64,000 nucleotides of DNA from Parvibaculaceae bacterium PLY_AMNH_Bact1. Its GTDB lineage: Bacteria > Pseudomonadota > Alphaproteobacteria > Parvibaculales > Parvibaculaceae. Below, one piece after another: positions 1-64,000 of this stretch. Positions within the stretch are counted from its first letter, which is position 1. Each line of letters begins with the position of its first letter. The notes under the pieces were generated by a model. It ran no database searches and was not told the DNA's origin. It worked only from the letters and a program-made list of their open reading frames with translations. Where the stretch lies: assembly GCA_032881465.1 (NCBI GenBank), contig CP126168.1, positions 1,922,001 to 1,986,000 of the forward strand, written 5' to 3'. A program made the translations under genes and the position numbers.

Positions 1-570
1 TTCCTGACGGTGGCACCCGCTGCAACCCTTGCAGGCCTCGTCTATGGCGCGACTGAGACCAACATGTTCAACATGCTGCCGATCTACGCTCTCAGAGTTG
101 GTCTGACCGAGAACCTGGCAGCTCTTATCCTGACTATTTTTGCGGCGGGCAACGTTCTCTTTCAGATACCGATTGGTTTGGCATCAGACCGGTTCGATAG
201 GCGGACGGTGCTGCTGATTTGCGCAGGCTTCGGCTTTGCCGGTACGGCCCTTCTCCCAGTCGTCTCCCAGAACATCTGGGTCTTCTTGCCAAGCCTATTC
301 ATCTTCGGAGGCGTGGTTGTTGGCATGTACACTGTTGGCCTGGCACTGCTGGGAGAGCGTTTTAAAGGTGCCGACCTGGCTGCTGCAAATTCCGCTTTCG
401 TACTGATGTTTTCAACAGGCGGCCTGCTTGGCCCTCCGATAGCAGGCGCCGCGATGGACATCTGGGACCCTCATGGGCTGGCCATTGCTATGGCTGCCAT
501 ATGCGGGATCTATCTGCTCATTGTCGGCTGGCGCTGGTCAGGCGGGAAATCCGCAGAAAAGCTGGACTAA
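1..570 (+). CDS. MFS transporter, C-terminal part (5' end outside window)
   Basis: The reading frame is open from the first base, so this is the last 189 residues of a longer protein. It shows at least five hydrophobic segments separated by short basic loops. The cytoplasmic loop SDRFDRRTV, between two membrane segments, matches the conserved GxxxDRxGRR-type loop of the major facilitator superfamily. The fragment therefore looks like the C-terminal six-helix half of an MFS permease of the inner membrane. Nothing here defines the substrate. A stop codon at 568-570 follows a lysine-rich tail. The following gene is rpmG, 120 bp away, so no functional link is implied. Confidence 0.8.
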   Translation, partial: FLTVAPAATLAGLVYGATETNMFNMLPIYALRVGLTENLAALILTIFAAGNVLFQIPIGLASDRFDRRTVLLICAGFGFAGTALLPVVSQNIWVFLPSLFIFGGVVVGMYTVGLALLGERFKGADLAAANSAFVLMFSTGGLLGPPIAGAAMDIWDPHGLAIAMAAICGIYLLIVGWRWSGGKSAEKLD

Positions 571-599
571 ATACTCAAAACAGGCCGGTTTTCGGGCCC

Positions 600-627
600 T
601 TGACTTCTCCGCTCCGCTGGTTAGTCT
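600..627 (+). promoter_or_regulatory. Possible sigma-70 type promoter for rpmG
   Basis: TTGACT at 600-605 and TAGTCT at 622-627 are separated by 16 bp, upstream of rpmG. The -35 box is good and the -10 box is weak. The assignment rests on sequence likeness only. Confidence 0.3.
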
Positions 628-690
628 GCGGCAACTTTTTCAAGGGCGCGGGAATCTACCCAAGCGCCTGTTTTATTTGAGGATTTGGTG

Positions 691-858
691 ATGGCGAAGC
701 CAACCACGATCAAGATCAAGCTGGAAAGCACAGCTGGTACAGGCTTCTACTACGTAGCCAAGAAAAACGCGCGGACCATGACTGAAAAGATGGTTGTCAA
801 AAAATACGACCCGGTTGTCCGCAAGCACGTTGAATTTAAGGAAACCAAAATCAAATGA
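691..858 (+). CDS. rpmG: 50S ribosomal protein L33
   Basis: This 55-residue basic protein begins [14 protein letters not shown] and ends KETKIK, which is the L33 pattern. It contains [14 protein letters not shown] and the [10 protein letters not shown] segment typical of bacterial L33. It has no cysteines, so it is the zinc-independent (C-minus) form. L33 sits in the large subunit near the E site. The ATG at 691 follows a GAGGATTTG leader. A strong hairpin with a T-run lies 36 bp after the stop, so the gene is likely monocistronic, as it often is in alphaproteobacteria. Confidence 0.95.
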
Positions 859-893
859 TTTTGGCCGACCTTCCAAAGGTCGACACAATGAAC

Positions 894-924
894 AAGGCAG
901 GCCATCGCGCCTGCCTTTTCTTTT
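894..924 (+). terminator. Intrinsic terminator of rpmG
   Basis: The perfect 8-bp stem AAGGCAGG (894-901) / CCTGCCTT (910-917) has an 8-nt loop and runs into TTTTCTTTT. It is placed directly after rpmG. Confidence 0.85.
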
Positions 925-956
925 GTCCAAAATCTGAAAATCAAGGCTTTTAACCG

Positions 957-1619
957 ATGCCTATCGCCTCATTCGACGCTGTTTTGTTCGACATGGACGG
1001 GACTCTCATCGACACCGAAAGCGCATACCTGGAGGAATGGGTCCGCGCGGCCGCTCTGCAAGGTTTCGAGATTACGCAGGACCTGTGGCATCAGATGCTG
1101 GGCCTGCCAACCGTAGATTGTCATCGGTTGGTGCAGGATGCCTTTGGTGCAAGTTTCAAACTGGACGAGTTTGCAACCGAATATAGGGCCCGCCTGAACG
1201 AGAAGCTGCAAAGCCATGTGCCGGTCATGCCAGGCGTCTTCGATTTACTGCATGACCTGAAGGCAAAGGGAATGCCCCTTGCCGTTGCGACATCCGCGAC
1301 ACGCAAAAGTGCTGATGCCTATCTGGCGACAGCAGGCCTGAGAGAGTTTTTCAGTCACATTGTTACGAGAGATGATGTGGATCAGGGCAAACCCCACCCG
1401 GAACCGTTCCAGAAGGCAGCAGCCGCGCTCTCAGTCGCTCCTGAACGCTGTATCGCGCTGGAAGACACCGAAGCGGGAATTCGCTCTGCACACCATGCCG
1501 GAACGATCCCTATTATGATCCCCTCACTCAAGCAGCCAGCCAACGAGATCGCAGAACTTTGCCATCTCATCTGCAACGACATGCGCGAGGTTCACGTGCA
1601 CCTTCGCTCAGCGCTTTAG
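957..1619 (+). CDS. HAD-superfamily phosphatase (beta-phosphoglucomutase/CbbY-like)
   Basis: This 220-residue protein of HAD subfamily IA has motif I DMDGTLIDT near residue 12. An alpha-helical cap follows, then motif II VATSATR around residue 112. The lysine motif GKPHPEPF lies near residue 143, and motif IV is ALEDTEAGIRSA near 162. The family hydrolyses or transfers phosphate groups on small sugar or polyol phosphates via an aspartyl-phosphate, and the arrangement is closest to the CbbY/YcjU/beta-PGM group. The substrate cannot be read from sequence. Start ATG 957 places motif I at the usual distance from the N terminus. Confidence 0.85.
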   Translation: MPIASFDAVLFDMDGTLIDTESAYLEEWVRAAALQGFEITQDLWHQMLGLPTVDCHRLVQDAFGASFKLDEFATEYRARLNEKLQSHVPVMPGVFDLLHDLKAKGMPLAVATSATRKSADAYLATAGLREFFSHIVTRDDVDQGKPHPEPFQKAAAALSVAPERCIALEDTEAGIRSAHHAGTIPIMIPSLKQPANEIAELCHLICNDMREVHVHLRSAL

Positions 1620-1993
1620 TTTGCATATACGAGAAAAGGGTGGCCGATCGAACACGTGACGTAACAGAGGAGGCCACTCCTACCACGCCCCGATCGGCCG
1701 GTCCCGCGGACCCAGGAGATGCGGCGGACCCAGGCACACGCGAGAACAAATAAATCGTCAGTGGAAAGCCCCAGCTTGCCTTACGCAAAACATGCCAGAT
1801 ATCGCGGCCCCCAACCGTCACACTATGGTGAAAAGAAACTATAGCACAGCCCCCACCGAACATGAAGAATCGGTGGAGCCCCCAGCCCTAAGGCATTGGA
1901 TTATAATAAAAAATTAAGGTTAACAACGAAGATTTTTGGCGAAGAGCCTGACATAAAACGGTATTTCGTAGGTGTCCCCGCGAAGGAAGGACC
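1620..1993. other. Gene-free stretch between HAD phosphatase and pleD
   Basis: These 374 bp hold no convincing gene. The HAD gene (plus) and pleD (minus) converge here. The stretch from about 1675 to 1755 is GC-rich with GGACCCAGG repeats. The stretch from 1895 to 1940 is AT-rich (ATTATAATAAAAAATTAAGG), which is unusual for this genome. No clean terminator hairpin is visible. Confidence 0.5.
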
Positions 1994-3361
1994 TCAAGCC
2001 GCTTCGGTATTTACCCGGTTGCGACCATCCCGTTTGGCCTTGTAGAGCGCCTGGTCTGCCCGCTCGAGAAGCGCCTCAGCGCTATCATAGGGCCAGATCG
2101 CGCCCGCAAGACCAATACTTACAGTCACTTCAATCGCTTGCTCGACTCCCGTCTTAAAAGCCCGCTCAGCCACACGGGAACGGAGGCGCTCGGCAATAGC
2201 AATCGCTGTTTCTGCCTCAGTGTCCGGCATAACCACCACGAACTCTTCGCCACCCAGCCGACACGCCAGATCAATGCCTCGAACATTGTCGGAAATCCGG
2301 CTACCAAATTCCTTCAGAACCTCGTCACCCGCGCTGTGACCATACGTATCGTTCACCGCTTTGAAATAGTCGATATCCAGCAACATGAGCGAAAGAGGTT
2401 TGCCACTGTGGGCACCTTCTTCGACCAAAGTTGTCAGGTGGTTTGTCATGTACCGGCGGTTATAGAGACCGGTCAGCGAATCCGTGAAAGCCATTTCAAG
2501 GCTGCGCTGGAAGTTGTCCTTTAACTGGTCCTGATAACGTTTGCGGCGCAACTGAGTGCGACACCGCGCCATCAGCTCATTCCGCTCCACCGGCCGCATG
2601 AGATAATCGTTCACGCCCATATCCAGAGCACGAACCAAACGGTCCATGTCCCCTTCTTCTACCATCGCGAGAATAGGTGTTTGACGCGTGGCATCTAGGG
2701 AGCGCATCTGGGAACAAAGCCGAAGACCATCCTCTTCCTTAAGCGACAGAGAAATCAGAACAAGGTCATAGTCATCGCTGGCCACCCGATCCATGAGATC
2801 TGCGGAACTTTCAGCGACAGTCACCTCATGTTGCTCGCTCAGCATCTCACACAAACGCACTCTCTGCCGCTCACGATCGTCTACCACCAGGCAGCGCCCG
2901 CCCATATCACTTGGAAGGTCGTTAGTAGCTGAGTCGATCCCTCCAATCCGCTGGCCGGTCGATTCTCGCATGCGCAGTTCATCGGTCAACGTTTTCAGAC
3001 GCACCAGGCTTTTCACCCGCGCAAACAGCGCAATATCGTTGATCGGTTTTGTCAGAAAATCATCAGCGCCGCTCTCCAGACCTTTAACCCTGTCGGATTG
3101 TTGATCGAGAGCCGTTACCATGACGATCGGAATATGGTGCGTTTCAGGAAGTTGCTTCAGGCGTTCACAGACTTCATAGCCATCCATGCCCGGCATCATC
3201 ACATCAAGCAAAACAATGTCAGGCTGCTCGCTCTGCGCCATCTCAATAGCTGTCGGGCCATCCGGTGCCTGGATGACATCGAAATACTCAGCCGTCAGCT
3301 TTGCTTCCAAAAGCTTCAGATTGGCTGGAATATCATCAACAATGAGAACTCGGGCGGTCAC
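1994..3361 (-). CDS. pleD: PleD-type response regulator / diguanylate cyclase
   Basis: This 455-residue protein has the PleD order REC–REC–GGDEF. The first receiver (about 1-120) has the acidic pair VDD at 8-10 and phosphoacceptor D53 in LLDVMMPGMDG. The second receiver (about 150-275) reads LISLSL where the phosphoacceptor Asp should be, so it is an adaptor receiver, as in Caulobacter PleD. The GGDEF domain (about 290-450) has GGEEF, and RGID five residues upstream is the RxxD inhibitory site. PleD makes cyclic di-GMP when phosphorylated and controls the motile-to-sessile switch and polar development. It lies 3 bp after divK, so the two are almost certainly cotranscribed. Confidence 0.95.
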   Translation of the reverse strand: MTARVLIVDDIPANLKLLEAKLTAEYFDVIQAPDGPTAIEMAQSEQPDIVLLDVMMPGMDGYEVCERLKQLPETHHIPIVMVTALDQQSDRVKGLESGADDFLTKPINDIALFARVKSLVRLKTLTDELRMRESTGQRIGGIDSATNDLPSDMGGRCLVVDDRERQRVRLCEMLSEQHEVTVAESSADLMDRVASDDYDLVLISLSLKEEDGLRLCSQMRSLDATRQTPILAMVEEGDMDRLVRALDMGVNDYLMRPVERNELMARCRTQLRRKRYQDQLKDNFQRSLEMAFTDSLTGLYNRRYMTNHLTTLVEEGAHSGKPLSLMLLDIDYFKAVNDTYGHSAGDEVLKEFGSRISDNVRGIDLACRLGGEEFVVVMPDTEAETAIAIAERLRSRVAERAFKTGVEQAIEVTVSIGLAGAIWPYDSAEALLERADQALYKAKRDGRNRVNTEAA

Positions 3362-3364
3362 GGC

Positions 3365-3730
3365 TTACCCCAAAAAACGCTGAACCGTTTCCAGGAACTG
3401 CGTCACCGAGATCGGTTTCGCAATATAAGCCTCACATCCGCCTTCCCGGATCTTCTCTTCGTCGCCCTTCATCGCAAATGCGGTAACGGCAACGACAGGG
3501 ATTTCCCGCAGATTGTCATCTTCCTTGATCCACTTTGTGACCTCAAGGCCAGAGACTTCCGGCAATTGAATATCCATTAGAATCAGGTCTGGATGGTTTG
3601 AACGAGCGATTTCCAGCGCTTCGATACCATCCTTCGTTTGAAGGGTCTGATATCCGTGCGCATCGAGAAGATCGTGAAAGAGCTTCATATTGAGCTCATT
3701 GTCTTCAACGATAAGAACCGTTTTCGACAT
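3365..3730 (-). CDS. divK: Single-domain response regulator DivK
   Basis: This 121-residue receiver-only protein begins [20 protein letters not shown], which is nearly diagnostic for DivK. It has acidic residues E9/D10, phosphoacceptor D53 in [13 protein letters not shown], the conserved Thr/Ala segment VVAVTAFAM and Lys in YIAKPI. DivK is phosphorylated by PleC/DivJ-type kinases and acts through DivL–CckA to lower CtrA activity in the alphaproteobacterial cell cycle. An in-frame ATG nine bases upstream (3739) is possible, but the chosen start matches the family. It is the first gene of divK–pleD. A CtrA-like box lies about 120 bp upstream. Confidence 0.95.
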
Positions 3731-3850
3731 CGCTTTCATAACTCCAACACCCCATACTCTACCTGCTAGGATCAGCAGCGCTGCCGGGCGGAGGCAGCTT
3801 GTGACACAAAAGGGACCGACTTTTCAGTCTTCCATCTGACCTCAATATCC

Positions 3851-3866
3851 TTAACCAATCCTTTAA
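3851..3866. promoter_or_regulatory. CtrA-like box between divK and the DUF3572 gene
   Basis: TTAACCAATCCTTTAA resembles the CtrA recognition pattern TTAA-N7-TTAA. The spacing is 8 here, or the second half is TTTA at spacing 7. The left half TTAACCAA is one base from TTAACCAT. It sits in the divergent promoter region of divK, which is a known CtrA target in Caulobacter. This is suggestive only. Confidence 0.35.
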
Positions 3867-3935
3867 GATTTGGGGGATATCCGCCAATATCCTTACTTGA
3901 GCAGCACTTCATAAATATTTGGTTTCAAAAAGAAA

Positions 3936-4226
3936 ATGCACACACCCTTGTCCCCAGAAGTCGCCGAATCCGTAGCCCTTCAGGCCCTCACCCATATCGC
4001 GGCAGATGATGACCTACTCGGCGCTTTCCTCGCCCAAACAGGTCTCGCGGTGGAAGAACTCAAAACCCAGGCCACTGACCCAGCACTCTTAGGTGGCGTC
4101 CTCGATTTCCTCATGGGTGATGAAGCAGGCCTTCTGGCATTTTGTGAGGCTGCCAGCATCGAACCTGAGATGCCAGGCCTGGCCCGACGATCCCTCCCCG
4201 GTGGCGAAGAGGTGCATTGGACATGA
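3936..4226 (+). CDS. DUF3572 family protein
   Basis: This small acidic 96-residue protein has the DUF3572 features: a helical N-terminal half with VALQALTHIAADDDLLGAFL and a C-terminal FLMGDEAGLLAFCEAA block. The function is unknown. In many alphaproteobacteria this gene is divergent from divK, exactly as here, which supports the call. Its stop overlaps the ATG of the next gene (ATGA at 4223-4226), so the two are translationally coupled. Confidence 0.8.
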   Translation: MHTPLSPEVAESVALQALTHIAADDDLLGAFLAQTGLAVEELKTQATDPALLGGVLDFLMGDEAGLLAFCEAASIEPEMPGLARRSLPGGEEVHWT

Positions 4227-4918
4227 GTACCCCATCGGAATTGGACCCCGGGTCACAACTGGACATTGACGTTCGGGACGCCCTCAATGAGCTCAACCTG
4301 GACCCGACCCAGCCGCTGATCATTTCTGATGCAGATGAGGTCCTGCTTCAGTTTGTGGCGGGCCTTGAGCGATATCTGGACGGACGGGGCTTGTGGCTCG
4401 ATCTCCAGACCTTCGCTCTTTCAGGAAACATCAAACGGAAAGAAACCGGCGAACCTGTTCCTGTTGAAGAAACCCCAGACCTTCTCTCAGGTTTTTTCAA
4501 GGCTGAGGCAGGCAATCTCGTAGCAGTTGACCATGCAGCCAAAGCACTGGATACCCTATCCAAACGCGCCCAAATCATCGTGCTAACCAATGTGCCAACC
4601 GCGCAAAGGGATGCCAGAGCCGAAAGTCTCGCGCGCCAAGGCATGAACTACCCTGTCATCGCCAACAAGGGTCTCAAAGGTCCCGCCGTAAGTCACATCG
4701 CCGATGCCTTTACAGCACCGGTATTTTTCCTGGATGACATTCCACACAATCTGAAATCCGTTGCCGAGTCTCACGAGGACAGCCGCAGACTGCATTTCAT
4801 CGCGGATAAAAGGCTCGCAAAACTTCTGCCTCCCTCCGAGCATAGCCACTTCCATTCAAGCCACTGGCCCGACGCGCAAGCCTTCATGGAAGCAGAGCTC
4901 ATGGCAAAGGGGTTCTAG
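4223..4918 (+). CDS. HAD-like hydrolase, substrate unknown
   Basis: This 231-residue protein has HAD-fold landmarks. ISDADEVLLQF (about residues 36-46) stands for motif I with the second Asp replaced by Asp-Glu-Val order. VLTNVP is motif II, a lysine in ANKGLKGP is motif III, and FFLDDIPHN is motif IV. The start is ATG 4223, overlapping the preceding stop. A TTG two codons upstream is less likely. The protein is followed 12 bp later by a fructokinase-like gene behind a GGAGGAA ribosome site, suggesting one transcript. Proteins of this type are common in alphaproteobacteria but I know no assigned reaction. Confidence 0.7.
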   Translation: MSTPSELDPGSQLDIDVRDALNELNLDPTQPLIISDADEVLLQFVAGLERYLDGRGLWLDLQTFALSGNIKRKETGEPVPVEETPDLLSGFFKAEAGNLVAVDHAAKALDTLSKRAQIIVLTNVPTAQRDARAESLARQGMNYPVIANKGLKGPAVSHIADAFTAPVFFLDDIPHNLKSVAESHEDSRRLHFIADKRLAKLLPPSEHSHFHSSHWPDAQAFMEAELMAKGF

Positions 4919-4930
4919 GAGGAACCGAGC

Positions 4931-5839
4931 ATGAGACTTGGAGTGGACCTGGGCGGGACCAAAATCGAAGCCATCTTGATGGATAAAGATGGAAAGATAG
5001 TCGACCGAAAACGTGTCCCCACACCCCGCGGGTACTACGATAAAACCGTGCTGGCTATCCGCGATCTTGTCGGTGATGTCAGCCGCGATGCACTCAGCAC
5101 ATTGCCCGTTGGAATCGGCATCCCGGGAACCGTCTCCCCTGCAACGGGCCTCATCAAAAACGCAAACTCCACCTGGTTGATTGGCAAGCCTTTCGACAAA
5201 GACCTGGAAGCAGCACTGGAGCGGCCGGTCCGCCTCGCGAACGACGCAGACTGTTTCGCCCTTTCAGAGGCCGCTGACGGTGCAGGCGCAGGTCATGTGT
5301 CAGTCTTCGGCGTTATCCTCGGGACAGGTGTCGGCGGCGGGCTCGTGATCAATGGAGGCCTGGTCACCGGTCCAAATGCCATAGCGGGCGAATGGGGCCA
5401 CAACGCCCTCCCCTGGCCCAACCCGTCAGAACTCCCAGGGCCGAGCTGTTATTGTGGAAAAACAGGCTGCATCGAAACCTGGTTGTCAGGACCCTCATTG
5501 GAACAACAAGCAACTTCCGAAGGCCTATCAGATCTCAGGGCGTTGGAAATCGCCGATGCGGCGCGATCGGGCGAAAGCACAGCTCTCACGCTCATAGAAC
5601 AATATGCAGACCGGCTGGCTCGCGCCCTCGCAGGTGTGATCAACATCCTTGATCCGAATGTGATTGTGCTTGGCGGAGGCCTCTCCGCGATGGATCAGCT
5701 CTATTCTCTTGTTCCGCAAAAATGGGGGGCACATGTCTTCTCAGACACCGTAGTTACGACCCTGAAGCCAAATACCCATGGGGACTCAAGTGGCGTCCGG
5801 GGCGCTGCGTGGCTGTGGCCAGATACAGAGGTCCACTGA
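4931..5839 (+). CDS. mak: ROK-family sugar kinase, fructokinase-like
   Basis: This 302-residue ROK kinase begins with the ATP-binding [18 protein letters not shown] and [13 protein letters not shown] form the sugar site, and the LANDADCFA segment carries the catalytic Asp. The zinc-binding signature CYCGKTGC is followed by IETWLSGP. The C-terminal [14 protein letters not shown] is strikingly like E. coli Mak. That enzyme phosphorylates fructose (weakly mannose or glucose) to the 6-phosphate in the cytosol. Specificity is inferred from this resemblance only. The stop is 1 bp before the dinB ATG. Confidence 0.85.
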
Positions 5840-5840
5840 T

Positions 5841-7109
5841 ATGGCTCTGCCCACACACGGTTATTGTCGAGATTGCCTCACGCCCGTACCGAAGGACAAA
5901 AACAGGTGCCCCGCCTGCCGACGCCCGAGAGTTCTGCACCACCCAGAACTCCACAAGCTCAGCATTGCCCATCTGGACTGCGATGCCTTCTACGCCGCCG
6001 TCGAAAAACGTGACAACCCTGAACTCAAAGACAAACCGGTTATCATCGGCGGCGGCAAACGCGGCGTAGTAAGCACCGCTTGTTACATTGCTCGTATTCG
6101 CGGTGTTGGCTCCGCCATGCCCATGTTCAAAGCTCTCAAGGCCTGCCCAGACGCCGTTGTCGTAAAACCAAACATGGAGAAATACGCAAAGGCTGGCGGT
6201 GAAGTTCGCGCCTTGATGCGCGAACTCACTCCGTTGGTGGAACCGCTTTCCATCGACGAAGCATTCATGGATTTAAGTGGAACCGAGCGCCTGCACCACG
6301 CCCCACCGGCCCTCACCATGCTGCGCCTTGTGAACCGCATTGAGGAGGAAATTGGGATCACAGTCTCGGTCGGCCTGAGTTTCAACAAGTTCCTCGCAAA
6401 GGTGGCATCAGACCTCAACAAACCGCGGGGCTTCTCGATCATCGGCGAAGCAGAAGCCATGGACTTTCTCAGCGACAAGCCCGTCTCGATCATCTGGGGT
6501 GTCGGTAAGGCCTTCAATGCAAAATTGAAGAAGGACGGCATCACACTCGTCCGTCATTTGCGCCAGTACGAAGAAAGTGCGTTGATGGCGCGCTATGGCT
6601 CCATGGGACGCCGCCTGTGGCAACTCTCCAACTGTCAGGACAGTCGCCGGATTAAGCCTCATGGCGCAGCCAAAAGCATTTCCGCCGAAACGACATTTTT
6701 TGACGACATTTCCAATATCGACGAACTAAAACGCAAGCTTTGGCCGCTCTGCGAACGTGTTGCCAAGCGTGCCAAGAAAGCTGAGATCGCCGGAAAGACC
6801 GTGACGCTGAAGCTTAAGACGGCAAGCTTTAAGTCCCGCACCCGCAGCCAAACACTTCCCAACCCAACGCTCCTGGCAGATGTCCTTTATGAGACAGCGC
6901 TTCCCCTTCTGGAGCCCGAAGCTGACGGCACACCTTTTCGTCTGATGGGGATTGGCATCTCGTCTCTGACAGATGCGGACCTGGCAGACCCAGCCGACCT
7001 TCTCAATCCCGGCGCCACCCGACGCGCCGACGCAGAACGCGCCATGGACAGTGTTCGTGCGAAATTCGGCGAGGACGCCATCACAAAAGGGCGCGGCCTA
7101 AAACGCTGA
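5841..7109 (+). CDS. dinB: DNA polymerase IV (Y family) with N-terminal zinc-ribbon-like segment
   Basis: This 422-residue translesion polymerase has a palm motif [19 protein letters not shown] (about residues 43-61) with a metal-binding Asp, and the second metal site [12 protein letters not shown]. The helix-hairpin-helix segment has [12 protein letters not shown], and a little-finger domain follows. Ahead of the polymerase are about 35 residues with CRDC and CPAC, a CxxC–CxxC pair likely to bind zinc. This extension is seen in several alphaproteobacterial Pol IV proteins. The enzyme bypasses DNA lesions. The ATG at 5841 directly follows the mak stop. Confidence 0.92.
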
Positions 7110-7112
7110 AAA

Positions 7113-7982
7113 CTAGCAGGGGTCGGGGGTCAGATAGGTCAATTCTGTGAGCGCCCCATCAATAACGATGTCGCCATAATCCAGCACCAGGTTCGACGAC
7201 ACGCCATTGGCGTAAAGGCGATAAGAAACCTGATATTCGGGTAATCCTTCTTTCGCGTTTGGCAAAAAATAGCTCACCTGAACCGGCCAAGAAGGTGCTT
7301 CATCAAGAGCTAGTCCTTCGCCGTCAATTGCAACCTCATTGATCTCTGAAACGCTTGGCTTCCCGATAAAGGAACTCACCAAAAAATACTTGTCCGTTTC
7401 AGCACCTTCGAAGACGGGAGCACTGAACATGGTCTCCCCTGCTTTCGCCGACGCGACAAGGCTGCTCATAAACTCACTTGGAAAAATAACATCGTCAGGC
7501 AAGTCAAGGATGATATTGTCGGGCTGGGTGAAGGTCGCAACCAGCGGACTTTCAGATCTGTCGGAAAAACCAGACATCGTGTTAGTTAGAGAAAGGCCGG
7601 CGAACTGTTGCACCTCGAAGCGGAACTGGTTGCCATCAGAACTCTCCCAGGAAGTCATGCGAACATCGGTTACCTCAACACGCCCATCTGTATCGGCAAT
7701 TTCTGTCACAAGTCGTTGTGACAGGGTGTAGCCATCACAGGAATTGCCTTCCCACTCAAGCACCATCCGCCCACTCAAACCACCGACATCAGCGCTCGTC
7801 TTTGATTCTGCTAATTGAAGCTCATAAACTGCACGGTGACTGGCGAGTTCCTCCGCAAGAGCACCGGTGCTCCAAAGCATCGCGAGAAGCACGATTCCGC
7901 CGGTTGCGAGAGAAGAAGTTTGAGGCGATGTTAGGCTATTCAAGCCTTTCAAGTGCCGCTTTTCAGATTGAATATCTATCAT
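7113..7982 (-). CDS. EipB-like periplasmic envelope-integrity protein (DUF1849)
   Basis: This 289-residue exported protein has a signal peptide ending STGALA/EE, with a hydrophobic core around residues 28-38. The mature part has the DUF1849 pattern. It includes SHRAVYELQL at the start, GNSCDGY with a cysteine near residue 82, and a C-terminal PDPC with a second cysteine as the last residue. In the family (EipB of Brucella) two such cysteines form a disulfide in a spiral beta-barrel that supports envelope integrity. The ATG at 7982 overlaps the ATG of the divergent neighbour and leaves a long n-region, so the true start may be a TTG near 7943. Confidence 0.8.
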   Translation of the reverse strand: MIDIQSEKRHLKGLNSLTSPQTSSLATGGIVLLAMLWSTGALAEELASHRAVYELQLAESKTSADVGGLSGRMVLEWEGNSCDGYTLSQRLVTEIADTDGRVEVTDVRMTSWESSDGNQFRFEVQQFAGLSLTNTMSGFSDRSESPLVATFTQPDNIILDLPDDVIFPSEFMSSLVASAKAGETMFSAPVFEGAETDKYFLVSSFIGKPSVSEINEVAIDGEGLALDEAPSWPVQVSYFLPNAKEGLPEYQVSYRLYANGVSSNLVLDYGDIVIDGALTELTYLTPDPC

Positions 7983-8946
7983 GTCCAAACCAAGAATCCT
8001 TGTTACGCGAAAGCTCCCACCAGCCGTCGAAGAAAGACTGCAAAAAGACTATCAGCCTTCCCTTAACGATACAGATGAAATTTATGGACAAGAAGAGCTG
8101 ATTGAGCGTGCAAAAGACACCGATGGACTCCTGGTGACGGTAACCGACTCGATTAATCGCGATGTGATCGCGCGTTTGCCAGAAAAAACAAAGATGATCG
8201 CCACCTTCTCTGTTGGATATGACCAGATTGATGTGGCGGCAGCCCAGGAACGCGGGATTACGGTGAGCAATACGCCCGGAGTTCTCACCAACGCGACGGC
8301 TGATATCGCCATGCTTCTCCTCCTTGGGGCTGCGCGGGGGGCGGGCAATGGAGAACAGGCCGTTCGACAAAACACCTGGAAGAACTGGGCGCCAACTGGG
8401 TTTTTGGGCCGCGACCTCACCGGAAAACGTCTGGGCATTCTCGGCATGGGCCGCATCGGGCAAGCGGTGGCAAAACGTGCACGCGCTTTTGATATGGAGA
8501 TCCACTATCACAATCGAAACCCACTGTCAGAGCATGAGGAGGCCGGTGCGTGCTACCATAGTAGCCTGCAAAGCCTGCTCCCAAACTGCGATTTCCTATC
8601 GATCCACGCCGCCTCGACACCGCAAACACGCGGCATAATCAACGAAAACACGCTGCATGCCCTTCCGCCCGGCGCCATTATCGTGAATACCGCCCGTGGC
8701 GATCTCGTCGACGATGACGCTCTCATCAGTGCCCTCACCTCTGGCCATGTAGGCGCTGCCGGTCTCGATGTCTTCAACAATGAACCCGATTTGGACCAAC
8801 GGTACCGAACACTTCCCAATACGTTTCTGCTTCCACATCTGGGCAGTGCGACTCTTGAAACGCGCAATGCCATGGGATTCTGCGCACTAGACAATCTGGA
8901 CGCGTTCTTCGCCGGAAAACCACTTCCAAACCCCGTTGCGCTCTAG
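7981..8946 (+). CDS. D-isomer-specific 2-hydroxyacid dehydrogenase (glyoxylate/hydroxypyruvate reductase type)
   Basis: This 321-residue NAD(P)-dependent dehydrogenase has a catalytic domain split by the Rossmann fold. The nucleotide loop is GILGMGRIGQAVAKRARAF (about 152-170). VNTARGDLVDDDAL carries the substrate Arg, NEPDLDQ carries the Glu, and LPHLGSAT carries the catalytic His. FSVGYDQIDV and TADIAMLLLL are family blocks. It most resembles GyaR/GhrB enzymes that reduce glyoxylate or hydroxypyruvate. The exact substrate is inferred. The protein starts at ATG 7981, divergent from the EipB-like gene with no intergenic space. Confidence 0.88.
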   Translation: MSKPRILVTRKLPPAVEERLQKDYQPSLNDTDEIYGQEELIERAKDTDGLLVTVTDSINRDVIARLPEKTKMIATFSVGYDQIDVAAAQERGITVSNTPGVLTNATADIAMLLLLGAARGAGNGEQAVRQNTWKNWAPTGFLGRDLTGKRLGILGMGRIGQAVAKRARAFDMEIHYHNRNPLSEHEEAGACYHSSLQSLLPNCDFLSIHAASTPQTRGIINENTLHALPPGAIIVNTARGDLVDDDALISALTSGHVGAAGLDVFNNEPDLDQRYRTLPNTFLLPHLGSATLETRNAMGFCALDNLDAFFAGKPLPNPVAL

Positions 8947-9041
8947 GCAAACACTGGCGCCTCCTGTGCCTGACACCCGGCAATTTCTGCCGTGCCACCC
9001 ATGACGACCGAAAATTCGTCAGGGATTCAGCCATTCTCATT

Positions 9042-9057
9042 TTGGCACGTCGTTTGC
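9042..9057 (+). promoter_or_regulatory. Sigma-54 (RpoN) -24/-12 promoter of the diguanylate cyclase gene
   Basis: TTGGCACGTCGTTTGC fits the consensus YTGGCACG-N4-TTGC at every fixed position, with GG at 9044-9045 and GC at 9056-9057. It lies 62 bp before the start of the GGDEF gene on the same strand, with AAGGAG just before the ATG. Transcription from sigma-54 promoters needs an enhancer-binding activator such as FlbD or NtrC. No activator gene is in the window. Confidence 0.75.
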
Positions 9058-9118
9058 GACAACAACTCCAAACATATGCGCGCAAACCGCCATCAGTGCG
9101 CCTTAAGGAGATCAGGCA

Positions 9119-9835
9119 ATGGGCCAACAGATACCAAATGAGCCAGTTGTAGAGGCATTTAGCGAGAGCATTCATCCTGTGATTGACACGATGGAAATGC
9201 GCCTTCGCTGCGAACTGCTAAGAGAAGCACAAGAGTCAGTGGACCCCGACACGGTTGTCGTCAAAGCCCTTGAATACGCAGCCGAGGCGGAACAGCGTAT
9301 TGCAGAACTCAATGCCCGCGTCCGTACGTTGGAATCTCTGGCAAAAACTGACGAGCTTACAGGTCTGCTCAATCGGCGCGGTTTCTATGACGCCGTGCGT
9401 CGTGAACTCCAACAGTCAGCCCGCCACAAAGAAACCGGTGTGCTTGCCTACATCGATCTCGACGAGTTCAAACCCATCAATGACAGCCTAGGCCATGCAG
9501 CAGGCGATGAAGTCCTCCGCGCAGTTGGCAGGCAGCTGGGCACAAACATTCGGGCGACTGACTTTGCAGCACGCCTTGGTGGTGACGAATTTGCCGTGCT
9601 TTTTGTTCGCGCAGACCACATCCCGGCTCGCAAACGCGCGCGGGTCATGCTCGAAGAACTGAACAACCTGACAGTGACCTGGAAACGGAAGAAAATCCAG
9701 GTAGGCGCAAGCATGGGGCTTGCCAACTACACCGGCGAAACAGCATTCGAAGAATTGCTCGCACAATCTGATCGGGCGATGTACCGCGAAAAACGGAAAG
9801 CAACAGAAAGCCGCTCAGCTACTGCTACCCGGTAA
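9119..9835 (+). CDS. GGDEF diguanylate cyclase
   Basis: This 238-residue soluble protein has an N-terminal helical part (about 1-75, with the likely coiled coil ALEYAAEAEQRIAELNARVR) and a GGDEF domain (about 80-232). The active site is RLGGDEFAVLF, and RATD five residues upstream is the RxxD inhibitory site, so it should make cyclic di-GMP under product control. DELTGLLNRRGF is the usual domain opening. No sensory domain is recognisable. AAGGAG lies 8 bp before ATG 9119, and a sigma-54 promoter precedes it. The 3' end overlaps the convergent agmatine-deiminase-like gene by 21 bp. Confidence 0.9.
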   Translation: MGQQIPNEPVVEAFSESIHPVIDTMEMRLRCELLREAQESVDPDTVVVKALEYAAEAEQRIAELNARVRTLESLAKTDELTGLLNRRGFYDAVRRELQQSARHKETGVLAYIDLDEFKPINDSLGHAAGDEVLRAVGRQLGTNIRATDFAARLGGDEFAVLFVRADHIPARKRARVMLEELNNLTVTWKRKKIQVGASMGLANYTGETAFEELLAQSDRAMYREKRKATESRSATATR

Positions 9836-10867
9836 GGCCGGTTCTGGCTGGGTGAGACGCCGAATGGCGCCTCCACCTATCGCAAGCACGGCTGTTGGGA
9901 CCTGCACAACTTTTCTGTCCGAAAACACAGCACCGATGATTGATGCTGCAACGGCATCGTTTGGGTCATCATATGCAGGCACGATCACCGCGCCATTTGC
10001 GACATAATAGTCCAAATAGTTCGATGCCAACGGCTTCCCATCAAAACCCACCTGCTTGTTCTGCGGCAACGGAACCGACGTGATCGTTAGCTTGTCGCCG
10101 CGTGCAGTGACGGCAGCATCCAAATGTGCCTTGTTGTCTTCCAGCGTCGCCCGGTCAAGGTCATCCGGATCTGACACATCGGAGACAAGCACTCGGTCTC
10201 GCCCGGCAAAAACCGCAACACGGCTAACTTGTCCCTGAGTAGGATCAGCGGCCAAGCCGCCACCAAGCCACACGACTTTCCTGGCGCCCAGGAACAAAGC
10301 CAGCCGCTCTTCGATTTCTGGACGAGTCAGTTCCGGATTGCGGTCTTCATTGAGGAGGCACTCTTCCGTCGCAAGCACGGTTCCGTACCCATCAGCGCTA
10401 ATAGCGCCCCCCTCCAAAACCATATCGGCCGTGAACATCTTCGTGTTTTCGTGCCGAAGGATTTTTTCCGCGAGCGCGGCGTCCTGAGCAAACCCATGGA
10501 CAGAATGTCCCCAGCCGTTGAACTGCCAAGCAATGCCCGCAATAGAATTCTCCCCGTTGCTCAGAAACATCGGCGCCGTATCCCGTGCCCAGCAATCGTC
10601 AATCGGAAGTTCAAGAAACTGAACATTTTTGTTTCGACCACAAGCGAAACGAGCCTGAGAGGCATCCTCTTCGCCGACGATCACCACCACAGGCTCATAG
10701 GCCGCAATGGTGCGAATAACCTCCGCGGCCTCTGTGTAAGCTTGAGGCATCAAATCTCGCCAGCGGTCAGCCCGTGAGGGCCATTGCACCCAGCACCTCG
10801 TGTGCGGCTCCCACTCTCCAGGCAGAAAAAACCCCTCACCCACCGGAGAGTGCAAATAATCGTCCAT
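9815..10867 (-). CDS. Agmatine deiminase-like protein lacking catalytic residues
   Basis: This 350-residue protein matches the agmatine deiminase (AguA/PAD_porph) family end to end. It has GEWEPHTRCWVQWPSR at the N terminus, DDCWARDTAPMF with the substrate Asp at 96, EGGAISADG, TEECLLNEDRNP and LASNYLDYYVANGAVIVP. The catalytic positions are changed, however. The conserved GHxD reads GQVS (Q213, S215). The His of EGGxIH is S157. The nucleophile in GGGxIHC reads GGGAIRR, with Arg337 in place of Cys. By family knowledge it cannot hydrolyse agmatine. The frame is intact and the gene is not visibly decaying, so it probably has another role, perhaps binding a guanidino or amine ligand. Confidence 0.8.
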   Translation of the reverse strand: MDDYLHSPVGEGFFLPGEWEPHTRCWVQWPSRADRWRDLMPQAYTEAAEVIRTIAAYEPVVVIVGEEDASQARFACGRNKNVQFLELPIDDCWARDTAPMFLSNGENSIAGIAWQFNGWGHSVHGFAQDAALAEKILRHENTKMFTADMVLEGGAISADGYGTVLATEECLLNEDRNPELTRPEIEERLALFLGARKVVWLGGGLAADPTQGQVSRVAVFAGRDRVLVSDVSDPDDLDRATLEDNKAHLDAAVTARGDKLTITSVPLPQNKQVGFDGKPLASNYLDYYVANGAVIVPAYDDPNDAVAASIIGAVFSDRKVVQVPTAVLAIGGGAIRRLTQPEPALPGSSS

Positions 10868-10957
10868 AAGGTCCCCTAATCTGACTCAAAACACTGCGCA
10901 GACACTCCATTGTGCCGTAAACTGCTAAGAAAGAAAAATCACTGACAGGATGTTGAA

Positions 10958-11425
10958 ATGAGTGAAAGTACCGCAGACAAGTTGAGCAAATTGGGGATCA
11001 CCCTTCCAAAACCAACACCTGCAGCGGGGACTTACTCGCCGTATATCATTTCAGGCAATCTTGTCTTCATCTCCGGTCAGGTCCCTGTAGGACCCGGCGG
11101 CTTGGAGTTTCAAGGCAAGGTCGGTGACAAATTTAATGCGGAAGAGGGAAAATCCGCTGCTCGTCTCTGCGCACTCAACATATTGTCCCAACTCTCCGCG
11201 GCGCTTGACGGCAACCTAGACCGCGTAACACGTTGCGTGAAACTGGGTGGTTTCGTGAATTCGGTGCCTGAGTTCGGCGATCATCCAGCTGTCATGAATG
11301 GAGCCTCCGATCTCATGGTTGAAGTGTTTGGAGACAAGGGAAAACATGCCCGCTTCGCGGTCGGCGCCCCCTCGCTACCTTTCGACGTAGCTGTTGAAGT
11401 CGAAGCCATCTTCGAGATTGCGTGA
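10958..11425 (+). CDS. RidA family protein (long-form Rid)
   Basis: This 155-residue protein of the YjgF/UK114/RidA fold contains GTYSPYIISGNLVFISGQVP, GKSAARLCALNILSQL and a C-terminal ARFAVGAPSLPFDVAVEVEAIFEI. The family hydrolyses reactive enamine/imine intermediates, but this longer branch lacks a clear copy of the canonical catalytic Arg segment (RxxVxV). Its activity is therefore uncertain. It is the first gene of a run of five plus-strand genes. The next begins about 10 bp downstream. Confidence 0.85.
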   Translation: MSESTADKLSKLGITLPKPTPAAGTYSPYIISGNLVFISGQVPVGPGGLEFQGKVGDKFNAEEGKSAARLCALNILSQLSAALDGNLDRVTRCVKLGGFVNSVPEFGDHPAVMNGASDLMVEVFGDKGKHARFAVGAPSLPFDVAVEVEAIFEIA

Positions 11426-11435
11426 GCACCAGTTT

Positions 11436-12617
11436 ATGGGTGATGCCGAGCAGTTGGTGATGAAGGTTGTCCCCCGTATGGAAGAAATTCCAGCGGCTGC
11501 CTGGGATGCCTGCGCCAATCCAGGCGGCGAAGTTGCGGACGTTCCATTCCTTTCACACGCATTCCTGAAAGCGCTAGAGGAAAGTGGATCAGCTACCGCC
11601 AAAACCGGTTGGGCACCGCACCACCTCATCCTCGAAGAGCCAGACGGCAGTCTTGCTGGCGTAGTGCCAATGTATATGAAGAACCATAGCCAGGGCGAAT
11701 ATGTCTTCGACTATGGTTGGGCCGATGCTTTTGAGCGCGCCGGGGGTAACTACTACCCAAAATTGCAAGTCTCGGTGCCTTTCACGCCAGCCACCAGCCG
11801 ACGCATTCTGGCCCGCCCCGGTCTGTTTCAGGAACGGACTGAAGACCAGCTCACAGCGGGCATGATCGAACTGGCGCGGCAACTCGACGTCTCGTCCGTG
11901 CACCTCACTTTCTTACCCGAAAGCCAGTGGTCAAGGCTGGGAGAGCTCGGCTTTCTTCAAAGAACGGACCAGCAGTTTCATTGGTTGAACAATGACTACG
12001 GAACTTTTGACGACTTTCTGACAGACCTTGCGTCCCGCAAGCGAAAGAACCTCCGCAAAGAACGTGAACGCGCGGTCGAAAACGGCATCGAAATCGAATG
12101 GATAACGGGCTCCGACCTGACAGAAACCCACTGGGACGCCTTCTTCGAATTCTATACCGACACCGGCATGCGCAAATGGGGCTCGCCCTACCTCACCCGT
12201 GAGTTCTTTTCTATGATCGGCGAAACCATGGCCGACGAAACGCTGCTCATCATGGCAAAGCGTGAAGGTCGTTATGTAGCCGGAGCGCTCAATTTTGTGG
12301 GCTCAGAAACCCTGTTCGGCAGAAATTGGGGCTGTATCGAACACCATCCATTCCTGCATTTTGAGGTTTGCTATTATCAGGCCATCGATTTTGCCATCTC
12401 CAGAGGATTGCGGAAGGTCGAAGCAGGTGCGCAAGGCGCCCACAAACTCGCACGTGGTTATTTGCCAACGCACACCTATTCCGCCCACTATATCGCCAAC
12501 CCAAGCTTCCGGGAGGCTGTCGAGCACTATCTTGAACAGGAGCGGCGTCATATAGACCATGACATTGCCGCACTAAGCAGACACGCACCCTTTCGGCAAA
12601 CTGACGACAAGACCTAG
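11436..12617 (+). CDS. GNAT/FemAB-like protein (PF04339-type peptidoglycan-synthesis-like)
   Basis: This 393-residue protein has a duplicated acyltransferase fold of the FemAB-like DUF482 group. Recognisable blocks are PFLSHAFLKALEESG, DYGWADAFER, the RKRKNLRKER basic stretch, GRNWG and EAGAQGAHKLARGY. Relatives are usually annotated as GNAT or peptidoglycan biosynthesis/recognition proteins and no reaction has been established to my knowledge. Pairing with a RidA gene is common in alphaproteobacteria. The start at ATG 11436 avoids overlap with the RidA gene. ATG 11460 is an alternative. Confidence 0.75.
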   Translation: MGDAEQLVMKVVPRMEEIPAAAWDACANPGGEVADVPFLSHAFLKALEESGSATAKTGWAPHHLILEEPDGSLAGVVPMYMKNHSQGEYVFDYGWADAFERAGGNYYPKLQVSVPFTPATSRRILARPGLFQERTEDQLTAGMIELARQLDVSSVHLTFLPESQWSRLGELGFLQRTDQQFHWLNNDYGTFDDFLTDLASRKRKNLRKERERAVENGIEIEWITGSDLTETHWDAFFEFYTDTGMRKWGSPYLTREFFSMIGETMADETLLIMAKREGRYVAGALNFVGSETLFGRNWGCIEHHPFLHFEVCYYQAIDFAISRGLRKVEAGAQGAHKLARGYLPTHTYSAHYIANPSFREAVEHYLEQERRHIDHDIAALSRHAPFRQTDDKT

Positions 12618-12626
12618 GAAACATTC

Positions 12627-13043
12627 ATGGCCTATGACGACAACAATATTTTCGCAAAAATTCTGAGAGGCGAAGCCCCGTGCATCAAAGTCTATGAAGA
12701 CGACAAGACATTTTCGTTCATGGACGTGATGCCACAGGCCGATGGGCACACCCTCGTTATCCCCAAAGCACCCGCAGAGAACCTTTTTGACCTTGAGCCG
12801 GGGCACTATGCAGCACTTGCACAGGTAACCCAGAAAATTGCGGCAGCCGTTAAGCAGGCGATCGGGTCACCCGGTGTGATGATCGCTCAGTTGAATGGAG
12901 CGGAAGCAGGACAAACCGTTTTCCATTTCCACAACCATATCATTCCGCGTTGGAGTGGCTTGGAGATGAAGCTCCACGCGCGCGAGATGGCCGACATGGG
13001 CAAACTGGAAGAACAAGCACAGAAAATTCGCGCCGCTCTTTGA
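12627..13043 (+). CDS. HIT family nucleotide-binding protein
   Basis: This 138-residue histidine-triad protein has the signature VFHFHNHIIPR (His-x-His-x-His) near residue 97, and an N-terminal NNIFAKILRGEAPCIKVYED block typical of the Hint/HinT branch. Such proteins hydrolyse adenosine phosphoramidates or other nucleotidyl conjugates. FMDVMPQADGHTLVIPK is a conserved strand region. It sits 9 bp after the GNAT-like gene. Confidence 0.9.
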   Translation: MAYDDNNIFAKILRGEAPCIKVYEDDKTFSFMDVMPQADGHTLVIPKAPAENLFDLEPGHYAALAQVTQKIAAAVKQAIGSPGVMIAQLNGAEAGQTVFHFHNHIIPRWSGLEMKLHAREMADMGKLEEQAQKIRAAL

Positions 13044-13080
13044 GCCGAAGCGCAAAACAAATCTATTGGGGGATAGGATT

Positions 13081-14709
13081 ATGTTGACCAACAAACTCAC
13101 CGCGACACTCGTGATGTCAGCAGCGATGCTGCTGCCTGCACACGCGGCAGAAGGCGTGTCAGGCTACACACTTGAAGAAGTTGTTCCAGGATCAGCGTTT
13201 CACGGCATTCACGGCATCACCTTCACCTCAGACAATCGTATCCTCGCAGGCAGTGTCTTGGGTCGCGCGATATATGAGATCGATGCGGAGACCGGTGACG
13301 CATCCATCTATGTCGACGCGCCTGAGGGGATGGCGGACGATCTGGAAGAAGGTCCCAATGGTGAGCTAGGCTGGACAGCATTTCTTGAAGGCAAATACTA
13401 CCTCCGCACCGCAGAGGGAGAGACGCTAACACTGGCAGAAGGCTTGCCAGGCCTCAACTCTACTGCTTGGTCGCCCGATGGACGCCTTTTCACGACACAG
13501 GTTTTCTTAGGAGACGCCCTCTATGAACTCGACCCAGCTGGCAACACCCCACCCCGCAAGATCCTGGAGGACATGGGAGGGCTAAACGGATTTGATTTCG
13601 GGCCTGACGGCAAGCTCTATGGCCCTCTATGGTTCAAAGGCCAGATCGCAAGGGTTGATGTAGACACCGCTGAACTGGAGGTGATCGCGGAAGGGTTTGA
13701 GGTGCCTGCAGCGGTCAATTTCGATTCAAAAGGAAACCTCTGGGCTGTCGACACAGCACGGGGCGAAGTGGTGCGGGTTGACATTGTAACCGGCGAGAAA
13801 ACTGTCGTGGCTAACGTGAGCCCCTCCATCGATAATCTCGCGATCAGCGCGACCGATGATTTGGTGATCACCAATATGGCCGACAATGCGGTGATCAAGA
13901 TCGATACTGAGACCGGAGAAAGCACGGCGCTCACCAGCGGCGCTCTTGCAGTTGCTGCCGACCTCGCCATGGTCACCGGTGAAGACGGCAAAGAAATGCT
14001 CTACATAGGCGACCTGTTTTCCTTCCGCGCCCTGGATGTCGAAACTGGTGAAGTATCCGAAATCGGACGCGTTTTTGGCACCAATATCGACTACCCCATC
14101 AGCGTCGGGGTCAATGGAAGCGAGATTGCGCTGTCTGGTTGGTCCGCAGGGATGGTGCAGCGCTACAACATTGAGACCGGCGAACTTGGTGACATCCACC
14201 ACAATTTCACAACACCACTTGATGCTTTGCCGCTGCCGGGCGGCGACACGCTGGTGGCTGAATATGCGCGAGGTGCTCTTGTCCGCGTTGACGGTAGTGA
14301 TTGGAGTAAGCGGACTGATGTGGCTACCGAGCTTGCGGGTCCGTCAACGCTGTTGGCCCTTGAGAATGGCAATGTTCTGGTTTCTGAAAACATCTCAGGC
14401 ACTATCTCAGAAGTAAATCTGGAGACTGGTGAAAAAACCCCCATCGTCGAAGGTCTCTCAGGGCCCGAAGGCTTTGACCAAAGTGCGGACGGCACACTCT
14501 ATGTCGCTGAAGTTGAATCAAAACAAATCTCCATGATCTCCGTGTCGGGCGAAAGATCAGTAATCGGAACAGACTTACCCATTGGCTTTGCCGGTCCCGC
14601 AGACGGTCTGCCTATCTATGTCCCAACGGGCCTCGCCGTCTCGGATGCGGGCGACGTCTACTTCGCCTCTGATATGGAAGCCGCCATCTACAGGTTAAAG
14701 CGACAATGA
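13081..14709 (+). CDS. Exported SMP-30/NHL-like beta-propeller protein
   Basis: This 542-residue protein has a signal peptide (MLTNKLTATLVMSAAML, cleavage after LPAHAA) followed by repeated strands of the type ‘G-L-Y-x-x-D-x-x-T-G-E’. Examples are EIDAETGD, RVDIVTGE, KIDTETGE, DVETGE, NIETGE and VNLETGE, at least six repeats spaced about 40-60 residues apart. This is the pattern of SMP-30/gluconolactonase or NHL beta-propellers. The location would be periplasmic or secreted. The enzymatic role is unknown. GGGGGATAGG precedes ATG 13081. Its stop overlaps the start of the following VOC gene. Confidence 0.8.
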   Translation: MLTNKLTATLVMSAAMLLPAHAAEGVSGYTLEEVVPGSAFHGIHGITFTSDNRILAGSVLGRAIYEIDAETGDASIYVDAPEGMADDLEEGPNGELGWTAFLEGKYYLRTAEGETLTLAEGLPGLNSTAWSPDGRLFTTQVFLGDALYELDPAGNTPPRKILEDMGGLNGFDFGPDGKLYGPLWFKGQIARVDVDTAELEVIAEGFEVPAAVNFDSKGNLWAVDTARGEVVRVDIVTGEKTVVANVSPSIDNLAISATDDLVITNMADNAVIKIDTETGESTALTSGALAVAADLAMVTGEDGKEMLYIGDLFSFRALDVETGEVSEIGRVFGTNIDYPISVGVNGSEIALSGWSAGMVQRYNIETGELGDIHHNFTTPLDALPLPGGDTLVAEYARGALVRVDGSDWSKRTDVATELAGPSTLLALENGNVLVSENISGTISEVNLETGEKTPIVEGLSGPEGFDQSADGTLYVAEVESKQISMISVSGERSVIGTDLPIGFAGPADGLPIYVPTGLAVSDAGDVYFASDMEAAIYRLKRQ

Positions 14710-15095
14710 TCGATGTTTTCCCGGAGGCCGACACGCTTCCCCTGTTTCCCAGCCGAGACTTCAAGAAAACCATCGCCTTCTACGACAAACTCGGTTTTGG
14801 CGTAGAGCTGCATGTGCCGGGTTCTGATGGCTATCTCATCCTGGTAAGTGGACCGATGGAACTACACTTCTTTCCTTATCCCGAGCTTGATCCGACAAGC
14901 AGCATAGTTGGCGTCTACATTCGATCTGATGATGTGGACACCCTTTTCGACATTGTTTCACCTGAATTCTTGCCCAGTGAAGGAATTCCTCGTTTTGAAC
15001 CTCCCGCTGATCGTCCGTGGGGAATGCGGGAGTTCTATGTTGTTGATGAAGACGGTAGCCTCCTCAAATTCGGACAACAGATTAAAAAGGTTTAG
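14706..15095 (+). CDS. VOC / bleomycin-resistance-like protein
   Basis: This 129-residue protein has one vicinal-oxygen-chelate domain pair. PSRDFKKTIAFYDKLGFGVEL opens the first beta-alpha-beta-beta-beta unit and WGMREFYVVDEDGSLLKFGQ closes the second. MELHFF in the first unit and the Glu in MREFYV are in typical metal- or ligand-binding places. Relatives bind bleomycin-like drugs or act on small metabolites, and the ligand is unknown here. It overlaps the propeller gene by ATGA. Confidence 0.8.
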   Translation: MIDVFPEADTLPLFPSRDFKKTIAFYDKLGFGVELHVPGSDGYLILVSGPMELHFFPYPELDPTSSIVGVYIRSDDVDTLFDIVSPEFLPSEGIPRFEPPADRPWGMREFYVVDEDGSLLKFGQQIKKV

Positions 15096-15096
15096 A

Positions 15097-15139
15097 GCGT
15101 TTCCAGGTGAAGTGGCAACGGTTCACCGTCCGGAAACGC
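15097..15139. repeat. Dispersed 43-bp palindromic element, copy 1
   Basis: Outer arms GCGTTTCC (15097-15104) and GGAAACGC (15132-15139) are perfect complements. Inner arms GGTGAA (15106-15111) and TTCACC (15122-15127) add a second stem. It starts one base after the VOC stop codon. A second copy lies at 32717-32759. Similar GGTTCACCGTCCGG-type palindromes are scattered through several Hyphomicrobiales genomes. Confidence 0.7.
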
Positions 15140-15152
15140 GCATAGACAAGAA

Positions 15153-15175
15153 ATAGAGCCGTCGCGCGGCTCTAT
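15153..15175 (-). terminator. Hairpin overlapping the NTF2-like stop codon
   Basis: ATAGAGCCG (15153-15161) pairs perfectly with CGGCTCTAT (15167-15175) around a 5-nt loop. On the minus strand it is followed by TTTCTTGT. The TAG stop of the NTF2-like gene (15172-15174) is inside the stem. It may also end the plus-strand VOC transcript. Confidence 0.55.
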
Positions 15176-15555
15176 GGCGCATAGCTCGAGCGGCACTTGA
15201 TTCCCCAATGACCGTCTTCCAATGTCACCACATAGATTGAGTCAAAATGGCCGATCACATTGCCGTCGGCGCGATACCGGGTGAAGCGCGTGTCGAAATG
15301 CACTTTGTCTTCTCCTGAGTGGATAACCTCCCGACGGTCCCAGCCTGAATGATGCCATCCGTCGCCGAGGCTCTTGTCGAACATATCTGGTTTGTGCCAC
15401 CCCGGCCCATCGATGATCGCCATCGTGTTGGAGGCTAGGCGAATGCTCGGAAAGTTGAAGGTCTCCTCCCATGCGGGAAGATCCCTCGCATTAAAAGCAC
15501 TCATAAACGCATCAAGGCAGGCTTGCGCCCCCGCGATAGCTGTTTCTTCTGACAT
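15172..15555 (-). CDS. NTF2/SnoaL-like small protein
   Basis: This 127-residue protein begins MSEETAIAGAQACLDAF. The spacing of an amphipathic helix, FNARDLPAWEETFNFPSIRL and long strands ending GHFDSIYVVTLEDGHWGIKCRSS is that of the NTF2-like/SnoaL cone fold. The ligand or reaction is unknown. GGAGGG lies just upstream of two adjacent ATGs, and the second (15555) has the better spacing. It lies downstream of clpA on the same strand, but a terminator hairpin separates them. Confidence 0.7.
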   Translation of the reverse strand: MSEETAIAGAQACLDAFMSAFNARDLPAWEETFNFPSIRLASNTMAIIDGPGWHKPDMFDKSLGDGWHHSGWDRREVIHSGEDKVHFDTRFTRYRADGNVIGHFDSIYVVTLEDGHWGIKCRSSYAP

Positions 15556-15569
15556 CATTCCCTCCAATG

Positions 15570-15603
15570 AAAAAGCCGACCCCTCAATGAAAAGGGATCG
15601 GCT
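15570..15603 (-). terminator. Intrinsic terminator of clpA
   Basis: AGCCGA (15574-15579) pairs with TCGGCT (15598-15603), with additional CCCT/AGGG pairing inside. Read on the minus strand the hairpin is followed by a run of T, 23 bp after the clpA stop. Confidence 0.7.
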
Positions 15604-15625
15604 GATATGTGTGGCGTGATTCTGT

Positions 15626-18031
15626 TTAGTCGACCAATAGTGGAACCTTTGGCACGGAGCCACCGTCACCGCCGGGCCCATCATCGCCAGGCTTGTCCGG
15701 TCCTTTACCATCGCCCTTATTAGCACGAGGTTTCCGGGCTTTTGGCGGGTTAGCCTCACACTCGAATGCAAGTTCATTCTTGTCGGCATCCACAGTGACC
15801 CGGACAATGCCGCCTTTGGTCAATTGGCCAAACAGAACTTCATCGGCGAGTGGTTTCTTGATGTTCTCCTGAATGACACGCGCTAATGGCCGTGCACCCA
15901 GCTGTTCATCATATCCACGCTCGGCGATCCAGCGGTTTGCTTCTTCCGTTAGCTCAATCGTCACATTGCGGTCTGCAAGCTGTACTTCAAGCTGAAGCAC
16001 AAACTTCTCGACCACGCGGGCGATGACGTCTTCCGGCAGGTTCTGGAACGGAATAGTTGCATCCAGGCGGTTGCGGAATTCAGGCGTGAAGAGCTTCTTG
16101 ATAGCGTCTTCATCTTCACCTTCCCGCTTCGTCCGGCCAAACCCAATCGGTGCCCGCGCCATATCCGACGCACCCGCATTGGTCGTCATGATCAACACAA
16201 CATTGCTGAAGTCGATCTTCTTACCGTTATGGTCGGTGAGTTTCCCGTGATCCATGATCTGCAACAGGATGTTGAAGAGATCCGGGTGGGCCTTCTCAAT
16301 TTCATCGAGCAGCAACACACAATGAGGGTGCTGATCGACGCCATCTGTGAGCAAGCCACCTTGATCAAAGCCGACATAGCCGGGAGGCGCCCCGATAAGC
16401 CGCGACACCGTGTGGCGCTCCATATATTCCGACATATCGAAGCGCAGCATCTCCACGCCCATAATGTCAGCCAGTTGCCGAGCAACTTCTGTCTTACCTA
16501 CGCCCGTTGGACCTGAGAACAGGTAGGAGCCAATGGGCTTCTCAGGTTCGCGAAGCCCGGCCCGCGCAAGTTTTATGGAAGACGCAAGCGCTTCAATCGC
16601 TTGATCCTGCCCATAGACAACGCGCTTCAGCTCAACATCCAGATCCTTGAGCTTCTCAGTATCCGTTTTGGAGACAGATTTCGGTGGGATGCGCGCCATC
16701 GTAGCGACAACTTCCTCAATCTCTTTCACGCCAACAGTTTTCTTTCGCCGTCCTTCCGGCTTCAGCATCTGTCGTGCGCCCGCTTCGTCGATCACATCAA
16801 TCGCCTTATCCGGCAGCTTTCGGTCATGCATATACTTTGATGACAGATCTACAGCCGATTTAATCGCGTCGTTCGTGTAGCGCAGGGAGTGAAACTCTTC
16901 GAAATAGGGCTTCAGACCTTTCAGGATTTTCACCGCATCCGGAATGGACGGCTCCGTCACATCAATCTTCTGGAAGCGCCGAACAAGCGCCCGGTCCTTC
17001 TCGAAATGCTGACGATATTCTTTGTAGGTCGTTGAGCCCATGCAGCGCAGCGTGCCGCTGGCCAACGCGGGTTTCAGCAGGTTGGACGCATCCATCGCTC
17101 CGCCACTTGTGGCACCCGCGCCGATGACGGTATGGATCTCATCAATAAACATGATCGCGCCGGGGTATTCTTCCAGCTCTTTGATCACCTGCTTGATCCG
17201 CTCTTCAAAATCGCCGCGATATCGTGTCCCCGCCAGTAACGTGCCCATGTCGAGGGCAAAGATCGTTGCATCTTCGAGAACTTTGGGCACTTCGCCCTGA
17301 ACGATTTTCCGCGCAAGCCCTTCAGCTATGGCTGTCTTGCCAACTCCTGGGTCACCAACGAACAGCGGATTGTTCTTGGACCGGCGGCAAAGAATCTGGA
17401 TCGTTCGCTCAACTTCTTTGTCACGGCCAATCAGCGGATCAATCTTGCCGCCTTTCGCTTTCTCGTTGAGATTAACGCAATAAGCATCAAGCGCTTCCGT
17501 TGTGCTTTTCGCGGCACCACTCTCTTCTGAGGGAGACTGTGTTTCATCCTCTTCGGATGCACCACGCGGAGAGCGCGTTTCGCTCATGTCACCGCGCTTG
17601 GCGATGCCATGCGAGATATAATTGACCGCGTCATAACGGGTCATTTCCTGTTCCTGGAGGAAGTAGGCAGCGTGGCTTTCCCGCTCGGCGAACATAGCGA
17701 CCAGCACGTTGGCGCCCGTCACTTCTTCGCGACCTGAGGATTGAACGTGGATGACCGCGCGTTGGATCACCCGTTGGAACCCAGCGGTCGGTTTGGCTTC
17801 TTCTTCTCCGTCCACAATCAGGCTGGAGAGCTCATTATCGATGTAATGCAGTAACTGTTGGCGAAGAGCATCCAGATCCACATTGCACGCCCGCATCACA
17901 GCGGCTGAATCTTGATCATCAAGCAGCGAGAGCAGCAAATGCTCAAGCGTCGCGTATTCGTGATTGCGCTCATTTGCAAGCGCCAGCGCGCGATGAAGGC
18001 CTTCTTCCAAACTACGAGACAGTGATGGCAC
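15626..18031 (-). CDS. clpA: ATP-dependent Clp protease ATP-binding subunit ClpA
   Basis: This 801-residue AAA+ unfoldase begins with the Clp N-domain ([31 protein letters not shown] repeat pair). The first AAA module has Walker [10 protein letters not shown] and Walker B MFIDEIH. The second has GPTGVGKTE and [12 protein letters not shown]. It lacks the ClpB middle coiled-coil, so it is ClpA rather than ClpB. It feeds substrates, including N-degron proteins delivered by ClpS, to ClpP in the cytosol. The C-terminal tail is Gly/Pro/Asp-rich, unlike E. coli. clpS lies 195 bp upstream on the same strand. Confidence 0.95.
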
Positions 18032-18225
18032 GACGTCCCTTTCTGTTGGCTGTGACCGAGACGGGCCGTCCCGATCAAACTTTTTACCCCGCCCTCTTCA
18101 GAATCTGTGCTCCGTTAAGAATCTAGGAACTATAAGAGTCTGGAGATTAGCTTAGCCGCATTCAAGCCCCTGTCCACGTAGATTTTCAGCGGACACTGGG
18201 ACCATTTTGATCAGGTGGAAGCGAC

Positions 18226-18564
18226 TCAATCCCGCTCCATGGTGCATTGGAGCGGATGTTGGTTCTGGCGGGCGAAATCAACGACCTGAGTTACCTTAGT
18301 CTCTGCAACTTCATAGGTGTACACACCGCAGATACCCACACCATTCTGATGGACATGCAACATGATGGTCGTTGCTTCTTCCGTGCCTTTATTGAAGAAC
18401 TTCTGGATCACGTGCACCACAAACTCCATTGGAGTGTAGTCGTCATTCAGGATCAAAACCTTGTAGAGAGACGGTTTTTTGGTCTTCGGCTTGCTGCGGG
18501 TAATGACTCCTGTGTCGGATCCATTCCCCCCATCAAAATCGTCATCGCGGTCATTATCAGCCAT
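18226..18564 (-). CDS. clpS: ClpS adaptor protein
   Basis: This 112-residue protein has the ClpS core [22 protein letters not shown], which holds the N-degron pocket ([10 protein letters not shown]). [21 protein letters not shown] follows. ClpS binds proteins with bulky N-terminal residues and hands them to the ClpA N-domain. An acidic, disordered N-terminal tail ([13 protein letters not shown]) is as expected. ATG 18564 gives the usual length. An in-frame GTG at 18624 or ATG at 18615 would add about 20 residues. clpA follows downstream, an arrangement conserved in most proteobacteria. Confidence 0.93.
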
Positions 18565-19095
18565 GCGGGGCTCAAAAACTCTTCTAAGGGCTCGACCTGC
18601 CGATAAATGCGCCATATCAGACACACGAATTCGACCGGGCTGCCGCCGGTAATCTTTGTGTCATAAGATAATCCATGTCGGCCGATTTGTAAGGGACCTT
18701 ACTCTCCAAAATGCTCCAAATACTGCGGATGAGCCGGCCAAAAACAGCTAGCCACGCAATACCAAGCTCATGGTCTCACTCTCCACCGTTTCTTACCCAC
18801 AGGCTCCCAGCACCGTTAACCTTACGGTAACCGCTGAGGCGTAATTTGGACCCTTGTAAAAATGCCTGAGTTTCTGCGCTTTTTTGCGCATTAAGGCGAG
18901 CGAGGGACACGTTCTAGGAGCTTTGGTTCTCAGCGCGTGCGTTTTGACCATGTTGATGTTGATCCTGCCGGAAGCGATCGAAACAGCGAAAGTCTATGCG
19001 GAGTTAGCTTTTTTGGGAGACCCAGTTGAATTTGCGCTGGGTGTCGCATTGTCCGCCTTGGCACTTCTATCGCTTCAGTAAGACCGGAGGGGCTG
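18565..19095. other. 531-bp region between clpS and the D,D-carboxypeptidase gene
   Basis: This is a divergent promoter region with no secure gene. A 65-residue plus-strand frame starts at TTG 18884 and ends at 19081. It encodes two hydrophobic stretches, but it lacks a ribosome site at a proper distance and any family likeness, so I do not call it a gene. A CtrA-like box is at 18816-18830. GGAGGGG at 19087-19093 is the ribosome site of the next gene. Confidence 0.5.
18816..18830. promoter_or_regulatory. CtrA-like box upstream of the D,D-carboxypeptidase gene
   Basis: TTAACCTTACGGTAA is TTAA-N7-GTAA, one base from the CtrA pattern TTAA-N7-TTAA. It lies 280 bp before the carboxypeptidase start and about 250 bp before the clpS start. 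Control by CtrA would fit a cell-wall gene, but the evidence is a single near-match. Confidence 0.3.
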
Positions 19096-20481
19096 GTGGC
19101 TTTGGATATGACCCAGAATATGCCGACGGAAAAAACAGCCGATTCGGGCCAAACAAGACTGTCTTTCAGGTATCTCTGGGTGTTTTTCAGCGCCCTCCTC
19201 ATTGCGCTGACAACACAGATCCCCACACCTGCCCAAGCAAACAACAAATATGCAGCCGTGGTCATCGATGGCCATACCGGACGCATTGTTTATGCACGCA
19301 GCGCTGACAGGCCCCGCTACCCCGCCTCGCTCACAAAAGTCATGACCCTTTACCTCCTTTTTGAAGAGCTAGAGGCCGGTCGCGTCAATTTGAACACGCG
19401 CATGCAGGTTTCACCGCGCGCTGCAGGTCAGCCACCATCCAAACTGGGTGTGCGCGCCGGTACGACAATCACGGTAGACGATGCAATACGTGCGCTGGTT
19501 ACGAAGTCAGCGAACGATGTGGCCGTCGTTGTCGCCGAACACATTTCCGGAAGCGAATACCGATTTGCCCAGCGCATGACAACACGCGCCAGATCACTTG
19601 GCATGCGGCGCACCCGTTTTATGAATGCATCCGGTCTTCCAAACAATCGACAGCTCACCACCGCTCGCGACATGGCTACATTGGCGCAGCGCGTCCAGCG
19701 TGATTATCCGGACTATTACAGTTTTTTCTCCCTCACTGAGTTTCGCTTCAATGGCCGCCGCTATACCAATCACAACCGGCTCGTCGGGCGCTATTCAGGC
19801 ACAACCGGCCTCAAGACCGGCTATACACGGGCTTCCGGGTTCAACCTGACAGCAACTGTAGAACGCCAGGGAAAATACCTGATTGGTGTCGTGCTCGGTG
19901 GTCGCACCGCCCGCTCCCGCGACGACCACATGGTCTCTATCTTGGACCGTGCATGGGGAAGCGCCATCGCCATGAACAACACGCGGACAAGACTTGCCTC
20001 AACCCCGACACCACGCCACCGCCCAGGCACAAGAACCACCAGATATGTGCTGGCCTCGGCTGTTACGACACCATTGCCAGCGCCGCCGCCACAGGGCGAC
20101 ACAAGCCTCGACATTGCTTTTTCCGGTCCTGAGGATCTGGCTTTGGTAGACACGACCACTCTCAGATCCAGGTCCCTTGAGGTGGAGAGCGACGCATTCA
20201 ATCCCACAAGCTGGGTCATTCAGGTTGGGGCCTATGCCAAGCCATCAGAGGCTGTTGCGCGTATTCGACAAGCCGTCAATGCAGCACCTGTCCTGCTGGC
20301 CAATGCCGTTCCGATCACGATGCCGGTCTCATCGTCCGACCAGACGCTCTATAGATCTCGGTTTGGGGGACTGAACGAAACCAACGCCCGCAAGGCCTGT
20401 CGTGAGCTATCGCGGGCAGCGATCAGCTGTATCGCCATCCCGCCTCACGGCTGGGGTCGCTCGGCAAGCGTCGAGCGCTAA
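19096..20481 (+). CDS. D-alanyl-D-alanine carboxypeptidase (PBP5/6-type) with SPOR domain
   Basis: This 461-residue penicillin-binding protein of peptidase family S11 has an N-terminal membrane or signal segment YLWVFFSALLIALTTQ with PAQA cleavage-like site. The SxxK motif SLTK is near residue 77, SxN is SAN in VTKSANDVAVV, and KTG is TTGLKTGYTRASGF. After a Pro/Thr-rich linker (about 295-330) a SPOR domain SWVIQVGAYAKPSEAVARI (about 375-455) would bind denuded glycan strands and direct the protein to division septa. It trims the terminal D-Ala of peptidoglycan stem peptides. It starts at GTG 19096, with GGAGGGG at ideal spacing. Confidence 0.9.
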   Translation: MALDMTQNMPTEKTADSGQTRLSFRYLWVFFSALLIALTTQIPTPAQANNKYAAVVIDGHTGRIVYARSADRPRYPASLTKVMTLYLLFEELEAGRVNLNTRMQVSPRAAGQPPSKLGVRAGTTITVDDAIRALVTKSANDVAVVVAEHISGSEYRFAQRMTTRARSLGMRRTRFMNASGLPNNRQLTTARDMATLAQRVQRDYPDYYSFFSLTEFRFNGRRYTNHNRLVGRYSGTTGLKTGYTRASGFNLTATVERQGKYLIGVVLGGRTARSRDDHMVSILDRAWGSAIAMNNTRTRLASTPTPRHRPGTRTTRYVLASAVTTPLPAPPPQGDTSLDIAFSGPEDLALVDTTTLRSRSLEVESDAFNPTSWVIQVGAYAKPSEAVARIRQAVNAAPVLLANAVPITMPVSSSDQTLYRSRFGGLNETNARKACRELSRAAISCIAIPPHGWGRSASVER

Positions 20482-20484
20482 TAC

Positions 20485-21201
20485 TCAGTCTCCAAGAAGA
20501 ACATCTTTCGCGGCATTTACCCGCGCCGCCAACAATGTCGAGCCACCATGGTCCGGATGCAGCTTGAGCATCAGCTCTTTGTGCGCTTTTCGAATGACAT
20601 CAGCAGTTGCACCAGGACGAAGCCCCAGAACTTCATACGCTTCCTCTCGCGTCATGGCGCCAAATGAGCTCGCCTTCTCTCCACCGACTTGCCCTGCATC
20701 TTGCCGCCAATCTGGACCAACATGACGGTCGAGATAAGCTTCCAGCAAACGCGCACTGTCAGCATCAACCGAGACCTCTTCAAGAAGCTGATAAAGATCA
20801 GAAAGATTGAGGTCGCCAAGACGCGTACCCACAAACCGCCCCTGAAGCACCTTGCCCTCCATCTCCCCACTATCATGGTCGAGCGACATGGACAGGAAAG
20901 CGGTTTCTATGTCTGACGCCTGGCCGGGTGTCTTGGGCCCACCGCCAATGCCGCCCCCAAAACCACCGCCCACTCCTGGAATAGGCAAACGGCGGCCCAT
21001 GAGCCAGAAGCAAAACATGAAGACGGGCACCGCAAACCCGAAGCGTCCCGTCAGCAGTAACACCAGACCCAAGAGCCCCGATACGCCGATCCCGACATAT
21101 CGAATGATCTTTGCCAGCGCTTTGGGATCGGCACGGGTGGCAAGTTGCAGGATCACAACAAGACCCAGAAGAAGGGCAACGACCAGAAGAAATGTGCTCA
21201 T
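20485..21201 (-). CDS. Membrane-anchored J-domain protein
   Basis: This 238-residue protein has two N-terminal membrane segments (about 3-20 and 37-70). A glycine-rich loop (GVGGGFGGGIGGG) and a TerB-like helical middle (LSMSLDHDSGEMEGKVLQG) follow. The C-terminal J domain is REEAYEVLGLRPGATADVIRKAH with the HPD triad in KLHPDHGGS. It probably recruits DnaK to the inner membrane, in the manner of DjlA or TIM14. The gene overlaps the upstream VWA-like gene by ATGA. Its 3' end lies 4 bp from the convergent carboxypeptidase gene. Confidence 0.85.
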   Translation of the reverse strand: MSTFLLVVALLLGLVVILQLATRADPKALAKIIRYVGIGVSGLLGLVLLLTGRFGFAVPVFMFCFWLMGRRLPIPGVGGGFGGGIGGGPKTPGQASDIETAFLSMSLDHDSGEMEGKVLQGRFVGTRLGDLNLSDLYQLLEEVSVDADSARLLEAYLDRHVGPDWRQDAGQVGGEKASSFGAMTREEAYEVLGLRPGATADVIRKAHKELMLKLHPDHGGSTLLAARVNAAKDVLLGD

Positions 21202-21908
21202 CGTTTAACCTGTGTAATCAACTGCTGCACTTCCCTGCTTTGACTGGGTCCGATACGCGTCAGCGCATTGTGGCCGCCGGACGCATATACAGCAACGGCA
21301 CGCAGTAGGTCCTTCAACCGTTTCGCCGAGCCCGCATCCAAATGGCAATAAGCGCCACCTGTCAGACGGGCAATCTCCTGAAAGGCTCTGGCAGAAGCGC
21401 CATCCCCGCCATCCTGAAACATAAACGCTGGCAGGCCGAGCAACCCAAGTTGTCCTGCCCTCGCACCAAGATCGTCCACATTCTCCTCAACACAATCACC
21501 CACATAAACCAGTGCATTGACCTTTGAGTTCTGAGTTTCCCGAAGCGCGTGATTGAGCACACGTCCAATTTGCGTATGGCCGCCACGGCACCCGACCCGG
21601 GTCATTGCCTGCCCAAGAGATTTTGCATCAGAGGCCCATGGGCTGGTGGAGAATTCTCCAAAGCCTCGAAACCAAACGAGCTGAACGTCCAACCCGCCGA
21701 GGTCTGCCGCGGCATTGAACATTTCGCTCTGAATACCGATGGCCCGATCCCAGCTCGGCTCCCTGCTCATCGTGGCATCCATCGCAAAAATAAGGCGACC
21801 GCGCGCGCCCACTACTGTCGGCGGTGGCGTCGCTTTAACTTTCGCCAAAAAGCTGTCCACGTTCGACGCGGTATCCTTAGCGGGAACACTATGTCGGTCT
21901 TTTGCCAT
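21198..21908 (-). CDS. VWA-like domain protein
   Basis: This 236-residue cytosolic protein has a von Willebrand A-like fold. GRLIFAMDATMSREPSWDRA holds a D-x-T-x-S variant of the MIDAS motif, GHTQIGRVLNHAL carries the conserved Thr, and VNALVYVGDCVEENVDDL supplies the later Asp. No signal or membrane segment is present. Its function is unknown. It lies between mipZ and the membrane J-domain gene on the same strand, with a 4-bp overlap with the latter. ATG 21908 starts the conserved part. Confidence 0.75.
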   Translation of the reverse strand: MAKDRHSVPAKDTASNVDSFLAKVKATPPPTVVGARGRLIFAMDATMSREPSWDRAIGIQSEMFNAAADLGGLDVQLVWFRGFGEFSTSPWASDAKSLGQAMTRVGCRGGHTQIGRVLNHALRETQNSKVNALVYVGDCVEENVDDLGARAGQLGLLGLPAFMFQDGGDGASARAFQEIARLTGGAYCHLDAGSAKRLKDLLRAVAVYASGGHNALTRIGPSQSREVQQLITQVKR

Positions 21909-22010
21909 CAAGTCCCATCTTGAGCAGAAATACAGAGCAACTCTACTATAAATGGGGCGCAACAGGCTGCCGGCCAAGCCCCTGAAGGCGTGAATGCCCC
22001 TGAGTGAGGC

Positions 22011-22844
22011 TTAAGCCTGCTGCTTCTGCTCTGGATGAAGGTCCGGCAGGTCCAGCGTCGCGATCAGCTGGCGTACTTCCGCCCGCGCCGCCACATGGGA
22101 CATGGACAACCCGCCACCGGCACCTTTTTCTCGAAGATCGAGCAGCGTCAGGCCCGACGGAAACATCTCCCGGAAGATCACACGCTCGCCAAATCCCGGT
22201 GCAATCCGAAACCCAATCCGGTCGCTCAACGCTTCAAGCCCGGCCTCTACCCGCCGTTTATTCTTCGCATCGAGCGACGACAGGCGGTTTCGCATCACGA
22301 CCCAGTCAATTGTACCGCCATCGGCAATTGCGCGGCGCTTACGTGCGTCCCACACCATTTCAGCGTAAAGGCTCGGACGTTTTACCTCATAGGTGTCTGG
22401 ATTGACCTGCGCCAACAAATCGAAGTCGACAAAACTATCATTCATCGGTGTGATGATCGTATCGGCAACGGCATGTCCAAGACGCGAAAGAAATGTGTCG
22501 CTCCCCGGACTGTCAATAACAATGACATCATTGGCAGCCGTCAGCGCCGCGTACACAGTCTCAAAGGCCTTACGTTCTTCTCGGTGTTGCTCAGTCAAGA
22601 CATCCGCGTCAGATCGGTCGACAACATGATGGTCCGGCATTGCCAACGGCACATCGTTTGCTTCGCTCCAGTTTCGCCGGTTTTCAACATATCGGGAAAG
22701 AGATCGCTGGCGACTGTCAAGGTCTATGGACCCAACCCGCAATCCTTCAGAAAGCAGTGACGCAATCACATGCATAGCTGAGGTGGTTTTGCCGGAGCCA
22801 CCCTTCTCGTTTCCAAGGACGATGGTATGTTTTTTGGCGAACAT
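22011..22844 (-). CDS. mipZ: Division-plane positioning ATPase MipZ
   Basis: This 277-residue ParA/MinD-superfamily ATPase has the deviant Walker A GNEKGGSGKTTSAMH (about residues 12-26). The MipZ-typical switch segment is IDLDSRQRSLSRYVENRRNW, and the Walker B region is VIVIDSPGSDTFLSRLGH. The C-terminal part is VMRNRLSSLDAKNKRRVEAGLEAL. MipZ forms gradients from ParB at the poles and blocks FtsZ assembly away from midcell in alphaproteobacteria. ATG 22844 matches the family start, and an upstream GTG at 22859 would add five residues. The gene is divergent from an exported SH3-domain gene. Confidence 0.95.
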   Translation of the reverse strand: MFAKKHTIVLGNEKGGSGKTTSAMHVIASLLSEGLRVGSIDLDSRQRSLSRYVENRRNWSEANDVPLAMPDHHVVDRSDADVLTEQHREERKAFETVYAALTAANDVIVIDSPGSDTFLSRLGHAVADTIITPMNDSFVDFDLLAQVNPDTYEVKRPSLYAEMVWDARKRRAIADGGTIDWVVMRNRLSSLDAKNKRRVEAGLEALSDRIGFRIAPGFGERVIFREMFPSGLTLLDLREKGAGGGLSMSHVAARAEVRQLIATLDLPDLHPEQKQQA

Positions 22845-23026
22845 CGCAGGCTTTGTCACAGTTGGTCATTCACGAACAGATAGAACGACTCAGAAGTCGA
22901 ATTTCGCGGAGTGTCTGCCCGCCACAACATCAAGTCAACCAGCCTCCGAGTGCTTCATTTCGGTATTTGTACCTGTTCCCCTTCAAGCATCATCGCTACA
23001 CTAGGAACAGCAAAAAAAGACGAGCT

Positions 23027-23704
23027 ATGAGGCCGAATATCTCCATCCGTCCCCACTATATTGACAAGCTTCCGGCGACCCTGGTCATCATGCTGAGTGT
23101 CAGCTGCTTACTCTTGTTTTTTGCCACCAATGCGCGCGCCGAAGTGACCTACGACGTCATAAATGTCGCCGCTAACGATCAATTGAATATTCGCGCTGAG
23201 CCATCAGCTACCGCCGAAATAACCGGAACCTTGAGCTTTGACGCCAAAGCAATCAAAACCACCGGAGTCGCCCGTCAGATAGGACGGGCAACCTGGGTTG
23301 AGATCATCCTTGAAGGTCGCAAAGGGTGGGTCAATGCGGCTTTCGTGACACCAACGCGCAGCCCCTCATCCCTGTTCCGAGAGCCTCTCGTGTGTAGCGG
23401 GACTGAGCCATTCTGGGCCCTGCAGCTGGACAATACCCGCGGTGACTTTGACTCTCTCGCTGAGGGAAAATCCGTCATCGATTTTCAAACATCCCGATCC
23501 GCCCACGGCGTGCCAATCATCTGGTCCCTGAAGGGCACCAACGGCCCCGCCCACTCGCCGGTTTTTGCACTTCTCGAAGAAACCAATCAATGTTCAGATG
23601 GCATGTCCGACCTTACCTACCGATATTCAATTCGCATCGATATCGAGGACGGCCCGTTCTATGCTGGCTGTTGCAACCCACATCCAGGGCAAACTGCCCC
23701 CTAA
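23027..23704 (+). CDS. Exported SH3b-domain / COG3650-like protein
   Basis: This 225-residue protein has a signal peptide (ATLVIMLSVSCLLLFFATNARA) and then a bacterial SH3 domain (about 40-110: NIRAEPSATAEITGTL ... WVEIILEGRKGWVNAAFV). The C-terminal domain opens with CSGTEPFWAL, the hallmark of COG3650 proteins that often accompany HslJ/META-like folds. It has several cysteines, including a CC pair near the end. It is presumably periplasmic and may bind the envelope. Its function is unknown. ATG 23027 follows the weak AGACGAGCT leader. Confidence 0.75.
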   Translation: MRPNISIRPHYIDKLPATLVIMLSVSCLLLFFATNARAEVTYDVINVAANDQLNIRAEPSATAEITGTLSFDAKAIKTTGVARQIGRATWVEIILEGRKGWVNAAFVTPTRSPSSLFREPLVCSGTEPFWALQLDNTRGDFDSLAEGKSVIDFQTSRSAHGVPIIWSLKGTNGPAHSPVFALLEETNQCSDGMSDLTYRYSIRIDIEDGPFYAGCCNPHPGQTAP

Positions 23705-23799
23705 AGCGCTTTGTGTTTATATGATTTATCTAAAGCACCAGACACAACACGCTGTAAAGCACACGATTGGCATCCGCCAACGAACAAGAAAGAGACCTC

Positions 23800-25164
23800 A
23801 TGAACGGTAAGCTCGACCTTGATCAATTGACCAATCTTGTGACGTCAGGAGAAATAGACACCATTATCGTCTGCATGCCCGACATGCAGGGACGCCTGGT
23901 GGGTAAACGCGTAACAGGAGCCTTCTTCCTGGACAGCGTGGTTGAGGAAACCCATGCCTGCAATTATCTACTCACCGTAGACATGGATATGGAGCCGGTG
24001 CCTGGCTACAAAGCCGCCAGTTGGGAAAAAGGCTATGGCGACTTCACCCTGAAGCCGGATCTCGCAACATTACGCCGCATTCCCTGGTTGCCTGCCACAG
24101 CGCTCGTGATCTGCGACACCTTGGATCACCACGGAGAAGACATTCCCGTCTCCCCCCGCGCCATTCTCAAGAAACAGCTTAAGAGGTTGGCCGAGAAAGA
24201 CATGATGGCCTACATGGCCTCAGAGCTTGAGTTTTTTCTCTTTGATGAACCCTTCGAATCCGCCCACGAGAAGCACTACAAAGATCTGAAAACAGCCAGT
24301 TGGTACATCGAGGATTACCACATCTTCCAGACATCAAAGGAAGAAGGCATCATGCGCGCGATCCGAAATGGATTGGACGCCGCCGGCATTCCCGTCGAAA
24401 ACTCAAAAGGTGAATGGGGTCCGGGCCAGGAAGAAATCAATGTGCGCTATGCTGAAGCTCTCGACATGGCAGACCGGCACGTGATTTTGAAAAACGGCAT
24501 CAAAGAGATCGCCCATCTGCACGGCAAATCGGTGACTTTCATGGCCAAATGGAACCAGAAGCTCGCAGGAAACTCCTGCCATATCCATTGCTCCCTCTGG
24601 GACAAAGCAGGTCAGAACTCCGTGTTCCACGACAAGGCAGACACCTTGGGCATGTCTCCATTGTTTAAAAAATTCATCGCCGGGCAAATCTCCACGAGTC
24701 GTGAGATGAGCTATTTTCTCGCACCCGGCATAAACTCCTACAAACGGTTTGCGGATCAGTCATTCGCACCGACGACAGCGGTTTGGAGCATGGATAACAG
24801 AACAGCAGGATATAGAGTTGTGGGCAGCGGCAACGCGACAAGGGTCGAATGCCGCATCGGGGGCGCTGATCTAAACCCATATCTCGCCTTCGCTGGCATT
24901 ATCGGTGCCGGACTTCATGGCATTGAAAAGGACATGGAGCTGGAACCTGAATTCCAGGGTGATGCTTACGCCACTGAAGACATACGGTCCCTTCCCAAAT
25001 CGCTGAGGGAAGCTCTTGAGATTCTCGATAAATCAGAAACGATGCGCGCTGCCTTCGGGGACGATGTAATCGATCACTATCTTCACACAGGACATTGGGA
25101 ACAGGCGGAGTATGACCGCGCTGTCACCGACTGGGAATTGACAAGAGGTTTTGAACGCGGATGA
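23800..25164 (+). CDS. Glutamine-synthetase-family gamma-glutamylamide ligase
   Basis: This 454-residue member of the glutamine synthetase fold has metal and nucleotide residues in YMASELEFFLF, PGQEEINVRYAEA, GNSCHIHCSLWD, NSYKRF and RVECRIGGADLNPYLAF. It lacks the tyrosine adenylylation loop of GlnA. Relatives of this type ligate glutamate to amines (PuuA with putrescine, GlnA4 with ethanolamine, IpuC with isopropylamine) rather than making glutamine. The gene context, an aldehyde and an alcohol dehydrogenase coupled behind it, fits an amine or amino-alcohol substrate. GAAAGAGA lies before ATG 23800. Its stop overlaps the next start by 4 bp. Confidence 0.82.
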   Translation: MNGKLDLDQLTNLVTSGEIDTIIVCMPDMQGRLVGKRVTGAFFLDSVVEETHACNYLLTVDMDMEPVPGYKAASWEKGYGDFTLKPDLATLRRIPWLPATALVICDTLDHHGEDIPVSPRAILKKQLKRLAEKDMMAYMASELEFFLFDEPFESAHEKHYKDLKTASWYIEDYHIFQTSKEEGIMRAIRNGLDAAGIPVENSKGEWGPGQEEINVRYAEALDMADRHVILKNGIKEIAHLHGKSVTFMAKWNQKLAGNSCHIHCSLWDKAGQNSVFHDKADTLGMSPLFKKFIAGQISTSREMSYFLAPGINSYKRFADQSFAPTTAVWSMDNRTAGYRVVGSGNATRVECRIGGADLNPYLAFAGIIGAGLHGIEKDMELEPEFQGDAYATEDIRSLPKSLREALEILDKSETMRAAFGDDVIDHYLHTGHWEQAEYDRAVTDWELTRGFERG

Positions 25165-26552
25165 GCAACACGCTGAAACTCATTACACCAATTGACGGGT
25201 CTGTTTATGTAGAACGCCCCTATGCGACGGAAGCAGAAGTCGCAGCTGCTTTTGACCGCGCTAGTGAAGCGCAGGCAGCATGGAAACGCGTTCCCATCTC
25301 AGAACGCGCGAGCCTGATGACAAAATTCGTCGACGCCTTTGTTGCCATGAAGGACGAGATCGTGCCCGAATTGGCCTGGCAGATGGGCCGCCCCATTGCC
25401 TATGGCGGCAATGAGGTAAACGGCTTTGCAGATCGCGCACGCCACATGATCAAAATCGCGCCCGAATGCCTGGAACACGTCCGCCCTGACCCCATCGACG
25501 GGTTTGACCGCTACATCAAACGTGAACCCCTGGGCGTCGTCTTTGCCATCGCCGCCTGGAACTTCCCCTACATGATTGCGGTGAACTCCGTCGTCCCCGC
25601 CCTCATGGCAGGCAATACCGTTGTGTTGAAACACTCAGGACAAACGCCGCTCTGCGCAGAACGCATGGCCGAAGCCCTGGACAAAGCAGGTGCACCAGAC
25701 GGGCTTTTCCAGGTCCTGCACATGGGCCATGACCTGACCGAAAAAGCGATCCAGCACCCCGCCTGTGCCTATGTCAACTTCACAGGCTCCGTCGCCGGGG
25801 GCCATGCCATTCAGCGCGCCGCAGTCAACCGCTTCATTAATTTGGGCTTAGAACTGGGTGGCAAAGACCCCGCCTATGTTCGCGCCGATGCGGACATCGC
25901 CTTCGCTGTTGAAAACATCGTCGACGGCGCATTTTTCAATTCTGGCCAGTCCTGCTGTGGCAAAGAGCGTATCTATGTGGACGAAAGCGTCTATGACAGC
26001 TTTGTTGAGCAATTCGTCGAGACCGCCAAGGGCTACAAGCTTGGCAGTTCGCTTGACGCAGACACAACCATCGGCCCCATGGTGCGCACAAGTGCCGCAA
26101 CCTTCGTTCGCAGTCAGGTTGCCGATGCGGTGAGAGACGGGGCAAAATCGCTCATTCCTGAAAGCCACTTCCCAGAGTCGAAAGAAGGCACCCCCTATCT
26201 CGGACCCCAGGTTGTCATCGACGTCGACCATTCCATGAGCCTTATGAAGGATGAGACCTTCGGCCCCGCGGTCGGCATCATGAAAGTCTCAAGCGATGAA
26301 GATGCAGTCCGCCTGATGAATGACAGCCCCTATGGCCTCACAGGCTCCATCTGGACATCAGATGCAGAAGCCGCCGTTCATATTGGGGATCAGGTCGAAA
26401 CCGGCACCTGGTTCATGAACCGCTGTGATTACTTGGACCCTGCTCTTGCCTGGACAGCCGTGAAAGACAGCGGTCGCGGCGCGACGCTTTCTGCGGTGGG
26501 CTATGAGTTCCTCACGCGACCAAAGAGCTACCATCTCCGACTGAAGACCTGA
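25161..26552 (+). CDS. NAD(P)-dependent aldehyde dehydrogenase
   Basis: This 463-residue enzyme of the ALDH superfamily has AAWNFPYMIAVNSVVPAL with the catalytic Asn, VNFTGSVAGG for nucleotide binding, LELGGKDPAYV with the general-base Glu, and FFNSGQSCCGKERIYV with the nucleophile Cys followed by a second Cys. The C-terminal TFGPAVGIMKV is typical. It is coupled to the glutamine-synthetase-like gene by ATGA. It presumably oxidises the aldehyde made by the following alcohol dehydrogenase. The exact substrate is not given by sequence. Confidence 0.9.
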   Translation: MSNTLKLITPIDGSVYVERPYATEAEVAAAFDRASEAQAAWKRVPISERASLMTKFVDAFVAMKDEIVPELAWQMGRPIAYGGNEVNGFADRARHMIKIAPECLEHVRPDPIDGFDRYIKREPLGVVFAIAAWNFPYMIAVNSVVPALMAGNTVVLKHSGQTPLCAERMAEALDKAGAPDGLFQVLHMGHDLTEKAIQHPACAYVNFTGSVAGGHAIQRAAVNRFINLGLELGGKDPAYVRADADIAFAVENIVDGAFFNSGQSCCGKERIYVDESVYDSFVEQFVETAKGYKLGSSLDADTTIGPMVRTSAATFVRSQVADAVRDGAKSLIPESHFPESKEGTPYLGPQVVIDVDHSMSLMKDETFGPAVGIMKVSSDEDAVRLMNDSPYGLTGSIWTSDAEAAVHIGDQVETGTWFMNRCDYLDPALAWTAVKDSGRGATLSAVGYEFLTRPKSYHLRLKT

Positions 26553-26556
26553 GCCC

Positions 26557-27744
26557 ATGCCTGAGCCAAAAATCGACACCTATCAAAGCCTGATTGCCAA
26601 TTGGAGCTACCCGACTTCTATTCGGTTTGGCCCAGGACGTATCTCTGAACTTGCCAATGCCTGCCGCGGTGCAGGCATTCATGCCCCACTCCTCGTCACA
26701 GACCCGGGGCTGGCCACACTCCCGATTGTGACTGACGCACTCAATGCGCTTGAGGAAAATGGCCTCTCGACCGTCCTCTTTTCCAAACTGCAGGCAAACC
26801 CGGTTGCAGCCAACGTGGAAGAAGGCGTCGCCATCTATAAGCGCGGGCATCATGACGGTGTCATTGCCTTTGGTGGCGGCTCCGCCCTCGACACGGCGAA
26901 GGCCATCGCCTTCATGTCTGGACAGTCCCGCCCCATCTGGGACTTTGAGGACCGGGAAGACTGGTGGACAAGGGCCAACCCCGCAGGCATTGCCCCCATC
27001 ATTGCGGTGCCGACGACAGCAGGAACCGGCTCAGAAGTCGGACGCGCCGCCGTTATCACCGATGAAAGCGACCACACAAAGAAGGTCATCTTCCACCCGA
27101 AAATGCTGCCAGTGGAAGTCATTGCAGACCCGGCGCTAACAACTGGCCTGCCTGCGCCCATTACGGCGGCAACGGGCATGGATGCCCTCTCCCACGCGCT
27201 GGAAGCCTATTGCAGCCCCTTCTGGCACCCTATGGGCCAAGGCATCGCGCTCGAAGCCATGCGGCTCGTGAAAGAATGGCTGCCAGAGGCAACTGCCAAT
27301 GGGGAGAATGTCGACGCAAGGGCCTATATGATGGCAGCATCCTCCATGGGCGCCGTCGCATTTCAGAAAGGCCTCGGTGCCATGCACGCCATGAGCCACC
27401 CCTGTTCGAGCCTGAAAGGCACACATCACGGCCTCACCAATGCTGTGGTCATGCCCTACGTGCTGCATCACAATTTGAAGGTGATTGATGAGAAGCTTGC
27501 GGCGGCGGCCCGCTATCTAGGGCTTGGAGACAGTGCCGCCAGCTTCATTGACTGGGTCCTGCACTTACGTGAAGAGCTTCAAATCCCGAACACATTGCAC
27601 GATCTAGGCATCACCCAGGACCTCATCAGCCAAATGGCCCCCATGGCACTGGAAGACCCCTGCACGGGTGGTAATCCTGTCTCCATGACAACAGGTGCCT
27701 ACGAAAGCCTCTACGACAAAGCCATCAACGGCACCCTCGGTTAA
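26557..27744 (+). CDS. Iron-containing (group III) alcohol dehydrogenase
   Basis: This 395-residue protein has GGGSALDTAKAIAF for NAD binding and PTTAGTGSEVGRAAVI. The four metal ligands are Asp and His in GMDALSHALEAY, His in GAMHAMSHP, and His in THHGLTNA. All are intact. The family oxidises or reduces alcohols such as butanol, propanediol or amino alcohols. It starts 4 bp after the aldehyde dehydrogenase and ends 4 bp before panC, so the four genes form one unit. Confidence 0.9.
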   Translation: MPEPKIDTYQSLIANWSYPTSIRFGPGRISELANACRGAGIHAPLLVTDPGLATLPIVTDALNALEENGLSTVLFSKLQANPVAANVEEGVAIYKRGHHDGVIAFGGGSALDTAKAIAFMSGQSRPIWDFEDREDWWTRANPAGIAPIIAVPTTAGTGSEVGRAAVITDESDHTKKVIFHPKMLPVEVIADPALTTGLPAPITAATGMDALSHALEAYCSPFWHPMGQGIALEAMRLVKEWLPEATANGENVDARAYMMAASSMGAVAFQKGLGAMHAMSHPCSSLKGTHHGLTNAVVMPYVLHHNLKVIDEKLAAAARYLGLGDSAASFIDWVLHLREELQIPNTLHDLGITQDLISQMAPMALEDPCTGGNPVSMTTGAYESLYDKAINGTLG

Positions 27745-27748
27745 CACC

Positions 27749-28624
27749 ATGCCCATCGACACGACCACATATGCGGTGCCGCTCGCCCGCACCATTTCCG
27801 ACATGCGCGAACAAGTAGCCACCTGGCGCGCAGCAGGTGAAAAAATCGCGCTCGTGCCCACAATGGGTGCCCTGCATGAAGGTCATCTGTCACTTATCGA
27901 TGTTGCTAAGGCTCATGGCGCGACCAAAGCCATCGTCTCTATTTTCGTGAACCCCACACAGTTCGGCCCACGAGAAGATTTCGACGCCTATCCCCGCACG
28001 GAAGCAACCGATGCAGAAAAGCTGGTGAACCGTGCCGACCTCATCTTCGCCCCCAATGGTGCAGAGATGTATCCGGACGGCTACGGCACAACCGTCTCGG
28101 TCAAAGGCGTCACCAACACGCTTGAGGGCGAAGCCCGCCCCACGCACTTTGACGGCGTCGCAACTGTAGTGAGCAAGCTCCTGCTCGCGGCCCTGCCCGA
28201 CTGCGCGGTCTTTGGGGAGAAAGACTATCAGCAGCTCCTCACCATCCGCCGCATGGTGACGGACTTGCGCATCCCGGTTGAGATATTGGGCGGTCCCATT
28301 CTGCGAGAGCCCGACGGCCTCGCCATGTCATCCCGCAATGTCTATTTGACAGAGATAGAACGCAAAGCCGCCGGTCAGTTAAATGTGATCTTGAAGGAAA
28401 CAGCAGACGCGATAAGCAATGGCGGGAACATTCAAACGCTAACGAAAAACGCTGAAGCGAAACTCTTGGAGCTCGGTTTCGACAAGATCGACTACCTGAC
28501 AGTCCGTGACACCAGAACGCTTCAGCCTGTTGAGCAACTAACTGAAGAAGCCCGCATTCTCGTCGCAGCTAAAATCGGCCAGCCCCGTTTGCTGGACAAT
28601 ATCGCTGTTGAGTTCAGGGATTAA
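27749..28624 (+). CDS. panC: Pantothenate synthetase
   Basis: This 291-residue enzyme joins pantoate and beta-alanine with ATP. The HxGH motif is in TMGALHEGHLSLI (about residues 37-49). SIFVNPTQFGPREDFDAYPR, VFGEKDYQQL and the KMSKS-like LAMSSRNVYL are all present. ATG 27749 is four bases after the alcohol dehydrogenase stop. No panB or panD is in the window. Being last in an operon with an amine ligase and two dehydrogenases is unusual and may reflect beta-alanine supply. Confidence 0.95.
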   Translation: MPIDTTTYAVPLARTISDMREQVATWRAAGEKIALVPTMGALHEGHLSLIDVAKAHGATKAIVSIFVNPTQFGPREDFDAYPRTEATDAEKLVNRADLIFAPNGAEMYPDGYGTTVSVKGVTNTLEGEARPTHFDGVATVVSKLLLAALPDCAVFGEKDYQQLLTIRRMVTDLRIPVEILGGPILREPDGLAMSSRNVYLTEIERKAAGQLNVILKETADAISNGGNIQTLTKNAEAKLLELGFDKIDYLTVRDTRTLQPVEQLTEEARILVAAKIGQPRLLDNIAVEFRD

Positions 28625-29055
28625 AGCAGCCCCAGCTCACGCAAATCTTCGCGCATCTCCGCAGGCATATCGTCTTCACCCTCAACGGCGCGGGCATCTC
28701 GCGGGGCGTTCTCGGGCTCGAGATAACGCCATCCCTGGAAAGGTCGTTTGGCAAGCCGTTCTGTCATTATGAGTTCGGGATCCAGCACAAGCCCGCAATG
28801 CTTCTTGCCCTCATCATCCACGAGGGGTTTGAGCTCAAGCACTTTCTGGCGACAGCGCACCACGCCCTTCATGACCCAATAGATCGATCCGCCATCAGTG
28901 AGTTCGTCCGCGCGCTTCGGCGTCATGCGGGTGACGTGCATCACCTCTACCGGCTGACCGGCCTTTTTCTTTTGCGCCAAGCGCATGGCCTGATAGTCCC
29001 GGAGCGTTTCCGGATCTTCCACGCCAACACAGAGCTTGATGAGGTGAACAGTCAC
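28621..29055 (-). CDS. DUF1489 family protein
   Basis: This 144-residue protein with HLIKLCVGVEDPETLRDYQ at the N terminus and PKRADELTDGGSIYWVMKGVV matches the DUF1489 family. The family is nearly confined to alphaproteobacteria and has no known function. The C-terminal RPFQGWRYLEPENAPRD is conserved. It overlaps the end of panC by 4 bp in convergent orientation and lies 8 bp after the carboxylase subunit, so it may be the tail of that transcript. Confidence 0.85.
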   Translation of the reverse strand: MTVHLIKLCVGVEDPETLRDYQAMRLAQKKKAGQPVEVMHVTRMTPKRADELTDGGSIYWVMKGVVRCRQKVLELKPLVDDEGKKHCGLVLDPELIMTERLAKRPFQGWRYLEPENAPRDARAVEGEDDMPAEMREDLRELGLL

Positions 29056-29063
29056 GTGAGACG

Positions 29064-31067
29064 CTACTCTGCTGCCTCTTCAAAAGAGACAAGCAGAGCA
29101 CCTGCTTCCACCTGATCGCCTTCGCTCACACCAACTGTCTCAACCGTACCCGCACTTTGCGCCTGAATGGTTTGCTCCATCTTCATGGCTTCCAGTACGA
29201 CGAGCGGTGCACCTGCACGAACCTTGTCACCGGGCTTCACCAGCACCTGAATGATCTTACCTGGCAGCGGCGCTATGAACCGGTTGCCACCCGCCTGCTC
29301 CTGCAGATCAACATCCAGGGGATCAGGCCGCGTGAACTCATAAGACGCGCCCTTGTGCATCAGCACAAAACCACCGCTGAGTTCAATCACGCCGACAGCG
29401 AAACGCTGCCCGTTCACCTGTGCCGTCAAGCGCCCATCCAGCAAATGGCCCTGGGTCTTAAACGACGCGCCGTCCATATTGATCTGCCACGCCCCATTAA
29501 CGGAATGTGCCGAAAGCGCTATCGGATCACCACCAAACTCCAAAGGCACAGCTTCCGTGCGTCCTCCGCCCAAAGTCCAGCTGTCCGTTGCCGCCCAGGG
29601 AGACTGCGGATCCTCTGCGGATTGCTGCACTTCATCGCGCTGAAGTACCTCATGCAAAGCGGCAAGCGCAATCACCTCAGGAGCGGGCAACCCGACAGCG
29701 GGCACCAGTTCGTCCAGATGCGCGTCAATAAAGCCTGTATCAATCTCACCAGAGATGAAGTCCTTGTTCTGGACGATCTCTGCCAAAAAAGCCGTATTCG
29801 CACGAAGGCCCGCAATCTCGGTCACCTCCAGCGCCCGTGCCATTTGGCGCAACGCCCCATCTCGGGTCTCGTCCCAGGTGATGAGCTTCGCAATCATCGG
29901 GTCATAGAACATGGAGACTGTGTCACCTTCACGCACGCCCGTATCCACGCGCACGCCCTCTTCTTCCGACGGCAAACGCAGCCGGTGCAGCGTACCCGTG
30001 GACGGGAAGAACTTCTTTGCCGGGTCTTCTGCGTAGAGACGCACTTCCACAGCGTGTCCATCAATGAACAGGTCATCCTGGCTTGCCGGAAGAGGCTCAC
30101 CAGCCGCAACCCGCAGCTGCCACTCCACCAGATCCTGCCCCGTGATCGTTTCTGTGACCGGGTGCTCCACCTGCAGCCGCGTATTCATCTCCATGAAATA
30201 GAAACCATCCGCTTTCAGACCTTCTGACGCATCGGCAATAAACTCAATGGTCCCCGCGCCGCGATAGTTGATGGCTTTAGCGGCGGCAACCGCAGCTGCC
30301 CCCATCGCTTCGCGCATGTCGAGCGGCATATCCGGCGCAGGTGCTTCTTCGACCACTTTCTGATGACGCCGCTGCAGCGAACAATCGCGTTCAAAGAGAT
30401 GAACCGCATTGCCGTGGGTGTCCGCAAACACCTGGATCTCAATATGCCGGGGCCGCGCGACAAATTTCTCAACGAGGACACGGGTCTCGCCAAAAGCGCT
30501 TGCCGCTTCTCGCTGAGCGGATGCCAGCGCTTTTTCAAACTCGTCCGGCGCATCGACCCGACGCATGCCCTTGCCGCCACCACCAGCGACAGCCTTGATC
30601 AAGACCGGATAGCCGATCTCATTCGCTTGGCCCGCAAGGAAGGCTGGGTCCTGGTTATCCCCGTGATAGCCTGGCACCACAGGTACATTGGCCTTTTCCA
30701 TCAGCACCTTGGCGGCGTCTTTCAGGCCCATCGCCCGGATGGCTGAAGCCGTCGGGCCGATGAAGATGACACCGGCTTTTTCACACGCCTCGGCAAACTC
30801 CGCATTCTCAGACAGAAAGCCATAGCCTGGATGGATCGCCTCAGCGCCACTGCGCTTGGCGACATCAAGGATAACATCTGCTTTGAGGTAGCTCTCATTC
30901 GCAGGTGACGGCCCAATGTGATGGGCTTCATCCGCTTCCGCGACATGGGCAGCATTCGCATCCGCGTCGGAATAGACGGCAATTGTGCGCAAGCCCATGG
31001 CTTTGGCGGTGCGAATGACACGACAGGCGATTTCGCCGCGATTGGCAATCAGGACAGAAGAAAACAT
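29064..31067 (-). CDS. liuD: Methylcrotonyl-CoA carboxylase, biotin-carrying subunit
   Basis: This 667-residue protein has a biotin carboxylase domain (about 1-450). It begins MFSSVLIANRGEIACRVIRTA, has the glycine loop KAVAGGGGKGMRRV, and has the FMEMNTRLQVEHPVTE catalytic block. A BT-like linker follows, then a C-terminal biotinyl domain with the biotinylation site VLEAMKMEQT. With LiuB it carboxylates 3-methylcrotonyl-CoA in leucine breakdown. Identity rests on pairing with LiuB-like and isovaleryl-CoA dehydrogenase genes. ATG 31067 is preferred over GTG 31073. Confidence 0.9.
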   Translation of the reverse strand: MFSSVLIANRGEIACRVIRTAKAMGLRTIAVYSDADANAAHVAEADEAHHIGPSPANESYLKADVILDVAKRSGAEAIHPGYGFLSENAEFAEACEKAGVIFIGPTASAIRAMGLKDAAKVLMEKANVPVVPGYHGDNQDPAFLAGQANEIGYPVLIKAVAGGGGKGMRRVDAPDEFEKALASAQREAASAFGETRVLVEKFVARPRHIEIQVFADTHGNAVHLFERDCSLQRRHQKVVEEAPAPDMPLDMREAMGAAAVAAAKAINYRGAGTIEFIADASEGLKADGFYFMEMNTRLQVEHPVTETITGQDLVEWQLRVAAGEPLPASQDDLFIDGHAVEVRLYAEDPAKKFFPSTGTLHRLRLPSEEEGVRVDTGVREGDTVSMFYDPMIAKLITWDETRDGALRQMARALEVTEIAGLRANTAFLAEIVQNKDFISGEIDTGFIDAHLDELVPAVGLPAPEVIALAALHEVLQRDEVQQSAEDPQSPWAATDSWTLGGGRTEAVPLEFGGDPIALSAHSVNGAWQINMDGASFKTQGHLLDGRLTAQVNGQRFAVGVIELSGGFVLMHKGASYEFTRPDPLDVDLQEQAGGNRFIAPLPGKIIQVLVKPGDKVRAGAPLVVLEAMKMEQTIQAQSAGTVETVGVSEGDQVEAGALLVSFEEAAE

Positions 31068-31072
31068 GAGCA

Positions 31073-32680
31073 CTACATCCTGAATACGCCGAACTTCATG
31101 TCCGGTATGGGGGCGTTGAGAGTGGCTGAAAGAGACAAGGCGAGCACACGACGGGTTTCCTGCGGTGTGATGATCCCGTCATCCCAAACCCGCGCGGTCG
31201 CAAAATAGGGATGCCCTTCGTCGTCATATTGAGCGCGAATGGGGGCTTTGAAGGCTTCCTCTTCCTCAGCGCTCCAGTCTTCGCCGCGCGCCTCCATCCC
31301 GTCCCGCTTGACGGTCGCGAGCACGCTGGATGCCTGCTCACCCCCCATCACAGAGATACGGGAGTTCGGCCACATGAATAGGAAACGCGGAGAATAGGCC
31401 CGACCACACATGCCGTAATTGCCCGCACCATAGGAACCACCAATGACTACCGTGATCTTCGGCACCGTAGCTGTCGCGACCGCGGTCACAAGCTTCGCAC
31501 CATCTTTGGCGATACCCCCGGCTTCATATTCCCGGCCCACCATGAAACCCGCAATGTTCTGCAGGAAGAGAAGCGGCACTTTCCGCTGACAACAGAGCTC
31601 AATGAAGTGAGCGCCCTTGAGGGCGGATTCTGAGAAGAGGATGCCGTTATTGGCCACAATGCCAACAGGCATTCCATGAATGTGGGCAAAACCGGTGACA
31701 AGTGTCTCGCCATAGAGTGGCTTAAACTCATCGAAGTCCGAGCCATCCACCAGACGCGCGATCACCTCTCGCACATCATATTGCACCGCGAGCGATGACG
31801 GCACGATCCCATCAAGCTCCGCCGGATCATAGAGCGGCTCTTGCGTATCCTGCAGTTTGACTTGCGGCTCCTTACGGCGATTGAGTGTGCCCGCAATCTG
31901 GCGCATCAGTGCCAGCGCATGATCATCGTCGAGCGCATAGTGATCCGTGACGCCGCTGGTACGGGAGTGGACATCCGCCCCGCCCAGGTCTTCAGCGCTC
32001 ACCACCTCGCCCGTCGCCGCCTTCACCAGCGGCGGCCCGCCGAGAAAGATGGTCCCCTGCTCCTTCACAATGATGTTTTCATCCGACATGGCCGGCACAT
32101 AAGCCCCGCCCGCCGTACACGACCCCATCACGATGGAAAGCTGCGGAATGCCCTTCGCGGACATATTCGCCTGATTGTAGAAAATCCGCCCGAAATGGGT
32201 TTTGTCGGGAAAAATATCCGCCTGGTTTGGCAGGTTGGCGCCGCCAGAATCCACCATATAGATACAGGGCAGATTGTTCTCCAAGGCGACTTCCTGAGCC
32301 CGAAGATGCTTCTTCACCGTCTCGGGGTAATAGGTCCCACCCTTGATCGTCGCATCATTGCAGACAATCACACACTCCTGATCAGCAACCCGACCAATCC
32401 CGGTAATGATGCCGGATCCATGGATCTCGCCGCCATGCATCCCGTGGGCCGCCATGGGCGAAAGCTCGAGAAAAGGACTCCCTGCATCCAGCACCCCATA
32501 CACGCGATCCCGTGGCAGTTTCTTGCCTCGTGAGACATGCCGCGCCCGCGACCGCTCATCGCCACCAACAGCGTGCTTCGCCCGCTGTGCCTCAAGGTCC
32601 GCAACCAGCTCAGCCATTGCTGCCTGGTTTTCCTTGAAGCGGTCATCACGTGAGGAAACTTTGGTCTTCAGAACGGCCAT
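31073..32680 (-). CDS. liuB: Methylcrotonyl-CoA carboxylase, carboxyltransferase subunit
   Basis: This 535-residue two-crotonase-fold carboxyltransferase begins [18 protein letters not shown]. It has [22 protein letters not shown] and [20 protein letters not shown], which are characteristic of the methylcrotonyl rather than the propionyl type. [16 protein letters not shown] and [20 protein letters not shown] form the acyl-CoA site. The length matches LiuB. The ATG at 32680 lies inside the family consensus. Its 5' leader contains the second copy of the 43-bp palindromic element. Confidence 0.92.
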
Positions 32681-32716
32681 GCGCCGCGCACTCCCTACAT
32701 TCTTCTTGTTGTGTAA

Positions 32717-32759
32717 GCATTTCCAGGGGAAGCGGCCCCGGTTCACCGTCCGGAAATGC
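32717..32759. repeat. Dispersed 43-bp palindromic element, copy 2
   Basis: GCATTTCC (32717-32724) pairs with GGAAATGC (32752-32759). The inside is GGGGAA ... TTCACC with one mismatch. Compared with copy 1 there are six differences in 43, and the G-to-A and C-to-T changes in the outer arms compensate each other. It lies in the 207-bp gap before liuB. Confidence 0.7.
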
Positions 32760-32887
32760 GACTACATTTTTATGTGCTCTGGAGAATAAGCCGCCTGCCT
32801 GCAATGCCAAGTGCTTTTTGCCTCCTCAGACCGCGACAAATAGACAAGCAAATTCATTAGCTTAACGGGTTATTCTTAGAGACTGAT

Positions 32888-34084
32888 TCAAGCCGCGGGT
32901 CGCTCCAGAGCCACGGCGGTCGCCTCACCACCACCGATGCAGAGCGACGCCACGCCCTTCGTGGCCCCCTTTTGCGCCATCGCATTGAGCAAGGTCACAA
33001 TGATCCGGGCGCCCGACGCCCCAATCGGGTGGCCCAGCGCACACGCACCGCCATAGATATTCACCCGCTCATGATCAAGATCGAGCTCCTGCATTGCGGC
33101 CATGGCAACCACGGCAAAAGCTTCATTGATCTCAAAAAGATCAACATCACCAGCTGCCCAGCCAACTTGTTCCAACAGCTTGCCCATGGCGCCGACAGGC
33201 GCAGTTGTGAACCAGGCTGGCGCCTGAGCGTGCATGGCCTGTCCCTTGATGGTCGCCAGCGGCGCAAGACCCCGCCGGTCTGCTTCTGAGCGACGCATCA
33301 TCACCAAAGCCGCCGCACCATCGGAGATAGAAGATGAGTTTGCCGCTGTCACTGTTCCGTCAGGCGCAAAGGCAGGCTTCAGTGTCGGGATCTTGTCCGG
33401 CTGCGCAGACAAGGGCTGTTCGTCCTGTTCAACCACAACCTCGCCCTTTCGTCCTTTGATCGTCACGGGAACGATCTCAGGTTTAAATGTGCCATCCTCT
33501 GTCGCAGCTTTCGAGCGCGCCAGAGAGGTCAACGCATATTCGTCCTGGGCTTCGCGGGAGAATTGATAGCGCTGGGCTGTGTCCTCAGCATAAGTGCCCA
33601 TCAACCGCCCCTCATAAGCATCCTCCAGACCGTCAAGAAACATATGGTCTTTCGCGGCACCATGACCGAGCCGCATGCCCCCACGGGCATTGGGAAGTAG
33701 GTATGGCGCATTGCTCATGCTTTCCATACCACCTGCAACGGCAACGCACGCCCGGCCCATCGCGAGGGCATCCGCCGCCAGCATCACCGTCTTCATGCCC
33801 GAGCCGCAAACCTTATTGATGGTGGTCGCGGGCACGCTCTGTTCAAGGCCGCCACGAAGCGCAGCCTGCCGTGCAGGCGCCTGACCGACGCCGGCTGGCA
33901 GCACACAGCCCATAAAGACTTCATCGACCTCATCGGACCCGAGTGAGGCCCGCTCAACCGCACCGGAAAGCGCGCGAGCCCCAAGCTCAGGTCCAGACAC
34001 CGCCGCAAGCGCTCCCTGAAAGCCACCAAGTGGTGTTCGAGCTGCGCTCACAATCACAATCGGATCTTTGTCCAAATCACTCAT
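32888..34084 (-). CDS. Acetyl-CoA C-acyltransferase (thiolase)
   Basis: This 398-residue thiolase has the nucleophile Cys in INKVCGSGMKTVML near residue 88. The acyl site is GGMESMSNAPYLLP. NEAFAVV, GGACALGHPIGASGARI with the catalytic His, and SLCIGGGEATAVA with the second Cys are also present. It either condenses two acetyl-CoA or cleaves acetoacetyl-CoA. In leucine catabolism it would process the acetoacetate branch. ATG 34084 follows GGAGAG, and the GTG one codon earlier is less likely. Confidence 0.9.
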   Translation of the reverse strand: MSDLDKDPIVIVSAARTPLGGFQGALAAVSGPELGARALSGAVERASLGSDEVDEVFMGCVLPAGVGQAPARQAALRGGLEQSVPATTINKVCGSGMKTVMLAADALAMGRACVAVAGGMESMSNAPYLLPNARGGMRLGHGAAKDHMFLDGLEDAYEGRLMGTYAEDTAQRYQFSREAQDEYALTSLARSKAATEDGTFKPEIVPVTIKGRKGEVVVEQDEQPLSAQPDKIPTLKPAFAPDGTVTAANSSSISDGAAALVMMRRSEADRRGLAPLATIKGQAMHAQAPAWFTTAPVGAMGKLLEQVGWAAGDVDLFEINEAFAVVAMAAMQELDLDHERVNIYGGACALGHPIGASGARIIVTLLNAMAQKGATKGVASLCIGGGEATAVALERPAA

Positions 34085-34164
34085 CACACTCTCCCCATAG
34101 CTGCAATATGTCTTTGCTATCTCTCATTTGCACTAACTAAGTCAATTTATGCAAAAGCACCAAT

Positions 34165-34755
34165 TCAGAAAAATTCAGGTATGTCATCGCAAAGATCGAG
34201 ACCGTTCTCTGCACAGCGTTCAACCACCTGTTGGATGAACTTTTCATAGCTTCTAATCAATTCAAGAAGCCCGAATACAAAAGCTTTTTGTCTGTCCGAC
34301 TGCACCAAAACAAATGTCGGTATTTCCCCGCTATTTTTCGTTCTGATACTCTCAAAAGCGGCTTCCCAATCAAAATCTTCTCCAAGATATGTAACTCTAA
34401 ATTCTGCTTCATGAGTCATGATATCCATATGCCGCGAATGCAAGATTGCGTTCAGTAGGTCCCATAGTGGGATGGATTCAGTTTGTTGGGCATCTGTAGA
34501 TGGCGGCAGCCAAAAAGGAACCGTTACGGCTTTCGCTGAGTTCCATACCTCTGTGAGCTCAATCAATCTTCGCAAATGAACGGAAAACGAAATTAGGTCT
34601 GTCGCCGCCATAGTCAGAGCGCGTGTCTGCGACGCGTGTACCCCACGTGAGTTAGAACAATCTGCAACAGATGATAAACGCGCTGAGTGATCTAACGATT
34701 GGTTTGCTGCTTGTCGGATCAGCGATGCTCTTAGTTTTGGCCAAGCCTTAGACAT
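34165..34755 (-). CDS. Unrecognised protein inserted in the leucine-catabolism cluster
   Basis: This 196-residue soluble protein gives no family I recognise. It is largely helical. A short N-terminal basic part is followed by a helical segment (LISFSVHLRRLIELTEVWNS), a Pro-rich turn and then strands and helices (FGLLELIRSYEKFIQQVVER), ending acidic (DLCDDIPEFF). There is no signal peptide or membrane segment. Codon use is AT-richer than its neighbours, suggesting later acquisition. It lies between isovaleryl-CoA dehydrogenase and thiolase on the same strand, 9 bp after the former. GGGCAGG precedes the ATG. Confidence 0.6.
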   Translation of the reverse strand: MSKAWPKLRASLIRQAANQSLDHSARLSSVADCSNSRGVHASQTRALTMAATDLISFSVHLRRLIELTEVWNSAKAVTVPFWLPPSTDAQQTESIPLWDLLNAILHSRHMDIMTHEAEFRVTYLGEDFDWEAAFESIRTKNSGEIPTFVLVQSDRQKAFVFGLLELIRSYEKFIQQVVERCAENGLDLCDDIPEFF

Positions 34756-34764
34756 ACCTGCCCG

Positions 34765-35937
34765 CTAGGCTGTCTCATTAAACAGTTCGCGGCCAATCAG
34801 CATGCGTCTGATTTCGCTTGTGCCTGCGCCAATCTCATAGAGCTTCGCATCCCGCAACAGCCGTCCGGTTTCATATTCATTGATATACCCATTGCCACCC
34901 AGCGCCTGGATCGCTTCCAGCGCCATCCAAGTTGCCTTCTCAGCGGAATAAAGAATAGCGCCAGCAGCGTCTTTCCGGGCGGTCTCATCCCGATCACAGG
35001 CTTTCGCCACCGCATACACATAGGCCTTGCAGGCATTCATAGTCGTGTACATATCGGCAATTTTGCCCTGCATCAGCTGGAACATACCGATGGGCGTATC
35101 GAACTGTTTGCGCTCATGCACATAAGGCAGCACAACATCCATAGCCGCCTGCATAATCCCGAGCGGTCCGCCTGAGAGCACCGTGCGCTCATAATCAAGA
35201 CCACTCATCAACACGCGCACGCCGTTATTCACGCCGCCCATCACGTTCTCTTCCGGGACTTCACAATCCTCAAACACCAGCTCACAGGTACTTGAGCCTC
35301 GCATACCCAGCTTGTCGAGCTTCTGCGCTGTCGAGAACCCTTTGAACCCACGTTCAATCAAAAAGGCAGTGATGCCTTTTGGTCCGGCATCCGCATCAGT
35401 CTTTGCATAAACCACAAGCGTATCCGCATCAGGCCCATTGGTGATCCACATCTTGTTCCCATTGAGAACATAGTGATCCCCATTTTTCTCCGCGCGGAGC
35501 TTCATGGACACAACATCGGACCCAGCACCTGGTTCGCTCATGGCTAGCGAGCCCACATGCTCCCCACTCATCAGCTTGGGCAGGTACATTGCCTTCTGTT
35601 CTGGTGTTGCCCAACGACGGATCTGGTTCACGCACAAATTGGAATGAGCGCCGTAAGAAAGGCCGACGGAGGCAGACCCACGTGAGATTTCTTCCATCGC
35701 AACCGTGTGGGCGAGATAGCCAAGGCCTGAGCCGCCCTCTTCCTCCTCCACCGTAAGACCCAGCAACCCGAGCTCCCCTAATTGAGGCCAGAGGTCACGG
35801 GGAAACTCATTGGTCGCGTCGATCTCCGCCGCCCGCGGCGCGATTTTGTCAGCCGTAAAGGAGCGGACCGTGTCGCGGATCATGTCGACGGTTTCACCGA
35901 GATCGAAATTGAGAGTGGGATAGTCGTTAGGGATCAT
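34765..35937 (-). CDS. liuA: Isovaleryl-CoA dehydrogenase
   Basis: This 390-residue flavin acyl-CoA dehydrogenase has [36 protein letters not shown] and [21 protein letters not shown]. The catalytic glutamate is in [17 protein letters not shown] (mid-chain position), as in isovaleryl-CoA dehydrogenases rather than the usual C-terminal site. FAD-binding [13 protein letters not shown] and [18 protein letters not shown] close the protein. It makes 3-methylcrotonyl-CoA and passes electrons to ETF. It is the first gene of the leucine-catabolism cluster. Confidence 0.92.
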
Positions 35938-35946
35938 AAAACTTCC

Positions 35947-36891
35947 TTAGGGTCTATAGATGCTGACCAGATCAGAGACTGTGAAGACAGTGAAGACGCC
36001 AGGGCCTGTTGCACCACCAATGGCAAAGAGACGGTTGCCCGCAACAGCAACAGCAGCACCATGGCGAGGTGTCGCGAGCGGCTCCGCACTCTCCCAGCCA
36101 GTGCCTGCACTATTCAGGATATTGTGCTCGCTGAAGGTACGCGGTGGCGAGACCTGTTCGCCACCAACAACATGGATGCGTCCCTCCAGCACCGCAGCAC
36201 CGATGCCAGCGCGGGCCTCAGGCAAAGCCGGTCCCCGGCGCCACTTGCCTGTTGATGTATCCAGAATGTCGACGCGGGCTGAGGGAGACCCATTGGGATT
36301 TCGTCCACCAATTGCGTAGATTTCACCTGCAAGCACCGTGAGTGCCAAGGCTGAACGTTCTGCGGGGAGAGCCAGAGACTGAACACTCCATTCATCAGCC
36401 ATCGGGTCAAACACGAAGACACGGTTTGCTCGAGGACCAACGCCTCCAACGACATATAGCTTTCCGTTGACCCCCACCATCCCATGCCAAGCGCGAGCGC
36501 CCGGCATATCTGGCCCTCGGACCCAAACGCCGACAGCAGGATCAAATTGGTAGAAAGCCGCATTGTCTGGCCCAGGGCTCTCCGCTGTGTAGCCGCCGCT
36601 CGCATAGAGACTCCCATTGATCGACGCCATCGCCGCCTGTTGAAGCCCGAGCGGCAGTGCAGGAAGCGCCCGCCAGATATCGCCGATCGTGTCATAAGCA
36701 TCGACAGAAGAGACCGGTTTACTGATACCCGCCCCACCAGCAATATAAATTTCTTCTCCCAATAGAGCCGACGCTGCAAACGCACGCCCAGAGGAGCTTG
36801 GTGCCCCTTCAATCCACTCTCCGGCCAATACGGGCACGGCAACGAGAGACATCACACCTGCAAAAATCCAACTACGAAACACTCTGCGCAT
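35947..36891 (-). CDS. Exported Kelch-repeat protein
   Basis: This 314-residue protein has a signal peptide (MRRVFRSWIFAGVMSLVAVPVLAGEW). About six Kelch blades follow, marked by the GG pair followed by spaced Tyr and Trp: EEIYIAGGAG, GSLYASGGYT, GKLYVVGGVG, GEIYAIGGRN, GRIHVVGGEQ and NRLFAIGGAT. It should form a periplasmic beta-propeller. The ligand or enzymatic role is unknown. Another exported propeller is encoded at 13081-14709. It lies 9 bp before isovaleryl-CoA dehydrogenase on the same strand, so it may share its promoter. Confidence 0.85.
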   Translation of the reverse strand: MRRVFRSWIFAGVMSLVAVPVLAGEWIEGAPSSSGRAFAASALLGEEIYIAGGAGISKPVSSVDAYDTIGDIWRALPALPLGLQQAAMASINGSLYASGGYTAESPGPDNAAFYQFDPAVGVWVRGPDMPGARAWHGMVGVNGKLYVVGGVGPRANRVFVFDPMADEWSVQSLALPAERSALALTVLAGEIYAIGGRNPNGSPSARVDILDTSTGKWRRGPALPEARAGIGAAVLEGRIHVVGGEQVSPPRTFSEHNILNSAGTGWESAEPLATPRHGAAVAVAGNRLFAIGGATGPGVFTVFTVSDLVSIYRP

Positions 36892-36918
36892 GAGTTACCT
36901 TTCTGAGAAAACTCACCC

Positions 36919-38304
36919 CTACAACAACACAATCGCGGCTAGCCCCAAGAACGCGAAAAACCCAACTACGTCTGTAACAGTCGTCACGAAAACGCTGGAG
37001 GCAACCGCAGGGTCAATCCCAAATCGATCAAGGCCCAGTGGCACAAGAATACCCGCGAGGCCCGCCATGATCATATTAATCACCATGGCTGCAGCAAGCA
37101 CGCCTCCGAGAAGCAGGTCCTGAAACCAGAACGCCCCCACGACACCCATCAAGATCGCAAACAAGACCCCATTCAAAAATCCGACAAGAACTTCACGGGT
37201 GACGATGCGGCTTGTGTTGATCGGCACCAGATCCCGTGTTGCCAGCGCCCGGACCGCCACCGTCATGGTCTGCGTCCCTGCATTCCCGCCCATCGACGCC
37301 ACAATCGGCATCAGGACCGCAAGCGCCACCATTGACTGAATGGTGCCTTCAAACAGTGCGATGACAACCGACGCCAAAATTGCCGTGAGCAGATTGACAA
37401 ACAACCAAGAGAAGCGATTGCGGGTAGTCTCTACAACGGTATCGGAAACACTTTCCTCTGACACAATACCACCCAGGCGGCGGATGTCTTCGCTCGCTTC
37501 GTCAGCAATAACTGCGACAACATCATCCACCGTGACCACACCGACGAGACGTTCGTTCTCGTCAACGACAGCTGCGGAAATCAGGTCATACTTCTCAAAC
37601 TGTAACGCCACATCTTCCTGGTCGGTCTCAGCAGGAATAAGCGTTTGCTCCACATCCATCATATCTTCTATCGGGACCGGTCTCTTAGTCCGCATAATTC
37701 TCGACAGAGGGACAGTCCCGATGGGCCGGTAGGAAGGATCAACAACAAAAATTTCGTAGAATTCGTCCGGCAAATCCTGGGCTTCCCGGAGATAGTCGAT
37801 GGTCTGCCCCACATCCCAGAACGGCGGCACAGCAACAAGGTCACGCTGCATAATCCGACCAGCGCTATCCTCGGGATATTCGAGCGAGCGCTCAATCGCG
37901 GCACGCTCCTGCGCAGGCACCTGTTCGAGCACTTCGCGTTGCTCTTCCGCCGGCATATCTTCGAGAATGTAGACCGCGTCATCAGAGTCCATTTCCTGGA
38001 CCGCAGCAGCAATGTCTTCTGGCGCCATGAGCTCAATGACGTCATCGCGCACAGCTTCTTCAAGCTCACTGAGAACGTCCGGCTCAAGATCAGAGCCAAG
38101 CGCCTGAACCAGCGCCCGGAGTTCGTCCGACCGGACCAACTCCAACAGCTCCGCCTGATCAGCAGGACGGAGCGGCATCACCAAAGACCGAACAGCCTCT
38201 TCATCTCCCCGATCCAGTGCACGAACGATCTCGCCCACAAAGGCTGGGGTCAGCGGCGCATCCCACTCCTCTGTCTGGCTGGAAAGCTGTGTTGTATCTG
38301 TCAC
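36919..38304 (-). CDS. mgtE: Magnesium transporter MgtE
   Basis: This 461-residue protein has the MgtE order. A superhelical N domain (ADQAELLELVRSDELRALVQAL ... YPEDSAGRIMQRD, about 40-160) is followed by two CBS domains (about 165-285, with VVDENERLVGVVTVDDVV). Five membrane segments follow from about 320, with the pore signature MGGNAGTQTMTVAVRALATRDL. It is a Mg2+ channel gated by cytosolic Mg2+. It starts at GTG 38304, with CAGGGA upstream. No Mg riboswitch is seen in the 5' leader. Confidence 0.93.
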   Translation of the reverse strand: MTDTTQLSSQTEEWDAPLTPAFVGEIVRALDRGDEEAVRSLVMPLRPADQAELLELVRSDELRALVQALGSDLEPDVLSELEEAVRDDVIELMAPEDIAAAVQEMDSDDAVYILEDMPAEEQREVLEQVPAQERAAIERSLEYPEDSAGRIMQRDLVAVPPFWDVGQTIDYLREAQDLPDEFYEIFVVDPSYRPIGTVPLSRIMRTKRPVPIEDMMDVEQTLIPAETDQEDVALQFEKYDLISAAVVDENERLVGVVTVDDVVAVIADEASEDIRRLGGIVSEESVSDTVVETTRNRFSWLFVNLLTAILASVVIALFEGTIQSMVALAVLMPIVASMGGNAGTQTMTVAVRALATRDLVPINTSRIVTREVLVGFLNGVLFAILMGVVGAFWFQDLLLGGVLAAAMVINMIMAGLAGILVPLGLDRFGIDPAVASSVFVTTVTDVVGFFAFLGLAAIVLL

Positions 38305-38449
38305 GTGAGCAATGTCCCTGAAAGAGCGCTGATCAGATGCCGTACAGGGGTAAAACCGAGGATTGGCGCCCGATTCACCCGCTGGCGGAGTGTGCGCGAA
38401 ACAAGCCCCATTTGCTACCGCAGGCCTGGCACAAGAGACGAATTTCCAC

Positions 38450-38479
38450 AAAAAAAGCCGAGGCGAACCCCGGCTTTTT
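38450..38479 (-). terminator. Strong UUCG-capped terminator after tRNA-Leu
   Basis: On the minus strand AAAAAGCCGGGG – TTCG – CCTCGGCTTTTTTT forms a long stem with a UUCG tetraloop and a T-run. It lies 8 bp after the tRNA. Confidence 0.9.
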
Positions 38480-38487
38480 GTCAGTCA

Positions 38488-38574
38488 TGGTGCGGACGAG
38501 AAGACTCGAACTTCCACGGGTTTTACCCCACAGCGACCTCAACGCTGCGCGTCTACCAATTCCGCCACGTCCGC
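38488..38574 (-). tRNA. tRNA-Leu (anticodon GAG)
   Basis: The gene is 87 nt including encoded CCA. The acceptor stem is GCGGACG / CGTCCGC, followed by the discriminator A and CCA. The D-arm has GGCGGAATTGGTAGACGCG. The anticodon stem is CAGCG / CGCTG with loop TTGAGGT, giving anticodon GAG for CUC/CUU. The long variable arm TGGGGTAAAACCCGT is as expected for leucine, and the T-loop is TTCGAGTC. Confidence 0.96.
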
Positions 38575-38689
38575 AAAACACATGACTGGTAGGAAGGCGC
38601 TCATGTAACAAATCAACGGCCTGTCGGCAAGCCTTCTCTTCGACACAAACACGCTTTTAATTGCCTGAATTTGCTTGGTTTTTCAGAAA

Positions 38690-39493
38690 TTAAATGCCGT
38701 CACCATCCATATTGATCGGCAAGTGGATGCCACACTCGTCCTTATCACTGCCCTTCCAGCGGCCATCGCGGTAATCACCACCTTCAGGCACACGGTCCGT
38801 GCAGGGCATGCAGCCGATTGACCGGTAGCCATCCTTCACCAATGGGTGCTTGGGGAGCTTGTTGTCGACCAGGTACTTGTTGAGCTCATCTTCACCCCAG
38901 AACGACAGTGGATTGATTTTAAACCGCGTCGCCCCTTGATGCCTGATACCTTCAACCTCACGGACCGCTTCTTCTTCAATCGGATCCATGGTTGTACGTG
39001 TCGACGTCTGAAAGCGCTTGCGTCCAGTGATTGACGCCTTAAACGGCGCTAAAGCCCGCTCAAGCGGCAGGACTTTCCGCACGAAACAACAGGCATCCTG
39101 GTCCTGGTTCCACAAGCCACCATGCGGGTCTTGCGCCTCCAAATCAGATGGAAGAGGACCGATTGCCCGCAGGTCGGTCAGTCCAAGTTTTTCCTGGAGC
39201 CGATCGCGGTACCGCAAGGTCTCCCCGAAGAGCTTACCTGTGTTCAAAAAGACAACAGGAACCGTCGGGTCAATCTCTGCCACCATATGAAGCAGAACAG
39301 CAGACTCAGCACCAAACGATGACACAACGGCTATCTCGCCGGGAAACTCGTGCTTGATCAGCGCTTCCAGCAAGGGCCCACCAACCAGTCCCGCATATTT
39401 CTCGCGCAGATCGGTCAGCTGGTCCGACGACACAGTTTCTGTGTCCATCATTGCCGGCCGTTCCTGTGCTTCCTTCAATTCAGCAACACTCAT
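38690..39493 (-). CDS. cysH: Adenylyl-sulfate (APS) reductase, assimilatory, 4Fe-4S type
   Basis: This 267-residue protein has the nucleotide-binding SSFGAESAVLLHM and the cluster ligands CCFVRKVLPL and CMPCTDRV, the CC...CxxC arrangement of APS reductases. The TGRKRFQTSTR segment (substrate Arg) and a catalytic Cys in DECGIHLP close the list. The enzyme reduces APS to sulfite with thioredoxin. The start is ATG 39493, which overlaps the siroheme synthase stop by ATGA. ATG 39502 is the other possible start. In relatives cysI lies between the two, but not here. Confidence 0.92.
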   Translation of the reverse strand: MSVAELKEAQERPAMMDTETVSSDQLTDLREKYAGLVGGPLLEALIKHEFPGEIAVVSSFGAESAVLLHMVAEIDPTVPVVFLNTGKLFGETLRYRDRLQEKLGLTDLRAIGPLPSDLEAQDPHGGLWNQDQDACCFVRKVLPLERALAPFKASITGRKRFQTSTRTTMDPIEEEAVREVEGIRHQGATRFKINPLSFWGEDELNKYLVDNKLPKHPLVKDGYRSIGCMPCTDRVPEGGDYRDGRWKGSDKDECGIHLPINMDGDGI

Positions 39494-40047
39494 GACAGCC
39501 ATCCTTGTTGATCGATGAATGAATCGGTTCTTCGGGAAACGTCGTCGAGTGGCAGGCCTTCCGCCCGCCACGCCTGACGCATCTCACCAATCTGGTCCAA
39601 CCGTCCTGACCATTCCGGCCCGAACAGCACCTCAAGATGTCGCCGCAAACGCCGCGCCAGTCCCGGCGATTTACCACCAGTAGAGATTGTCATCGTGAGG
39701 TCACCGCGCCGCACCATTGAGGGCACATGAAAATCACAGAGCGGCTTCACATCTTCGATATTGACCAGCACGCCCATGGAGCGAGCACGACTGGCCAAGT
39801 CCTCGCCCTCGGCATCTGGCAGGCCAGCACCAAATACAAGTCCCGCAGCCTTCAGGTCAGCATCGTCTGGTTGGGCGCCAACCAAACGCTGTCCGGCGAG
39901 CGCTGTTAGTTCCTTGCTGGGCGCTGAGCAATACACACGAACGACAGCACCGGCTGCGTCCAGTAGCTGCAGGCGACGCAGCACCAGCTCCCCCTCTCCA
40001 ACGAGGACGGTCGTACCAGCGCTAACATCAAATACGATGGGCAGCAT
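39490..40047 (-). CDS. cysG: Siroheme synthase, precorrin-2 dehydrogenase/ferrochelatase domain only
   Basis: This 185-residue protein corresponds to the N-terminal (Met8p-like) half of CysG. It has the NAD-binding start MLPIVFDVSAGTTVLVGEGELVLRRLQLLDAAGA. VNIEDVKPLCDFHVPSMVRRGDLTMTISTGGKSPGLARRLR carries the catalytic Asp region. The SAM methyltransferase half (CobA) is not fused. It oxidises precorrin-2 and inserts iron to make siroheme for sulfite reductase, which fits the coupled APS reductase downstream. Confidence 0.9.
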   Translation of the reverse strand: MLPIVFDVSAGTTVLVGEGELVLRRLQLLDAAGAVVRVYCSAPSKELTALAGQRLVGAQPDDADLKAAGLVFGAGLPDAEGEDLASRARSMGVLVNIEDVKPLCDFHVPSMVRRGDLTMTISTGGKSPGLARRLRRHLEVLFGPEWSGRLDQIGEMRQAWRAEGLPLDDVSRRTDSFIDQQGWLS

Positions 40048-40221
40048 TGAGCCTACCTCCGAACTGCCACCCTGGAATTTGGGCAGCCTTTATTGTCCAC
40101 AGAGATAGGCCGGAAATTAACAAATTTCAACTAGAGAACGTGAAATAGATTATATTACACAAAAATACTGAGAAATATGGCAACCAAGTGCTTTCAGCGT
40201 TTTTTTGGGCTTCAAGACGCG

Positions 40222-40240
40222 AAAAACCGCCCTTTAGCGG
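40222..40240 (-). terminator. Terminator hairpin overlapping the FliN-like stop codon
   Basis: On the minus strand CCGC – TAAAGG – GCGG is followed by TTTTT. The gene's TAA stop (40234-40236) forms the start of the loop, so the coding end and the terminator coincide. The stem is only 4 bp of pure GC. Confidence 0.55.
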
Positions 40241-40476
40241 ATGGAACTAGCCTGACTGATCTTTTCTGTAATGGAGACCGCAATCCGGTCTTCTTGGACG
40301 ACAATTTCGCCCCGTGCGATCGGAATATTATTGGCCATAATCCAGACCTCATCATCCTGATGCGCATCCAACTCAATAACCGCGCCACGCCCCATCTTCA
40401 GAAGCTGATTGATGGGCATTTTCGAGCGTCCTATGACGACCGAAAGCTCAACATAAACTTTGTCTACAGCGTTCAC
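40234..40476 (-). CDS. Orphan FliN/SpoA-domain protein
   Basis: This 80-residue protein is almost exactly one SpoA (FliM/FliN C-terminal) domain. VYVELSVVIGRSKMPINQLLKMGRGAVIELD is followed by VWIMANNIPIARGEIVVQEDRIAVSITE, with the LG..M and IARGE features of FliN. FliN forms the C ring that switches flagellar rotation. It lacks the N-terminal 30-40 residues most FliN proteins have, and no flagellar gene is nearby. AGGAAC precedes the GTG start at 40476. It could be a second FliN, a regulator or a relic in active use. It is called FliN-like and not fliN. Confidence 0.8.
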   Translation of the reverse strand: MNAVDKVYVELSVVIGRSKMPINQLLKMGRGAVIELDAHQDDEVWIMANNIPIARGEIVVQEDRIAVSITEKISQASSIR

Positions 40477-40561
40477 AGATAGAGTTCCTACGACGGAAAG
40501 AACCGGCGGGACACATCCCGCTCTTGGAATAAAAGGCAGTTTTTCATGCTAGAGTTAGCGC

Positions 40562-41245
40562 ATGGTTAATCCCTTAAATACAGCCAAAAAAACTCCTGTT
40601 CAATCGCTTGACTGGATAGTCTCTGACACACTGGTTCCCTATGCCGATGCGCTCAGCTTCATGGAAAACCGGGCTGCGGAGATTGCAGCAGGCACAGCAA
40701 ATGAGTGCGTCTGGTTGCTAGAGCATCCGCCGACCTACACCGCCGGAACGAGCGCAAAGTCCGAAGATCTGCTCACACCAGAGCGGTTCCCGGTCTTTGA
40801 AACCGGGCGTGGAGGCCAATACACCTATCATGGCCCCGGACAGCGCGTCGGCTATGTAATGCTGAACCTGAAAGAGCGTGGACCAGACGTAAGAGGATTT
40901 GTCCGCAATCTGGAAGAATGGCTAATTCAAACCCTTGCCACCTTCAACGTGAAGGGTGAGCGCCGCGATGACCGCGTCGGCGTTTGGGTCCAACGTCCAG
41001 AACTTGGCCCCTCAAAAGAAGATAAAATCGCAGCCATCGGTGTCCGTGTCCGTAAATGGGTGACGTTCCACGGCGTCAGTCTCAACATCAACCCTGATCT
41101 GGAGCACTTCTCCGGCATTATCCCGTGCGGTGTTTCCGAGCACGGTGTAACAAGCTTGGAAAACCTCGGACAGATCGTCTCAAACGCCGAAGTCGACATC
41201 GTAATGAAGCGGAAATTCGAAGAGATATTTCAGAGCGCTTCATAA
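40562..41245 (+). CDS. lipB: Octanoyl-[ACP]:protein N-octanoyltransferase
   Basis: This 227-residue enzyme has [44 protein letters not shown] (the substrate cavity) and [44 protein letters not shown], with the catalytic Lys in an AIGV..KW region and the catalytic Cys in IPCGV. It moves octanoyl groups from acyl carrier protein to lipoyl domains, the first step of lipoate synthesis. Its 3' end overlaps the convergent bactofilin-like gene by 16 bp. Confidence 0.95.
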
Positions 41246-42228
41246 CGGACCCGGCCCGCAATCAATATGCCGCCAATGCCGAGCGCAATTGAGACAAACC
41301 AGAAAAATCCACCGAGCACCGGTACGCCCGCTCCTGCCCAGAGCACAAGGGACCCAATAACGACCAACGCGAGACGCCGGCCTGAACCATCGCCGAACTC
41401 AAGGCCCGCGAGGTCCACAAGAAAGCCCCCAATAATTATGGCTGCAGTGACCATGCCCGCGCAGAAAACCACGCCGTAGAGGACGATCAGAAGAAAAGCG
41501 AACGGAATCCCGATTATCGTGAACGCAGCAAACACGGCAACGACGGGAAGCCCGAGCATCCAGACAAGCCCATAAAAGATGGCAAGCGCAGGGCTGCCGG
41601 ACGCAGCCACTTGAAGCTTGTCAGACCAACGTGGAGCGACGAATACCAGGATGCCTGCAAAGATGGCGAGCACAAGGGCGCCTGGAAGCGTAAGCTCCAG
41701 AGAGACATTGTCTGCTCCCCGCTCTTCCCAACGGCCGCGCCAATCCTCCGGTATTTCTGACACCTGACCAGTGTCATCGGAAAAGAAGTGGCTCTCTGTC
41801 TGCCCATCAACCCGCGCGTCTTCCGCTATCTCTGCAGGTGAGCTGGTGTAGTAGGTTAGGTTTCCATCGATTTCTGTATCAGGCCCCAAAACCAAGTCAA
41901 CCGCCCAAACCGACACATCCCCATCAACCGGACCGTTGAGCAACACCGACTGCCCGCGAATATCCAGATCGCCGTCGACCACGCCATCAACCACAACGCG
42001 CCGCCCCGCAAGCCACGCATCGCCTTCAACGGTCGCATCATCAGCAATGACAATCGAATCCCCCGACGCGCGCAGGTCGCTTTCAACATCTTCGGAGATA
42101 ACGACGTCCGCGCCAGCCAGGAACAAGGCTCCCTCGCTCTGCCACCGAACGGTAGATTCTTCTGCCAAAGCGAACGTTGGAAACGCCAGGAGCGCAATGA
42201 AAAGCGAAGCGACAGCGTTCCGTATCAT
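41230..42228 (-). CDS. Exported bactofilin-like repeat protein with membrane domain
   Basis: This 332-residue protein has a signal peptide ([22 protein letters not shown]). A periplasmic right-handed beta-helix-like region follows (about 30-140), with repeating ‘V-x-G-D-x-x-x-x-G’ strands: [36 protein letters not shown] and VDGQTES. The C-terminal half (about 180-330) has four or more membrane segments ending in RVRYEAL. The repeat is the pattern of polymer-forming bactofilins, which are normally cytosolic, whereas this one is exported. The function is unknown. Confidence 0.75.
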
Positions 42229-42293
42229 GTGTTCAAGCTCCAGACTGACCAGAAAGACATACCATATTTAAGTGTTAGTTCAGAAAGAACAAC

Positions 42294-42318
42294 GCCCGCC
42301 AGGAAAAACCGGACGGGC
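42294..42318 (-). terminator. Probable terminator of pccA
   Basis: On the minus strand GCCCGTCCGG – TTTTT – CCTGGCGGGC forms a 10-bp stem with one mismatch, then GTTGTTCTTTC. It starts 26 bp after the pccA stop. Confidence 0.6.
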
Positions 42319-42343
42319 GCTGAAACAATCACAAGCGAGATCA

Positions 42344-44368
42344 TCATTCGAACTCGATGATCACCTCATCCACCTGAAGGCTGTCCCCGGCTGCCGCTGA
42401 AATCTCTGCAACAACACTGTCCCGTTCTGCACGGAGAATGTTCTCCATCTTCATCGCTTCAACAACGGCGAGAGTCTGCCCCACTTTCACTTCCTGCCCA
42501 ACTTCAACATTGATGGACACCACCAAACCTGGCATCGGGCACAGGAGATACTTAGACGTATCTGCCTCAACCTTCTCTGGCATGAACTGAGCGAGCTCAT
42601 GTGCGTTCTTCGTGCGGACCGCCGCATTAACGGTCGAGCCACGATATGTCAGGTTGTAGCCCTGAAGACCACGGGCACGTTCGGCCTGAAGTACAATTGG
42701 CTCACCGTCAATGACGCCTTCAAAAACGACATCACCAGGGCGCCATTCGCTGGCAACAGTATGGCGACTACGCTCACTGCCATCTTCGTTCTGAAGGATC
42801 ACAATCAGCTGCTCTTCCTCCGGCTCCGTCCGTAGGTGAATGGTGTGCTCTTTGTCGAGCGCCACAACCCAGTCTTCCGGTAGGAAGCGCGGACGGTTTG
42901 GCAACTGCCCCGTGATCTCCGTCGCGCGCAGCGCATGGATTTCATTCATGAATGCCGCCGCGAGAACGAGCTTGTCCGCCCTTTCAGGTGATACAGCCAC
43001 ACCTTCAAATCCGTCGGGATATTCATCCGCTATAAAGCCAGTATTGATATTCCCTGACCGGAAGCGTTCATGCTCCATGATCGCACCAAGGAACGGGATA
43101 TTGTGTTGGATGCCTTCAATGTAGAATGCGTCCAGGGCGTCCGACATGGCATCTACTGCTTCCTCACGAGTAGCAGCGTGCGTACAGAGTTTCGCGATCA
43201 TCGGATCATAGTAGAGCGAAATCTCACCGCCCTCATAGACACCTGTATCGTTCCGAACGGTGACACCATTCTCCGAGGTCACCTCCGCTGGTGGCTGATA
43301 GCGGCTCAAACGACCGATCGACGGCAGGAAGCCACGATAAGGGTCTTCGGCATAAATCCGGCTTTCGATCGCCCATCCATTGAGTTTCACGTCGTCCTGC
43401 TTGATCGAGAGTTTCTCGCCTGCAGCAACCCGGATCATCTGCTCAACCAGATCAATACCGGTAATAAGTTCTGTGACAGGATGCTCAACCTGAAGGCGTG
43501 TGTTCATTTCAAGGAAGTAGAAATTCCGATCCTTGTCGACGATGAACTCAACCGTACCCGCACTCTGATAGTTGACGGCTTTCGCAAGTGCGACAGCCTG
43601 CTCGCCCATCTCTTTGCGTGTGGCTTCATCAAGAAACGGGCTTGGCGCTTCTTCAATCACCTTCTGGTTACGACGCTGGATGGAACACTCACGTTCACCC
43701 ACATAGATCGCATCCGTTCCATCCGCCATCACCTGAATTTCGATGTGACGTGGCTCGGTAACAAACTTCTCAATAAAGATGCGATCATCGCCAAAGCTCG
43801 ACACCGCTTCATTGATTGCTGATTGAAAACCTTCCGCGACATCATCCGCAGACCACGCAATGCGCATGCCCTTACCGCCCCCGCCAGCGGATGCCTTCAT
43901 CATCACCGGGTAACCGACGTCGCCGGCAATTTTCAGAGCTTCTTCAGTGTCCTTAATGACACCAAGATGGCCCGGAACCGTATTCACCTTTGCTTTGTCA
44001 GCAAATTTCTTGGAGGCGATCTTGTCTCCCATCACCTGTATGGCTTCGACATTTGGACCGATGAAGGCGATGCCTTCTTTCTTTAGCAATTCGGCAAATG
44101 CGGCATTTTCTGACAGGAAGCCATAACCGGGATGAACAGCCTCCGCGCCAGTATCTTTTACCGCCTGAAGAATTTTTTCCATCACCAGATAAGATTCAGC
44201 AGACGCCGCAGGTCCGATATTGACGGCTTCATCCGCCATCTCGACATGCAGTGCATCCTTGTCGGCATCTGAATAGACAGCAACGGTTGCGATGCCCATC
44301 TTCTTTGCCGTCTTCATCACCCGGCACGCGATTTCGCCTCGGTTGGCGATCAGGATCTTTTTAAACAT
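42344..44368 (-). CDS. pccA: Propionyl-CoA carboxylase, biotin-carrying alpha subunit
   Basis: This 674-residue protein has a biotin carboxylase domain (about 1-450). It starts MFKKILIANRGEIACRVMKTAKK and contains KASAGGGGKGMRIAW and FLEMNTRLQVEHPVTEL. A BT/linker domain follows, typical of propionyl-CoA carboxylases (PNRPRFLPEDWVVALDKEHTIHLR). The C-terminal biotinyl domain has VVEAMKMEN as biotin site. Together with PccB it turns propionyl-CoA into methylmalonyl-CoA, used for odd-chain, valine, isoleucine and cholesterol carbon. It lies 12 bp after pccB. Confidence 0.93.
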   Translation of the reverse strand: MFKKILIANRGEIACRVMKTAKKMGIATVAVYSDADKDALHVEMADEAVNIGPAASAESYLVMEKILQAVKDTGAEAVHPGYGFLSENAAFAELLKKEGIAFIGPNVEAIQVMGDKIASKKFADKAKVNTVPGHLGVIKDTEEALKIAGDVGYPVMMKASAGGGGKGMRIAWSADDVAEGFQSAINEAVSSFGDDRIFIEKFVTEPRHIEIQVMADGTDAIYVGERECSIQRRNQKVIEEAPSPFLDEATRKEMGEQAVALAKAVNYQSAGTVEFIVDKDRNFYFLEMNTRLQVEHPVTELITGIDLVEQMIRVAAGEKLSIKQDDVKLNGWAIESRIYAEDPYRGFLPSIGRLSRYQPPAEVTSENGVTVRNDTGVYEGGEISLYYDPMIAKLCTHAATREEAVDAMSDALDAFYIEGIQHNIPFLGAIMEHERFRSGNINTGFIADEYPDGFEGVAVSPERADKLVLAAAFMNEIHALRATEITGQLPNRPRFLPEDWVVALDKEHTIHLRTEPEEEQLIVILQNEDGSERSRHTVASEWRPGDVVFEGVIDGEPIVLQAERARGLQGYNLTYRGSTVNAAVRTKNAHELAQFMPEKVEADTSKYLLCPMPGLVVSINVEVGQEVKVGQTLAVVEAMKMENILRAERDSVVAEISAAAGDSLQVDEVIIEFE

Positions 44369-44380
44369 TTGATCGCCCCC

Positions 44381-45913
44381 TTAAAGCGGAATGTTGTCGT
44401 GTTTTTTCCAAGGATTTTCGAGCTCTTTGTCTCGCAGCACTGCCAGCGCCCGGGCGATCCGTGGTCGCGTATTGTGAGGCATGATTACCTCATCAATATA
44501 CCCACGCTCTGCCGCCTTGAACGGGTTGAGAAAGCGGTCTTCATACTCGGCAGTGTGTTCTGCGATTTTCTCTTCATCGTTGATGTCTTTGCGGTGGATA
44601 ATTTCCACTGCCCCCTTCGCACCCATCACGGCCACTTCCGCCGTCGGCCAAGCATAGTTAACATCACCCCGCAGGTGGGTTGACGCCATCACCACATAGG
44701 CACCGCCATAAGCTTTGCGCGTGATCACTGTGATCTTCGGCACGGTCGCTTCGGCATAGGCATAAAGAAGCTTCGCACCGTGCTTGATAAGGCCGCCATA
44801 TTCCTGCGACGTCCCGGGCAGGAAGCCTGGAACATCGACGAGCGTGACAATCGGAATATCAAAGCAGTCACAGAAGCGAACGAACCGTGCTGCTTTCCGG
44901 CTGGCGTCGCTGTCCAGTACGCCTGCCAGGGTCATCGGTTGGTTGGCGACAAAGCCAACCGTCCGACCTTCAATACGTCCAAAGCCTGTGATGATGTTCT
45001 TCGCAAAACTCTCTTGGATCTCGAAGAAGTCACCTTCATCAATGAGCTTTAGAACCAACTCCTTCATATCGTAAGGCATATTGGGATTGCTCGGGATGAG
45101 CGTGTCGAGCGAGGGTTCCACGCGATCCTGATCATCAAAGAAAGGCCGTTCGGGCACATCCGAACGATTGGACGCGGGCAGGTAGTCGATCAAGCGACGA
45201 ACCTGGCTCATAGCAACCACATCATTTTCAAAAGCACCATCGGCAACAGAAGACTTGGTTGAGTGAACAGACGCACCTCCAAGCTCCTCGGAGGTCACTT
45301 CCTCATTGGTAACCGTCTTCACAACATCTGGCCCTGTAACAAACATGTAGGACGTGTCTTTGACCATGAAGATGAAGTCGGTCATCGCTGGTGAATAAAC
45401 GTCACCACCAGCGCAAGGCCCCATGATCACAGAAATCTGCGGAATGACACCGGATGCCAACACATTGCGACTAAACACTTCGCCATAGCCGCCAAGTGCA
45501 TCAACACCTTCCTGGATACGGGCGCCACCGGCATCAAACAGGCCGACAATGGGCGCGCCCATTTTGAGCGCCATATCTTGAACCTTATTGATCTTCTTCG
45601 CGTGGTTGCGCGAAAGAGAGCCGCCCATCACCGTGAAATCTTTGGCAAACAGGTAGACAGGACGGCCATTGACCGTACCCCATCCGGTGACGACTCCATC
45701 GCCGGGCACCTTCTGGCCTTCCATGCCAAAATCGTAGCAATCATGTTCAACGAACATGTCGAACTCTTCGAAACTGCCCTCGTCCAGCAGCAGGCTGATC
45801 CGCTCGCGAGCGGTGAGCTTGCCTTTGCTGTGTTGGGAGTCGATCCGCCGCTCGCCACCACCTAATCTGGCCACGGCGCGTCGTTCTTCTAGCTGACGAA
45901 TAATTTCTTTCAT
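44381..45913 (-). CDS. pccB: Propionyl-CoA carboxylase, beta (carboxyltransferase) subunit
   Basis: This 510-residue carboxyltransferase begins [21 protein letters not shown]. Blocks are [66 protein letters not shown] (acyl-CoA site) and [18 protein letters not shown]. The wording and length match PccB rather than AccD. GAGGGGG precedes ATG 45913. It is cotranscribed with pccA. The 206-bp gap upstream contains a small inverted repeat (CCCATT – TGCC – AATGGG at 46054-46069) of unknown role. Confidence 0.93.
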
Positions 45914-46119
45914 GAAGCCCCCTCTGTGCAGCTTGAGGCATACCCCCAAGAGCCGGCTTATTGTATTGGAAGACCACCTTAGACGAATGCTACCCAGGCT
46001 TCCAAAGCCGCCCGGTCCGGGTCCATAAGGCGCTTTGAATAGCACCGAAAATGCCCATTTGCCAATGGGTTATCGCCTTTTCATGGGCAACGCCGAAGAG
46101 CGCCAAATGACGTAGCGAC

Positions 46120-46899
46120 TTAGAGGAGTTCCAGATATCTCGCAGTCGCATTTAGCATCTTTCGACGCTCCTCAAGACGCGCCTGCGCCTCTTCATCCCA
46201 TCCCCAGCGCTCTGCCTGCCAGGCTTCGTCCAGATGAGCCAAATCATGGGCCTTATCGGGACCAATATGAGTGTCGATCAAAGCAAGGCCCAAAACCAGC
46301 GAACCACACAAGGAAACCGCCTGGTGGAGACCAGCCAACTCAAATTCTGTCCGTGATGCAACGAAACCATGTAGCCGAGCCAGCGTTTCAGGCGCCTGTT
46401 CTTTAAAAATGACACCAGAGGCCAAGTCCAAGCGCGCCTGGTACTTTCCATCTAGCCAATCAAGCAACGGGTCCCATTGTTCCGCCTGTCGAGCTACGAG
46501 GCTCTCAGGGTCGTCTGCCCGATAACAAAGAAGGTCCGATCCGCCAAAAGCTGAGATTTCGTCGACGACTTCATCTTTCCGGGGACCCACGCGGTCAAGC
46601 GCCGTGTTTGCAAGCTTCGTAACAAGCATAGTCTCCGGGACGATGTGCGTTTCCTGGGCGTTCCACTCCTCCGCAATCGCGTCCCCCAGGGCCATCGTTG
46701 GAACACTGAGTTTGGCCCTCGCGGGCGTTTTGATCGGCCGACCATCAAGCTCAATCACAAACCCATCATCTGTCGCCCGAGCAGCCGCGCGCTCATAGAA
46801 ACGTTTCCGCAGATTAGCACTCGCACCATCACCTGGATGCGAGACAAATCGATCTGCGTTCAAAACCTTGTCTTTATCGTTCGTCACATCCGATCTCAC
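46120..46899 (-). CDS. ATP12-family chaperone for F1-ATPase assembly
   Basis: This 259-residue protein has the ATP12 pattern: RKRFYERAAARATDDGFVIELDGRPIKTPARAKLSVPT, then EEWNAQETHIVPETM, FGGSDLLCYRAD, and WDPLLDWLDGKY. In mitochondria and alphaproteobacteria ATP12 helps the alpha subunit enter the F1 sector. It starts at GTG 46899, overlapping the AsmA stop by GTGA. It is the last gene of a six-gene overlapping operon. Confidence 0.88.
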   Translation of the reverse strand: MRSDVTNDKDKVLNADRFVSHPGDGASANLRKRFYERAAARATDDGFVIELDGRPIKTPARAKLSVPTMALGDAIAEEWNAQETHIVPETMLVTKLANTALDRVGPRKDEVVDEISAFGGSDLLCYRADDPESLVARQAEQWDPLLDWLDGKYQARLDLASGVIFKEQAPETLARLHGFVASRTEFELAGLHQAVSLCGSLVLGLALIDTHIGPDKAHDLAHLDEAWQAERWGWDEEAQARLEERRKMLNATARYLELL

Positions 46900-48668
46900 T
46901 TAAATGGCGAGGACAGGACATCACCAACCCCCTCAATGATGCTCCCCGCGCCGTCGCCGGCGTTTTCAAGAACACCTTTATCGTCACTGCTGTCCGATCC
47001 GCTTCCCTTTCCCGTGCCAATCACTTCCAGACAAGCGCTTGTTTCATCCGCATCAAAATGCTCTGTGCTAATCAGCGGCAGCAATGCACCAATGCCACCC
47101 GTCAAAGCGCCAGCCCCCACGGCTACGGCAATCTCCCCGAGCAATGCGCCAGTGTCGGGCAGGACACTTGGCGATGTTAGGGAACCAGTGATGTTGACCG
47201 GTGTCGCCAGACTCAACAAACCGGGGTCATTTGGTTTGGGATTAAGACGTATGTCGACGGTCTCATCCCGCAGATTGATTGTGCCGGAGCCTGACGTACG
47301 CATCTCACTTGTCACGAGGGCAAGCGCCGAGAGTTTGCCGATACCGTCAGTAAAATCAACTTCGCCAATAAAGCAGGTAAGGTCGGCAACGCCTGCCTCG
47401 CCCCCATTTGGGATCAGAGCCCAAATCAGGTCCTTGGCAATCCACTCAAAGGCACTGGAATGAATGCTGCCACGCCCGGTTGCGACATCAATCTTCCCAT
47501 TTAGCTTTGACGCAATCTCCGCTAGTGAGCCACCGCCTGCTGATAGATCAAGACCGATATGTCCATCAACATCAATGAGGTCTGTGGCATTGACGTCCTT
47601 CAGGAACGTCCCAATATCGAAACCCGGCGCTGAAAGCGTAATACTTGCTCGCGGCGACCTTCCATCTGTCGCGCTGACATTTGCTTCTACCCGCCGCTCA
47701 CCATAGGTTGCAAATACAGGTGCGCTGAGCGATCCATCTTTAAGGGTCAAGGCAGTTTGAAAATCTGTGACCTCCAGGTCCTGATAGGTGAGGCTGTCAA
47801 CTGCGACATCGACCTCCCCGTTGAGAACACTCAAGGCACTGAATGGAAGCGGCGTTCTGCTGAACAAACCTTCTTGCACCGATCCGTCTGAATTGGAGGC
47901 ACCAAGCGCGCCCAGATCAATATCAGGCGCCGACAACTCGCCATCAATCGTGATCGGTGAATTTGCGCTGCTGCGGCTCCCCTTGAGCTGCCCGGTGAGT
48001 TCAATCTCGCCATAAGCAAGCTTGAGGTTACTGATGCGAAACGAACGCTCATCACCGACGATCAAGGCCGAGGCAGACGCCGGGCTAGCGTTAACGTCAC
48101 CAAACAACCCAATGGCAATCCCTTCTCCTCTCGGCTCAATATCTGCCCGCGTCAAGTCCACGTCAGTTGCCTCACCCCGCCGCCCGCTCTTATAGGTGAC
48201 GTGCACATCCTCAAGCACAACATGAGGAAGTCCAGCAGTCGATGTCTGCTCTTCTGAGACCGACTGCTCATCGTCTGAGGCGAGCCCGTCCAGCATCCAG
48301 TTCCCCTTGCCCCCAGGTCCTGTTTCCAGAAGAACCGTCGCGCCGCGAACGTCAAGCCGAGTTACGCCAAAGTCTGCGGAGAGAAGACTTAAGAGGGACA
48401 AACGGATCGCTATGCGATCGGCTGCAAACATTGTGGGGTCTGACCCCCAAGAGGCGTTGCCAAAGCGCACGTCCTTAGCAAGGATCGTTGGGGTCAATGA
48501 AAACCCCACTTGCAACGGCCCCGCCAACTCCACCTTCCGACCAGTCTGTTCTTCGGCGATCGACGCAATTTCACTCCGATAGGCATTGATGTCCAAGAAG
48601 GTGAGTCCGTAAAGCACACCGACCAGAATTACGACGAAGGCTAGCAAAGCAAGACCAAGTCTTTTCAT
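46896..48668 (-). CDS. AsmA family protein
   Basis: This 590-residue inner-membrane-anchored protein has one N-terminal membrane segment (LGLALLAFVVILVGVLYGLTF), then a short AsmA start (DINAYRSEIASIAEEQTGRKVELAGPLQVGFSLTP). Long beta-strands follow, and the C terminal part reads LRDETVDIRLNPKPNDPGLLSLATPVNITGSLTSPSV, the AsmA-2 domain signature. AsmA-like proteins are thought to move phospholipid toward the outer membrane. It overlaps the HAD gene before it and the ATP12 gene after it, each by 4 bp. Confidence 0.88.
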   Translation of the reverse strand: MKRLGLALLAFVVILVGVLYGLTFLDINAYRSEIASIAEEQTGRKVELAGPLQVGFSLTPTILAKDVRFGNASWGSDPTMFAADRIAIRLSLLSLLSADFGVTRLDVRGATVLLETGPGGKGNWMLDGLASDDEQSVSEEQTSTAGLPHVVLEDVHVTYKSGRRGEATDVDLTRADIEPRGEGIAIGLFGDVNASPASASALIVGDERSFRISNLKLAYGEIELTGQLKGSRSSANSPITIDGELSAPDIDLGALGASNSDGSVQEGLFSRTPLPFSALSVLNGEVDVAVDSLTYQDLEVTDFQTALTLKDGSLSAPVFATYGERRVEANVSATDGRSPRASITLSAPGFDIGTFLKDVNATDLIDVDGHIGLDLSAGGGSLAEIASKLNGKIDVATGRGSIHSSAFEWIAKDLIWALIPNGGEAGVADLTCFIGEVDFTDGIGKLSALALVTSEMRTSGSGTINLRDETVDIRLNPKPNDPGLLSLATPVNITGSLTSPSVLPDTGALLGEIAVAVGAGALTGGIGALLPLISTEHFDADETSACLEVIGTGKGSGSDSSDDKGVLENAGDGAGSIIEGVGDVLSSPFK

Positions 48669-49384
48669 GACGCATCTCCTTCAATCTCCAAAGAGCGTTT
48701 GGCAGCAGCATCACCTGACCAATGCGCATCCAGATAGGGAACAAGATCGTCAAAATGATCCAGCACGTGCGGAGCGCCATATGCCATCAATTCTTGTCGG
48801 TCATGATACCCCCAGGAAACTCCAACAGCATGGGCACCAGCATCCCGCCCCATCACGATATCGTAGCTCGTATCACCAAAAATAACCGTCTGTGATGCTG
48901 TAACACCCGCGTCACTCATCGCCTGCTGCATCATCGATGGGTGCGGTTTTGAGGGATGTTCGTCGGCAGTTTGCAGGGTCATGAAATGCCCCTGAATGTC
49001 ATGCAACTCCAGGATGTTCTGCAACCCTCGCTGCGATTTGCCCGTCGCCACACCAAGCAGCACGTCGTCCCTCATCGAGAGCTCATCAAGCGCTTTTTTC
49101 GCACCAGGAAAAAGCGGTTCGTGAAGGGACGGGTCCTGACGTAAATGAAAAAAAGCCTGGCGATAGCTCTCCTTCACCAGCGAGACCGTCGCCCCGTCCT
49201 CTTCAGGAAGCAATTTGGTGATCGCCTCTTCGAGAGAAAGACCCACAATGGAAAGCACCCTCTCGCGAGGTAACAACGACAGCGAGTGCGCTGAAAAAGC
49301 TCTATTCATCGCAGCCACGATCATGTGCTGACTGTCCACCAGCGTTCCGTCGCAATCAAAAACAACGAGCTTTAAGGCACTCAC
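48665..49384 (-). CDS. HAD-IA family phosphatase (phosphoglycolate phosphatase-like)
   Basis: This 239-residue protein has motif I VVFDCDGTLVDSQHM near residue 7 and motif II GVATGKSQRGL. The Lys motif is HPSKPHPSM and motif IV is VIFGDTSYDIVMGRDAGAHAVGV. This is the Gph-like arrangement. In many alphaproteobacteria the same gene follows rluC, as here. The substrate is not certain. It overlaps both neighbours by 4 bp. Confidence 0.87.
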   Translation of the reverse strand: MSALKLVVFDCDGTLVDSQHMIVAAMNRAFSAHSLSLLPRERVLSIVGLSLEEAITKLLPEEDGATVSLVKESYRQAFFHLRQDPSLHEPLFPGAKKALDELSMRDDVLLGVATGKSQRGLQNILELHDIQGHFMTLQTADEHPSKPHPSMMQQAMSDAGVTASQTVIFGDTSYDIVMGRDAGAHAVGVSWGYHDRQELMAYGAPHVLDHFDDLVPYLDAHWSGDAAAKRSLEIEGDAS

Positions 49385-50382
49385 AATTCCAACTCCGCAA
49401 ATGGATCACCATCATCTTGCTCATCGAGCGCCAGCAGTCTCCACGTAGCCGCCATATGATCCGACAGCGGCGCCGATACCGTGAACCTCCCCCCATCGGG
49501 ATGAGCGATATCCATGGATCGTGCATGTAGGTGCAAGGAGGAAGAAATTTCACCGCCAGGGTGCGCCTCTGCGCCACCATACTTTCCATCACCAACAATC
49601 GGACATTCAAGTGCTGCAACGGCATGCACGCGCAGCTGATGGGTCCGCCCTGTCACCGGCATGAAAGAGACCCAGGCAAGCTTCTGTCCGGCGCGGGCCA
49701 CTGTCGCAAAATGGGTTTCTGACGCCTGCCCTCCAGGGGTTCGATCTGGAACAGGCACCATACGTTCACCTGACCGCCCTGCCTGCTTTGCGAGCGTCAT
49801 ACGGATAGTTCCCCGCTCAGGCCGCGGAACGCCGACGGTAAGTGCCCAATAGACTTTCCTTGTATCTCTTTCCTTGAACGCCCGTGCGAGCTTCGATGCT
49901 GCCTTTGCGGTCCGCGCAAGCAGCAGAACACCACTCGTATCTCTATCTAATCTGTGGACCAACCGCGGACGTTCCGGGAAATCAAATTTGAGGCCTTCCA
50001 GCATTCCATCCAAATGCCGTTCCGTGCCAGTACCCCCTTGCACAGCTAAGCCGCTCGGCTTGTTGATCGCGATAATTGACGCATCTTTATGCAAGACGAG
50101 ACTCTGAACGAAGGCAGCTTCCTTTTTATCAAATGAGGATCGCGTCGGCTTCTTGTTTGGAACAAACCCATCCTGCCCACCAAAAGGTGGAACCCGAACC
50201 GTCTGCCCTGCTTCCAGGCGAACGTTGGCTTTAACCCGGCCGCCATCAACGCGGACCTGCCCTTTGCGAAGCAGCTTCTCCAGACGGGAATGCGCGAGCT
50301 CGGGATAATGGCGCTTGAACCAGCGGTCCACACGAAGCCCATCATCGTCTTCACTCACATCGACATGCGCGACACCACTCAT
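49381..50382 (-). CDS. rluC: RluA-family 23S rRNA pseudouridine synthase (RluC-like)
   Basis: This 333-residue protein has an N-terminal S4 RNA-binding domain (SRLEKLLRKGQVRVDGGRVK, about residues 30-80). The synthase core includes NKPSGLAVQGGTG and the catalytic Asp in LVHRLDRDTSGVLLLARTAK. RTHQLRVH and PIVGDGKYGG are conserved. RluC modifies uridines in the peptidyl transferase region. The start is ATG 50382, overlapping the crcB stop by ATGA. Confidence 0.9.
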   Translation of the reverse strand: MSGVAHVDVSEDDDGLRVDRWFKRHYPELAHSRLEKLLRKGQVRVDGGRVKANVRLEAGQTVRVPPFGGQDGFVPNKKPTRSSFDKKEAAFVQSLVLHKDASIIAINKPSGLAVQGGTGTERHLDGMLEGLKFDFPERPRLVHRLDRDTSGVLLLARTAKAASKLARAFKERDTRKVYWALTVGVPRPERGTIRMTLAKQAGRSGERMVPVPDRTPGGQASETHFATVARAGQKLAWVSFMPVTGRTHQLRVHAVAALECPIVGDGKYGGAEAHPGGEISSSLHLHARSMDIAHPDGGRFTVSAPLSDHMAATWRLLALDEQDDGDPFAELEL

Positions 50383-50759
50383 GAGAGAACGACCCGCATA
50401 AGCCATATTCCAAAGAAGAGTGCTAGAACAGCTCCGCCCAGCGACCCAAAGGCATAGAACGCCGCAACCCCAATATCTTTCCGCTCCAGAAGCAGCGAGA
50501 TATCAAGAGAAAATGCAGAAAAGGTAGTGAACCCGCCGAGCACACCGGTCACAAGGAAGGCCCGAACCTCAGGCGACACTTGAAACCGCAGCGCCAGCGC
50601 CTCAACAATCACACCCATCACAAAGGACCCAAGAATATTGACCCCAAGTGTCCCCCACGGAAAACCAGGTCCAAAAAATCGCAATGCCTGAGCGGCAAAA
50701 AGGTAGCGGCCAGTAGCGCCCACAGCACCGCCAAGCGCCACGGCAATCAACATTTTCAC
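50379..50759 (-). CDS. crcB: Fluoride channel CrcB/Fluc
   Basis: This 126-residue protein has four membrane segments. It begins MKMLIAVALGGAVGATGRYLFAAQ and contains WGTLGVNILGSFVMG (the pore Asn) and VTGVLGGFTTFSAFSLD, the Phe-box residues of Fluc channels. It exports fluoride as a dimer. The GTG start at 50759 overlaps the rarA stop (GTGA), and ATG 50753 is the alternative. No fluoride riboswitch is possible within this tight operon, and none is seen before rarA. Confidence 0.93.
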   Translation of the reverse strand: MKMLIAVALGGAVGATGRYLFAAQALRFFGPGFPWGTLGVNILGSFVMGVIVEALALRFQVSPEVRAFLVTGVLGGFTTFSAFSLDISLLLERKDIGVAAFYAFGSLGGAVLALFFGIWLMRVVLS

Positions 50760-52063
50760 GATTGCCTCTCCTCTCTCAGTTTTTGCCAATAGGCCAACCG
50801 TTTCGCTATATCCCGCTCGAACCCGCGTTCGACAGGTCTATAGAAACGCTGTCGGGACATCTCGTCAGGGAAATAGTCCTGGCCGGAAAATCCATCCGGC
50901 GCGTCATGGTCATACTCATATCCGGCGCCATACCCAAGCTCTTTCATGAGCTTTGTGGGCGCATTAAGAATGTGGGCCGGTGGTGCAACAGATCCGGTTT
51001 CTTTCGCCGTCTTCATCGCACCCTTGAACGCTGTATATTGCGCGTTCGACTTAGGCGCACTGGCCACATAGAGGACGGCTTGCGCAAGCGCGAGCTCCCC
51101 CTCTGGACTTCCCAAAAATTCATACGTGTTTTTTGCGGCCAAAGTTTGAACCAATGCCTGGGGGTCTGCGAGCCCAATGTCCTCAATTGCCATCCGCACA
51201 ATGCGTCGGAGGATGAAGAGCGGATCTTCGCCTCCATCCAGCATGCGGGCGAGCCAATAGAGGGACGCATCTACATCAGATCCGCGAACCGACTTGTGGA
51301 GCGCGCTTATGAGATTGTAGTGCCCCTCGCGCGACTTGTCGTAAATCGGCGCGCGCCTCTGCATCAGTTTCGTGAGCGTCTGCGTGTCGAGCGGGTCCGC
51401 CGGGGCCAGCGCGAGGATCTCCTCCGCCAGATTGAGAACAAATCGCCCGTCTCCGTCCGCCATCGCCCGAAGCGCAATTCGCGCATCATCCGTGAGCGCC
51501 AGCTTTTCCCCGACAAACGCTTCGGCCCGCGACAGAAGCTCCTCAAGCGCCTCATCATCCAGTCGATTGAGAACCAAAACCTGTGCTCGGGACAAGAGAG
51601 CGGCGTTAAGCTCAAAAGAGGGATTCTCAGTTGTCGCGCCAACAAGGATGACCGTGCCATCCTCCATCACGGGCAGAAAACTATCCTGCTGCGCCCGGTT
51701 GAACCGATGGATCTCATCAACAAAGAGAAGTGTGCTGCGACCCTGAGTTCTCCGTAGCCGTGCTGCTTCAAAAACCTTCTTCAGGTCTGCAACACCTGAG
51801 AAGACAGCCGAGACCTGCTCAAACGCAAGCCCCACGGCATCCGCAAGGAGCCGCGCCGTCGTAGTTTTGCCGGTCCCTGGTGGTCCCCAGAAAATGATGG
51901 AGGATAGATGGCCCGACGCTACCATGCGCCCAATGGGACCCTCCGGCCCGATCAGATGCGTCTGTCCAACCACTTCTGAAAGCGCCGCAGGTCTCAGCCG
52001 GTCCGCGAGCGGTCGCGGTGCCTCTTGAGTGCTTTCGGAAGGGGTATGAAACAAGTCAGCCAT
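50756..52063 (-). CDS. rarA: Replication-associated recombination protein RarA (MgsA)
   Basis: This 435-residue AAA+ ATPase begins with RPLADRLRPAALSEVVGQTHLIGP. Walker A is WGPPGTGKTTTARLLAD and Walker B is TLLFVDEIHRFNRAQQDSFLP. The C-terminal part has YNLISALHKSVRGSDVDASLYWLARM and the AYAYDHD-like GYEYDHDAPDGFSGQDYFPD, typical of RarA/MgsA. It acts at stalled replication forks. It is the first gene of the overlapping run rarA–crcB–rluC–HAD–asmA–ATP12. Confidence 0.93.
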   Translation of the reverse strand: MADLFHTPSESTQEAPRPLADRLRPAALSEVVGQTHLIGPEGPIGRMVASGHLSSIIFWGPPGTGKTTTARLLADAVGLAFEQVSAVFSGVADLKKVFEAARLRRTQGRSTLLFVDEIHRFNRAQQDSFLPVMEDGTVILVGATTENPSFELNAALLSRAQVLVLNRLDDEALEELLSRAEAFVGEKLALTDDARIALRAMADGDGRFVLNLAEEILALAPADPLDTQTLTKLMQRRAPIYDKSREGHYNLISALHKSVRGSDVDASLYWLARMLDGGEDPLFILRRIVRMAIEDIGLADPQALVQTLAAKNTYEFLGSPEGELALAQAVLYVASAPKSNAQYTAFKGAMKTAKETGSVAPPAHILNAPTKLMKELGYGAGYEYDHDAPDGFSGQDYFPDEMSRQRFYRPVERGFERDIAKRLAYWQKLREERQS

Positions 52064-52119
52064 GCTGAAGATTTAGCATGTTTTGCCAGTTGGCACCGAC
52101 GGCCGTGTACAAGATTTTT

Positions 52120-52710
52120 CTATTTGAGCGCCAAACCTGTTGCAATCTGCCGGACAACCCAGCGATTAAATTCTGCCCGGGCTTTGCTGTCGCCCGCAAG
52201 GCTGACACTTGCCAGAAAGGCGCCTCCAACAAGGTCTTCCCCAATCAGGAAGGTGTTTAGGAGCGCAAGTGAATACCGCACATCACCCTCCCTCTGCGCA
52301 TTTTGCGGCTCTTCACAGAGTTTCTTCACAATCGGGTCAAAAAGGCCCTGCCCTTCACTTTCCCATCCCTCTGCCGCCAACCAGGTAGCCAGACGTCCAA
52401 ATTTACGTCCTTGGTAGAGTTCCGTGAGTTTCGCGGCCAACTCAGTCACCATGTCCGCACTCGACGTCATGCTGCTTGCTATGTCAGCGATCTCATTTTG
52501 TAACTTCCGTCCCGCTTCCTTTAGGAGCGCCGTCATCAAGCCTTTACGGTTTCCAAAATGGTAGTGGATCGCGGCATCAGTGATCCCCAGGTCATCGGCG
52601 ATCACCTGGACGCGGACAGCGTCAGGGCCCCCAATGATGAGGTAATGCTCCGCTCTGGAAAGAATATTCTTTTGAGCGGCCTCTGGGCTCAACCGCTTTC
52701 GCTCTGCCAT
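52120..52710 (-). CDS. TetR/AcrR family transcriptional regulator
   Basis: This 196-residue protein has the N-terminal DNA-binding domain ILSRAEHYLIIGGPDAVRVQVIADDLGITDAAIHYHFGNRKGLMTALL (about residues 17-64) with the usual YHFGNRKGL recognition helix. The rest is a helical ligand domain. It is divergent from an alpha/beta hydrolase gene. A perfect palindrome in the 87-bp gap is the likely operator. The effector is unknown. Confidence 0.88.
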   Translation of the reverse strand: MAERKRLSPEAAQKNILSRAEHYLIIGGPDAVRVQVIADDLGITDAAIHYHFGNRKGLMTALLKEAGRKLQNEIADIASSMTSSADMVTELAAKLTELYQGRKFGRLATWLAAEGWESEGQGLFDPIVKKLCEEPQNAQREGDVRYSLALLNTFLIGEDLVGGAFLASVSLAGDSKARAEFNRWVVRQIATGLALK

Positions 52711-52755
52711 ATAGCCCTCTAAATCCGATTTGACTTCATCCCTTACTTAGTTTAC

Positions 52756-52774
52756 TCAAAGTATATAACTTTGA
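52756..52774. promoter_or_regulatory. Palindromic operator of the TetR-type regulator
   Basis: TCAAAGT (52756-52762) – ATATA – ACTTTGA (52768-52774) is a perfect inverted repeat of 7 bp with a 5-bp spacer. It lies centrally in the gap between the TetR gene and the divergent hydrolase gene, in the position expected to repress both. Confidence 0.75.
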
Positions 52775-52797
52775 CAAGTCGAAGTAACGGAGTCTCC

Positions 52798-53679
52798 ATG
52801 CAAGCAGACATCGAACATCTTTCCCGAGTGGCCCAAATCGCAGGATTGGACATCCAGATTGAAGCACCGCGCCATCATCATGCGGTTCTGAATTGCCGCC
52901 GGTTTCATTTCGTTGAGTGGGGAACCGCCGGAAACCCGCCCCTACTCTTCCTTCATGGCGGCAATCAGTCCGCTCGAACCTGGGATATTGTCTGCCTCGC
53001 CCTGGCGGACCGCTTTCATTGCATCGCCCTCGACCAACGGGGCCATGGCGACAGCGAGTGGTCATATGAAGGTCACTACAGACCGGAACATCACGCAGAA
53101 GATTTTGCCGCCCTGTCAAAGCATCTGGGGTGGAAGCGTTTCGGTCTGATTGGAATGTCGATGGGCGGAATCAACGCCTTAAGCTTCGCATCCCAGAACT
53201 GGCAACACCTCAGCGCACTCGTTTGCGTCGATGTTGGCCCCTTCGTTCAAATGGACAAAGCAAAAGCGCTCGTCTCCTTCGTACAAGCAAACACCAAGCG
53301 CCAGTCTTTCGATGATTTTGTGAACGCTGCTCTTACACATAACCCGCGACGCAAGGAAGAGCTCCTTCGACATAGCTTGACGCATACCACGAGAGAACTG
53401 TCCGACGGTTCATGGAGTTGGAAAGCAGACAGGCGCGAAAAACTCGATATGACCGAAATGTCCGGGCGCCTGAACAAACTGGAACAAGCCTGCCGACACA
53501 TCGAGTGCCGAACCCTTGTGGTCCGAGGAGAGAAGAGTCCAACCTTTAGCAAGGAAGACGCGCAGCGGTTTGTCCATCTACTGCCGAATGGCGAGCTCAC
53601 TGTCGTGGCAAACGCTGGGCACACGGTTCAAGGCGACAACCCCAAAGGGCTGATCAAAGCGTTGGAAGGCTTCCTTTAG
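52798..53679 (+). CDS. Alpha/beta hydrolase
   Basis: This 293-residue hydrolase has LFLHGGNQSARTWD as oxyanion loop and IALDQRGHGDSEW. The nucleophile elbow is IGMSMGGINALS. An acid residue in VRGEKSPTF and the catalytic His in NAGHTVQGDNP complete the triad. There is no signal peptide. It may hydrolyse an ester or lactone that is also the effector of the neighbouring TetR regulator. The start is ATG 52798 after CGGAGTC. Confidence 0.87.
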   Translation: MQADIEHLSRVAQIAGLDIQIEAPRHHHAVLNCRRFHFVEWGTAGNPPLLFLHGGNQSARTWDIVCLALADRFHCIALDQRGHGDSEWSYEGHYRPEHHAEDFAALSKHLGWKRFGLIGMSMGGINALSFASQNWQHLSALVCVDVGPFVQMDKAKALVSFVQANTKRQSFDDFVNAALTHNPRRKEELLRHSLTHTTRELSDGSWSWKADRREKLDMTEMSGRLNKLEQACRHIECRTLVVRGEKSPTFSKEDAQRFVHLLPNGELTVVANAGHTVQGDNPKGLIKALEGFL

Positions 53680-53695
53680 GAAGATAGTCTGACTG

Positions 53696-55150
53696 CTACC
53701 CGCGCACGCGGGCCGAAAAGCGTTCGCCGCCCCGCTCAATAGTGAACTCCCACTCCGCGCGTCGAGCGCTTGTCAGCCGCTGCAGCTCGTCCACACTGTC
53801 GACCTCGTCCGCCGCAACAGCCCTGATCATATCGCCCGGTTGAATGCGCAGACGGTGTGCTGCACTTCCCCGCTTCACACGTAGAACGACCACACCCCGC
53901 AAAAAGGGATCGAGCTGAAGCTCTTCAGCAAAGGCGGGCGACAAATTGCCGACGGTCGCACCGGAAAATGGGTGACGACCGCTGAGATCAGCAATTTCGC
54001 GGGCTGGGTCTTCAGGCGCGGCTTCCAGGGCAATGCGGGCGCGGTTCGCGCTGCCATCCCGGCGATATTTGATATCAATACGTCCCCCAACCCCCTTCGT
54101 AGCTAAACGGTAGCGAACCGATTGAGGGTCAATCACTTCCCGCCCATCCACTTCATAGATGACGTCGCCCGTCTCAAGACCTGCCCTATCAGCTGGTCCG
54201 TCTGGATAGGTCCGCTGAACCATGGCACCGCCCGGACGGTCGAGCCCCAGCGACTCCGCAAGATCGGACGTCACCACCTGAAGCGACGCGCCAAGCCAGG
54301 GACGCTCTACGCCGGTGCTTCCACCAACTGCCGAGTCGGCAACCGCACGCACCATGTTGGACGGAATGGCAAAGCCAATCCCGACAGACCCGCCCGACCG
54401 CGAGAAGATCGCCGTGTTAATGCCAACGAGTTGACCATCCATGGTGACAAGCGCACCACCTGAGTTCCCTGGGTTGATCGCCGCATCTGTCTGAATGAAG
54501 AACTGGTAGTCCGTTGCGCCAACCTGGGTGCGTGCAAGCGCCGACACGATGCCGCTCGTAACGGTTTGCCCCACCCCGAAAGGATTGCCTATCGCTAAGA
54601 CCAGATCACCGACCTCCAACGTATCGCTGTCCCTGAAGGTAAGCGCAGGGAGCGACGCGCCTTCTGTATCAATCTTGAGGATCGCAAGGTCAGTTCTCTC
54701 ATCGGCAAGAATGAGTTCTGCTTCAAACTCACGACGATCAGCAAGCGCGACCGTGAAGACGTCACCGTTTGCCACCACATGGTTATTGGTGACGATGATC
54801 CCGTCAGCCCCTACAATCACCCCAGATCCAAGCGACTGCTGCACCCGCTCCTGCGGCATGCCGAAACTGAACCGATCCCCAAAGAATTGTTTGAAGAAGG
54901 GGTCGTTGAAGAGCGGGCTTTGCGGACGCTCCTGGACAACCCGCTTGGAATAGACATTCACAACTGCCGGGGCAACATCTCGCACCACAGGCGCAAAAGA
55001 CATCTGCATCTCGGCCCAGGAACCTGGAACAACTCGGGTGTCAGCCCGAGCAGTGCTGCCCAAAGCCAAAACCAAGCCGCCGAAAAGAACCAAGGCCGCC
55101 GCAGACCAAACAATCGAAAACCAAGAATCTGAGATCATTTCCAACACCAT
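53696..55150 (-). CDS. Periplasmic DegP/DegQ-type serine protease with two PDZ domains
   Basis: This 484-residue protein has an N-terminal signal or anchor segment (IVWSAAALVLFGGLVLALGSTARA). The trypsin-like domain has His in VTNNHVVANG, Asp in DERTDLAILK and Ser in NPGNSGGALV, followed by the Do-type loop. Two PDZ domains follow (about 290-385 and 395-484, with GAMVQRTYPDGPADRAGLETGD and GVVVLRVKRGSAAHRL). It degrades or refolds misfolded periplasmic proteins. The start is placed at ATG 55150. ATG 55138 and GTG 55177 are also in frame. Confidence 0.9.
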   Translation of the reverse strand: MVLEMISDSWFSIVWSAAALVLFGGLVLALGSTARADTRVVPGSWAEMQMSFAPVVRDVAPAVVNVYSKRVVQERPQSPLFNDPFFKQFFGDRFSFGMPQERVQQSLGSGVIVGADGIIVTNNHVVANGDVFTVALADRREFEAELILADERTDLAILKIDTEGASLPALTFRDSDTLEVGDLVLAIGNPFGVGQTVTSGIVSALARTQVGATDYQFFIQTDAAINPGNSGGALVTMDGQLVGINTAIFSRSGGSVGIGFAIPSNMVRAVADSAVGGSTGVERPWLGASLQVVTSDLAESLGLDRPGGAMVQRTYPDGPADRAGLETGDVIYEVDGREVIDPQSVRYRLATKGVGGRIDIKYRRDGSANRARIALEAAPEDPAREIADLSGRHPFSGATVGNLSPAFAEELQLDPFLRGVVVLRVKRGSAAHRLRIQPGDMIRAVAADEVDSVDELQRLTSARRAEWEFTIERGGERFSARVRG

Positions 55151-55187
55151 GACGCCCGTACCCGCCGGTTCGTCCACCTAAGCCTAA

Positions 55188-55217
55188 ATATTGAGAGCCA
55201 AATCAGGTACTTGCAAG
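55188..55217 (-). promoter_or_regulatory. Possible sigma-32 (RpoH) promoter of the DegP-type gene
   Basis: On the minus strand CTTGCA (55217-55212) and CTCAATAT (55195-55188) are 16 bp apart. They match the RpoH pattern CTTG / CCCCATNT at most positions. It lies about 40 bp before ATG 55150, and a heat-shock-type control would fit a DegP protease. The -10 match is imperfect. Confidence 0.3.
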
Positions 55218-55273
55218 ACAAACCTCAATGAAGCTCTGATCAAAGTAAACGATGGCGCGCACGCCATTAGTCA

Positions 55274-55310
55274 CAAAAAAACGGGGCGGACGCGCTGCGT
55301 CTCACCCCGT
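55274..55310 (-). terminator. Terminator of the ribosomal operon after rplQ
   Basis: On the minus strand ACGGGGTGAGACGC – AGC – GCGTCCGCCCCGT is followed by TTTTTTT. The GC-rich stem is about 13 bp with small bulges. It lies 24 bp after the rplQ stop. Confidence 0.85.
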
Positions 55311-55333
55311 TGAATTCTGCAAAATTTCAGCTG

Positions 55334-55759
55334 TTAAGCTGTTGTCTCAAGCGCATCTTCATCGACCATAACTGGGCCTGAATCTTGGCCGCGCGCCGAT
55401 GGATCGCGGTCAACAAACTCGATCACAGCCATTGGTGCATTGTCGCCATAGCGGAAGCCAGCTTTCAGAACACGGGTGTAGCCACCATTGCGCTCTTTGT
55501 AGCGAGGTCCGAGCTCATCGAACAGTTTCGCTGCCCACTTTTGCTCAGGAAGCTTGGAATAAGCCTGGCGGCGTGCATGCAGATCATCGCGGCGAGCAAG
55601 TGTCACCAGCTTTTCAACATAAGGACGAAGCTCTTTCGCCTTTGGCAATGTCGTAATGATCTGCTCATGCTTGATCAGCGCAACTGCCATGTTTGCGAGC
55701 ATAGCTTTACGGTGACTTGCGGTCCGATTGAGCTTGCGGCCGGATTTCCCGTGGCGCAT
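55334..55759 (-). CDS. rplQ: 50S ribosomal protein L17
   Basis: This 141-residue protein starts [29 protein letters not shown], the L17 signature, and contains [26 protein letters not shown]. The C-terminal tail is acidic and longer than in E. coli. GAGGAGAGG is just before ATG 55759, and an upstream ATG at 55777 is unlikely. It is the last gene of the ribosomal block and ends at a strong terminator. Confidence 0.96.
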
Positions 55760-55809
55760 GACCCTCTCCTCATTCAAATGACGGCGCCTCTCGGCGCGGC
55801 CGGGTAAAC

Positions 55810-56826
55810 TCAGTAATGATCTTCGAAACGTTTCGCGAGATCTTCGATATTCTCTGGCGGCCAGCTAGCCACTTCCATGCCGAGGTGAAGCCCCATCTGC
55901 GCGAGAACTTCTTTGATCTCGTTCAGGGATTTCCGGCCAAAGTTCGGGGTGCGAAGCATCTCGGACTCTGTTTTCTGGATCAGGTCGCCAATGTAAACGA
56001 TATTGTCGTTCTTCAGGCAGTTCGCTGAGCGGACAGAGAGTTCCAACTCATCCACCTTCTTAAGAAGGGCTGGATTGAACTCAAGCTCTGGGTGCTGCTC
56101 TTCAACGACAACTTCCTTCGGCTCGTCAAAGTTGACGAAGACCTGAAGCTGGTCCTGAAGAATACGTGCAGCAAAAGCGACGGCGTCTTCCGGCGTCACA
56201 GATCCGTCTGTTTCAAGCTGAACAGTCAGCTTGTCATAGTCGAGGATCTGACCTTCGCGTGTGTTCTCCACTTTGTAAGAAACACGACGAACCGGGCTGT
56301 AAAGACTATCGACAGGAATAAGACCAATCGGCGCATCTTCCGGACGGTTCCGGTCTGCAGCCACATAGCCTTTGCCATTGCTGACAACAAACTCCATGCG
56401 AATGTCTGCGCCCTCATCAAGTGTGCAGAGCACAAGCTCAGGGTTCAGGATTTCAATATCCGACCCGGCTTCAATATCGCCAGCAGTGACAATACCAGGG
56501 CCCTGCTTGACGAGCATCATCCGCTTTGGACCTTCGCTATGAAGGTTCAGCGCCAACTGCTTGATGTTCAAGATGATGTCGGTGACATCTTCACGAACGC
56601 CTGCAATCGATGAGAATTCATGCAGCACACCGTCGATCTGAACAGCCGTCACAGCAGCACCCTGCAGTGAGGACAGCAGAACACGGCGCAGCGCGTTGCC
56701 AAGCGTTAGACCAAAGCCACGCTCAAGCGGCTCAGCAACAACCGTTGCCGTACGCTGTGCATCATGGCCAGACTGGATTTCCAGCTTGGTCGGTTTAATG
56801 AGCTCTTCCCAGTTCTTCTGGATCAC
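55810..56826 (-). CDS. rpoA: DNA-directed RNA polymerase alpha subunit
   Basis: This 338-residue protein has an N-terminal domain [17 protein letters not shown] ... [30 protein letters not shown], which dimerises and binds beta and beta'. The C-terminal domain [45 protein letters not shown] has the DNA-binding residues of alphaCTD. It lies between rpsK and rplQ, with no rpsD between, as usual in alphaproteobacteria. Confidence 0.97.
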
Positions 56827-56952
56827 CTGTAGAACCTCGTGCCGTTAAGTGCATTTTGCTTCGAACAATTGTTCCTGGAGAAGCGCATGCAGGACGGATC
56901 AACCGTCGAATGAGTACGAACGGCGCCAAATAGGCAGCGCCGATAAGCTTTG

Positions 56953-57342
56953 TTAAACGCGGCGGCGCTTTGGTGGGCGGCAGCCATTATGCGGGATTGG
57001 CGTGACGTCACGAATACTCGTGATCGTGAACCCAGCAGCCTGAAGCGCACGCAGAGCGGACTCACGTCCAGACCCTGGTCCACAGACTTCAACCTCAAGG
57101 GTTTTCATGCCGTGATCTTGCGCTTTCTTGCCAGCATCTTCCGCAGCCATCTGAGCGGCGAATGGTGTCGACTTCCGGCTGCCCTTAAACCCCATCATGC
57201 CCGCAGACGACCAGGAAATTGCATTTCCCTGTGCATCCGTGATCGTGATCATGGTGTTGTTAAAGGTCGAATTCACATGCGCAACGCCTGACGTAATATT
57301 CTTACGTTCTTTGCGTTTTACGCGGGTCTTTTCCTTCGCCAT
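56953..57342 (-). CDS. rpsK: 30S ribosomal protein S11
   Basis: This 129-residue protein contains [47 protein letters not shown] and ends [13 protein letters not shown], the conserved S11 tail. S11 lies in the platform of the small subunit near the E site. It follows rpsM by 46 bp and precedes rpoA by 126 bp. Confidence 0.97.
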
Positions 57343-57388
57343 CCTAAAACCTTCTCTGTCGAACGGGCTGCCCCGTCAAATCCCGTTC

Positions 57389-57757
57389 TTACTTCTTCTT
57401 ACCTGCGATTGCTTTTGCAGGGCCCTTGCGAGTCCGCGCATTCGTGTGCGTGCGCTGACCGCGGACTGGCAGTCCACGACGATGGCGAAGACCGCGATAG
57501 CAGCCCAGGTCCATCAGACGTTTAATATTCATAGCAACTTCGCGCCGTAGATCGCCTTCAACCATGTAGTCGCGGTCGATCGTCTCACGAATTTGAATGA
57601 CCTCAGCGTCAGATAGCTCGTTTACACGGCGTTCTGGCGCGATACCTACGGTTGCGCAGATATCCTTAGCATTCTTGTCTCCAATCCCATGAATATAGGT
57701 CAGCGCAATAAGCACACGCTTATGGGTTGGAATGTTCACACCAGCGATACGAGCCAC
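57389..57757 (-). CDS. rpsM: 30S ribosomal protein S13
   Basis: This 122-residue protein starts at GTG 57757 as [26 protein letters not shown], the family start, with AGGAGAA upstream. The C terminus [22 protein letters not shown] is typical. S13 is in the head and contacts the P-site tRNA and the L5 bridge. Confidence 0.97.
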
Positions 57758-57931
57758 GTTCTTCTCCTGCGATAAGGATTCGCTAGACCGACAGATTCCG
57801 TACAAAAAACGGGATGAATCGCTGAAATACTGCAGAATTCTGCCGTTTCTCAGTGATATACCGATGGTTTGCTTTGGAGCTGCCGTCGCGCTGGCCGGGA
57901 TTATAGGAATTTCCCCTTCCCGGTCAACCGC

Positions 57932-58525
57932 TTAGCCTGCGTTATCCGTCTCCTTAAGTTCGAGTGCTGCTTCAATTTCCACAGTCACTGCATCCATGTC
58001 TTTCATGCCATCAACGGTCCTCAGAATGCCTGCATTCTTGTAGTAACCCGCCAATGGCGCTGTTTGTTCGTGATAGACAGCGAGGCGCTTTTTAAGCGCT
58101 TCCGCATTGTCATCAGCCCGCGCGCCGCCCTCTGTCTCGGCAGCTCGGCCCTCAATCCGCGCCAAAAGCGCTGAATCATCCACTTTGAGCTCAATAACCG
58201 CATCAAGCTTGTCTGAGCGGCCCGCCAGCATCTTATCAAGCGCCTCTGCCTGAGCCACATTCCGCGGAAAACCGTCCAAAATATAGCCGTTAGCGCAATC
58301 TGCTTCCTGTGTGCGATCTGCAATAATGCCGACCACCACATCATCAGGCACCAAATCACCCCGAGCCATGATTTCCTTAGCTTTTTGGCCGGTTTCTGTG
58401 CCTGCAGCAACAGCCGCGCGCAACATGTCACCTGTAGAGAGTTGAACCAGGCCATGCGCGGTCTGAATCCGCTCAGCTTGCGTGCCCTTGCCCGCCCCCG
58501 GGGGTCCAAGAAAAATCAGTTTCAT
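57932..58525 (-). CDS. adk: Adenylate kinase, short (LID-less) form
   Basis: This 197-residue kinase has the P-loop [16 protein letters not shown]. The NMP-binding part is [36 protein letters not shown], and [18 protein letters not shown] follows. The LID region ([23 protein letters not shown]-like) is short and has no cysteines. It interconverts ATP, AMP and ADP. ATG 58525 overlaps the secY stop (ATGA). Confidence 0.96.
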
Positions 58526-59844
58526 CGACGCGCCCCTCTTAGTTTTGATTTTTTGATGAGGCCTTCATATTGGTGCGCCAGCAAATGGCTCTGCACCTGT
58601 GCCACCGTATCCATGGTCACATTCACCACAATCAATAGAGACGTCCCGCCGAAATAGAAGGGAATGCTGTATTGAGAGATCAGAACTTCTGGCAGCAGAC
58701 AAACGAATGTCAGATAGAGCGCTCCAACAACCGTCAACCGAGTCAACACATGGTCGATATATTCCGCCGTGCGCTTGCCGGGACGAATGCCAGGAATGAA
58801 GCCACCATATTTCTTCAGATTGTCAGCCGTATCGTCAGGATTAAAGACGATCGCGGTGTAGAAGAAACAGAAGAAGATGATCAGGCCAGCGTAGAGCGCC
58901 ATATAGAGCGGCTGTCCATGCGCCAGCCAGGCTGTAATCACATTGAGCCATTCAGGCCCCTGCCCGCCACCAAAACTCGCCGCGGTCGTCGGCAACAGAA
59001 GCAGCGATGACGCGAAAATAGGTGGAATAACACCAGCGGTATTGAGCTTCAAAGGTAGGTGCGAAGAGTCGCCCCCATACATTTTCTGCCCAACCTGGCG
59101 CTTCGGATATTGCACGAGCAACCGTCGCTGCGCCCGCTCAACAAACACGATAAAGGCAATAATCGCGACAACCATGATCATAAGCAGCAGGATAATTGCT
59201 GGTGACAGAGCACCTTCGCGCCCTAGTTCCAGCGTACCAACCAGAGCCGCCGGCAGCTCCGCGACAATGCCGGCAAAGATAATCAGCGAAATCCCGTTAC
59301 CAACACCACGCGCGGTGATCTGCTCACCAAGCCACATGAGGAAGATGGTACCCCCAACGAGCGTAATGACCGTCGTTGCCCGGAAAAAGAGCCCCGGATC
59401 AATGGCAAAACTCTCCAGACCCACAGCAATGCCATAGCCCTGAAGCGTCGCAAGAATAACTGTGCCATAGCGAGTGTACTGGTTGATCTGCTTCCGGCCT
59501 TGCTCACCCTCTTTCTTGAGCTGTTCAAGATGGGGGCTCACCGTCGTCATCAACTGAATAATGATGGAAGCTGAAATGTACGGCATGATGGTGAGCGCAA
59601 AGATCGCCATCCGCCCGACCGCACCGCCGGTAAACAGATCGAGCATGCCTCCGATACCGCCCTGTTGCTGGCTAAAGAACTCAGCAAATCGGATGGGGTC
59701 AATACCCGGAATCGGAATGTAGGTACCAAGCCGGTAAACCAGCAACGCGCCAAGCGTGAACCATATCCGCTTCTTGAGTTCCTCCGCTTTCGCAAAGGCA
59801 CCAAAATTAAGATTGGCAGCTAACTGTTCCGCGGCTGAGGCCAT
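58522..59844 (-). CDS. secY: Protein translocase subunit SecY
   Basis: This 440-residue inner-membrane protein has ten hydrophobic segments. Conserved parts are [12 protein letters not shown], the plug region [44 protein letters not shown], and [15 protein letters not shown] in the cytosolic loop that binds SecA and ribosomes. It forms the core of the translocon. It sits in its canonical place after rplO and overlaps adk by 4 bp. Confidence 0.97.
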
Positions 59845-59900
59845 TCAGATGACTCCGGAAGCTCGGCACAACACAAAGGGCCCTGAGGACCCCGCTAAAC

Positions 59901-60383
59901 TTAACCCTCGGCTTTCGCCTTGGCTTCTTTCACGGTGACAGATCCACCAGCCTTCTCGACAGCTTCAACTGCTGCCTTAGAAGCGCCCGCAACTTCGATC
60001 TTCACCGCCGTTGATATCTCACCCTTGCCCAAAAGACGAACACCGTCTTTCGCAAGGCGTGTAATCAGGCCTGCGCCAACAAGTGCATCAGCGTTCACAG
60101 CCTTGCCAGCATCCAACTTACCCGCATCAAGCGCTGTCTGAATGCGCCCAATGTTGACTTCGTTGTATTTCTTAGGGTTCGGTACATTGAAACCACGCTT
60201 TGGCAAGCGCTGGTAGAGCGGCATCTGACCGCCTTCGAAACCCTTAATCGCGACACCAGAACGTGACTTCTGGCCTTTAACACCACGACCGCCGGTCTTG
60301 CCCTTGCCCGAGCCAATACCACGACCTACGCGGATCCGCTCCTTGCGAGCACCGTCATTATCGGAAAGCTGATTGAGTTTCAT
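59901..60383 (-). CDS. rplO: 50S ribosomal protein L15
   Basis: This 160-residue protein starts [41 protein letters not shown], the L15 N-terminal signature rich in Gly and Lys. [17 protein letters not shown] follows. The C-terminal third reads LIT... [17 protein letters not shown] and ends Lys/Ala-rich. ATG 60383 is the family start. Confidence 0.97.
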
Positions 60384-60449
60384 GTCATCTACCTCTATGC
60401 GCACATCCGTTATCCACGGACCCACTCGGCTCTTGCCTGAGTAATTTCT

Positions 60450-60644
60450 TTAAGCGTCGTCAACCACTTCAACAAGGTGAGCCACCTTATTGATCATGCC
60501 ACGAACGGACGGCGTGTCTTCCAGCGTCCGCACCTTGTGCATCTTGTTCAAACCCAGGCCGACCAATGTCTGACGCTGATCGGGTTTCCGGCGGATCGGG
60601 CTTCCGATCTGCTTAACCGTCACCGTCTTTTTTGCTGCTGCCAT
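60450..60644 (-). CDS. rpmD: 50S ribosomal protein L30
   Basis: This 64-residue protein contains [52 protein letters not shown], the full L30 domain. It lies between rpsE and rplO. Confidence 0.97.
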
Positions 60645-60675
60645 GATCTAATTCCCTGTACTGCGATCTGAGGTC

Positions 60676-61233
60676 TTACTCAGACGCCAAAGCTTCACCG
60701 GCACCATCCGCACGGCGACCAACAATGTCAGTTACCTTTTTGCCGCGGCGCGCAGCAACCATGCGTGGGCTCTGCTCACGCTTCAGTGCATCAAAAGTTG
60801 CCCGGATCATATTGTATGGATTTGCAGACCCCATGGACTTCGCAACGACGTCCTGAACACCAAGTGTTTCAAAAACAGCACGCATTGGACCACCAGCAAT
60901 GATACCGGTACCTGGAGGCGCCGCGCGAAGGATCACACGACCCGCTCCGTGGCGACCATCAATGTCATGGTGCAATGTCCGGCCCTCGCGAAGCGGCACG
61001 CGAATAAGATTACGCTTTGCCGCTTCTGTCGCCTTGCGGATCGCTTCAGGTACTTCACGGGCCTTACCATGGCCAAAGCCTACACGGCCCTTCTGATCGC
61101 CAATCACTACAAGTGCGGCGAAGCCGAAGCGGCGGCCACCCTTAACAACTTTGGCGACGCGATTAATGTGAACCAGCTTGTCCACAAATTCGCTATCACG
61201 TTCGTCCCGATCCCGAGATTCTCTGCGTGCCAC
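60676..61233 (-). CDS. rpsE: 30S ribosomal protein S5
   Basis: This 185-residue protein has [47 protein letters not shown], the S5 RNA-binding and fold signature. The C-terminal domain is [40 protein letters not shown] charged N-terminal tail is typical. S5 helps decode mRNA and fits spc operon order. Confidence 0.97.
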
Positions 61234-61245
61234 GATAAACGTCCT

Positions 61246-61602
61246 TTAGAAGTTGAGGCCGCCCTCGCGGGCACCCTCTGCCAGAGCTTTCACCCGGCCA
61301 TGATAAACATACCCACCGCGATCGAAAATGACGTCATTGACGCCAGCATCAGATGCGCGTTTCGCCACAAGCTTGCCAACTTCTTCGGCTGCACTCGTGT
61401 TCGTCCCCTTGTCGCCCTTGAACTCTTTGTCCTTGGACGAGGCAGACGCAATCGTCTTGCCTTCGCTATCATCAATCACCTGAGCATAGATATGCTGTGA
61501 TGAACGATAGACAGATAGCCGCGGACGGCCACCAGCCAGTTTGCGAAGCTTCGCGCGGTTGCGTTGCTTGCGTCGATCTTGAAGTGTCAGTTTCTTGCCC
61601 AT
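61246..61602 (-). CDS. rplR: 50S ribosomal protein L18
   Basis: This 118-residue protein has [46 protein letters not shown] and ends [26 protein letters not shown], the L18 core that carries 5S rRNA. Confidence 0.97.
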
Positions 61603-61609
61603 GGCTCGA

Positions 61610-62143
61610 TTACTTCTTCTTGCCTTCCTTACGGAAGATATATTCGTCTTCGTACTTCACGCCCTTGCCTTTGTAAGGCTCTGGCGGACGGTACGCCCGG
61701 ATCTCCGCGGCCACCTGGCCAACAGTCTGCTTGTCCATACCCGAAATCTCGATCTCTGTCGGCTTAGGCGTTTTCACCTGAATGCCTTCTGGGATCTTGT
61801 GAACAACGTCATGGCTGAAGCCAAGAGCGAGCTGCAGGTCTTTGCCCTGCATCTGAGCTCTATATCCAACACCGTTGATTTCAAGCCGTTTGGTAAAGCC
61901 CTCTGTTACACCCGTAACAATGTTCTGTACCAATGTCCGCTGCATGCCCCACATTGCGCGTGCGCGCTGTGTTTCATCCCGCGGCGATACTGTAAGCCCA
62001 TCATCGCTCTGCGCGAGAGTAACCTCATCAACGAGTGTCATAGACATCTCGCCTTTGGGACCCTTTATCGCCAGATTCTGACCGTCAATGTTGACAGTTA
62101 CGCCGCCTGGCACAGCGATGGGTTTTTTGCCAATTCGTGACAT
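61610..62143 (-). CDS. rplF: 50S ribosomal protein L6
   Basis: This 177-residue protein starts [19 protein letters not shown] and has [33 protein letters not shown] and [19 protein letters not shown], all conserved in L6. It lies near the sarcin-ricin loop of the large subunit. Confidence 0.97.
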
Positions 62144-62178
62144 GGTTGCTTCCTAACCCGTCCGTTTACCGCGCGTCT

Positions 62179-62577
62179 TTAGAAGACGCGGCAGAGTACT
62201 TCGCCACCGACATTTTCGTCACGGGCGACTGAGTCCGACATAACACCCTTAGGTGTCGACAGGATCGAGATGCCCAGGCCGTTATGCACAGCTGGAATAT
62301 CCTTCACCGATGAATATACGCGACGACCTGGGGTCGAAACTCGGGAGATCTCCCGAATAACCGGACGGCCTTCGTGATACTTTAGCTCAATCTCGAATTC
62401 GGCTTTGCCACCATCGAAATCAGTGCGCGAATACCCGCGGATGTAACCTTCATCCTCGAGAACATCGAGCACCCGGCCCCGCAATTTAGACGCCGGAGTT
62501 TTCACATTGCCTTTCCCGCGCATCGCAGCATTGCGAATACGGGTCAGCATATCTCCGAGGGGATCTGTCATAGACAT
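62179..62577 (-). CDS. rpsH: 30S ribosomal protein S8
   Basis: This 132-residue protein begins [22 protein letters not shown] and ends [27 protein letters not shown], the S8 signature for 16S helix 21 binding. GAGGAGAGAG precedes ATG 62577. Two in-frame ATGs are 6 bp apart. Confidence 0.97.
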
Positions 62578-62590
62578 GCGATCTCTCTCC

Positions 62591-62896
62591 TCACCAACTT
62601 GACTTGACTAAGCCGGGGATCAGGCCCTTGGAGCCCAGTTCCCGAAGCGCGATACGCGACATCTTCAGCTTGCGATAGTAGGCACGTGGACGACCGCTGA
62701 CTTCACAACGATTACGTACGCGCGTCTTCGACGAGTTACGTGGCAACTCAGCGAGTTTCAACCGAGCCTTAAAACGCTCTTCGACCGTCAGAGACTTGTC
62801 GTCAGCAATCGCCTTGAGTGCTGCACGCTTGTTTGCGTACTTGGCGACCAATTTACGCTTCTTTTGGTCTTTTAGAACGCTGCTTTTCTTAGCCAT
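62591..62896 (-). CDS. rpsN: 30S ribosomal protein S14
   Basis: This 101-residue protein starts [29 protein letters not shown] and ends in the S14 block [40 protein letters not shown]. It has one Cys only, so this is the zinc-independent long form. ATG 62896 is preferred to an upstream frame start. Confidence 0.97.
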
Positions 62897-62938
62897 TCTT
62901 ACCTCCGGTGAACCTGCGCATCCCGCGCAGGCCAACGA

Positions 62939-63499
62939 TTAATCCTGTGCTGCAAACGGGAAGTTGATGCCCTTGAGCAATTCCCGCGCTTCGTCATCTG
63001 TCTTCGCCGTCGTACAGACAACAACGTCCATACCCCAGACTTCATCCACTTTGTCGTAGTCGATTTCTGGGAACACGATGTGCTCTTTCAAGCCCATTGC
63101 GTAGTTACCATTTCCATCGAAGCTCTTGTCGTTCAGGCCACGAAAGTCACGTACCCGCGGCAGAGCCACCGTCACAAGGCGATCAAGAAATTCAAACATG
63201 CGGTCTTTGCGAAGTGTCACTTTGCAACCGATGTTCATGTCCTCACGAAGCTTAAAGCCCGCGATTGATGTCTTCGCTTTTGTCGCCACAGCCTTCTGGC
63301 CTGCAATCAGGCCAAGGTCTTCAAGCGCTGACTTGATCTTCTTAGAGTCGCCAACAGCTTCACCAACACCCATGTTCAAGACAACTTTGTCCAGTTTGGG
63401 CACCATCATATTGTTGGTGTAGTTGAACTTCTCCTGAAGCGCAGGCCGCACCTTATCGTTGTATACGCCTTTGAGGCGGGGTTCGTATCCCTCAGCCAT
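62939..63499 (-). CDS. rplE: 50S ribosomal protein L5
   Basis: This 186-residue protein has [45 protein letters not shown], and [29 protein letters not shown], the L5 pattern. It binds 5S rRNA. Its start overlaps the end of rplX by 8 bp. Confidence 0.97.
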
Positions 63500-63809
63500 C
63501 GATCACTTCTCCTGATGCTTTGGCAACACGGACCTTTTTGCCGTCTTCCAAAACCTTGAAACCTACGCGAGTGGCTTCACCCGACTTAGGGTCGACATAA
63601 GCGATGTTCGACAGATCAAGCTTCGCTTCACGTGTCGCAATACCGCCAGCACTGGTCTGGGTCTGTTTCTCGTGACGTTTCACAAGGTTCACACCCTGCA
63701 CCAAAACACGGCCTTCCTGAGGGAACACGCCGAGCACTTCGCCCTGCTTACCCTTGTCTTTGCCAGCCAACACGATGACCTTGTCACCCTTTTTAATCTT
63801 CGCAGCCAT
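63492..63809 (-). CDS. rplX: 50S ribosomal protein L24
   Basis: This 105-residue protein has the KOW motif [45 protein letters not shown] and the [20 protein letters not shown] block. L24 starts large-subunit assembly. Its ATG overlaps the rplN stop. Confidence 0.97.
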
Positions 63810-64000
63810 CAGATCACCTCCGGTGCGAGGGAAACGATTTTCATGTGGTTCTTCGCACGCAGCTCACGAGTAACAGGGCCGAAAATACGGGTCCCTACTG
63901 GTTCACCCTGCGCGTTGATCAGGACAGCTGCATTTCCGTCAAACCGGATCGTGCTGCCGTCAGCGCGGTGAATGTCTTTCGCAGTGCGCACGACGACAGC
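63809..64000 (-). CDS. rplN: 50S ribosomal protein L14, C-terminal half (cut by window end)
   Basis: The frame runs off the 3' edge of the window. The visible 63 residues read [17 protein letters not shown] ... [39 protein letters not shown], the C-terminal half of L14. It overlaps rplX by one base and continues the spc operon. Confidence 0.96.

Follow-up and report, generated by a model that had tools for sequence, protein, structure and literature searches.

In the stretch of 64,000 nucleotides analysed here (the window), three adjacent genes very likely supply the soluble core enzymes for ethanolamine catabolism by the gamma-glutamyl route; most likely they stand beside panC through position and not through a shared metabolite. 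The genes, all on the plus strand, encode a glutamine-synthetase-like ligase that is a probable gamma-glutamylethanolamide synthetase of the ETAGA type (23800..25164; ATG start, 454 aa), an aldehyde dehydrogenase (ALDH) that is a probable gamma-glutamylacetaldehyde-amide dehydrogenase (25161..26552; 463 aa) and an iron-containing alcohol dehydrogenase (ADH) that is a probable gamma-glutamylethanolamide dehydrogenase (26557..27744; 395 aa). They are followed by panC, encoding pantoate–beta-alanine ligase, a neighbour that is probably outside the pathway (27749..28624, plus strand; ATG start, 291 aa). Frame calls confirm these four genes at the positions, and with the gaps of -4, +4 and +4 bp, given in the initial annotation. 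The neighbourhood is bounded by mipZ on the left (22011..22859, minus strand; MipZ Pfam 374.8 bits and synteny) and by a gene for a DUF1489 protein on the right (28621..29055, minus strand; DUF1489 match and synteny). Between mipZ and the cassette lies a gene for an SH3-domain protein (22853..23704, plus strand; SH3_3 match), whose true start is probably later; a similar gene is present in the related genomes G001–G006, G008, G009 and G012, including G009, which lacks the cassette, and G006, where it is reduced. Profile searches of the window found no transporter, RpiR-type regulator or hydrolase linked to the cassette.

The ligase is indeed glutamine-synthetase-like (335 bits against Pfam Gln-synt_C), yet it stays far below the GlnA cut-off (TIGR00653, 231.6 vs 429.15 bits). 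It likewise does not reach the NCBIfam cut-off for type III glutamate–ammonia ligase (252.3 vs 470 bits) or that for gamma-glutamylputrescine synthetase (PuuA, NF045547; 218.7 vs 650 bits). Its closest solved structures are 11zs from Brucella (616 bits, Z 49.7) and 5dm3, which is Csal_0679 of Chromohalobacter (523 bits, Z 50.7, 1.5 A over 373 residues) and is 53% identical to the ligase. Both structures carry the plain title glutamine synthetase, and many true glutamine synthetases match the ligase fold at Z 40–46, as would be expected if the gene encoded a genuine glutamine synthetase that uses ammonia and shares an operon with two dehydrogenases by chance. Such an enzyme is nevertheless scarcely conceivable here: the GlnA and type III cut-offs are not reached, the triad of genes is conserved, and Val67 stands at the place of the ammonium-site Asp50 of GlnA in a hand alignment.

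In the ligase tree (like the species and ALDH trees, a quick IQ-TREE search with SH-aLRT support only), the 31 panC-side ligases group together in a single clade (SH-aLRT 96). Its sister is an 11-row clade (SH-aLRT 100) containing 11zs, Csal_0679, the triads and L147, in which L147 and 11zs are possibly joined by long branches. The KGE motif is followed by Trp206 (KGEW) in the window ligase and by Trp in 31 of 31 panC-side rows, in 11zs and in most of the other sequences; 5dm3 and eight rows of triads or relatives have Ala instead (KGEA). Having Trp at this position, the window ligase is thus placed as a sister, not a member, of the Ala-type ethanolamine subclade, of which this Ala is our own, unpublished marker. 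This Trp in place of the Ala of the ethanolamine clade, together with a ligase fold that serves many amines, would suit a gamma-glutamyl pathway for some different small amine or amino alcohol, for example putrescine or, following Ipu, isopropylamine/alaninol. We consider this very unlikely, as the ligase lies far below the gamma-glutamylputrescine model's cut-off, a PuuD-like hydrolase of the same genome is encoded at 3.56 Mb next to a separate ligase, the ALDH and ADH pair suggests an alcohol substrate, and the transporters described below are of the ethanolamine kind.

The ALDH matches Aldedh with 415 bits and is 55% identical to the ALDHs of the Sinorhizobium and Ruegeria triads. The ADH is matched by both Fe-ADH domains and is 58% identical to the Sinorhizobium triad ADH, and PanC is above the TIGR00018 cut-off (285.1 vs 212.75 bits). 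Catalytic motif blocks were located in all three proteins. Orthology, gene order and ethanolamine-type transporters lend good support to the earlier suggestion of amino-alcohol catabolism, for example of ethanolamine, and by its sequences the cassette is very probably of a known kind, the gamma-glutamylethanolamide route that leads from ethanolamine to gamma-glutamylglycine. Ethanolamine would be taken up by a separate EtoVWX-type TRAP transporter and joined by the ligase to glutamate, with ATP, giving gamma-glutamylethanolamide. The Fe-ADH would then oxidise this alcohol to the aldehyde, the ALDH would convert the aldehyde to gamma-glutamylglycine, and a hydrolase encoded elsewhere would release glycine and glutamate; the substrate, the reaction direction and the hydrolase are predicted.

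The closing gamma-glutamyl hydrolase had been said to lie outside the window, and a profile search found none within it, PuuD-like genes included. The enzyme family fared differently: the kind found beside such cassettes is annotated as N-formylglutamate amidohydrolase (FGase), not PuuD, and by analogy the closing enzyme is expected to be of the FGase kind. In the plasmid triads that we opened, an FGase gene lies just upstream in five of six, and two of these five have bhc genes downstream, annotated for glyoxylate/glycolate catabolism. Two FGases above the cut-off are encoded elsewhere in the window's genome, at 2.745 and 2.788 Mb; one of the two, a candidate for the closing enzyme, is 34–36% identical to the triad FGases and adjoins a YbdK-type ligase. 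PuuD (C26) was rejected as the closing enzyme, the strongest C26 match adjoining the other ligase at 3.56 Mb.

An EtoX with 76–78% identity (76% by blastp) is encoded in the same genome (G000:C1:224396-225421), with EtoW and EtoV adjoining; it scores 613 bits against 4uab/4xf5. These EtoVWX-type genes, at 0.22 Mb and thus unlinked to the cassette 1.7 Mb away, probably encode the putative ethanolamine transporter. Among 30 cassette genomes, searched at E-value cut-offs of 1e-60, 1e-40 and 1e-100, 22 have EtoX only (in two fragments in G021), six have only a permease directly before the ligase, none has both, and neither was found in two (G008 and G012). About two changes on the tree suffice for this pattern, with which the independent-pair test is unable to reach significance. 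Four of the six linked permeases are of the Sinorhizobium triad type, and two are closest to the TIGR00908 ethanolamine permease, though below its cut-off (352 and 347 vs 381.75). Ethanolamine-permease-like genes also adjoin Trp-type ligases in 11 of 66 named loci, many of which end less than 10 kb from the ligase; L051 and L052, themselves the queries, were checked by family, and the other nine are 34–49% similar only. The transporter is uncoupled from the enzymes in Parvibaculaceae and swapped between three kinds.

The cassette adjoins panC in 30 of the 37 family genomes examined (26 on one contig and four across a contig break), a conserved link that we saw only in Parvibaculaceae. The four-gene order, whose conservation the initial annotation had raised, holds within this family; in other lineages the cassette occurs without panC. 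In the cassette-less genomes G007, G020, G027 and G009, mipZ lies beside panC; the cassette sits in a mipZ–panC interval that relatives have without it. The congener G006 retains beside panC only the ADH (80% identity), the ligase and ALDH being missing there; elsewhere on the same contig it has EtoW-EtoX-ligase-ALDH without an ADH. The G017 cassette has a frame break in the ADH, and in G053, from another family, an ALDH 57% identical to that of the window, one half of an SDR–ALDH pair, lies directly before panC. Our literature searches for the cassette or a panC–ethanolamine link found no paper on the panC link.

Tight ADH–panC spacing is not general among the relatives. It is 4, 4, 4, 4, 7, 16 and 8 bp in the window's own genus (G000–G006), where the packing is perhaps tight enough for panC to share a predicted cassette transcript. 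Nine other genomes have spacings of about -44 to +104 bp, and the rest have about 390–450 bp. By a motif test, 14 of 22 Parvibaculum cassettes have a small minus-strand ORF inside this gap, G017 being among the 14 with a spacing figure spoiled by its ADH frame break. One copy of this ORF was scanned and gave no NCBIfam match; a gamma-glutamyl cyclotransferase or panD as the gap gene was rejected, the gene being a minus-strand ORF where examined.

A conserved neighbourhood this tight hints at a shared pathway, and the initial annotation had proposed that the cassette delivers beta-alanine to PanC, making panD dispensable. The amine would be a C3 amino alcohol, for example 3-aminopropanol, protected as a gamma-glutamyl amide. 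Besides the 30 shared neighbourhoods and the ALDH of G053, this proposal draws on the absence of panD from 22 of 27 Parvibaculum genomes (or 14 of 19 when only those with completeness of 90% or more are counted), on its retention in G020 and G027, the two Parvibaculum without the cassette, and on a D-hydantoinase match above the cut-off in only three of 40 family genomes. Against it, the requested panD look-up revealed an intact panD frame in the window's genome and panD in seven of seven genomes of the genus, so that, by the criterion set beforehand, the reading fails here. Of three observations named in advance as counting against it, two were made: a panD frame, predicted to be active, and the cassette without panC elsewhere. 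Furthermore, mipZ adjoins panC in relatives without the cassette, ethanolamine-type transporters accompany the cassette, the minus-strand ORF parts ADH from panC in 14 of 22 Parvibaculum cassettes, and G007 lacks both panD and the cassette while G016, G019 and G025 have both. Across 35 genomes, 19 have the cassette without panD, 11 have both, four have panD without the cassette and one has neither. The tree of these genomes leaves out G011, G013 and G061–G063 (incomplete or missing) and has a chosen root on G007; among its four independent pairs, the cassette differs in at most one, in the beta-alanine direction, and the raw counts are therefore not taken as evidence. A pyridoxal decarboxylase (PF00282) was rejected as a panD substitute, since 35 of 40 genomes match, panD or no panD.

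Delivery of beta-alanine is thus very unlikely for the window, and panC most likely lies beside the cassette through genome position, a shared address, not through metabolic feeding. Some doubt remains for Parvibaculum, where panD is mostly missing, without independent support on the tree. There is a slight chance that in its panD-less members a cassette of relaxed specificity, with ethanolamine as the older substrate, additionally yields gamma-glutamyl-beta-alanine by oxidising gamma-glutamyl-3-aminopropanol or some related C3 amine; this would be a new kind of beta-alanine source and would have permitted panD loss. Under the ethanolamine reading, the three genes very probably allow glycine to be made from ethanolamine, which is a frequent component of membrane fats, and Parvibaculaceae would join the bacteria that can probably reuse ethanolamine from the head groups of membrane lipids.

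The cassette has in common with the PuuA/PuuC/PuuD putrescine pathway the logic of glutamylation, oxidation and hydrolysis, but its ligase is far below the PuuA cut-off and the PuuD-like gene lies instead beside the other ligase at 3.56 Mb. The IpuC isopropylamine pathway, likened here by description, combines a ligase with alcohol and aldehyde dehydrogenases, as in the window. With the Phaeobacter pathway the window shares the ligase–ALDH–ADH order, and its genome the EtoVWX-type genes; unlike that pathway, the window cassette has no linked transporter, regulator or hydrolase and sits between mipZ and panC. This likeness is one of gene order, the identity figures coming from Csal_0679, Sinorhizobium and Ruegeria sequences, and Csal_0679 represents the Ala-type ethanolamine ligases, from which the window ligase differs by the Trp after KGE. 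The Chromohalobacter study is reportedly that of Vetting et al. In PMC10132767, Phaeobacter MED193_10046/10051/10056 are the ligase, ALDH and ADH, operon proteins that are up on phosphorylethanolamine, and the authors report close kin of the pathway (ETAGA-GAADDH-GETADH, EtoVWX, GGAH) in Chromohalobacter salexigens and Agrobacterium, where they regard it as demonstrated; in PMC6529630 the Chromohalobacter pathway is called an in silico prediction. The latter paper also describes the gamma-glutamylethanolamide synthetase cluster of Streptomyces coelicolor GlnA4 (SCO1613), with gamma-glutamylglycine as a proposed product (PMC6529630). As described there, the Streptomyces cluster has a short-chain dehydrogenase where the window has an Fe-ADH, but in both a dehydrogenase and an ALDH accompany the glutamine-synthetase-like ligase.

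We found the four reading frames where the initial annotation had placed them: a ligase with the catalytic domain of glutamine synthetase (23800-25164), an aldehyde dehydrogenase (ALDH, open reading frame at 25161-26552), an iron alcohol dehydrogenase (ADH, open reading frame at 26557-27744) and PanC (27749-28624), which is over its family cut-off, with gaps of -4, +4 and +4 bp. In profile searches, the ligase scores far under the GlnA, type III and gamma-glutamylputrescine synthetase cut-offs. A phmmer search of solved structures places 11zs (616 bits) and 5dm3 (523 bits) close to the ligase, and the remainder reach at most 160.4 bits. The entry titles call both proteins glutamine synthetase and assign 5dm3 to Chromohalobacter salexigens (as Csal_0679) and 11zs to Brucella melitensis. 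The predicted ligase model (mean pLDDT 85.3) matches 5dm3 with Z 50.7 (1.5 Å, 373 residues) and 11zs with Z 49.7 (1.8 Å, 420 residues). True glutamine synthetases come next, from Z 46 down, so the fold by itself decides nothing.

The ligase tree has 102 rows, including two outgroup paralogues, and unites all 31 panC-side Parvibaculaceae ligases in a single clade (SH-aLRT 96). Its sister clade of 11 rows (support 100) comprises 11zs, a Paraburkholderia ligase (L147) and a nine-row subclade (support 99) that contains Csal_0679, the ligases of plasmid-borne ligase-ALDH-ADH triads of Sinorhizobium, Rhizobium, Paracoccus, Aminobacter and Ruegeria, and separate copies from G006 (a congener) and G009. 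In the ALDH tree, the 18 panC-side ALDHs likewise form one group (98, including the duplicate L065), apart from the triad ALDHs. Residue 206 of the ligase (window 24415-24417), which follows the KGE motif, is Trp in the panC-side clade, 11zs and most other ligases, versus Ala in the nine-row ethanolamine subclade; from a hand alignment, we take the adjacent Glu205 to be a metal ligand. Ethanolamine-type transporters are found close to some ligases of the Trp or Phe type: EtoX, the binding component of the TRAP-type ethanolamine transporter EtoVWX, is encoded within 6 kb of a Trp-type ligase in L052, and in L053 its gene lies about 2.3 kb upstream of a Phe-type ligase. In 11 of 66 named loci, an ethanolamine-permease-like gene adjoins the ligase, counted with the L051 and L052 permeases as queries. 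The top family of these two is TIGR00908, at 373.6 and 358.7 bits against a cut-off of 381.75; similarity to the queries is 34-49% for the remaining nine, one of them a weak partial match, and their family assignment is putative.

In the window's genome, EtoX is encoded at 0.224 Mb, and the genes for EtoW and EtoV adjoin it. This EtoX scores 613 bits to 4uab/4xf5, presumably Csal_0678 with ethanolamine. EtoX is present in 22 of the 30 genomes with a panC-side cassette (as two fragments in G021), and in six a permease directly precedes the ligase in its place. Four of these permeases (G014, G017, G019, G031) are 75-78% identical to the Sinorhizobium triad permease, and the nearest family of the other two (G025, G028) is the ethanolamine permease TIGR00908, under its cut-off. 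Neither EtoX nor a permease before the ligase was found in G008 and G012. No cassette genome has both EtoX and a linked permease, and a search for both permease types elsewhere in 40 family genomes found none at the cut-offs used. With genomes as units, this exclusion gives a Fisher p of 5e-5; about two changes on the tree explain the pattern, and an independent-pair test cannot reach significance.

The cassette adjoins panC in 30 of 37 family genomes (26 on one contig, 4 spanning a contig break). Of the 66 named loci, many of them short, six have panC in the vicinity of the ligase, and all six are from Parvibaculaceae. All three cassette genes occur without panC in six other named loci, two of them in a different order, and in six of the eight plasmid regions opened; bhc genes lie downstream of the triad on two plasmids. 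The next recognised gene to panC is mipZ in the cassette-less family members G007, G020, G027 and G009, the last with an SH3 gene between. Parts of this neighbourhood recur in 4 of 11 panC loci of other families (mipZ in L135 and L138, DacA/DnaJ and DUF1489 in L130 and L132). Since both cassette-less family members and other families show it, panC sits next to mipZ in several lineages that lack the cassette; the cassette may have arrived with the ancestor of the family or before it. In L138 (G053, 6869-10845), mipZ, a short-chain dehydrogenase (SDR) and an ALDH 57% identical to that of the window precede panC with no gap. This pairing of SDR and ALDH is reminiscent of the Streptomyces glnA4 cluster, and the sole G053 match to the window ligase is weak (E 1e-25).

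Of 22 Parvibaculum cassettes, 14 have a small ORF on the minus strand separating ADH from panC, so co-transcription of these genes cannot be general; in the window's own genus it is plausible for cassette and panC. The coupling is most likely positional. One such ORF (L112, 10510-10890, minus strand) has repeated PGH motifs and no NCBIfam match, and most Parvibaculum cassettes have a similar gap. In L114 (G017), the ADH is split into two frames, through sequencing error or decay. In G006 (listed contamination 9%), the ADH (80% identical) is the one cassette gene left beside panC, ligase and ALDH being absent there; elsewhere on the same contig (C33; L122, L128) lies a run EtoW-EtoX-ligase-ALDH, and no ADH was found in that 16 kb stretch. 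This split is most simply read as the panC-side ADH acting in the ethanolamine pathway.

The initial annotation had alternatively proposed that the cassette delivers beta-alanine to PanC, making panD dispensable; the window's genome carries an intact panD frame. Across the family, panD is present in 15 of 40 genomes (7/7 of the window's genus, 2/2 of genus g3, G009 and 5/27 Parvibaculum), and 22 of 27 Parvibaculum genomes lack it and keep panC. Over 35 genomes, panD and the cassette have no independent association: at most one of four independent pairs differs, in the proposed direction. P. lavamentivorans is tabulated as lacking panD, PYD2 and PYD3 and as having two AAM transaminases and a single GAD (PMC7142369). 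A D-hydantoinase match exceeds the cut-off in only 3 of 40 family genomes. This leaves a small chance that the cassette supplies beta-alanine in most Parvibaculum, though not in the window's genome.

For the closing step, a gene annotated as N-formylglutamate amidohydrolase lies upstream in five of six plasmid triads and, also by annotation, in the related L152; this family has been proposed for the Streptomyces route in PMC6529630. Two genes of this family exceed the cut-off in the window's genome, and neither is close to the cassette. One of them, at 2.745 Mb and 34-36% identical to the triad enzymes, is an unproven candidate for the closing enzyme. It adjoins a YbdK-family carboxylate-amine ligase (L215, about 2743490-2745680 of contig C1) and may be the closing hydrolase or belong to a separate gamma-glutamyl system. 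Judged by E-value classes only, a match of its score class is missing from just two of the family genomes at least 90% complete, G020 and G027, neither of which has the cassette; the cassette-less G007 does have such a match. At 3562348-3564530 (L216), a PuuD-like hydrolase, under the NCBIfam cut-off, adjoins another glutamine-synthetase-like ligase, with a gene that by eye resembles an aminotransferase about 3 kb further on; this is perhaps the genome's putrescine route.

The C. salexigens pathway is called an in silico prediction in PMC6529630. In Phaeobacter MED193, as described in PMC10132767, proteins upregulated on phosphorylethanolamine are encoded in one operon, in locus-tag order ethanolamine gamma-glutamylase, gamma-glutamylacetaldehyde-amide dehydrogenase and gamma-glutamylethanolamide dehydrogenase, along with EtoVWX and a gamma-glutamylglycine amidohydrolase. 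Its authors consider these genes close kin of genes demonstrated functional in C. salexigens and A. tumefaciens; for EtoX they report binding of ethanolamine, measured at 7.9 µM (PMC10132767). The gene order of the MED193 operon matches that of the window cassette, which is a pathway of a known kind; new are its location and its uncoupled transporter.
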